NCBI GenBank assembly: GCA_944324365.1
Contig: CALUWA010000022.1
Span: forward strand, 1 to 32,089
Length of the DNA: 32,089 bases
Reading direction: 5' to 3'
Source: Candidatus Gastranaerophilales bacterium
GTDB taxonomy: Bacteria > Cyanobacteriota > Vampirovibrionia > Gastranaerophilales > Gastranaerophilaceae
Shown: piece by piece, positions 1 through 32,089 of the stretch
Layout of the letters: the number at the start of each line of letters is the position of its first letter
Position numbering within the stretch: position 1 is the first letter of the stretch
Translations under genes and position numbers: made by a program
The notes under the pieces: model-generated
What the model was told of the DNA's origin: nothing
Database searches by the model: none
Seen by the model: only the letters and a program-made list of their open reading frames with translations

Positions 1-94
1 GTCCTGGCGAGAGCTGCGTTGAGCCGGTCGAGCCGCCAATAATCCAAGAAGCGTCATGTTGATGTACCTCAGGCACTAACATGGGTTATGTAAG
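1..94. repeat. Dispersed intergenic repeat fragment
   Basis: This gene-free stretch shares short exact strings with the non-coding block near 22150-22215. CATGGGTTATGTAAG at 80-94 recurs at 22153-22167, GAGCTGCGTT at 11-20 recurs near 22190, and CCTCAGGCACTAA near 66-78 recurs near 22211. The order of the strings differs between the two sites, so this is a family of shuffled modules rather than one clean copy. No reading frame was recognised here. A short inverted repeat (GCTTG/CAAGC) lies near 145-160, just beyond the stop codon of the minus-strand gene. Confidence 0.55.
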
Positions 95-173
95 TTACAA
101 TTTATTATCTGTAAAATCTTAATTACTTAATTATTTCTCTATAGCTTGCTTCACAAGCAAAAAACAGAATGCC

Positions 174-1178
174 CTACTCCAGCTGCCCGGATTTTTCAAC
201 ATCTTTTATTGAAATATTAAATTTAAACAGATAATACATACCCAAGATTGTTAGAACAATCATTAGAATTGCCTGATGAACAGTTGATATTGCAAGAGTT
301 GTCGATTTTTGTACTCCAAAAATTCCAAGAGCCAAAATATAAGCATACTGATAAGGCCCCAAGAACACAGATGTAGAAGGAATCATTGTCGAGAATGAAG
401 TTAAGCTTATTACAAACAAACTCGCAGCAAAACCAAGTCCCAAATTGAAGCTGTTTATCATCAAAAAAGCAACATAAGCTTCAATCCCCCAAATCACAAA
501 ACTGGATATAAAAGCTATTGAAGAGTATTTCAAACTGTCCAAAACCTCAAAACCTTCCATAAAAGACTTAGAGTATCCGCAAATTTTTTGGACAAAACCT
601 TCTGCCAAATTCGCAAGCTTCTTCGGAAGATAATTCAGTAACTTAATCATCCAATTACAAATTGCATCAATTTTATTGAATTTAAAAATAACATAAAATA
701 CTGCTAAACTACCAATAAACAGGGCTCCTATACTGTATGCAATATTCAAAATCCAGGCATGCTTGCAATACATAAGCACCGCGGCAAGAAGAATTGCGAA
801 AACGCTGATACCATCAAGAGTCCGCTCCAAAATAATTGACCCGAAAACTTTCATTTTCTTTTCGTTTTTAACGGAACCAAGATAATACGCACGATACAAA
901 TCCCCGGCCCTTGCCGGCAAAAAGATGTTTAACATGCTCCCGACAATAAAAATTTCGCCCAGATTGATCCAAGAATAACGAGGGTCATTCATTAATAAAG
1001 CTTTCCAGCGAATTCCACGCAAGAACATTGCAAGGATATACAGAATAACAATCGCCCATAAATTTTTAAAATTAAAATTTTTAAAAGTTATTATAAGCTC
1101 ATGCCAGTTTATTTTATGAAAAATCAGCACCAAAAGTGCTATAGTAACAACTAAAGCTACAATCTTTCTCTTACTCAT
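174..1178 (-). CDS. YbhN/UPF0104 (LPG synthase TM-type) flippase-like membrane protein
   Basis: Integral membrane protein of 334 aa with about eight hydrophobic segments, the first at residues 6-20. It carries motifs of the lysylphosphatidylglycerol-synthase transmembrane/YbhN family: RGIRWK at 54-59, LPARAGDLYRAYYLG at 87-101 and ERTLDG at 118-123. In MprF this domain flips lipids across the membrane. Stand-alone members are usually annotated as flippase-like or hypothetical, so the substrate is unknown. The cytosolic synthase domain is absent. The ATG sits 7 nt after a TGATAAAAT promoter element on the minus strand, with no ribosome binding site, so the message may be leaderless. It is divergent from the thioesterase at 1243, with only 64 bp between the two start codons. 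Confidence 0.85.
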   Translation of the reverse strand: MSKRKIVALVVTIALLVLIFHKINWHELIITFKNFNFKNLWAIVILYILAMFLRGIRWKALLMNDPRYSWINLGEIFIVGSMLNIFLPARAGDLYRAYYLGSVKNEKKMKVFGSIILERTLDGISVFAILLAAVLMYCKHAWILNIAYSIGALFIGSLAVFYVIFKFNKIDAICNWMIKLLNYLPKKLANLAEGFVQKICGYSKSFMEGFEVLDSLKYSSIAFISSFVIWGIEAYVAFLMINSFNLGLGFAASLFVISLTSFSTMIPSTSVFLGPYQYAYILALGIFGVQKSTTLAISTVHQAILMIVLTILGMYYLFKFNISIKDVEKSGQLE

Positions 1179-1185
1179 AGCCAGT

Positions 1186-1236
1186 ATTTTATCACAAACA
1201 AAATGAGTTGCCCATAGAATTTCTCCGTGATATAAT
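1186..1236. promoter_or_regulatory. Divergent pair of extended -10 promoters
   Basis: On the plus strand TGATATAAT (1228-1236) ends 6 nt before the ATG at 1243. On the minus strand TGATAAAAT (1194 down to 1186) ends 7 nt before the ATG at 1178. Neither gene has a Shine-Dalgarno sequence at the proper distance. Transcripts starting about 7 nt after the -10 would begin at or next to the start codon. Seen directly: the motifs and distances. Inferred: leaderless transcription. Confidence 0.65.
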
Positions 1237-1242
1237 CGGGGT

Positions 1243-1668
1243 ATGAAACATATATTTGAACAAAGAGTATTTTATGCGGACACAGACTGCTACGGAGTTG
1301 TTTGGCACGGAGCATATTTAAGATGGCTTGAAAGAGGAAGAGTCGAACTTTGCGAAATGTTCGGTCACGATTTAGCTGAATTAAAAAAGCAGGATATACT
1401 TCTTCCGGTAGTTAATCTAAACATCAGATACAAGATGTCTGCGAAATTGAATGACGAAATTGTTATTGAAACAGAGATTACAAAATTTAACGGGTTTACT
1501 GTTACATTTAAGCAATACATAAAATCAAAAGAAACCGGCAAAACTTATATTGAAGCTGATGTTGATGTAGTTGCAATATCCGATTCAACAGGAAAGTTAT
1601 ACAGAAGAATGCCGGAGAATTTAGCCAGATCTTTTGAGGAGGCACTGGGATGTCTCCAACCCGCCTAA
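1243..1668 (+). CDS. YbgC-like acyl-CoA thioesterase (4HBT hotdog fold)
   Basis: A 141-aa single hotdog domain, the normal length for the YbgC/4-hydroxybenzoyl-CoA thioesterase family. The signature runs from YADTDCYGVVWHGAYLRWLE at 11-30, with D15 at the position of the family's catalytic aspartate, followed by RGRVE. Such enzymes hydrolyse acyl-CoA or acyl-ACP thioesters in the cytoplasm; in E. coli YbgC sits with the Tol-Pal genes, but no tol genes are visible here. Its end overlaps the next gene by 19 nt in another frame, and the RBS of that gene (GAGGAGG, 1636-1642) lies inside it, so the two are probably translationally coupled. Exact substrate cannot be read from the sequence. Confidence 0.88.
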   Translation: MKHIFEQRVFYADTDCYGVVWHGAYLRWLERGRVELCEMFGHDLAELKKQDILLPVVNLNIRYKMSAKLNDEIVIETEITKFNGFTVTFKQYIKSKETGKTYIEADVDVVAISDSTGKLYRRMPENLARSFEEALGCLQPA

Positions 1669-2384
1669 ATAAATATATAGCATCCTCAGGATTATGCTCA
1701 CGCAGAAAAGCCGATGAGCTTATTGAGCAAGGCTGCGTTATGGTTAACGGGAAAAAAGTAACAGAGCTTGGCTATCAGGTTAAAGATAAAGATAAGGTCT
1801 TTGTAAACCAAAAACTTATACATCCGGTTAAGCATCAGTATTACAGATTTTACAAACCTGCAGGATATATTACAACAGCTGACGATGAAAAAGGCCGAAA
1901 AACCATATATGACCTTTTGCCTGAGAGTTTACTAGGGTTAAAACCTGTCGGCAGACTGGATAAGGATTCAACAGGGCTTTTAATCTTAACAAATGACGGG
2001 GATTTAATACAGGAACTTACACATCCTTCGGTTAAAGTGCCGAAAGTTTATCTTGTGCAGGTAGGCGGTTTATTACATCCTCATCAGCTGGAAACTCTTG
2101 CAAAAGGGGTAGAAATTGAACCCGGAAAAATTGCATACGCGGACATAGAAGTTTTAGAGGCCGATAACGAACATACAATGATGCAAATAACCTTATATCA
2201 AGGATTAAATCGGCAAATACGCAAAATGTTTGAATATATAGGTTATGAAGTTAAGTCTTTAAAACGCATTCAGCATGCGACAATTCAGCTCACGGGTTTG
2301 AAACGCGGTGAATTTAAGCCGATAAAGCCTGCCCAAATAAAAGAATTAAGAAATTTCTTAAACAGATTGGCAAAAAAATCATGA
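1650..2384 (+). CDS. rluB: RsuA/RluB-family pseudouridine synthase
   Basis: A 244-aa protein with an N-terminal S4 RNA-binding domain (about 1-55) and an RsuA-type catalytic domain. The catalytic aspartate is D104 in GRLDKDSTGLLILTNDGDL, and the C-terminal motif QGLNRQIRKMF is also present. Family members convert one uridine in 16S or 23S rRNA to pseudouridine. The length and S4 domain fit RluB (23S, near U2605) better than RluE, but RsuA-like specificity cannot be excluded. The ATG at 1650 is chosen because GAGGAGG lies 7 nt upstream. The stop overlaps the coaE start by 4 nt (ATGA), so this is a coupled operon. Confidence 0.9.
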   Translation: MSPTRLNKYIASSGLCSRRKADELIEQGCVMVNGKKVTELGYQVKDKDKVFVNQKLIHPVKHQYYRFYKPAGYITTADDEKGRKTIYDLLPESLLGLKPVGRLDKDSTGLLILTNDGDLIQELTHPSVKVPKVYLVQVGGLLHPHQLETLAKGVEIEPGKIAYADIEVLEADNEHTMMQITLYQGLNRQIRKMFEYIGYEVKSLKRIQHATIQLTGLKRGEFKPIKPAQIKELRNFLNRLAKKS

Positions 2385-2962
2385 TAAAAGTTGCATTGAC
2401 AGGAAACATTGCATCCGGCAAATCCACAGTTCAGAAAATCCTTGAAGATAAAGGATATAAAGTTTTGGACACAGACAAAACGGGTCATATACTGCTTGAT
2501 ACCATGCCGGAAATAAAAGAAGCCTTTAAAGATTACGATATCTTAAATTCGGAGGGTTTAATTGACCGCGATAAACTGGGTAAAATTGTTTTTTCAACTC
2601 CAGCATTAAAACAAAAGCTTGAGAGCATAATTCATCCGGCGATAAAGGATAATATTTTGCAGTTCTTTGACCAAAACAAAAGCGAAAATGCTGTATTTGT
2701 TAGCATTCCGCTTTTATTTGAGTCTGATATGAGAGATATATTTGATAAAGCTGTTCTTATTTATACGGATGATTTCACACGAAAAGAGAGATTAATATTG
2801 AGGAATAACTATACTCCCGAGTATGCCGAGCTTCGAATGAAAGCCCAGATACCGCAGGATGAAAAAAAACTTTTATGTGATGATATTATATTCAATAATG
2901 GAACCCTTTCTGATCTTGAAAACTCTGTTGAAGAATTTCTTCACCGTGTATTTATGCGCTAA
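2381..2962 (+). CDS. coaE: Dephospho-CoA kinase
   Basis: A 193-aa P-loop kinase with GNIASGKST (residues 8-16) as Walker A, then DTDKTGH and the IIHPAIK and SIPLLFES segments typical of CoaE. It catalyses the last step of coenzyme A synthesis, phosphorylating the 3'-OH of dephospho-CoA. The length is normal. It starts on the ATGA overlap with the pseudouridine synthase gene, and its last 11 bp overlap tail-to-tail with the minus-strand gene ending at 2952. No terminator hairpin was seen between these convergent genes. Confidence 0.95.
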   Translation: MIKVALTGNIASGKSTVQKILEDKGYKVLDTDKTGHILLDTMPEIKEAFKDYDILNSEGLIDRDKLGKIVFSTPALKQKLESIIHPAIKDNILQFFDQNKSENAVFVSIPLLFESDMRDIFDKAVLIYTDDFTRKERLILRNNYTPEYAELRMKAQIPQDEKKLLCDDIIFNNGTLSDLENSVEEFLHRVFMR

Positions 2963-3755
2963 CCGGCACAAATACACTCATATTTGAAGATTTTTTAATA
3001 TTATTATTTATAAAGTCGCTTGCGGCCTTGCCGTTTCCGAGAGTAATTTCGACATGCCCGTATTTTGAACTGTAGCCGGCATCTCCGCGCTGATATACCA
3101 GAACACATCCGGCAGGAAGATTTTTTACATCAACACTGTTTACATCAACTTCCTTAAAGTGCGGATTATTTCTCAAACTGTCACGCAATTCCCAGGCATC
3201 ACCGCGCTTGCCGACGATGCCGAGACGTTCCATTGCATTGCTTACGTATTTTGCACAATATCCCGTAGAACTGCTTTCTGCATGGGCAGCAACATCTTTT
3301 GCAAGCTTTTTAGCTAATTTCTTGTTATAACCGGCCTCTTTTAGAGATTTGAACTTAACTGACGTGTCAAACTTGTAATTTGACAAATCAAGAGAGGATT
3401 TCTTTTTAGTTGTTATTTTTGGCAAAGTCAGTTTTGGAAGAGTAAAAGTCGGCATGACGAAAGTCGGCATTACAAAACTTGAAAAATCAGGAAGAAATGA
3501 TGAGAAATCCATCATAGGCTGCATCACCGGCATTGAAGACAAAGTAAAATTATTAAAATACATATTACTGTCAAATAAAGCCGGAGAATTTATACCGCCG
3601 TAAGAAGGAGAAAAACTAAACAGCGGCTCATAGGAATAAGTATGAAAAGATTTGGCAGGCATTGCTGTCAACGCCCCAAAAGCAGGTGTAAAGTAAGATT
3701 TACTCATATCCACACTAAACTGCTTTATATGTCTGTCAAAACTTAAGCTGTCCAA
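2952..3755 (-). CDS. CHAP/NlpC-P60-like Cys-His hydrolase domain protein, TTG start
   Basis: A 267-aa protein without an evident signal peptide. Residues 1-120 are low complexity, rich in Ser, Phe, Pro and Met, with a repetitive MPTF/LPK stretch at about 96-115. The C-terminal part resembles a CHAP or NlpC/P60 papain-like fold: C167 in TGYCAKYVSNAMERLG, then GCVLVYQRGDAG, then H234 in YGHVEI, with E236 or D247 as a possible third polar residue. Such domains cut peptidoglycan cross-links or act as amidases. The start codon is TTG at 3755, supported by AAGGGG 8 nt upstream; the next ATG (3707) has no RBS. Function and secretion route are uncertain; the fold assignment rests on motif spacing only. 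Confidence 0.6.
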   Translation of the reverse strand: MDSLSFDRHIKQFSVDMSKSYFTPAFGALTAMPAKSFHTYSYEPLFSFSPSYGGINSPALFDSNMYFNNFTLSSMPVMQPMMDFSSFLPDFSSFVMPTFVMPTFTLPKLTLPKITTKKKSSLDLSNYKFDTSVKFKSLKEAGYNKKLAKKLAKDVAAHAESSSTGYCAKYVSNAMERLGIVGKRGDAWELRDSLRNNPHFKEVDVNSVDVKNLPAGCVLVYQRGDAGYSSKYGHVEITLGNGKAASDFINNNIKKSSNMSVFVPVSA

Positions 3756-3962
3756 ATTAATAACCCCTTAGATTTCTTTATTTCCCCTGTATATTTATAT
3801 AAAGAAAATTTTTTGAGAAGAATTGCGCCATATTAAAAAAAAGTTACAAAAATAAATCATCCTGCCATCTAATACATTTAGAGGATATTTTGTGCAATAA
3901 GTAAAGTTTGAAAAATATTCGGTCGAAAAAGGATTTATACACATTTTATTTGGAGCTCATAA

Positions 3963-5630
3963 ATGTCAGAACAAATTTTGATACAGCCTGCACAATTAAA
4001 TAGCAGCGAGAAAACAGAAAAAGCACGCAAATTTCTTGAACAAGCAAGAATTTGTCATGAAAAATATCTCATAAAAAAAGACAATACGGATTTGCAGGAT
4101 GCAATAAACCATTATATAGATGCGGTCAAATACGATCCGACTATCCCGGAAACATATTACCGCCTTGCGACTTTAATGTGGGAACAAGGCCAGATAAGTA
4201 TTCATGCCGCAATAGATCAATGCAAAACCGCTGTATCACTTGCACCTGACAATATGAATGCCCATTTGTATGCCGGATTTTTTATGCAGATGGCGGAAAA
4301 TTACCCTGAAGCAGTTGAAGAATTTAAATCCGCAATAAAAACAGGGAAACTCAAATCGGCACGTCCAAGACTTGTCATGTCGCAGGCAATTCTGCAAAAA
4401 ATTAATTCAAGTGAAGGCACTGCAAATGACTATATAAGATTTTTATATTACTTCCTGTCCGGCAGCATAATGCTGGCATGGGACAGACCATGCTTAAAAA
4501 TGTTCTACAAACGCATGGCAGACGATTTTTCTGTCTTTACATACAATACAGTAGGGAATTTCCTTGAAAAATTTAAAATGTATGATAAAGCAGAAAACCT
4601 TTACCGGCAGGCTGTAACAGATACAAATCATGCCCAGCTTTTCTACGATAAAATGGGCGATATTGCATTGAAGAATAATCAAATAGACTTATGCGCAGAT
4701 TGTTACAGAAAGGTTCTTGAATCAAATCCGCTCAATCGTGAAGTTTTGGTGAAGTTGGCAACTGTGTTACAGACTTATTTTCCGGAAAACACCACAGAAA
4801 CAATCGAATGTTACGAAAAACTTCTGGAATTTGATACAGATACCGCGGCAATTTACTATGAACTCGGACATTTGTACTTAAGAAGAGAGGACAAAATCAA
4901 TTCAATAAGCGCCTTCAAACTTGCATACGAAAGGGAGCCAGAAAATCCGTATTATAACAATTCCCTGGCATATGCCTACTCGCGTGCACAATTGTATGAT
5001 GAAGCAATTGAACACTACCAAAAAGCTATTGCCCTAAATCCGGATAACGAATGGACATCTATTGTATGCCAAGCACTCGGCTCGATTTATGCAGAATCCA
5101 AGGGGAATATTGAGGCAGCCGTTGCAACATATCAAGCTGGAATTATCCTAAGCCCTGACAACTATGATTTGTATATAGCACTCGGAGATACGCATATGGC
5201 CGAATATGATTTGGACAAAGCTATAAAAGCATACTGCGATGCAATACTCGTGGATCCCGAAAATTACAGAGCATATTCAAAGGCCGGGATAGCTTTATAT
5301 GAAAAGGATTATGTAGAAGAAGCCCTTGTTGCATATCACAAAGCTATTGAACTTAATCCTGAAAATGCCTATGCCCAAAATAACCTCGGGATTTTATACC
5401 TCGACGGGTTATATGATGCGGAGGAAGCATTAGAATATTTTGAAGAAGCAATTTCACTAGATCCGAATTACACACTTGCATATTTTAACGCAGGACGTGC
5501 CAGCCAGGAAATGGGTTTCACAAACGATGCCGCAAATTACTATCAAATGGCAATTGATTTAAACAAAGAAACCCACGAGCTTGACGAAGAAGATATCATG
5601 AAAAGGCTTAGAAAACTGTTTGAAGTATAA
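3963..5630 (+). CDS. Large tetratricopeptide (TPR) repeat protein
   Basis: A 555-aa soluble protein built almost entirely of TPR units, the helix-turn-helix repeats that form scaffolds for protein-protein contacts. Clear consecutive 34-residue units run through the second half, for example those around AIEHYQKAIALNPDN, AIKAYCDAILVDPENY, ALVAYHKAIELNPENA and ALEYFEEAISLDPNY. The middle, near 150-180, is less regular and may be an insert. There is no signal peptide, membrane segment or catalytic domain. GGAG at about 3953 gives a RBS for the ATG at 3963. Partner and process are unknown; it stands alone between an envelope-hydrolase-like gene and a glycosyltransferase operon. Confidence 0.85.
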   Translation: MSEQILIQPAQLNSSEKTEKARKFLEQARICHEKYLIKKDNTDLQDAINHYIDAVKYDPTIPETYYRLATLMWEQGQISIHAAIDQCKTAVSLAPDNMNAHLYAGFFMQMAENYPEAVEEFKSAIKTGKLKSARPRLVMSQAILQKINSSEGTANDYIRFLYYFLSGSIMLAWDRPCLKMFYKRMADDFSVFTYNTVGNFLEKFKMYDKAENLYRQAVTDTNHAQLFYDKMGDIALKNNQIDLCADCYRKVLESNPLNREVLVKLATVLQTYFPENTTETIECYEKLLEFDTDTAAIYYELGHLYLRREDKINSISAFKLAYEREPENPYYNNSLAYAYSRAQLYDEAIEHYQKAIALNPDNEWTSIVCQALGSIYAESKGNIEAAVATYQAGIILSPDNYDLYIALGDTHMAEYDLDKAIKAYCDAILVDPENYRAYSKAGIALYEKDYVEEALVAYHKAIELNPENAYAQNNLGILYLDGLYDAEEALEYFEEAISLDPNYTLAYFNAGRASQEMGFTNDAANYYQMAIDLNKETHELDEEDIMKRLRKLFEV

Positions 5631-5705
5631 AACTACATCAAATAGATGAGATTAATACAAAAAGCTAAAGATTAGAAAATCAAAACCGTAAATTAATATA
5701 TAAGA

Positions 5706-5778
5706 TATGAGAAACGCTAAGTTTTTCATACCTCCTCCCCAAGTCTGGTAGCCGTTCTGAAAAAGACGGCTTTTTTTT
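5706..5778 (+). ncRNA. Candidate Yfr1-like small RNA
   Basis: Seen: a 9-bp hairpin (5706-5714 with 5722-5730, one G-T wobble), an unpaired C-rich stretch CCTCCTCCCCAAG from 5731, and a terminator hairpin (5750-5755 with 5766-5771) running into eight T. A TAATAT box lies at 5694-5699, about 7 nt before the first stem; no good -35 is visible. Two hairpins flanking an unpaired CUCCUC-type segment is the layout of cyanobacterial Yfr1, which base-pairs with ribosome binding sites. The primary motif is not identical to that of Yfr1. It could instead be only the 3' UTR of the TPR gene, which ends at 5630. Confidence 0.4.
5750..5778 (+). terminator. Rho-independent terminator after the TPR gene
   Basis: AGCCGT (5750-5755) pairs with ACGGCT (5766-5771) around a 10-nt loop, followed by eight T (5771-5778). 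It lies 120 nt past the TPR stop codon. Confidence 0.85.
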
Positions 5779-5793
5779 GTGTAAAAAAGAAAA

Positions 5794-5862
5794 AGCGGGA
5801 AAGAGTTCCCGCTGTGAAGAATGTTCCGCGCAATGCGGAAATCTTCGATTTTTTGAGTTAAA
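5794..5862. repeat. Twin-hairpin element, copy 1
   Basis: First hairpin: AGCGGGAA (5794-5801) with TTCCCGCT (5806-5813). Second: GAAGA (5816-5820) with TCTTC (5842-5846), enclosing TTCCGC (5824-5829) with GCGGAA (5835-5840). The plus strand continues into a T run (5849-5854) and the minus strand into a T run after the first hairpin, so it can terminate in both directions. It lies directly beyond the stop codon of the minus-strand glycosyltransferase. A second copy at 8499-8568 keeps the outer stems and changes the inner stem with compensation. Confidence 0.8.
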
Positions 5863-5864
5863 AT

Positions 5865-6935
5865 CTATTTTCTACGAACCTTAAGTTTTACTCCCAGCAA
5901 AGTTACTACTTTATGGTTATTTATATTTTTGAAGGATATTACATTCTCCAAAAATGAATTTATATGCATTGTTTTGCGCCAAAATTTTTCAGGGTCGTTT
6001 ATTATAAGGTACAAATTCTTGTAATTCTTTTCGCCAAGATATTCTTTATCTATTTCTCCGTTATTAAATGGTTTTGAGAATTCTTCTGCAAAAATTTTTA
6101 AAAATTCTTTTTTTAATTTTTTATCCAGACGGTAATATGTAAAGATGAAAGTATCATATTTTCGGTAATAATAAGCCTGAATATAGTGTTCAATCACCTC
6201 TTTATTAGATTCCATAAATCTCTTTATATAATCACATTCAGTCTTTGCCATAGACATTTTTGACTTGTTATGTACAGATGACGACATATTGTCCATTCTG
6301 TAGCAGTAATACGCCTCGTTTATAAAATAACAGCTTTTAGCAAGCGAAAACACCTGGAAATGGAAGCCGTTATCTTGATATGAGGCTCCCGGGGTTTCAT
6401 TATGCATTATTTTGTTTTTTTCAATAAATTCACGGTTATATATTCCGCTCCAGTTGAACATCAGAAATTTAAATATCTCCGGACTGTTTAACGGAGATAA
6501 CACCTTGTTATAATATTTTTCGTTTTGGGTTAATGAAGCATATACAAGATTTTTACCAAAAACCTGAAACGAGTCAGACTTCACAAAATCTACTTTGTAT
6601 TTTTCGGCAGTTTCATATAAAACCCGATACATATTTGGCTTTATAAAATCATCGGGCTCAACTATCCCGATATATTTTCCATGCGAAAGACTTATGCCTA
6701 AATTCATTGAATGACCGTAGCCGGTATTTTCTTTATGAATTACTCTTATTCGTTTATCTTTTGAAGCATATTCATCCAGTATCTTGCCGGATTTGTCCGT
6801 TGAGCCGTCATCAATACAGATTATTTCGATGTCCTCCAATGTCTGGGTTATAACAGATTCCATACATTGTCTTATATATTTTTCTACATTATATGTCGGT
6901 ATTACTATCGATACCGCCGGGGTATTACTAACCAT
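5865..6935 (-). CDS. GT2-family glycosyltransferase
   Basis: A 356-aa protein with an N-terminal GT-A domain: VSIVIPTYNVEKYI near 8-21, the nucleotide-binding DDGSTD at 42-47, and EPDD at 93-96 in the position of the DXD metal motif. The central part contains a YQDNGFHFQ segment typical of GT2 acceptor regions. It would transfer a sugar from a nucleotide-sugar to a cell-surface glycan; donor and acceptor cannot be read. The tail (HKVVTLLGVKLKVRRK) is shared with the upstream paralogue and with the remnant at 8535-8630. Its start overlaps the end of the upstream glycosyltransferase gene by 8 nt, so the two are cotranscribed. The twin-hairpin element follows immediately. Confidence 0.9.
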   Translation of the reverse strand: MVSNTPAVSIVIPTYNVEKYIRQCMESVITQTLEDIEIICIDDGSTDKSGKILDEYASKDKRIRVIHKENTGYGHSMNLGISLSHGKYIGIVEPDDFIKPNMYRVLYETAEKYKVDFVKSDSFQVFGKNLVYASLTQNEKYYNKVLSPLNSPEIFKFLMFNWSGIYNREFIEKNKIMHNETPGASYQDNGFHFQVFSLAKSCYFINEAYYCYRMDNMSSSVHNKSKMSMAKTECDYIKRFMESNKEVIEHYIQAYYYRKYDTFIFTYYRLDKKLKKEFLKIFAEEFSKPFNNGEIDKEYLGEKNYKNLYLIINDPEKFWRKTMHINSFLENVISFKNINNHKVVTLLGVKLKVRRK

Positions 6936-8022
6936 TTGCTCTCCTTATCTTTAGTTTTAGGCCTAATATTGTACATACCTTATGAGATTTATCTATTGAA
7001 TTTTTCAATGAAAAGATTTTCTGCAGAATATTGTCATATAATTGCATTTCTTTATGTGCTATTTTCCTGCAAGTACTCCAATTATTATTTGTCAGATAAG
7101 CATTACATAATATCATTTCTTCCTTACCGTACAAATAGTTCAAACCTTCAAGATAAGTTCTTATCTTTTGAAATAATTCATCCCTATAATTTTCAGGAAT
7201 AGTTTGCAGATGCCAATATGAAAAAGTAAGAAAATAATTAACAAAACTTTTTTCAAATATTTTAAATTTTTTATTACCAAGTAATTCCTGACGTAACAAC
7301 TCCATAGAAGTAATAAAAGCATCAGGTGCCGATACCCGGCTTGAAGAGACAGAACCTGATAATCCTATCCGGTGGGTAATTAAAATTTTATCAATACAAG
7401 AAATTCTTTCAGCAGAAATTAATGATTTATACACAAAAAAAGTATCCTCGGAATTTGATAAATTTGGAAATACTATTTCGTTGTCAACCAAAAGTTTTCG
7501 TTTAAACAATTTATCCCAAGGCCACCCTACACAAAATTGAAAAATATAATCCGAAATATCTAAATTGCTAAAAAAGACCTTGTCAGGTAAAAGTCTTGTA
7601 TTAATACAATCAGGAATATCACTGCATTTTCCGGTTTTGACATTATAGTTCCGTCCTCGGCAAATACAAACATCTAAATTATATTTTACACATTGTTCAA
7701 ACATATCCTCTAAAGCCGTACTGCATAGGTAATCATCTGAATCAATAAAATAAATATATTCACCGGTTGCATTTAAAAGTCCTTTATTTCTCGCAGTCCC
7801 CGGGCCGCTGTTTTCCTGAGTTATAACATGTATCCGGGTATCGTTATTTGCAAATTCATTTAAAATTTGTTCCGACCCATCCGTCGACCCGTCGTTTACA
7901 CAAATTATCTCTATATCTTTAAACGTCTGGTTTACAACACTATCCAGACATTGCGCAAGATATTTTTCTACATTGTAAACTGGGATTATTACAGATATTT
8001 TCGGATTGTTCATATGGTCCAT
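6928..8022 (-). CDS. GT2-family glycosyltransferase
   Basis: A 364-aa paralogue of the downstream gene: ISVIIPVYNVEKYLAQCLDS near 9-28, NDGSTD at 43-48, GTARNKGL at 75-82 and DSDD at 94-97 as DXD motif, then SEDTFF in the acceptor region. The C-terminal tail HKVCTILGLKLKIRR matches the neighbour. It is the first gene of a two-gene operon, probably for decoration of a surface polysaccharide. The first ATG (8022) has no clear RBS; a second ATG lies 9 nt downstream (8013). A perfect inverted repeat (8045-8060) lies 22 bp upstream, between this operon and the divergent XRE regulator. Sugar specificity is unknown. Confidence 0.9.
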   Translation of the reverse strand: MDHMNNPKISVIIPVYNVEKYLAQCLDSVVNQTFKDIEIICVNDGSTDGSEQILNEFANNDTRIHVITQENSGPGTARNKGLLNATGEYIYFIDSDDYLCSTALEDMFEQCVKYNLDVCICRGRNYNVKTGKCSDIPDCINTRLLPDKVFFSNLDISDYIFQFCVGWPWDKLFKRKLLVDNEIVFPNLSNSEDTFFVYKSLISAERISCIDKILITHRIGLSGSVSSSRVSAPDAFITSMELLRQELLGNKKFKIFEKSFVNYFLTFSYWHLQTIPENYRDELFQKIRTYLEGLNYLYGKEEMILCNAYLTNNNWSTCRKIAHKEMQLYDNILQKIFSLKNSIDKSHKVCTILGLKLKIRRANG

Positions 8023-8044
8023 TTATTCGACTTTATCTAACAAT

Positions 8045-8060
8045 ATGTGATAAATCACAT
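8045..8060. promoter_or_regulatory. Perfect inverted repeat, possible operator
   Basis: ATGTGAT and ATCACAT form 7-bp arms separated by AA. It sits between the divergent glycosyltransferase operon and the XRE-type regulator gene at 8169. The half-sites recall CRP/FNR-type sites but the 4-nt spacing between TGTGA and TCACA is shorter than the CRP consensus. The binding protein is unknown; the adjacent XRE protein is one candidate. Confidence 0.5.
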
Positions 8061-8168
8061 CAATTTCTTTACTTATTCATGTCATAAATTAACATATTTG
8101 TCAATAATAAATTGGCGAATATTAACATTATTTGCCCGCGTGTAAAATAGGTAAAATAAAGAGGTATT

Positions 8169-8492
8169 ATGAAAGAAGAACAACTAAAGAAGCAATTCGG
8201 ACAAAGAGTTCGGTTAATCAGAAAAAGCCAGAACCTCACGCAGGAAAAACTGTCCGAAATGATAGATCTTGATCCTCAACATTTTTGCAAGATGGAGAAC
8301 GGGACACACTTTCCTTCTCCCAAAAATCTTGTAAAAATTGCAGATGCCTTAAACGTAGAGGTTCAGGATTTGTTCGCTTTCAATTCTTCTGATAAAACAC
8401 TGGAAAAAATTATAGTTGAAGTCAAAAATCTTACACCTAAAGAACTGGATTTTTTGCAAACAATTATAAATGCTTTAAGCAAATTAAAATAA
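8169..8492 (+). CDS. XRE-family transcriptional regulator
   Basis: A 107-aa protein with a Cro/C1-type helix-turn-helix at about 11-66: FGQRVRLIRKSQNLTQEKLS, then a recognition helix region around DPQHFCKMENG, then PKNLVKIADALNV. The C-terminal 35 residues are helical and may dimerise. It binds DNA, and may act at the inverted repeat at 8045-8060 or at two copies of ATTAACAT (8088-8095 and 8121-8128) upstream of it; this is inference. A GAGGT RBS precedes the ATG. It is divergent from the glycosyltransferases and is followed by the second twin-hairpin element. No toxin partner is adjacent in the same transcript, so it is not obviously an antitoxin. Confidence 0.88.
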   Translation: MKEEQLKKQFGQRVRLIRKSQNLTQEKLSEMIDLDPQHFCKMENGTHFPSPKNLVKIADALNVEVQDLFAFNSSDKTLEKIIVEVKNLTPKELDFLQTIINALSKLK

Positions 8493-8498
8493 TGAAAA

Positions 8499-8568
8499 AG
8501 CGGGATAAAATCCCGCTGTGAAGAATGCTTGCCGTCAACGGCAAAGCTCTTCGATTTTTTGAGTTAAA
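8499..8568. repeat. Twin-hairpin element, copy 2
   Basis: First hairpin: AGCGGGA (8499-8505) with TCCCGCT (8511-8517). Second: GAAGA (8520-8524) with TCTTC (8548-8552), enclosing TTGCCG (8529-8534) with CGGCAA (8539-8544). A T run follows at 8555-8560 and a shared GAGTTAAAA tail ends the match. Outer stems are identical to the copy at 5794-5862, while the inner stem differs in both arms and still pairs, which argues for selection on structure. It probably terminates the XRE gene on the plus strand. Confidence 0.8.
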
Positions 8569-8630
8569 AATTTTTTAAACAACATTAGTTTTACCCCAAG
8601 CAAAAGCAGCAATTTTTGCTTTTTAATGCT
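8535..8630 (-). pseudogene. Remnant of a third glycosyltransferase 3' end
   Basis: Read on the minus strand from about 8630 to a stop at 8535-8537, the frame contains IKKQKLLLLLGVKLMLFKK, which aligns with the C-terminal tails of the two intact glycosyltransferases (HKVVTLLGVKLKVRRK and HKVCTILGLKLKIRR). It is followed by the same twin-hairpin element that follows the intact gene at 5865. The catalytic part is gone; the sequence upstream is now the higB gene on the other strand. Seen: the tail similarity and the shared downstream element. Inferred: a former tandem array of glycosyltransferase genes cut by insertion or deletion. Confidence 0.6.
8598..8624 (+). terminator. Weak possible terminator before higB
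   Basis: AAGCAAAA (8598-8605) can pair with TTTTGCTT (8614-8621), followed by a short T run. It is A/T rich and lies inside the glycosyltransferase remnant, so it may be fortuitous. Confidence 0.35.
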
Positions 8631-8645
8631 ATAATCCTTATATGA
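8624..8645 (+). repeat. 22-nt direct repeat, left copy, with higB promoter
   Basis: These 22 bases are identical to 9357-9378. The repeat contains an extended -10 (TG at 8627, TATAAT at 8630-8635), a 6-nt spacer and the ATG of higB (8642). The right copy ends with the ATG of the histidine kinase gene. The two copies bracket exactly the higBA module, 733 bp apart. No RBS is present, so transcripts may be leaderless. Confidence 0.8.
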
Positions 8646-8923
8646 TAAAGAGCTTCAAATGCAAAGAAACTGAGAAGATATGGAACGAGCATTTTTCAAA
8701 GAAAATTCCCCATGATATTCAAAAGCGTGCTTTGCAAAAATTAAGAATGCTGAATGCATCCAACACTGTAGATGACCTAAAAATACCGCCGAGTAACAGA
8801 CTGGAAACCCTATCAGGTGACAGACAGGGACAATATTCCATCCGAATAAACGACCAATATAGGATTTGTTTCCGCTGGTTAGACAATCACGCATTTGATG
8901 TCGAAATTGTTGACTATCATTAA
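8642..8923 (+). CDS. higB: HigB-type (RelE superfamily) toxin
   Basis: A 93-aa protein of normal HigB length. The family core is visible in the C-terminal half: RLETLSGDRQGQYSIRINDQ at about 53-72 followed by YRICFRW and a final VEIVDYH. HigB toxins are ribosome-dependent mRNA endonucleases and are neutralised by the antitoxin HigA, encoded next (9009). Toxin-first order is typical for higBA. The start lies 6 nt after a TATAAT box with no RBS. The gap to higA (85 bp) contains a second promoter and an operator, so antitoxin can be made independently of toxin. Confidence 0.9.
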   Translation: MIKSFKCKETEKIWNEHFSKKIPHDIQKRALQKLRMLNASNTVDDLKIPPSNRLETLSGDRQGQYSIRINDQYRICFRWLDNHAFDVEIVDYH

Positions 8924-8958
8924 TTTTTAAGGAGTGTAAAAATAATACTTAAGGGGGG

Positions 8959-9000
8959 TTGATTTTACGTAGTACGTACTACATAATATAAGTAAGGAGG
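8959..9000 (+). promoter_or_regulatory. Internal higA promoter with embedded operator palindrome
   Basis: TTGATT (8959-8964) and CATAAT (8982-8987) are 17 bp apart. The spacer and first base of the -10 hold the perfect 14-bp palindrome GTAGTACGTACTAC (8969-8982). A strong RBS, AAGGAGG (8994-9000), lies 8 nt before the higA ATG. A bound HigA dimer would cover this promoter, the expected autoregulatory layout. Binding is inferred from position and symmetry. Confidence 0.7.
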
Positions 9001-9008
9001 TCAAAATT

Positions 9009-9305
9009 ATGGCAGAACTTATTGAACTTACAACTGTCGGCGAAATGCTTAAAGAAGAATTTATTGACGCATTCGGAATTACACAGAATGCACTTGCTGC
9101 TGCAATTTTTGTACCTCCAAACAGAATTCATCAAATAGTCAAAGGGCAAAGAAGAATTACCGCTGACACAGATTTACGTTTGACTAAATATTTTGGGCTT
9201 ACACAAGGGTATTTTTTACGTTATCAGGAAGATTACGAACTGCGGATTGCTAAACGTAATATTGCTGACGATATTGCAAAAATCATCCCGATTAAAGCAT
9301 CGTAA
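9009..9305 (+). CDS. higA: HigA-type antitoxin (XRE family)
   Basis: A 98-aa HTH protein with the HigA pattern: TVGEMLKEEFIDAFGITQNA, then PPNRIHQIVKGQRRITADTD, then LTKYFGLTQGYFLRYQEDYE. This family binds and neutralises HigB and represses its own operon. Here the probable operator is the palindrome at 8969-8982. The ATG at 9009 has an excellent RBS, in contrast to higB with none, which would favour antitoxin over toxin synthesis. It is followed by 69 bp and then the histidine kinase gene; no terminator is evident in that gap. Confidence 0.92.
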   Translation: MAELIELTTVGEMLKEEFIDAFGITQNALAAAIFVPPNRIHQIVKGQRRITADTDLRLTKYFGLTQGYFLRYQEDYELRIAKRNIADDIAKIIPIKAS

Positions 9306-9356
9306 CTCTTTGAACTCATCCCCTTACATTAATAATATCTTGAAGAAACCGACTAA

Positions 9357-9378
9357 TAATGCTATAATCCTTATATGA
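9357..9378 (+). repeat. 22-nt direct repeat, right copy, with kinase promoter
   Basis: Identical to 8624-8645. It contains TG at 9360, TATAAT at 9363-9368, a 6-nt spacer and the ATG of the histidine kinase (9375). Likely a leaderless promoter. Confidence 0.8.
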
Positions 9379-10115
9379 GCGAACAGAGTTATGAAGATTT
9401 TATATCTACGGTGAGCCACGAGCTTAGAACTCCGCTGACATCAATCAGAGGATTTTCGCAGACTATGCTTGCATCCTGGGACAAGCTCGACGACGAGAGT
9501 AAAAAAAAGTTTCTGAAAATTATTGAGGAACAGTCGAACCGGCTGATTTCACTTGTGGAAAATATGCTTTCCGTGACAAAACTTCAATCATCAAAAGAAA
9601 ATCTGGTATATAGAGAAGTTGATATCAAACCTGTTATCAATACTGTTGTTCAAATAGTAAAAAACCAGTACCCAAATCATAAATTTGAGATAAATATGCA
9701 CCCGCAAACTCCTGAAATTTTTGTTGACAGAGATAAATTTCAGCAGGTTATGATGAATCTGATTGAAAATGCCGCAAAATATTCATACGATAATTCAACA
9801 ATTAAAATTGAAAGCTGCGGCTGCGACAATTGTGAATTTGCATCTATTAAAATTACGGATGAAGGAATTGGCATCCCGGAAAATGATTACGAAACTATTT
9901 TCCAAAAATTTTCAAGAATTGACAATCCGCTTACAAGAAAAGTTCAAGGCAGCGGCTTGGGACTTTATATAACTAAAAATATAGTAGAAAAAATGAATGG
10001 AAAAATTTCCGTAGTCTCAAAACAAATTAATAATGAAAAATTTGAAACAACATTTGAGGTCAAACTACCTTCGTATAGTGTTGAACATCAGGCGGAGGAA
10101 AAATGCAGACAGTAA
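9375..10115 (+). CDS. Sensor-less histidine kinase
   Basis: A 246-aa kinase core with no sensor, HAMP or membrane part. Phosphoacceptor H15 lies in VSHELRTPLTSIRGF; the N box is NLIENAAKYS (128-137), the G1 box DEGIGIP (162-168) and the G2 box GSGLGLYITKN (192-202). It should autophosphorylate in the cytoplasm and pass phosphate to a receiver, most simply the regulator encoded next, whose gene overlaps by 13 nt. Input must come from a partner protein or from the short N-terminus. A CGCDNC cluster (C148, C150, C153) lies between the N and G1 boxes, where family members normally have a plain beta-hairpin; it may be redox or metal sensitive, which is speculative. Translation probably starts on a leaderless message. 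Confidence 0.9.
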   Translation: MSEQSYEDFISTVSHELRTPLTSIRGFSQTMLASWDKLDDESKKKFLKIIEEQSNRLISLVENMLSVTKLQSSKENLVYREVDIKPVINTVVQIVKNQYPNHKFEINMHPQTPEIFVDRDKFQQVMMNLIENAAKYSYDNSTIKIESCGCDNCEFASIKITDEGIGIPENDYETIFQKFSRIDNPLTRKVQGSGLGLYITKNIVEKMNGKISVVSKQINNEKFETTFEVKLPSYSVEHQAEEKCRQ

Positions 10116-11389
10116 CTCTCATTATTGACAAACGCCGTGAACTTTCCGTAAAGTACAAAAAACTTTTGGAAAACGAATATTCCTCCGTAATAATCAGCCG
10201 GAATATTATATCCGCCATGAAATTTATTCAGGATAAAGAGCCGGACTTAATTATAATTTCAGACAGTGTAGACGGTGATTTAAGCGGTTTTTGTAAAAAA
10301 ATAAGAGCACTTACTTATAATATGCGGCCGGTTATTATTGCGATGTCAAAATCCGCCGAGCTTGAAGACAAATTAAACGTTTTAGAAAACGGTGCCGATG
10401 ATTTCATAAGCGAGCCTGTTAATTCCGAAGAATTTGTAATGAGAGTAAAAGCGCACCTGCGCCGCGAGTTTGAATCAAATCTGGATAACAAAAAACTTTT
10501 GCCAAATAAAAATTACTCTATGCGTGCGGCAAAAAGGATAATTTCCACAGACCAAAACTGGGCTTGTATGTTGATAAGCATCGAAAATTTTAAAAACTAC
10601 AAAGAATCATATACAAAACTTGCATCAGATAAATTAATACAAACATACACTGCAATAATAACCTCATCTTTAAGTGAAACCGATTATCTGGGCAGCCTTG
10701 CAGACAATGAATTTTTAATTATAACCGATGAATTAAAAGCCGAAAAAATTGCAAACTTTCTGACATTTGCATTCGATATGGTTGCCGGAAAGTTCTACTC
10801 AACACGCGATAACGAACGCGGTTTTATAATTATGCAGGGTGACAGCGAAGCCGGCAGACGCTCCGATTTTGTTTATACAACCATTGGCATTGTAACTTCC
10901 AAAACCAGAAAATACAAAGATAATCAGGAACTTATGACTGATTTGATAAACATTCATAATCTTGCAAAACAAACAAAAAAATCTAATTATCTTATAGAAA
11001 GAACAAAGCTTTCCGGAGAAAACTCCATTTACAAAAAAAGTTATAATAATAAAATTATAATCAACGAACCCGACGAAGCACTTTCAATTCTGCTTTCTAC
11101 AATTTTAAAGCTTCAGGGGTATGAAATAATACAAAAAGACAGTGATGAAGTCCCGGCGGTTATAATCATGGATTTAAAAGGAGAAGATGGGCAAAACGGG
11201 CTTGATTCCTGCAAATTAATTAAAGAAAATGAAAAATATAAAAATACAAAACTTATAATGACATCAATATTCCACGACAAAGAATCTATATTGAAAGCAG
11301 GTGCCGACCTTTACCTTCCAAAACCGTATGAGATATCAGAACTTGTAAGATGGGTTGATATATTTGTAAAAGAAAATAATGAATATTAG
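10103..11389 (+). CDS. Response regulator: REC / degenerate GGDEF-like / REC
   Basis: A 428-aa protein. Residues 1-125 are a receiver domain with D54 as likely phosphoacceptor, but the conserved lysine is replaced by E104 (ISEPVNSEEF), so it may not switch normally. Residues about 150-300 resemble a nucleotide-cyclase fold in which the GGDEF signature is replaced by LADNEF (199-204), so no cyclase activity is expected. Residues 316-425 are a second receiver with canonical D357, T387/S388 and K407 (LPKPY). There is no DNA-binding domain, so output is probably by protein contact or by the degenerate domain acting as a ligand or interaction module. It overlaps the kinase gene by 13 nt. The middle-domain assignment is less certain than the receivers. 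Confidence 0.75.
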   Translation: MQTVTLIIDKRRELSVKYKKLLENEYSSVIISRNIISAMKFIQDKEPDLIIISDSVDGDLSGFCKKIRALTYNMRPVIIAMSKSAELEDKLNVLENGADDFISEPVNSEEFVMRVKAHLRREFESNLDNKKLLPNKNYSMRAAKRIISTDQNWACMLISIENFKNYKESYTKLASDKLIQTYTAIITSSLSETDYLGSLADNEFLIITDELKAEKIANFLTFAFDMVAGKFYSTRDNERGFIIMQGDSEAGRRSDFVYTTIGIVTSKTRKYKDNQELMTDLINIHNLAKQTKKSNYLIERTKLSGENSIYKKSYNNKIIINEPDEALSILLSTILKLQGYEIIQKDSDEVPAVIIMDLKGEDGQNGLDSCKLIKENEKYKNTKLIMTSIFHDKESILKAGADLYLPKPYEISELVRWVDIFVKENNEY

Positions 11390-11395
11390 TTAAAA

Positions 11396-11434
11396 AATTT
11401 GCCCGGAAGAACAAACAGCTCAACCGGGCAAATT
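11396..11434. terminator. Long hairpin between convergent genes
   Basis: AATTTGCCCGG (11396-11406) pairs perfectly with CCGGGCAAATT (11424-11434). It lies between the response regulator stop (plus) and the DUF805-like stop (minus). T runs are weak on both sides, so termination efficiency is uncertain, but position and an 11-bp stem fit a bidirectional terminator. Confidence 0.65.
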
Positions 11435-11456
11435 TGAATATTTTATAATCTATACA

Positions 11457-11855
11457 TTAATTTTTCGGTCTAATTAGTTTACCCGGAATAAATATTCCGA
11501 CAAAAAGCATTACCAAGCTAATTATAGGCAATACTGCGTTTAATAAAAACAGTAAAATTGTAAGAATCACGCTCCATTTCAGGCTGCCCATCAAATCATA
11601 AAAACGCTTAGTAAATGCAGCAAACGAGAGCCATAAAGCAATCAGTATCAAAATAATTATTACCGGGAACAAGAAAGTGGCTAAACCAATTAGGTTCAGC
11701 AATATTGCAGGGAGTGCAATTGCCAGAACCGCAACCTGAGCCCAAATAAAATCCTTTCTGCCAATAGGACCATCGATTTTCCATATGCTTTCACTTGGAT
11801 CAAAATCAAACTCAGGCCCGTTGTCTAAATTAAGACCATTAATGTCGTTACTCAT
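11457..11855 (-). CDS. DUF805-like small membrane protein
   Basis: A 132-aa protein with a soluble acidic N-terminus and a hydrophobic rest with three to four membrane segments. The pattern GPIGRKDFIWAQ before the first segment and an FAAFTKRFYDLMGSLKW loop resemble DUF805 (GRIGRKEFW and RRLHDIGKSGW-like). The match is divergent, so the family call is tentative; function of DUF805 proteins is unknown. The ATG at 11855 is chosen because GGAGG lies 5 nt upstream; a TTG 12 nt earlier would run through that RBS. It is separated by 92 bp from the radical SAM gene upstream. Confidence 0.6.
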   Translation of the reverse strand: MSNDINGLNLDNGPEFDFDPSESIWKIDGPIGRKDFIWAQVAVLAIALPAILLNLIGLATFLFPVIIILILIALWLSFAAFTKRFYDLMGSLKWSVILTILLFLLNAVLPIISLVMLFVGIFIPGKLIRPKN

Positions 11856-11947
11856 AAAACCCTCCAATCACTATGTAACCGGATAATCATAACGCTTATT
11901 CTTATATAATAAATCCTTTATATAGCTGATATTATAGATTTCTATGC

Positions 11948-13360
11948 TTAACGTCTTAACAGTAAATTCATGCCGGCCTTAAAGTAGTTTTTAAATTCCG
12001 TAAACGAGCGAATTTTAGTAAGCATTTTAAGAATATACGAAGGCCGCAGATAAAATTTTCTGATTGCGCGTTTATGAAGTTTAAATATTTGATCTTTAGT
12101 AAGAGAGTGAGTATTCACAGACGGATAAAAATACGCACTCTTAAACGAAGTATCAGAATCTATCAAATTATGTTCTTTTGCATAGTCGTAAAATTTAGTT
12201 CCCGGAAGCGGAGTCGCGGTATAAAAACTTATGAAATCACTATCCAGCTCTATCGCAAAATCAATAGTATCTTCTACAGTTTCAGCTGTTTCCCAAGGTA
12301 AACCTATAACAAAATAGTTATATATTTTAATCCCGAATTTCTTAAATATACGAACAGTCAATCTGACATCATCAAGCGTAATTTTCTTGCCGATTTTATC
12401 GAGCATTTCCTGCGAACCGCTTTCAACCCCTATACTGACAAGACGGCATCCGGCTTTATACATCATTTCTGCCATCTCTTCATCTGCGGTATCAGCTCTT
12501 GTATTTGCTGACCAGGTAATATTAAGCCCGCTGTCAATTATAAGCTGACATAAACGCATTACCCAATCTTTATCTATATTAAAGATATCAGACCAGAACA
12601 AGAAGTTTGTTATGCCGTAGGTATTAACACATTCTTTAATTTCTCCGAGGATATTTTCCGGAGATCTTTTTCTGACTTTTGCTCCCGCAACAGGTGTTGC
12701 CAAACAGAAAAAGCAGTGGAAAGGGCATCCTCTGGAAACTTTAATAACAGCCTGAACTTCTCCGGTATCAGGGCGTCTGTAAATATTGTTATCAACAAGA
12801 TGTCTTGCCGGGAATGGAAGTGAGTCCAAATCCTCAATAAAAGGACGCTGTCCGGTAAACTTCACACGCAAATCATCTCTGTAATAAATTCCCGGAATAT
12901 TACCGTAAGATTTTCCGGACAAAATATCTTTTAATGTACCTTCGGCTTCTCCATAAATTATGATATCCAAATCTTTTGCAAAATACATTACCTCAAATGC
13001 AATAGTCAAAAAGGCCGCCCCTTTTGCAATGGTTACTACATCCAGGCAGATTTCTTTGGCAATTGTAAGAGCATTTAAATCACTCTTAAACGTAGGAGTT
13101 GCCACGTTAATAAGCAAATAATCAGGCTTAAACTCTTTCAAATCAGCTTCAAAATCTCCGCCAAGGCTGTAATCCGTGATTTTCGCCTCAAAACCAGCTT
13201 CTTCCGCAACCGCCGCAAGATACATCAAATCACTAGGCGGCAAAGGAGGAATTACAAGCAGTTCTTTTGTCGGCTGCTGGCATCTGTCCTCTCTGTTCAT
13301 AACAGGAGAAGGAGGATATGCCAATAAAATTCTTTTCTTTTGTTTTTGTTCATTTTCCAT
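11948..13360 (-). CDS. B12-binding-domain radical SAM protein
   Basis: A 470-aa enzyme with an N-terminal cobalamin-binding-like Rossmann domain (about 10-150, lacking an obvious DxHxxG) and a radical SAM core with the [4Fe-4S] cysteines C212, C216 and C219 in SRGCPFHCFFCLATP. Other radical SAM features include GVESGSQEMLDKIGK and the IGLPWET segment. The architecture is that of BchE/HpnP-type or P-methylase-like proteins that modify lipids, antibiotics or tetrapyrroles; the substrate cannot be assigned. The start codon is 2 bp beyond the stop of the MFS gene upstream, so the pair is cotranscribed and probably coupled. Confidence 0.9.
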   Translation of the reverse strand: MENEQKQKKRILLAYPPSPVMNREDRCQQPTKELLVIPPLPPSDLMYLAAVAEEAGFEAKITDYSLGGDFEADLKEFKPDYLLINVATPTFKSDLNALTIAKEICLDVVTIAKGAAFLTIAFEVMYFAKDLDIIIYGEAEGTLKDILSGKSYGNIPGIYYRDDLRVKFTGQRPFIEDLDSLPFPARHLVDNNIYRRPDTGEVQAVIKVSRGCPFHCFFCLATPVAGAKVRKRSPENILGEIKECVNTYGITNFLFWSDIFNIDKDWVMRLCQLIIDSGLNITWSANTRADTADEEMAEMMYKAGCRLVSIGVESGSQEMLDKIGKKITLDDVRLTVRIFKKFGIKIYNYFVIGLPWETAETVEDTIDFAIELDSDFISFYTATPLPGTKFYDYAKEHNLIDSDTSFKSAYFYPSVNTHSLTKDQIFKLHKRAIRKFYLRPSYILKMLTKIRSFTEFKNYFKAGMNLLLRR

Positions 13361-13362
13361 AA

Positions 13363-14745
13363 TTATTTAACCTTAACACTGTTTGCAACAATAGCGGCAA
13401 GAGCCAAACTTAAAGCTCCGATAAAAAATGTATATTCCCAGTGATAGTTTACCAAACCGCCTTCAACTGCAAATTCGCATTTTGAGATAATCCACGCAAC
13501 TATAGTACATACAAAAACCTGAGGCCCGGCAATAAATATGTTGAAAATTCCCATAACAGAACCTTCCGTACCGGGTTTTATGAATTGCGAAAGCATAGCA
13601 AAAGGAAGCGCACAAATACTTGCCCAGCCAATACCCGCAAGTCCCATCATTCCGGCTACAACATAGAGGTTATGCGAAAATGCCATTCCCAAATATGCTA
13701 TTACCATTGATATTAAAGAGATAATGTGAACTTTTTTATTGCCGAATTTAGCGGATAAAATTCCGATTGGTATCGCAACAATAAAGCAAACAAAATTAAA
13801 AATTGCAAAACAAACAGAAGAAAAGTTTGTTCCGTTAAGAGATACATTTTCATATAACTTTGCACTAATACCATCTACAGTTGTTAAATCCGGCACATTG
13901 AACACCGTGTGAACTGCATACTGGGTGAAAAATATCATCATACACATTGTGCCAATCCAGGTAAAAAACTGCATTAGACAAATTTTTGAAACTTCCGGAG
14001 ATAAAGCAAAAAAGTCCTTTAAAGACTGCCAAAAAGAAGTTTGCGGTTTGTTATCGTCCTGTTTATCCGTTTCAACGGTTTGTGTTGAATGCTCTTTTAT
14101 GGTTAAACAAGTCCAAATCATACCAAGAGAAAAAGCCAAAGCCGCCATTATAAACTGAGCCGTAATAGACATTTGATAATCAAAAGCCCATTTCAAAAAC
14201 GGAGCAGTCGCAGCCGCAAAAACAGAACCAAGTCCTATTGCAAGACTGATATAAGAATTGGCAAGTGAATGCTGCTCCTGCGGAACGACATCAGGAATCA
14301 AAGCTCTGTAAGGCCCTTGAGCGATATTTATACATGCATCTATAACCCAAATCATAATGGCTGCAATAAATAACGCAGTCAATGCCGGCAATGTTGTTCC
14401 GGTTATATTTTGCAGCCAATTTGCGATTCCTGCGGAGTTAGGAAAAATCCATAATGCAACAGCAGCAATCAGGGCACCTGCAAGTAAATACGGTCTTCTT
14501 CTTCCGAATGGGGATTTTGTTTTATCACTTAAAGCACCGACAAGAGGCTGAACTACCATTCCGGTAAACGGTCCGGCAAGCCATATCAACCCATATAAAA
14601 ACGGTGATGCGCCCAAGCTTTCAGTAACAGGCCCGGACAGAATAATTCTCATCTGCCAAGCAAACTGTAAACCAAAAAACCCCAAACAAAAATTTAAAAA
14701 TTGAGCTGTTGTAAACTTTTTCATAACATTATTATTTTCTTCCAT
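13363..14745 (-). CDS. MFS transporter of the GPH/SLC45-like (sugar:cation) type
   Basis: About 460 aa with some twelve membrane segments. The loop GALSDKTKSPFGRRRPYLLAG between segments 2 and 3 is typical of sucrose/glycoside-cation symporters. The central cytoplasmic loop is hydrophilic (around TVETDKQDDNKPQ). The family moves disaccharides or related solutes. Its close coupling with the radical SAM gene leaves room for another substrate. The start is ambiguous: AGGAG at 14756-14760 is 4 nt before an ATG at 14751 and 10 nt before the ATG at 14745 used here; an upstream ATG at 14796 would span the RBS. A promoter lies at 14779-14807. Confidence 0.85.
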   Translation of the reverse strand: MEENNNVMKKFTTAQFLNFCLGFFGLQFAWQMRIILSGPVTESLGASPFLYGLIWLAGPFTGMVVQPLVGALSDKTKSPFGRRRPYLLAGALIAAVALWIFPNSAGIANWLQNITGTTLPALTALFIAAIMIWVIDACINIAQGPYRALIPDVVPQEQHSLANSYISLAIGLGSVFAAATAPFLKWAFDYQMSITAQFIMAALAFSLGMIWTCLTIKEHSTQTVETDKQDDNKPQTSFWQSLKDFFALSPEVSKICLMQFFTWIGTMCMMIFFTQYAVHTVFNVPDLTTVDGISAKLYENVSLNGTNFSSVCFAIFNFVCFIVAIPIGILSAKFGNKKVHIISLISMVIAYLGMAFSHNLYVVAGMMGLAGIGWASICALPFAMLSQFIKPGTEGSVMGIFNIFIAGPQVFVCTIVAWIISKCEFAVEGGLVNYHWEYTFFIGALSLALAAIVANSVKVK

Positions 14746-14778
14746 TAACATCTTTCTCCTAATCGCTCTGCATATAAC

Positions 14779-14807
14779 AGAATACAAAGAATACATTACG
14801 TAGTCAA
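14779..14807 (-). promoter_or_regulatory. Promoter of the MFS / radical SAM operon
   Basis: On the minus strand TTGACT (14807-14802) and TATTCT (14784-14779) are 17 bp apart. The RBS AGGAG follows at 14760-14756. Confidence 0.55.
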
Positions 14808-15128
14808 GCTGACAGATAAAGAAATTTTATTACAGAACACTAACTCTAAAGGATTAGAAAAGCTCAGTAAAAATCCATTCTCCAGAGGGGTGAAAATAGC
14901 TGAAAAAAGCGTTATATTATATATACAAGCTTATCATATCCAGGCACTTTTTTCGGGGTTGCGACAAGATTTTTCTTTGAGCGGGTTTGGTTGAAAATAT
15001 GATGAGCTTGCTCTTTTCAAAAATAGCACAAATCTTCTTAATGGTTTTCACGTTTGATATATCGCCTTGTTCGCCTCCATGGACAAGGTTTTTGCTTTGT
15101 ATATAATCTTAGTATAGTTTTTGTTTTA
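14797..15128. other. Gene-free stretch with a plus-strand terminator-like hairpin
   Basis: No convincing gene was found between the MFS promoter and the parvulin promoter. CCTTGT (15065-15070) pairs with ACAAGG (15083-15088) before a T run (15089-15093), a plausible plus-strand terminator with no annotated gene upstream of it, so a short plus-strand RNA could end there. A minus-strand frame of about 60 codons (15108 to about 14925) lacks a start and any recognised motif. I do not recognise 6S, SRP or tmRNA features. Confidence 0.4.
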
Positions 15129-15137
15129 TGCTATAAT
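15129..15137 (+). promoter_or_regulatory. Extended -10 promoter of the parvulin operon
   Basis: TGCTATAAT is a perfect extended -10. The RBS AAGGAG (15156-15161) lies 6 nt before the ATG at 15168, so this transcript has a normal short leader, unlike the leaderless genes with the same box. Confidence 0.7.
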
Positions 15138-15167
15138 GCAAAAGGATAATATATTAAGGAGAAATTT

Positions 15168-15449
15168 ATGACAACAGAAGTTCGTGCAAGCCACATTTTA
15201 GTGAAAACAGAAGAAGAAGCAAAAAAGTTATATGACGAAATTAAAGGCGGAAAAGATTTTGCAGATATAGCCGCTGAATATTCGCTTTGCCCGTCCGGAG
15301 CTGCAGGCGGTGATTTAGGATTTTTTGGCAAAGGTATGATGGTAAAGCCTTTTGAAGATGCTGCTTTCGCTCTTGAAGTCGGAGAAATGTCAGAACCTGT
15401 TGAAACTCAATTCGGCTGGCACTTAATTTTGTTGACAGGAAAAAATTAA
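15168..15449 (+). CDS. Cytoplasmic parvulin-type peptidyl-prolyl isomerase
   Basis: A 93-aa single parvulin domain, the length of E. coli PpiC. It opens with [20 protein letters not shown] and carries [29 protein letters not shown] and FGWHLI, the standard family blocks. It catalyses cis-trans isomerisation of prolyl bonds. There is no signal peptide or lipobox, so it is cytoplasmic, unlike PrsA/SurA. It is first in a three-gene operon and overlaps the aminopeptidase start by one base (TAATG). A prolyl isomerase next to a proline-specific peptidase is a sensible functional pairing, though this is inference. Confidence 0.95.
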
Positions 15450-16990
15450 TGATTGAAAATATCCGCACATTTTTGAAAGACAACAATCTTGACGCATTAC
15501 TGGTTAACTCCACCAACGAATTTTTGGTGGAGTATAATCGTTTGGAAGAAAATTCCAGATATATTTTAACAGGATTTTCAGGCTCAACCGGTGATGCCGT
15601 AGTAACTGCAGACAAAATTTATCTTTTTGTTGACGGAAGATACCATATTCAAGCCGATAACGAAGTTAATCCCAAACTTGTAACCGTAGTCAAACTGCAA
15701 ACGGGAGAAACTATACTTTCCGGTTTAAAGAAACTTTTCCCTGAAAAATCCGTTCTAGGGTTAGTTGCTTCAAAAAACTCACAAAAAAGAATCGAAGAAT
15801 TTCAAAAGTATTTTGACGTGCAGCTTCTTGATTTCGATCCCATAGAAAAACCTTTTGAAGAGCCAAAAGAAAATATTGTCGAAGCTTTGTACACAGGAAA
15901 AAGCAGCGAAGAAAAATTTAAATTTCTCCGCTCAAAAATCGGAAAAGACGATGCGGTTCTTGTGACAAATTTAGAGGAAGTTTCTTATCTTTTCAATTTA
16001 AGAGATTTTACCACACCTTATTCAAGTAAAATAATGAAAAGAGCCCTTATTACGACTGATAATGCACGACTATTTTCAAGAAATGAATTTGAGGAATACA
16101 AATCAGCTATTGCGCAAATCGGGGGAAAAATTTACGTCGATAAATCAACGATAAACGGACGAGATTTTCAGCTTGTCGGAAATAAGGCGGCATTCTTTGA
16201 TAAATCTCCGGTTACATGGATGAAAGCGATTAAAACAGATGATGAAATTAACCATTATATTGAAGCATTCAAAAAAACAGATATGGCGGTTCGTGCAATA
16301 AGAGATTATATAGAAAATAATGATAATATTTCTGAATGGGATATCGCTGAACAATTAGAAAAAGAATTTATACATTTCGGCGCAAAAGGCTTAAGCTTTA
16401 AATCAATTGTGGCCAAGGATAAAAACTCGGCGCTTGCGCATTATTCAAAATGTTCAAAAGATGAAATCCTTACCGATGGCAGCCTTGTTCTTATAGATTG
16501 CGGCGCGTATTATGAGGGCGGACTTGCAACCGATATAACAAGAGTTTTTGTTAAAGGCAGCCCGACAGAACTCCAGCGTAAAGTTTATACAACCGTTTTA
16601 AAAGTTTTCCTAAATTCTTTTAATTCATCTCCGACAAACGGATTTGAAATTGATGCCAAAGCAAGAAAGATTTTTGATGAAAATAAAATTGACGGTTTTA
16701 TTTTTAACCACGGACTCGGCCATGGAATAGGAGTCAGCGTGCATGAATACCCGCCGAATTTAAGCTGTAATGAACTGGCGAAGGTAGAGATAGAAGAGAA
16801 CATGTGCTTCACAATTGAACCCGGACTTTATAATAAAGATTTTTTCGGAGTAAGACTTGAAAACTCCTGTTACCGTAAAGACGGGAAAATACATTCTTTT
16901 GTTCATATGAATTATGAAAAGAAGTTGATAAACTATGACCTGCTAAGCGAGCAGGAAAAAGAATGGCTGAAAGATTTTGAGGTGATTTAA
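15449..16990 (+). CDS. Xaa-Pro aminopeptidase (M24B family)
   Basis: A 513-aa metallopeptidase that removes N-terminal residues preceding proline. Two creatinase-type N-terminal domains precede the pita-bread catalytic domain. All five metal ligands of the family are in place: D350 and D362 (LIDCGAYYEGGLATDITR), H425 (HGLGHGIGVSVHE), E457 (FTIEPGLY) and E471 (GVRLENS). Supporting histidines are H331 and H432. Two N-terminal domains are the layout of the longer aminopeptidase P1-like group rather than E. coli PepP. There is no signal peptide, so it is cytoplasmic. It overlaps both operon neighbours by one base. Confidence 0.95.
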   Translation: MIENIRTFLKDNNLDALLVNSTNEFLVEYNRLEENSRYILTGFSGSTGDAVVTADKIYLFVDGRYHIQADNEVNPKLVTVVKLQTGETILSGLKKLFPEKSVLGLVASKNSQKRIEEFQKYFDVQLLDFDPIEKPFEEPKENIVEALYTGKSSEEKFKFLRSKIGKDDAVLVTNLEEVSYLFNLRDFTTPYSSKIMKRALITTDNARLFSRNEFEEYKSAIAQIGGKIYVDKSTINGRDFQLVGNKAAFFDKSPVTWMKAIKTDDEINHYIEAFKKTDMAVRAIRDYIENNDNISEWDIAEQLEKEFIHFGAKGLSFKSIVAKDKNSALAHYSKCSKDEILTDGSLVLIDCGAYYEGGLATDITRVFVKGSPTELQRKVYTTVLKVFLNSFNSSPTNGFEIDAKARKIFDENKIDGFIFNHGLGHGIGVSVHEYPPNLSCNELAKVEIEENMCFTIEPGLYNKDFFGVRLENSCYRKDGKIHSFVHMNYEKKLINYDLLSEQEKEWLKDFEVI

Positions 16991-17730
16991 TGCAGGAGAT
17001 TACATCAGTTAATAATCAACTAGTAAAAGAAACTGTCAAATTACAGCAAAAAAAATACCGCGACAGTGAAAACAAATTTCTTCTGGAAGGCTTTAAAGCG
17101 CTTAAAGAAGCATTTGATGCCGGAATAGAAATTAAATATGTTTTTGTTCTGAAAGAGAAAAAAGATAAATACTCTTTTTTGAAAGATAAACTAATTATAG
17201 CAAACGAAGCGGTATTGAAAAAAATTTCAACAACAGACACCCCGCCGGAAGCCGTCGGCGTTGGCGTACAAAAATATTTTGATATATCTGATTTAAAGAA
17301 TTCAAAAAAAGTTATTTTGCTTGAAAACATCAGAGATTTGGGAAATCTCGGTACAATTTTGCGCTCAGCAGTTGCTTTCGATGCTGACGGAGTTATTCTT
17401 TACGGGAATTGTGCAGACTTATACAGTCCGAAATGTGTTCGCTCCGCGGTCGGAAATTTGTGGAAAATTCCTGTTGTATATATGGACAAATTAGGCAGCA
17501 ACTTCGATGATTTTCAAAGGGTTGCAACCCTTCCTCGAACAGAAAATCTTTTGAAAAAATTTAGACCTAAAGAAAAAATTCTTTTGATGTTCGGTTCGGA
17601 AGCCGACGGATTAAGCCAAGAGCTTATAAATTACTCTACGGATTCAGTGAAAATTGAGATGGCAGAAACCGTAGAATCGTTGAACTTGAGTGTATCGTGT
17701 GCCGTTATGATGTATGAGATTTTTATTTAA
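16990..17730 (+). CDS. TrmH/SpoU-family RNA 2'-O-methyltransferase
   Basis: A 246-aa SPOUT methyltransferase with an N-terminal substrate-binding domain (about 1-95, containing FLLEGFKALKEAFDAG). Motif 1 is NIRDLGNLGTILRSA (113-127, R125 the likely catalytic arginine), motif 2 is MFGSEADGLS near 196, and motif 3 is SLNLSVSCAVMMYE near the C-terminus. It methylates a ribose 2'-OH in tRNA or rRNA; the N-terminal domain favours an rRNA-type substrate but the exact site is not assignable. It starts on the TAATG overlap with the peptidase and ends overlapping 8 bp tail-to-tail with the minus-strand WG-repeat gene. Confidence 0.93.
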   Translation: MQEITSVNNQLVKETVKLQQKKYRDSENKFLLEGFKALKEAFDAGIEIKYVFVLKEKKDKYSFLKDKLIIANEAVLKKISTTDTPPEAVGVGVQKYFDISDLKNSKKVILLENIRDLGNLGTILRSAVAFDADGVILYGNCADLYSPKCVRSAVGNLWKIPVVYMDKLGSNFDDFQRVATLPRTENLLKKFRPKEKILLMFGSEADGLSQELINYSTDSVKIEMAETVESLNLSVSCAVMMYEIFI

Positions 17731-18634
17731 TTTGTTTTTTCAAATCTTCTCTTACATCAGATAAAGGCCCGTTTAAAGGATTTCTGATATTTTCATAATA
17801 TTTACGAACAAATGTAACCGGATACATAGGCAGCCAGCCAAATTTCATCAATATTGAAACAGTATCAGCACCTCTGGAAAGCATCAGATCATCAATAGTA
17901 GCTTCATGTGCCGGTGATATTGAAGAAAATACCTTTATAAAATAATCCGAAAAAGTTAAAACGGAATATCCTGCACTAACACCGGTATTAACTATAAGAT
18001 TAGTAACTTTAAAGTTTTCATTTTCCTTAATATGAGCAACATCCTCAGGCAAAGTTAATGTATCAGCATTAACCTGTTCAATTTCATACCATTCACCATT
18101 ATATTTTACACGCATTATATTAGGTTTTGGCATATAAATATCATCACAGACATTTGCAATTAACTCTTTACCGTTAAAATCCACAACTCCGTACTTATAA
18201 TTTTTGTACGTCAAAAACATTCCGCCAAATAACAAATCAATAGAGGTATATTCATGCGGAAGAATCATATTGCCATATTCATCGTAAAGTGCGAAATCAT
18301 TATCATTTCCAATTTTTACATATTTCCCAAGAATTCTGTCAACATGCCTGTATTTAGGTTTAACCAAAAAATTTCCGGAACTATCCATAAGACCGAACCT
18401 ATTCTTTTTTTGAATAATCCAAGAGTAATCCCCGACTCTTATAAGCTTTAAATATTCAGGTTCAACAATTACGTTGCCATTCTTATCTTTGAGCCCCCAC
18501 AGACTTTCTTCATTACTAAAAGCCGTAACATCCGACACCCTTAATGCCGGCACCTGAGCTGCAGGCTCATCTATAGCATAACCAACACCCTGCAGAGATA
18601 AAATTAAAACCAAAACAATTAAAACTTTTTTCAT
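17723..18634 (-). CDS. Exported WG-repeat protein
   Basis: A 303-aa protein with a signal peptide (residues 1-20, cleavage likely after GYA) and four WG-type beta repeats: WGLKDKNGNVIVEPEY (46-61), FGLMDSSGNFLVKPKY (80-95), FALYDEYGNMILPHEY (114-129) and YGVVDFNGKELI (148-159). WG repeats are of unknown function and common in surface or periplasmic proteins. The C-terminal 140 residues match nothing I recognise. The ATG at 18634 follows a TGTTAATAT element by 6 nt with no RBS, so it may be leaderless. It is divergent from the AsmA-like gene. Confidence 0.8.
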   Translation of the reverse strand: MKKVLIVLVLILSLQGVGYAIDEPAAQVPALRVSDVTAFSNEESLWGLKDKNGNVIVEPEYLKLIRVGDYSWIIQKKNRFGLMDSSGNFLVKPKYRHVDRILGKYVKIGNDNDFALYDEYGNMILPHEYTSIDLLFGGMFLTYKNYKYGVVDFNGKELIANVCDDIYMPKPNIMRVKYNGEWYEIEQVNADTLTLPEDVAHIKENENFKVTNLIVNTGVSAGYSVLTFSDYFIKVFSSISPAHEATIDDLMLSRGADTVSILMKFGWLPMYPVTFVRKYYENIRNPLNGPLSDVREDLKKQIK

Positions 18635-18640
18635 ATCAAT

Positions 18641-18674
18641 ATATTAACATAAAAAATATTTTCTGTGCTATAAT
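18641..18674. promoter_or_regulatory. Divergent extended -10 promoters (WG and AsmA-like genes)
   Basis: Plus strand: TGCTATAAT (18666-18674), 7 nt before the ATG at 18682. Minus strand: TGTTAATAT (18649 down to 18641), 6 nt before the ATG at 18634. Neither start has an RBS. The layout repeats that at 1186-1236. Confidence 0.6.
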
Positions 18675-18681
18675 ATTTGTG

Positions 18682-21456
18682 ATGGTTATGAAAAATGTAA
18701 AGGCTCTAAAATTAATCGCAGGATTGACGGTTACTGCAGGGATTTTGGTTAGTATTCCGTTTGTTTTTTATCTTAAAGTCCTGCCATACGCAGTTTCTAA
18801 TACTAAAGTTATCAATTATGCTCAAACCTGCGCGAAAAAATTTGCGGATATAGATTTGAAAGTTCAGGAACCCGTTTTAAAAACGGCAATGTCACCTGTA
18901 ATAGGCTTTAAGGTTAAAAATCTTGTAGTATCAAAAAACAGCAAAAACTTGCTTGCTGTCAAAAATTTCAACTCAGAATTTTCATTTGCGGAAATTCTAA
19001 AAAAAACAGTTGTTGTTAACAAGCTTACCGCTGAAGCAATTTTTGCAGATATTGACGGATTAATGACGCTTGTTCCACAGCAAAAAGAAGAAAAACCTAA
19101 ACAAAAAAGCGAATGGACAATAGATTTATTTGATTCTTTGCTTGGGGTCAGAGAATGTTTGTTCTTATACACAATGGAACCTGATACTCATCTAAAAATA
19201 CACGGCGAGCATATAGGTATCAATAACGCAATCAAAACAAGAAGATTTGTGCGGTTTAATTTTGACACGGAAATCACAAAAGGAAATAAAAAAGTTCTTT
19301 TGGCAATCAAGGATGATGACAAAATATATATAGAAAATAAAGCCATTTATGTCGACAATTGCCCGCTTATAATAAATAATTCAAAAATGTTCTTTAATGC
19401 AGATGCTCACAAAGATAAGACATTTAATTTTGAGGTATTCACAAAAGATTTTGAAGTTCAAAACGTCATTACACTTTTACAAACACAAATTGTAGCTAAT
19501 AATCTTGACGAAATCCTTCAATATTTTGCGGATATAAAAGGCAAATTTGATTTTAATATAAAACTTACCAACAATAGCATGAATGGCAGCGTTGATTTAA
19601 AAAACATCGCATTCAAAGTCATTCCTGTTGATAATATTCCTATAACGCTGCAAAAGGGGCATATTGCTCTTAATGCAAAAGATATGACCCTCACAGGATT
19701 TGAAGGAATATACGATAACAGATCTGTCAATAAATTCAAATTGGAAGGTACGGTAAAAGATTATCTAAAGTCAATCGACACGGATATAAAAGGACATGCA
19801 GTTGCAACTAATGATTTCTTTAAGCAGCATATTTCAGCAATGGTAAACTATCCGATTGAACTCACCGGAAATGCCGATGCTGCAATTAATTTAAAATCCA
19901 AAAATAATATCATTGATTTAAAAGGAGTTTTTATCCTTCCGCGGGAAAAAAATATTACTATAGGCGGAGAGCCACTACCATTTTCAAAGGCAACCAGAGC
20001 TCTTACGGCAGATTTACACTTTGAAGATATGATGCTCGACATAAATTCCATTAAATACTATATGGAATCCAAAAATGCAGAACGTGATGCGCGCCGTCCA
20101 ATATTCACACTTAATGGTCAAATAGATGTAGCAAAAAACAATTATGTAAACAAAGTCGGCTTTGAAATTCCGGATCCGCTGCCAAGTGAATTTTTGAATG
20201 CAATTTTGAAACAGCGATTCTTTAGAAAAGGAACAATTGCAGGAACAATGAGCGTTGACAATACCGGCGCATATCCTATTCTTGACGGAAATATGAAAGC
20301 TGAAAAAATAATTATTCCGTCCCAGAGAATATTTCTGAAATCAGGGGAATTTAGCACAAATAACGGCTTAATTCATTTAAACGCTTTTGGCAAATATAAA
20401 CGTTCTAACTATGAATTTACCGGGAATATTGTAAACGCAATAAAATTCCCTATAGTTATTAAAGATGTAAATTTATCACTGGATTATTTAGATGTTTATA
20501 AAGCAATAACAGCTCAAAACAGTCCGCAGCAAACTAATGAAATTGCAGTTTCATACGATACGGAAAACGTAGATATGGGCGAAGGTTCTACGGATTTTGA
20601 CATCGGAAATTTAATAATTGAAAGATGTAATTTTGCCCTTAAAAAGGGAGTCTATAAAGACATTAATTTCGGCAATCTTAACGCCACAATGAGCCTGGAT
20701 AAAAACAGCATATTAAATCTTGATTCAAACAAATTTGATATAGCGGAAGGCTATTCTTCAGTTAAAGTTAACTGTGATCTTAAAAAGAGTAAATATAATC
20801 TAAGATTGGGTGTTGTTAACGTTGACAGCGATAAAATTGCGTCATCCTTACTGAATTTGAAGCGCGAAATTTCCGGAAAAGCAAGCGGTTTAATTGATAT
20901 TAGCACAGATAATTCGCTAAAACTTGACGGTTCAATTAGATTCCTAATCAAAAACGGAACAATCCAAAAAGTAGGGTTGGTTGAATATATAATGAAAGTT
21001 GCAGCATTATTCAGAAATCCTCTTACAATGATTAGCCCATCAACATTCTCTGACCTGGTAAATATTCCGGAAGGTAACTTTGATAAAATAAACGGCGAAA
21101 TAATATTAAAAGATAACGTAATCGAAATGATGAAAATTAAATCATCATCACCACAACTAAGTTCATATATAGCAGGCAGGTATGACCTCGAAGCAAAGGA
21201 TGCTTCATTAAGGATTTATACAAAATTCAGCAGTTATAAGAAAGGATTTGCAGGCGCTTTAAGAAACATATCGCTAAACAGCCTTGCCAACAGGATGTCT
21301 ATGAGCAGCAATAATGATGCCAACTACTATGCAGCTGAACTGGAGCAAATTCCGCCAATTGAAGCTGATGACAAAGATGCTCAGATATTCCTTACTAAAG
21401 TTGAAGGGGATGTTGAACATAATAACTTCTTATCTTCCTTAAAGAAAATTAAATAA
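18682..21456 (+). CDS. AsmA-like envelope protein
   Basis: A 924-aa protein with one N-terminal membrane anchor (about residues 9-30) and a long beta-rich remainder with repeated short strands. The region from about 620 onward, with DFDIGNLIIERCNF, SGKASGLIDISTDNSLKLDG and EGNFDKINGEIILKDNVIEM, fits AsmA-like C-terminal domains. The AsmA/TamB/YhdP group consists of large periplasm-spanning proteins that move phospholipid between membranes or assist outer-membrane assembly; it is found in diderms. ATG 18682 is preferred over a GTG at 18679 because it stands 7 nt from the extended -10; a further ATG lies at 18688. Gene family call is firm, precise role is not. Confidence 0.8.
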   Translation: MVMKNVKALKLIAGLTVTAGILVSIPFVFYLKVLPYAVSNTKVINYAQTCAKKFADIDLKVQEPVLKTAMSPVIGFKVKNLVVSKNSKNLLAVKNFNSEFSFAEILKKTVVVNKLTAEAIFADIDGLMTLVPQQKEEKPKQKSEWTIDLFDSLLGVRECLFLYTMEPDTHLKIHGEHIGINNAIKTRRFVRFNFDTEITKGNKKVLLAIKDDDKIYIENKAIYVDNCPLIINNSKMFFNADAHKDKTFNFEVFTKDFEVQNVITLLQTQIVANNLDEILQYFADIKGKFDFNIKLTNNSMNGSVDLKNIAFKVIPVDNIPITLQKGHIALNAKDMTLTGFEGIYDNRSVNKFKLEGTVKDYLKSIDTDIKGHAVATNDFFKQHISAMVNYPIELTGNADAAINLKSKNNIIDLKGVFILPREKNITIGGEPLPFSKATRALTADLHFEDMMLDINSIKYYMESKNAERDARRPIFTLNGQIDVAKNNYVNKVGFEIPDPLPSEFLNAILKQRFFRKGTIAGTMSVDNTGAYPILDGNMKAEKIIIPSQRIFLKSGEFSTNNGLIHLNAFGKYKRSNYEFTGNIVNAIKFPIVIKDVNLSLDYLDVYKAITAQNSPQQTNEIAVSYDTENVDMGEGSTDFDIGNLIIERCNFALKKGVYKDINFGNLNATMSLDKNSILNLDSNKFDIAEGYSSVKVNCDLKKSKYNLRLGVVNVDSDKIASSLLNLKREISGKASGLIDISTDNSLKLDGSIRFLIKNGTIQKVGLVEYIMKVAALFRNPLTMISPSTFSDLVNIPEGNFDKINGEIILKDNVIEMMKIKSSSPQLSSYIAGRYDLEAKDASLRIYTKFSSYKKGFAGALRNISLNSLANRMSMSSNNDANYYAAELEQIPPIEADDKDAQIFLTKVEGDVEHNNFLSSLKKIK

Positions 21457-21543
21457 ATATAAATTTTATATAAAAAATAGGCAATTTTTATACCTAAAAA
21501 TACTTTATATATATGTAAGGGAATTAAAAAAGGGATAAAAATT

Positions 21544-21732
21544 ATGAAAGATTACACTATGTCAACATTGGAAGAATTTTTCTCAGAACCGGAAGTTATT
21601 ACAATTGATGAATACTTTGAAATACTTGACAAAGAAAACATCAAACGCACACTTATGGTATCAAAATCATTGAGCGAATATTTGAAAAATATTAAAACTG
21701 ATTCAAAAAAATATAGCAGATTATCTGCATAA
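21544..21732 (+). CDS. Small hypothetical protein
   Basis: A 62-aa acidic-then-basic protein, not recognised. It contains EEFFSEPEVITIDEYFEILD and a helical C-terminal half (SKSLSEYLKNIKTDSKKY). It has no membrane segment or cysteine. AAGGGA at about 21532 can serve as RBS for the ATG at 21544. It lies 87 bp after the AsmA-like gene on the same strand, so may be read from the same promoter, and precedes the repeat-rich block. Confidence 0.6.
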   Translation: MKDYTMSTLEEFFSEPEVITIDEYFEILDKENIKRTLMVSKSLSEYLKNIKTDSKKYSRLSA

Positions 21733-21770
21733 TAATATTGACTTTGTCAATAATAAAAGTGTAGGCGAAT

Positions 21771-22164
21771 ACATAACCCATATTATCGGTACCTTTTTAA
21801 TGCAAACGTTCCCTGCATTTCGCTGACGCTCAATGCAAAGATGTTATTTGAGCAAAGCTCAAATTCTTTCAGGGCTCACTATCGCACTTCGTGCACGTTC
21901 GCCTGACTCACTTACGTGAGTAACAGATAGCAGTTTTGCGTGTGCGTAAGCACAATAGCAAAACCAAAAAGATTTTGTGAGCGAAGCGAACAAAACGTAC
22001 GTCCATTTAGTCAAAGCGATGCCGTAGGCAGCGCAACAATCTTTTGCGTGTTTTTTCTTTTTCGGTTCACTTTTTCTTTTTGCACCGCAATTAAAAAGAA
22101 AAAGTGAACAATGAATACATAACTTATGTATGTGTTCGATAGATACACATATCATGGGTTATGT
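21771..22164. repeat. Hairpin-dense non-coding block bounded by 11-bp inverted repeats
   Basis: ACATAACCCAT (21771-21781) and ATGGGTTATGT (22154-22164) are inverted ends 394 bp apart. Between them are many small perfect hairpins with 3-4 nt loops, among them TTTGAGC-AAA-GCTCAAA, GCAC-TTC-GTGC, ACTCAC-TTAC-GTGAGT, GTGC-GTAA-GCAC and TGCC-GTA-GGCA. Also present are a 17-bp perfect stem (22065-22081 with 22093-22109) and the palindrome at 22115-22131. No credible gene was found: the one minus-strand frame through here (about 21859-22155) shows no family motif. It could be a MITE-like element, a structured RNA or a composite intergenic repeat. Confidence 0.65.
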
Positions 22165-22236
22165 AAGGACATACAGCAATGACGTAAAATGAGCTGCGTT
22201 ATAGTGTCGTGCCTCAGGCACTAATTATTAATTATT
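22165..22236. repeat. Dispersed repeat modules shared with the window start
   Basis: This stretch holds GAGCTGCGTT (near 22190) and GTGCCTCAGGCAC (near 22209, a mini hairpin with a TCA loop), both with near-matches in 1-94, and the latter also near 29549. No gene was found. Confidence 0.5.
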
Positions 22237-22266
22237 AAAAAGCACACCTTTTTCAGGTGTGCTTTT
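22237..22266 (-). terminator. Terminator of the ECF sigma / Spy-like operon
   Basis: AGCACACCT (22241-22249) pairs with AGGTGTGCT (22255-22263), with A/T flanks extending the stem. On the minus strand the hairpin is followed by TTTTTAAT, fitting termination of the gene ending at 22286. Confidence 0.85.
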
Positions 22267-22285
22267 CCATTTAATCGGAAGTGGA

Positions 22286-22879
22286 TTATTCCTTAACCGG
22301 AGCCGGAGGAGGCGGAACTTCACCATCTTCCATCGGAGGCATAGGAGGCATTCTCAACATTTGTTTCTTATGTGCTTTTTCAAATGCTTTTCTGCCTTCT
22401 TTTTTCATCTTATTTAATTCTTTAAGCTGCTTTTTCGTCAGAATTGATTCAAATTCTTTCATATTCTGCATACGAATTTCATTTGCCTGTTTTCTTAAAT
22501 CACGCATATCTTTACGTAATTGTGCAAGCTGGGCTTCTTGTTCCTGAACCGCTATTTTTGATTTGCGAACAGCATCCATTTGAGCTCTGGTTTCTCTCAT
22601 TTTTTGCATAATAGGTTCCATTTGCTCATGGCCTTTTGCGCGAATTTCTTTTGCTTGTGCTTTTTGTTCTTCAGTTAACTTTAAGCGTTTTTCAAACTTA
22701 GCCTTATCCATAGGTGGTTTGTGCATTTTTTGTTTAGGGCACTGACAATTGCTAGGTCTTTGCTGTTCTTGCTGAACCGGTTGTGCTTCTTTTGTTGTTA
22801 CAGTACTGGTATCAGATGCAAAAGCTTGAGTTGACATTGTAAGTGCTACTACACCAGCTAAAATCAATAGTTTTTTCAT
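22286..22879 (-). CDS. Spy/CpxP-like periplasmic protein
   Basis: A 197-aa exported protein: signal peptide at 1-21 (AFA then SD), a short Cys pair CQC at 45-47, and a charged all-helical body with two LTxxQ motifs, LTEEQ (68-72) and LTKKQ (147-151), the hallmark of Spy/CpxP/CnrX-like proteins. The C-terminus is Pro- and Met-rich (MPPMPPM), possibly metal binding. Family members act as periplasmic chaperones or as sensors that restrain a stress regulator. It is third in an operon with an anti-sigma-like gene and an ECF sigma gene, 14 bp after the latter, so it is either a regulon output or the sensor for it. Confidence 0.82.
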   Translation of the reverse strand: MKKLLILAGVVALTMSTQAFASDTSTVTTKEAQPVQQEQQRPSNCQCPKQKMHKPPMDKAKFEKRLKLTEEQKAQAKEIRAKGHEQMEPIMQKMRETRAQMDAVRKSKIAVQEQEAQLAQLRKDMRDLRKQANEIRMQNMKEFESILTKKQLKELNKMKKEGRKAFEKAHKKQMLRMPPMPPMEDGEVPPPPAPVKE

Positions 22880-22893
22880 ATTACATCCTTTCT

Positions 22894-23391
22894 TTATAAT
22901 AAATCTTCTAACTGCACTGCTAAGTCTTTTTTTGCGTTATACAATCTCGATTTTATTGTGCCGACCGGGCATTTAAACCTTTTGGCAGCTTCTTCGTAAG
23001 TATAGCCATAGACTTCACAGTAAATAACTACCTCTCTGAATTTTGGTTTTAGGCGATTGATTGCTTTAATGATTCTTTCCTGTCTGTCATTTCTGATAAG
23101 TTTAAGCTCCGGAGTTTCTTTTTTATCTTTAATAATGTCCAGTGCGGTATCATCTTCCGCAATCAATTGTTCGTGTTTTTTTACAGCTGATTTAAGGTAA
23201 TCTTTTGAAACATTTTTCGCGATAGTACCAATCCAGCCTTTTATATTACCTCTTTCTTCGTATTTATCAGCATTTTTCCATACTTTTAAATACACTTCCT
23301 GCTCCAGATCTTCGTTATCGGATCCGGACACTAACCTTATTATTTTTTTTACATTCTCTTTGTTTGCTTTAATTATTTCGTTAAAATGCAT
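22894..23391 (-). CDS. ECF (RpoE-type) RNA polymerase sigma factor
   Basis: A 165-aa sigma-70 group 4 factor. Sigma-2 (about 8-70) includes DNEDLEQEVYLKVWKN and GWIGTIAKNVSKDYLK; sigma-4 (about 105-160) includes LKPKFREVVIY and YTYEEAAKRFKCPVGTIKSR. There is no sigma-3 or C-terminal extension. It recruits RNA polymerase to stress promoters and is expected to be held inactive by the membrane protein encoded just upstream, whose gene overlaps its start by one base. An ECF-type promoter precedes the operon (23760-23787), suggesting autoregulation. Confidence 0.95.
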   Translation of the reverse strand: MHFNEIIKANKENVKKIIRLVSGSDNEDLEQEVYLKVWKNADKYEERGNIKGWIGTIAKNVSKDYLKSAVKKHEQLIAEDDTALDIIKDKKETPELKLIRNDRQERIIKAINRLKPKFREVVIYCEVYGYTYEEAAKRFKCPVGTIKSRLYNAKKDLAVQLEDLL

Positions 23392-23738
23392 TAATCCACC
23401 ATAATTAAACCGTACGAATCAACCGGGAAACCATAATCTTCAACTGACATTGTCTGACCATACATAATCATGTCGTGAACATCCTGGTTCAGGTTAATTA
23501 CCCCGAGTGTGAAAAGGCAAAAAACAATACCAAATGATGCACAGGCAAATTTTACTCTGGCAAAATCTCTACGTTTTTGTCGAATTTGCGGTGCAACCTC
23601 TTTTATAAGCGCTGAAACTTTTTCCATTTTTTCATGTTCAGCCTTGCAATCTTCGCATGATTCAATATGCGACAAAAACTCTTTTTCATCTGCAAAAGTA
23701 AATAACCCTTCATATTTTGTGCATTTATCTTTTTTCAT
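23391..23738 (-). CDS. Zinc-finger anti-sigma factor (putative)
   Basis: A 115-aa protein with a cytoplasmic N-terminal anti-sigma domain: H24, C28 and C31 form the H-x3-C-x2-C pattern of zinc-binding anti-sigma (ZAS) domains, with C6 as a possible fourth ligand. One membrane segment follows (about 63-83), then a tail of about 32 residues outside the membrane. This is the expected design for a factor that sequesters the ECF sigma encoded next. Its gene comes first in the operon, the reverse of the usual sigma-then-anti-sigma order. The external tail is very short, so signal sensing may need a partner such as the Spy-like protein. RBS GAGG and a TATAAT box precede the ATG. Confidence 0.8.
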   Translation of the reverse strand: MKKDKCTKYEGLFTFADEKEFLSHIESCEDCKAEHEKMEKVSALIKEVAPQIRQKRRDFARVKFACASFGIVFCLFTLGVINLNQDVHDMIMYGQTMSVEDYGFPVDSYGLIMVD

Positions 23739-23759
23739 TGTTTTAACCTCTATATTATT

Positions 23760-23787
23760 ATAACGAAAAAGAAATTTAAATTGTTCA
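23760..23787 (-). promoter_or_regulatory. Probable ECF-sigma-dependent promoter (autoregulation)
   Basis: On the minus strand TGAACA (23787-23782) and CGTTAT (23765-23760) are 16 bp apart, matching the general ECF pattern (AAC-type -35, CGT-type -10, 16-17 bp spacing). A housekeeping-like TATAAT (23762-23757) overlaps, so dual control is possible. Confidence 0.6.
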
Positions 23788-23882
23788 TTTTATTTTTTTG
23801 TATTAGAATAAAAAAACAAAATTTTGTAACATTTGTAACATTCTAGCAATTTATTTTATTTAGAAATTTAAAAATATATACC

Positions 23883-24443
23883 ATGAGTTTTGTAAGCAGA
23901 TTAGGCAATATGTGTGATAAATTGGGTGCAAACACCAAACCGACCTACCCCGTAATTCTAATTGCGGCGGTCAAGGGGATATGCCGTCCTACGTTTACAA
24001 TGATGGATAAAACAGAAAAGCCGGAAACAAAAAAATATACGGCACTAAGAGAAGGACTTACGGAACTGATAGCAATTCCTACATATCTTGCTTGCGGAGA
24101 ACTTGCTGCTCACCTTTCAAAAAAAATAAAATTCAAAAATGTTCCGGAAGATGTTAAAAAAAGTCTTACCAAACGCGCTGCAAGAAATTTTATGTTTATT
24201 GGTGTCTGCGTAGCTGCACTATTCGTTATTCCGGGGCTATGTTCTATTGCAATTAAACCTATTATGGATAAACTTTTGCCAAACAACAAACCAAAATCTC
24301 CAGCTGAAAATCTTGATCCACAGCTTATCTTACACAATCCGTTACTTAAAAAACCTGATATGAGCACATTCACAGGGAAAAGATTAGTAAAGCCTGTATA
24401 TAATACACAAATCCGACCACAACTGAAAGTAGGTGGAGTATGA
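23883..24443 (+). CDS. Hypothetical membrane protein, paralogue of the next gene
   Basis: A 186-aa protein with two hydrophobic segments, near 60-75 and 103-125 (FMFIGVCVAALFVIPGLCSI). The signature RPTFTMMD (35-42) followed by PETKKYTALRE (47-57) recurs in the next protein as RPGFILID and PDTKKYAAAKE, and the second hydrophobic segment also aligns (IKPIMDKL against IHPCLRAL). I do not recognise the family; it may be lineage specific. No RBS precedes the ATG at 23883. It overlaps the next gene by 4 nt (ATGA), forming an operon divergent from the ECF sigma operon. Confidence 0.7.
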   Translation: MSFVSRLGNMCDKLGANTKPTYPVILIAAVKGICRPTFTMMDKTEKPETKKYTALREGLTELIAIPTYLACGELAAHLSKKIKFKNVPEDVKKSLTKRAARNFMFIGVCVAALFVIPGLCSIAIKPIMDKLLPNNKPKSPAENLDPQLILHNPLLKKPDMSTFTGKRLVKPVYNTQIRPQLKVGGV

Positions 24444-25048
24444 TTGATTTAGTAAGTAAAATTATAACTTCATCTCCTCTTACTACAATGGCACAAAGTG
24501 CAAGCACACAGGTAACGGTAGAAACAACAATGAAAGCCATAGGACGACCGGGGTTTATCCTTATAGATAACAATATAGATCCTGATACAAAAAAATATGC
24601 TGCGGCAAAAGAATTTTTATACCAGGCAACATGTCTTTTATTATACGCCACTCTTGTTGTTCCGCTTTTTAAAGAAGGAGCTTTTAAGCTTGGACCAAAA
24701 CTCTTTAAAGAACATGCAAAAGATTTTGCAAAATTCAAAAATGCAAATGACTACTACAGATATAGGAAATATGCAGAAAAACCTTTTGAATCAGACAGAA
24801 AACATAACAATAAGATAAATCACCTGTTTAACAAAGAACTGCAAACAGAACTTAAAACAAAAGAAGAACCGGAACTATTCAACAGAATAAAAGGCACAAT
24901 TGAAGCGGGTAACATTTTAGGTTCAGTATTGGGGCTTGCAATATTAGCACCGCAAGTAAGCCATGTCATAATTCATCCTTGCCTCAGAGCTCTCGGAATG
25001 GAGAATAAAAAACACAAACCGCAGAATAAAATAGATACAAAGGCTTAG
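24440..25048 (+). CDS. Hypothetical membrane protein, paralogue of the previous gene
   Basis: A 202-aa protein with hydrophobic segments near 59-77 and 153-175 and a long charged, lysine-rich loop between them that is longer than in its paralogue. It shares the RPxFxxxD and PxTKKYxAxxE signature (about 36-58). A tandem duplication followed by divergence is the simplest history. Family and function are unknown to me. Its RBS GGTGGAG is within the end of the previous gene, indicating coupled translation. The acetyltransferase gene starts 5 bp downstream. Confidence 0.7.
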   Translation: MIDLVSKIITSSPLTTMAQSASTQVTVETTMKAIGRPGFILIDNNIDPDTKKYAAAKEFLYQATCLLLYATLVVPLFKEGAFKLGPKLFKEHAKDFAKFKNANDYYRYRKYAEKPFESDRKHNNKINHLFNKELQTELKTKEEPELFNRIKGTIEAGNILGSVLGLAILAPQVSHVIIHPCLRALGMENKKHKPQNKIDTKA

Positions 25049-25052
25049 GAAC

Positions 25053-25574
25053 ATGAGTATAAATAATATACTTACAATTCGTCCCCGAAAAATTCCGGAA
25101 TATCTCATTTATAAAAACAGAAAACGAGATATCTACAGATTATTTTCAACAAAAACCGGTGAGTACCTCGGTGAAATGTGTGCAAGAGCAGAATATGTAG
25201 ATGACAAACGCACATATTATCCAAACGAAATTGGATATTTTTCATACTTTATAAGCTCTCTGCGTGCAAAAGTAAAACGTCAGGGAATAGGCAAAACATT
25301 AATAAACCTGGCCAGACATGAAAGTATACGACAAGGCTTTAAAGGCAAAGTTCACCTTATCGCCAAAAATATTACTTATGAAAAAGATAATATGCCGGTT
25401 ATCGCATACAGAAAAATGGGATTTAATTCTCAATATAAATGGGCAATAGCAAATGCTGACAAATATATCAAAACCGGTGATCCTAAATACAATATTCCAA
25501 ACATAAGCATTCCAATGTATTTAGAAAATACATATTACTGTCCGAAATACAGGAAATTTTGCAAAAAAGCCTAA
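25053..25574 (+). CDS. GNAT-like N-acetyltransferase
   Basis: A 173-aa protein with the acetyl-CoA binding motif [17 protein letters not shown] (76-91) and a motif-B-like block [10 protein letters not shown] (115-124), the usual end of the GNAT core. The first 60 residues are less conserved and the C-terminus carries Tyr- and Cys-rich residues ([10 protein letters not shown]). It would transfer an acyl group from acyl-CoA to an amine; the substrate may be a protein, given the operon with two unknown membrane proteins. It ends in a 4-bp tail-to-tail overlap with secA. Confidence 0.75.
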
Positions 25575-28207
25575 GCCATATCCTGCGGCCCTTCGCCCAT
25601 AACCTGAATTCCGAATTTTGTTCTGAACAAATGCTTAACGGTATCAGCTTGAATTTCATACATCATTTTGTTAAACATTTCATAAGCTTCACGTTTGTAT
25701 TCAAGCAATGGATCCTTTTGCCCGTATGCTCTTAAATTAATTCCTTCACGGAGCATATCAATATTGTGCAAATGATCAATCCATTTGTTATCTACAACCC
25801 GCAAAAGGATATCTTTTTCAAGGCTTCTTATAACATTGTCGCTTGTAAACGGCTGCTGCGGAATAAAATTCGGATCATACTGTGATACCACATCATTATA
25901 AAAGTCAATAACTTCTGATTCATGATCACGATATGCTTGCACTGCAAAGTCCTTAAACTTATCATATATCGCATCATATCTCAACCCCTGAACATCAGAT
26001 ACTCCAAAATGGCTCAACTGAGGGAACACAGAATGGAGTTCTTTTATCATGGTATTTAAATCTTCAAAAACATATTCATCAGGATTTTGTTCCGGTGAAA
26101 TATATGTTTTGATAAGTCTTTCCATCTCTTTTTCAATCATATAATAAACATCTTCGCTCAAATCCTTGCCGAAAAGCACTTTTCTTCTTTGGGCATAGAA
26201 CTTTTCACGTTGAATATTCATAACATCATCATATTCAAGGACATTTTTCCTTATGTCGAAATGATATGTTTCGACTTTCTTTTGAGCGGACTGAATTTGT
26301 CTGGATATAATCGGATGTTCAATAGCCATATCTTCTTCGACATTCAAAGCAGTCATAAGACTTGTAATTTTATCCCCGCCAAATATTCTCATCAGGTTAT
26401 CTTCCAATGACAGGAAGAATCTTGTAGAACCCGGATCACCTTGACGAGCGGCACGACCTCGAAGCTGGTTATCAATACGTCTGGATTCATGTCTTTCAGT
26501 ACCGATTACGTGCAAGCCGCCAGCTTCTACAACTTTTGCGTGCTCTTCTTTTGTTATTTTCATTGCTTCTTCCAAAAGTTCGGCCTTTTTAGCTTCGTAT
26601 TCAGGAGTATCCGGCTCAAGCCCGAGATTATCCAATTTTTCTTTAGCCAAATATTCTGCATTACCGCCAAGCAAGATATCTGTACCGCGGCCTGCCATAT
26701 TTGTTGCTATTGTAACTGCACCTACACGACCGGCCTGCGCAATAATATAAGCTTCTTTTTCGTGATGCTTTGCGTTCAAAACATTATGCGGAATACCCTT
26801 TTGAGAGAGTAAATGCGATACATATTCAGATTTTTCGATACTGATTGTACCGACAAGAACCGGGCGTCCCAATTTATGCTGTTCAATAATATCATCTACA
26901 ACAGCATTAAATTTGGCACGTTCTGTTTTATATATAACATCGTGATAATCTTTTCTGATATCAGGTTTGTTAGTTGGAATAACCGTAACTTCAAGGTTAT
27001 AAATCTTACCGAATTCAGCCTCTTCCGTCATCGCAGTACCGGTCATACCTGATAACTTAGGATACAATCTGAACAGGTTTTGGAAAGTAATACTTGCCAA
27101 AGTCTGGGTTTCATCCTGAATTTGCACGCCCTCTTTTGCCTCGATAGCCTGGTGCAAACCATCTGACCAGCGTCTGCCTTCCATAATACGACCCGTAAAC
27201 TCATCAACAATCATTACTTCGTTATTTTTAACAACATAATCGGTATCTTTTATGAACAATTCCTTTGCCTTCAAAGCCTGCAAAAGATGATGAGCATACT
27301 GGTTATTAATATCAAACAAATCTTTAATCTGTAATAAAGCCTGAGCTTTATCAATACCTTCTTCCGTGAGGATTACGTTTTTGTTTTTCTCATCAACTTC
27401 ATAATCAACATCTTTTGTAAGTTGAGGAGCAATTTTTGCCATAACTTTATATAATTCTGCGGATTTTTCAAGGCGGCCGCTTATAATCAAAGGAGTTCTC
27501 GCCTCATCAATCAAAATACTGTCAACTTCATCTATAATTGCATAATTATAAGGCCTTTGAACAAGAGCCTCAGGGCTTTGCGCCATATTATCTCTCAGAT
27601 AATCAAAACCGAACTCATTATTTGTGCCGTAAGTAATATCGCAATCATACGCCGCTTTTTTTGCGGCAAAATCATCCATTGAGCGCCCGCCCGACAGAAT
27701 AACGCCGACAGAAAGTCCGAGAAACTTGTAAATTTTTCCCATCCATTCGCTGTCACGTTTTGCAAGGTAATCGTTAACCGTGATGACGTGAACCCCTTTG
27801 CCTGTCAAAGCATTAAGATATGCAGGTAAAGTTGCAACAAGGGTTTTACCTTCACCGGTTCTCATTTCTGCGATATGACCGTTATGGAGGAAATATCCGC
27901 CGATAAGCTGCACGTCAAAGTGACGCATATTCAAAACTCTTTTACCCGCCTCGCGAACTGTCGCAAAAGCTTCCGGCAAAATTTTATCCAAAGCTTCTTT
28001 TTCTAATTTTCTATCTGTATTAAAATCCTGTGATGTAGGGCGTTTTGAAAGAATCTCTTTAAATTCATCCGTTTTGGCTCTCAATTCTTCATCTGTCATT
28101 GCTGCGAACTGTGGTTCAAGGGCGTTTATATGGTCAATAATCCCCATAATACTTTTAACTTTACGCTCATTAGGGTCGCCCAGTAATTTCATTAACAAAC
28201 TTAGCAT
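25571..28207 (-). CDS. secA: SecA preprotein translocase ATPase
   Basis: An 878-aa motor of the Sec pathway that drives unfolded preproteins through SecYEG. Walker A is RTGEGKT (116-122) and the DEAD-like box follows as [18 protein letters not shown]. The second motor half contains [14 protein letters not shown] and [26 protein letters not shown]. It ends at [14 protein letters not shown] without the C-terminal zinc-binding (SEC-C) motif that binds SecB, as in several lineages without SecB. An insert near 52-66 lengthens the first domain slightly. An extended -10 (TGTTAGAAT, minus strand, 28256-28248) lies about 40 nt upstream, and GGAGAGG provides an RBS. Confidence 0.98.
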
Positions 28208-28247
28208 TATTAAATTTTCCTCTCCAAAGTTGGTATTCTATGGAAAT

Positions 28248-28256
28248 ATTCTAACA
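28248..28256 (-). promoter_or_regulatory. Extended -10 promoter of secA
   Basis: TGTTAGAAT on the minus strand, about 40 nt before the secA ATG at 28207, with GGAGAGG as RBS between them. Confidence 0.55.
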
Positions 28257-28334
28257 TAGACATAGAAGAATTGGCAGTTCTTAAGGAAAAAATAATATTT
28301 CACTGGCAATAATTTAGCACACCAGCAACATTTA

Positions 28335-29138
28335 TTAGTTAAAGAATGGATAATCATCCCTTATCTGCCAGCCGTCCATCATTATTAGAGCCCCGCAGGA
28401 ACCAGTTCCACCAGAAACGCAACATCCGTTTATACCGGAGCAATTCAAAATTTGTTCACGTGAATACTTATAACCGCGAAACAAAATTTTAGACATAGTC
28501 CTATCCAAATACATTTCAAAAATATCCTCCCCGGAGCGATTAGGCTTTCGTTTTCCGTTGAGATCTACCTGAAAATATATATACCTGCCATATGTGCCCG
28601 TATTATCATAAGAATTTTCATACATTAAAGCAAATATCATGCCGTTTTCTGTAATAAAGGAAACTACATTACGATCACACATATCAGCTATAGCTGGAGG
28701 ATGATTAGTTACATATGTATAATTACACGCTGAATTAACTTTAGAACCAGCTTTGCAGTAAGTTATCACTCTTAAATAAGGAGCAAGATACTTTTCAACG
28801 AAATTATTAAGTGAATCACTTACTGCATCAGAATTATCAGGATCCATTGACATATGTTCACCTATCTCCCAATATGTCATATCTCCATAATCTTTCTGTG
28901 CCATTGTTAATGCCTGAGCCATTATTGAATAAGCAACCTTTAACTGGTTCACTGTTACTGTTTTACGGTAATTGTTTATTAATGTCGGAAGCGTCATTGC
29001 CGCTACTATACCAATTATTCCAAGGGTTATCAAGACTTCCGCTAACGTAAATGCTGCTTTCTTTCCGTCATCCTTACTGAGGGAACCGCTGTAATGATAA
29101 ATAGGCGTAAACCCTTGCTCTGACCTAGATACAGACAC
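28335..29138 (-). CDS. Type IV pilin-like protein, 5' end out of frame at a G-tract
   Basis: A prepilin-type protein with the methylation segment AFTLAEVLITLGIIGIVAAM; F30 is the expected mature N-terminus and E34 the +5 glutamate. The globular part has a Cys-rich end (LNCSGINGCCVSGGTGSCG). The frame opens with GTG at 29138, directly after ten G (minus strand), with no RBS of its own. Upstream, a strong promoter, AAGGAGG and ATG (29178) open a short frame that meets a stop soon after the tract. With nine or twelve G the ATG would read straight into the pilin. The gene is therefore either switched off by slippage or affected by a homopolymer error. Likely surface filament or pseudopilin; partners not in the window. 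Confidence 0.8.
   Translation of the reverse strand: MSVSRSEQGFTPIYHYSGSLSKDDGKKAAFTLAEVLITLGIIGIVAAMTLPTLINNYRKTVTVNQLKVAYSIMAQALTMAQKDYGDMTYWEIGEHMSMDPDNSDAVSDSLNNFVEKYLAPYLRVITYCKAGSKVNSACNYTYVTNHPPAIADMCDRNVVSFITENGMIFALMYENSYDNTGTYGRYIYFQVDLNGKRKPNRSGEDIFEMYLDRTMSKILFRGYKYSREQILNCSGINGCCVSGGTGSCGALIMMDGWQIRDDYPFFN
29067..29096. repeat. Repeat unit inside the pilin leader
   Basis: The plus-strand sequence starting GTCATCCTTAC and containing GAACCGC recurs at 29349-29378 in the adjacent intergenic region, with the same spacing. In the pilin frame it encodes HYSGSLSKDD just before the prepilin segment. Confidence 0.65.
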
Positions 29139-29147
29139 CCCCCCCCC
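29138..29147 (-). repeat. Ten-base G homopolymer (slippage site)
   Basis: Ten C on the plus strand, ten G in the sense direction of the pilin gene, between the ATG at 29178 and the pilin frame. A tract length divisible by three joins the two frames; ten does not. Confidence 0.85.
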
Positions 29148-29201
29148 GGTATCTCCGCACTATACTTAGCTTTTGCATACTTCTATCCTCCTTTTTCCTT
29201 T

Positions 29202-29240
29202 AGTATAAACTATGTTCACACTTTTTGCAAGTCTACTTGC
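29202..29240 (-). promoter_or_regulatory. Pilin promoter and overlapping inverted repeat
   Basis: Minus strand: TTGCAA (29230-29225), 17 bp spacer, TATACT (29207-29202), then AAGGAGG (29193-29187) 8 nt before ATG 29178. The inverted repeat GCAAGT-CT-ACTTGC (29227-29240) overlaps the -35 and may be an operator. Confidence 0.6.
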
Positions 29241-29561
29241 ATAACCCTTGTTATGGGAACATAGCGCTTATACTCCTTCCCCTACTTTGGGAATGCAGGG
29301 ATGGGGAGCTAATATCATTCTTAGGCATGAAACCGGCGCCGGTTATCTGTCATCCTTACAAAGTGAACCGCCGTTGTGTAGCTGTCTGTCATCCTGAGCG
29401 TCAGCGAAGGATCTCTTTATACACGAGATTCTTCGGGCTAAAGCCCTCAGAATGACATAATATACTCACCTTAAGGTGAGTCTGGCGAATGTGCACGCAG
29501 TGCTCAATTTTCTTTTGCGTCACACAAAGCTAAGCTCTTCTCCTGCCTCAGGCACAGGACA
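29241..29561. repeat. Repeat-rich intergenic region between pilin and purA
   Basis: No gene was found. It contains a large imperfect inverted repeat at 29387-29457 (arms TGTCATCCTGAGCG and CTCAGAATGACA outermost, with a GGGC-TAAA-GCCC mini hairpin inside), a perfect 18-bp palindrome ACTCACCTTAAGGTGAGT (29464-29481), the repeat unit at 29349-29378, and a TGCCTCAGGCA mini hairpin near 29548. CATCCTGAGCG/GAAGGATCT-type inverted repeats are a widespread intergenic repeat pattern in bacteria. Confidence 0.65.
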
Positions 29562-30836
29562 CTATTTCTTAAAAATCGTCTGCTCTCTATCCGGTCCGAC
29601 ACTAACAATAGAAATTGGAACCCCGAGAAGTTCTTCTAATCTTGCAAGATATTCTTTAGCATTTTCAGGGAGTTTCTCATATTCCCTTATTTCGGTAAGA
29701 GAAGTTTTCCACCCCTTATGACTTTCGTAAACAGGTTCCAAATATTTATGCATATAAACATCTGTCGGATAAGAGTTATAAAGTTTCCCATCCCTTGTAT
29801 CTTTATACGCTGTACAAACTTTTATTTCATCAAACTCATCAAAGACATCAATTTTAGTAAGTGCAATCGTAGTTAACCCGCCAACAAGAACGGCATAACG
29901 CATTGTAACAGCATCAAACCATCCGCAGCGTCTTGGACGACCGGTCGTAACGCCAAATTCATGACCGACTTCCCTGATTCTGTCACCAGTTTCATCCGTA
30001 AGCTCAGTAACAAAAGGCCCCTCGCCAACACGGGTAACATAAGCCTTTGCAACGCCAATAACTTCGTCTATCATCTTTGGCCCGTATCCGCTGCCAGTAC
30101 AAGCCCCACCGCCTATAGGATTTGAACTCGTTACAAACGGATAAGTTCCGTAATCCACATCAAGCATTACCCCTTGCGCGCCTTCAAATAAAATAACCTT
30201 ATCCCGAGATTTTTCCAAAAGCTCCTGCCACTCAAAACAAACATACGGCTTAAAGATTTCTGCATATCTTTCACAAAGCCCGAGTATTTCTTCCCTTGAA
30301 TACCCGCTTAGTCCATAAACATTTTCCAACATCTTGTTTTTAACTGGTAAAATTACATCAAGCTTTTCATTTAAAGTTTCTAAAGAATATAAATCCTGAA
30401 CCTTTAAGCCGATACGAGCATACTTGTCCGTATAAGTCGGACCTATGCCTTTTTTAGTGGTTCCAATTTTTCCTTTTTTTGCATTATCCTCGCTATACCC
30501 ATCAACTTCGGTATGATATGGCATCGTAATAGAAGCAAGCGGACTTACCTTCAAGCGGGAAACATCTATACCATCTTTTATCAAACCTTTTAACTCTTCC
30601 TCAAAATATTCAGGAAGAATCACAGTACCGGCACCTATAAAACAGTCCTTATCCCCATATAAAATACCCGAAGGAATCAAGTGAAATTTAAAAGTTTTAT
30701 CATTTACAACAACAGTATGCCCGGCATTACAACCGCCCTGGTATCTTATAATCAAATCAGCATCCTGAGCTAGCAAATCCGTAATTTTTGCTTTTCCCTC
30801 ATCGCCCCACTGAGCACCTACTACTACCTTATTCAT
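29562..30836 (-). CDS. purA: Adenylosuccinate synthetase
   Basis: A 424-aa enzyme of normal length that makes adenylosuccinate from IMP, aspartate and GTP, the first step towards AMP. It carries the GTP/IMP-binding QWGDEGKAKITDLL near the N-terminus, GGCNAGHTVV, GTTKKGIGPTYTDK, and the C-terminal TTGRPRRCGWFD and LTKIDVFD blocks. The first motif reads GKAK where the family normally has GKGK, a single-residue oddity. The ATG at 30836 has a GGGAAG-type RBS and an extended -10, TGTTAAAAT (30884-30876, minus strand). Confidence 0.98.
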   Translation of the reverse strand: MNKVVVGAQWGDEGKAKITDLLAQDADLIIRYQGGCNAGHTVVVNDKTFKFHLIPSGILYGDKDCFIGAGTVILPEYFEEELKGLIKDGIDVSRLKVSPLASITMPYHTEVDGYSEDNAKKGKIGTTKKGIGPTYTDKYARIGLKVQDLYSLETLNEKLDVILPVKNKMLENVYGLSGYSREEILGLCERYAEIFKPYVCFEWQELLEKSRDKVILFEGAQGVMLDVDYGTYPFVTSSNPIGGGACTGSGYGPKMIDEVIGVAKAYVTRVGEGPFVTELTDETGDRIREVGHEFGVTTGRPRRCGWFDAVTMRYAVLVGGLTTIALTKIDVFDEFDEIKVCTAYKDTRDGKLYNSYPTDVYMHKYLEPVYESHKGWKTSLTEIREYEKLPENAKEYLARLEELLGVPISIVSVGPDREQTIFKK

Positions 30837-30875
30837 GTCTACACTTCCCTTCTTTCTAAGGACATTTACTTATAT

Positions 30876-30884
30876 ATTTTAACA
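30876..30884 (-). promoter_or_regulatory. Extended -10 promoter of purA
   Basis: TGTTAAAAT on the minus strand, about 40 nt upstream of the purA ATG. Confidence 0.5.
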
Positions 30885-30886
30885 CA

Positions 30887-30914
30887 AACAAAAAACCGGT
30901 TTTCCAACCGGTTT
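30887..30914 (-). terminator. Terminator after the 30946 gene
   Basis: AAACCGGTT (30893-30901) pairs with AACCGGTTT (30906-30914) around TTCC. On the minus strand a T run follows, so it terminates the gene ending at 30946 just before the purA promoter. Confidence 0.8.
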
Positions 30915-30945
30915 AAAATTTGTGAGTAAATGTATCTTATAAATC

Positions 30946-31437
30946 TTATGCATATTGTAGAAATTCTGCCATATGTGATTCAATTCTTGCGCTATCTGCA
31001 CTATTTAAATATGTAGCTAACATTGGAGTAACATTAATTCTTGATAAAATAGCATCATCAACCCCATTAACTGTAGCTGCCGCACCGACACCGGTTTCTT
31101 CAGCAAGCGCTGCCAAATAAGGTGTATTTTGCAAAACCTCAGCTTCCATTCTAGCCTGAGTCGCCGCCGGAGTTGTACTTACTCCTGCAATATTGTTATT
31201 ATTAAGTTTAACCCTGTTATATGCGGCTAATGCTTCCGCACCTGCAGTTTCATTAACTTCTGAAGTCCGTACAAAAGTATCTAAACCAACTGTTTTGTTT
31301 TCAACCTGTTCCTTAGATTTGCCAACAGGAACATCAACAGCTGCCTCTTTTCCTTTAGCCTCCTCCGCAGATACAGGCCCGGATTGTTTACCGCTGACAA
31401 ATAGACTTTTTACATTGTTAAAATCGATTCTTCCCAT
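30946..31437 (-). CDS. Hypothetical protein, Ala-rich
   Basis: A 163-aa protein with no signal peptide, membrane segment or cysteine. The first 50 residues are charged and likely disordered (SAEEAKGKEAAVDVPVGKSK); from about 55 on it is Ala-rich with helical stretches (ETAGAEALAAYNRVKLNNNN, then RMEAEVLQNTPYLAALAEE). Not recognised. GGAGA 7 nt before the ATG and a terminator after the stop show an independent transcription unit, so it is a real gene. Confidence 0.7.
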   Translation of the reverse strand: MGRIDFNNVKSLFVSGKQSGPVSAEEAKGKEAAVDVPVGKSKEQVENKTVGLDTFVRTSEVNETAGAEALAAYNRVKLNNNNIAGVSTTPAATQARMEAEVLQNTPYLAALAEETGVGAAATVNGVDDAILSRINVTPMLATYLNSADSARIESHMAEFLQYA

Positions 31438-31741
31438 TTTTTGATCTCCGTTATTTACTCACGTAATTACTATCGGCTTATCTCTTGTTAATCTTTAATG
31501 ATTAAAAAAGATTTTTCTGTTTTTGTTACATTTATTTACATGTGCTTTATACCTCAAAAACTTTTTCCTATTATTAATTTTCTCTCGTACTTATATAAAG
31601 TATTTTTGAATATAAAAATTGCGTCAATAATACATATTCTTTACATAATCCGTAACAATTCTTTACATAATAGAATATAGCTGACCGGACAATTGAAAAA
31701 TACACGCCTTCGAAAAATCCTTAAGAGAAGGAGATTTGACA

Positions 31742-31972
31742 ATGCCAACAATTATAGGAATAAAATTATCAGAAAGAAACACTGAATCAATAAAATTACA
31801 AGAAATATTAACAAAATACGGATGCAATATTTCCACAAGGATAGGATTACATCACAGTACAAGAGAAGCATGCTCTAATACGGGCATGATTCTCCTTGAT
31901 ACCGTTGATGATCCGTCAGAGTTAGTCACAGAGTTAAAAAAGTACTGGGAAATACAGCAGCTTATCTACTAA
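31742..31972 (+). CDS. TM1266-like (ACT/ferredoxin-fold) putative regulator
   Basis: A 76-aa protein: PTIIGIKLSERNTESIKLQE, then YGCNISTRIGLHH, and a final helix and strand. The pattern matches small proteins annotated as iron-only hydrogenase system putative regulators (TM1266 family), which have a ferredoxin-like fold related to the NikR C-terminal domain. No hydrogenase or maturation gene is in the window. The ATG at 31742 is chosen over a TTG at 31736 because AAGGAG lies at the proper distance. Role as regulator is family lore rather than shown. Confidence 0.65.
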   Translation: MPTIIGIKLSERNTESIKLQEILTKYGCNISTRIGLHHSTREACSNTGMILLDTVDDPSELVTELKKYWEIQQLIY

Positions 31973-31986
31973 TATTAACTCTATTA

Positions 31987-32009
31987 TGATACAGGCATCG
32001 CGCCTATCA
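31987..32009. terminator. Imperfect hairpin between convergent genes
   Basis: TGATA-CA-GGC (31987-31996) pairs with GCC-TATCA (32002-32009) with a 2-nt bulge. It lacks a T run, so termination is only suggested by its place between two convergent gene ends. Confidence 0.4.
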
Positions 32010-32014
32010 CCACG

Positions 32015-32089
32015 CTAACTAATAATATTATTTTTCAGAGCAATGTAAGCAGCGTGGGTTCTGTTTTGGGCATTAAGCTTCTTCAGTAT
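32015..32089 (-). CDS. LuxR/NarL-type regulator, C-terminal fragment (cut by window edge)
   Basis: The last 24 codons and stop of a minus-strand gene that continues past the window. The peptide ILKKLNAQNRTHAAYIALKN is the end of a LuxR-type helix-turn-helix (recognition helix end and dimerisation helix), typical of NarL-family response regulators. The N-terminal domain is not visible, so a receiver is only likely. Confidence 0.75.
   Translation of the reverse strand: MLKKLNAQNRTHAAYIALKNNIIS

Follow-up and report, generated by a model that had tools for sequence, protein, structure and literature searches.

Phase variation through poly-G tracts is familiar from Neisseria, from Campylobacter, and from a few Bifidobacterium pili. 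In Bifidobacterium breve, replication slippage at a G-tract within a gene governs the expression of a sortase-dependent pilus (PMC9187656). Campylobacter jejuni carries 12-29 genes per genome with tracts of G7-G13 in their reading frames, the modal lengths being near 9-10 (PMC8224891, PMC4965091), in a background that lacks mismatch repair (PMC4235727). Neisseria has G/C tracts of 9-20 in the pilus genes pilC and pglA, and repeats occur in only 23 of 607 pilS alleles (PMC5953494).

The locus described here lies on the minus strand of a window of 32,089 nucleotides (the whole stretch of DNA that was analysed) from a Candidatus Gastranaerophilales bacterium; its SecA has its closest matches on contigs of that group. 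The locus resembles the B. breve system in that the host is a gut commensal, the G-tract lies early in a pilin gene, and the default state is out of frame; however, B. breve has one or two tracts per genome and LPXTG sortase pilins (PMC9187656), whereas the genome studied here has about 32, before type IV pilin-like genes with long, repeat-built leaders, in an unrelated phylum. As in the poly-G/C contingency loci of C. jejuni, G tracts sit within reading frames and have a similar modal length, but the Campylobacter tracts are found in diverse surface-modification genes, whereas here one structural family holds nearly all of them and MutS is present. With the type IV pili of Neisseria (PMC5953494), the locus shares pilin diversity, G/C tracts in pilus genes, and probable conversion between copies; there, the main pilin owes its variation to recombination from silent pilS, whereas here most pilin copies have a promoter-like site, a start, and a G tract of their own. 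The mechanism itself is known. No paper on this system was found in the open-access literature that was searched, and to that extent its scale, its gene family, its repeat-built leaders, and its lineage are new.

A sequence-only reading of the window had proposed that a run of exactly ten G separates a well-formed start from a pilin frame, and each element of that proposal was recovered where it had been placed: the tract, the promoter-like site, the Shine-Dalgarno sequence, the ATG, and an ATG frame that, with ten G, ends soon past the tract (Table 1). From this ATG to the tract there are 31 bases, and the pilin frame, closed by a stop 12 bases 5' of the tract, extends down to position 28335. 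The reading was also correct that nine or twelve G would bring the ATG frame into the pilin frame and that the latter otherwise opens only at a GTG (position 29138), which overlaps the tract's final G and lacks a ribosome-binding site (RBS). The joined frame would encode about 280 aa. Paralogs have TATC where this locus has TGTC, and this GTG is therefore not a conserved start. The same -10 region is found again 5' of the tract in paralogous loci. The tract is the only G/C run of at least 8 in the whole window, and its 8-mer was matched three times, against a mean of 0.08 in 100 dinucleotide shuffles.

Table 1. Features of the putative switch locus (positions in the window)
Feature	Position	Strand	Remark
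Promoter-like TTGCAA-17-TATACT	29202-29230	-	Consensus match only, 9/12; conserved across paralogs
Shine-Dalgarno AAGGAGG	29187-29193	-	
G10 tract (putative switch)	29138-29147	-	One of 38 source-genome tracts of at least 8
OFF-state frame with ten G: ATG 29178, 17-aa MQKLSIVRRYRGGGVCI, TAG 29127-29125	29125-29178	-	
Leader, tract to prepilin motif, 25 codons, open in pilin frame	29061-29137	-	
Type IV pilin-like protein KAAFTLAEVLITLGIIGIVAAMTLP..., 241 aa plus stop	28335-29060	-	PF07963 N_methyl
365-bp block, 100% identical to C27 paralog, including G10	28846-29210	-	
REP-like dispersed repeat GTCATTCTGAGGGC...GCTCAGGATGAC, upstream of pilin cassette	29388-29456	-	Sequence inspection

The encoded protein matches PF07963 above the cut-off (E value of 2.1e-5) as well as TIGR02532, and it has a prepilin N-terminal motif followed by a hydrophobic helix, predicted at residues 6-58. 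The AF2 model of the pilin has a pLDDT of 77.8, and a fold search with the pilin domain returned no significant PDB match. One prepilin peptidase gene (PF01478, on contig C23) is present in the source genome. Type IV prepilin leaders are typically about 5-30 aa long, a range exceeded by the predicted leader of about 39 aa here and by those of the paralogs, which reach about 200 aa. Given this long leader, and since cleavage is only predicted, we name the protein pilin-like rather than a canonical type IV pilin.

The association between G tracts and this gene family extends over the whole source genome (2.05 Mb in 36 contigs, 99.8% complete), which has 38 G/C tracts of at least 8, versus about 2-4 expected (about 2 by the run-length statistics of the window), and about 57 pilin genes of the LAEVLITL type. 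When the list of tracts was matched to that of pilins, 31 tracts fell at most 700 bases upstream of a LAEVLITL pilin on the same strand, and one more, before a variant pilin (GFSAAEMLVVLL), brings the count to 32 (binomial P of about 1e-55 for the association). Of the other six tracts, three belong to cassettes that look decayed, one is a chance run at the junction of an etf gene, and two fall within other reading frames. We note a G14 tract at C4:69191 in a non-pilin reading frame (GKPLCFGDLGLLADLLVQ...; L102, L025), possibly another phase-variable gene. A strong RBS and an ATG lie 18-45 bases 5' of nearly all pilin tracts of the source genome, and some pilins are without a start. The mature pilins show dN/dS values of 0.1-0.25, indicative of purifying selection, even for pairs of which both members are OFF; together with the open leaders described below, this suggests that the pilin copies are expressed at times.

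In the source genome, the RBS-ATG and the pilin are in phase (ON) at 6 loci, with tracts of 9, 11, 11, 11, 14, and 14 G, and the OFF loci are in the +1 phase in about 22 cases and in the third phase in 1. Among the 129 open-leader loci of all sampled genomes, 19 are in frame, 71 are in one OFF phase, and 39 are in the other, so that the in-frame share, at 15%, falls short of one third (nominal P of 1e-6, an optimistic value since the loci are related). The leaders between tract and pilin, which reach about 190 codons in paralogs, are themselves informative: over 3234 leader codons of the source genome, only 7 stops occur in the pilin frame, all in two broken copies, whereas the two remaining forward frames contain 131 and 251 and each reverse frame about 150. 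Most other tract genomes have leaders that are likewise stop-poor in the pilin frame, and the leaders of OFF copies are open too. Such nearly stop-free leaders are hard to explain unless ribosomes enter the pilin frame via the tract, and an open frame under selection that reaches back to the tract contradicts expression starting 3' of it, an outcome that the sequence-only reading had named as a refutation.

Several source-genome leaders (e.g., L055, L064, and L047) read like REP-like dispersed repeats (e.g., RRISLNKRSFA.AQDD and IASSQAPRND), of the kind that lies upstream of the cassette in the window. These repeats stay free of stops in the pilin frame, much as do the in-frame palindromic elements known from Rickettsia, and a number of them have further matches in the window, at about 1-200 and 21800-22400. 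We considered an RNA hairpin in which an anti-Shine-Dalgarno sequence after the tract masks the RBS, and we rejected it, as the pairing was strong in one genome only (G012) and the RBSs of other genomes pair equally well; a search for Rfam RNA elements found none.

Tract lengths range from 8 to 14, with a mode of 10. There are 47 close pairs, whose 120 flanking bases differ by no more than 12 substitutions (paralogs and related species, not strains); tract length differs in 20 of them, which is, per base, about five times as often as indels occur in the flanks. The clearest pair sets a G11 tract that is ON (C1:18519) against a G12 tract that is OFF (C17:39642), their flanks being 95.8% identical. 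A fixed in-frame tract in relatives had been named as a second possible refutation, and related genomes showed instead several lengths and all three phases. Nevertheless, the lengths vary less randomly than would be expected of freely slipping tracts: 13 of the 15 class A loci of the source genome have G10, as do 15 of 17 species at the orthologous locus behind secA in genus g15, with a conserved frame architecture. A mutational optimum near ten, selection for the OFF state, and copying of the 5' module could each contribute to this constancy. Poly-G tracts of Campylobacter have an insertion bias at G8-G9 and a deletion bias at G10-G11 (PMC8224891), which leads to a similarly narrow peak of lengths. 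Loss of mismatch repair as a cause of the variation was rejected, because 12 of the 13 genomes in the genus have MutS; its presence also implies that switching may be slower than in Campylobacter.

The 365-bp block shared with the C27 paralog spans the -10 element, the tract, and the leader and extends to codon 71 of the mature pilin; beyond it, the flanks of the two loci are unrelated and the rest of the pilin has diverged. Sequence identity of this kind suggests a recent gene conversion of the switch module. Other pairs show leaders at dS 0.05-0.15 against mature pilins at dS 0.4-1.8. The pilin cassette sits in the gap between purA and secA (window 28207-29562). In relatives (L105, L106, and L107), this gap measures about 100-190 bp in two and is occupied in L105 by an unrelated ORF some 400 codons long, and it thus appears to behave as an insertion spot. 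A class A cassette was also seen in a genome of genus g26 (G205:C38, 1328-1641; L321), 91% identical over 315 bp to the source-genome C13; since that genus is otherwise nearly tractless, either horizontal transfer or misbinning may account for it.

Of the 286 genomes of the order that were sampled, 118 have the RBS-ATG-G9 architecture. They represent 27 of 50 genera, nearly all come from one family, and all three frame states occur among them; a control search with the reversed pattern gave near-zero matches. The rest of the phylum yielded scattered matches only, a few per genome. N_methyl genes number 25-92 in the tract genomes of the genus and 4-9 in most of its tractless ones. The exception is G001, with 50 N_methyl genes and zero G tracts. 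An assembly effect was rejected as the reason, as the copies inspected there (L342-L348) have long leaders read in frame straight from the RBS-ATG, which makes this genome a natural tractless counterpart. Some of its leaders contain repeated FTLAEGG(H/Q)SPL segments 5' of the real prepilin motif. In another cyanobacterial family (G536:C80, C220, and C244; G535:C104; G487:C3), a short start, ATG..TTAGCAAAACTTATC..G9-11 (M.xLAKLI), was observed before G tracts. The class A cassette was absent from IMG/VR contigs, where 54 generic matches were found, none before a pilin.

We regard slipped-strand phase variation of a pilin repertoire, the reading initially proposed from the window, as the best explanation and a probable one, supported by the roughly 32 like loci, the spread of tract lengths, the coexistence of ON and OFF states, and the coding leaders. 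As in contingency loci, the repeat is uninterrupted and, at ten G, long enough to slip (a G/C run of at least 7-8 suffices), a change in its length shifts the frame of a coding sequence under selection, and related copies differ in tract length. An improbable, though not negligible, alternative is that the OFF tract is the working state and that RNA polymerase slippage or ribosomal frameshifting provides low constitutive expression of all copies. Such recoding would fit the prevalence of one OFF phase per genus (mostly +1 in the own genus and mostly the other in g15), the interrupted tracts G3AG6 (twice), G8AG, and G7TG4, which hold the same +1 OFF phase, and the open leaders of OFF copies. 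It would also fit the position of stops, which fall at most 6 codons past the tract in the ATG frame of 96 of 110 OFF loci, versus 57 for the other OFF frame. However, loci of one class may share a phase because the module was copied between them recently, no stimulatory motif common to the loci came to light, and tract lengths are as scattered as 8-14. Moreover, some copies are in frame (19 of 129) and the OFF direction varies by genus, so that the out-of-frame arrangement is not universal, at variance with a programmed frameshift or transcript slippage. Low-level recoding of the preferred out-of-frame state possibly occurs alongside switching.

The exchange between copies suggested by the C22/C27 identity, and by leaders far less diverged than mature pilins, raises another scheme, reminiscent of pilE/pilS of Neisseria, in which most copies are silent or decayed donors, variation arises by gene conversion, and the G tract is a by-product or an aid to recombination. 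The pilins that lack a start would agree with it, but most copies carry their own promoter-like site, RBS, and ATG, in contrast to promoterless pilS donors that serve one expression site, and their open leaders and dN/dS values argue for expression at times; we therefore hold this scheme to be very unlikely. Poly-G is hard to sequence and often breaks contigs (PMC4235727), and many contigs of one genome (G014, among them C23, C32, C81, C91, C105, C119, and C163) end a few bases from a G tract, a pattern also known from Illumina assemblies of meningococci, which could reflect sequencing dropout or length polymorphism. That the true tract is in frame everywhere and the rest is sequencing or assembly error nevertheless seems hardly credible, as out-of-frame lengths occur at many loci in independent assemblies of many species, with several lengths and three phases, and as the excess falls in frame-specific classes.

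According to the phase-variation model, replication slippage at the poly-G tract would gain or lose a G and thereby join or separate the RBS-ATG and the pilin frame, resulting in random ON/OFF switching of the pilin-like protein. The locus would be one of about 32 such switches in the source genome, the majority of which stand OFF in the assembled consensus; their tract lengths would flip within a population, and their pilins presumably reach the cell surface. A more tentative extension, which we put forward as a possibility rather than as an expectation, is that gene conversion spreads the 5' module (promoter, start, poly-G, repeat-built leader, and pilin helix) through dozens of pilin genes that differ in their outer domains and that the copies slip independently, so that each cell would display a changing small subset of pilins, a combinatorial surface variation in gut Gastranaerophilaceae. 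Overall, a common but poorly cultured lineage of the animal gut, a non-photosynthetic relative of cyanobacteria, appears to devote at least 30 loci per genome to one switched pilin-like family, with tract counts of up to about 130 per genome in relatives. If confirmed, this would rank among the largest single-family phase-variable repertoires and would explain the expansion of pilin genes in the family.
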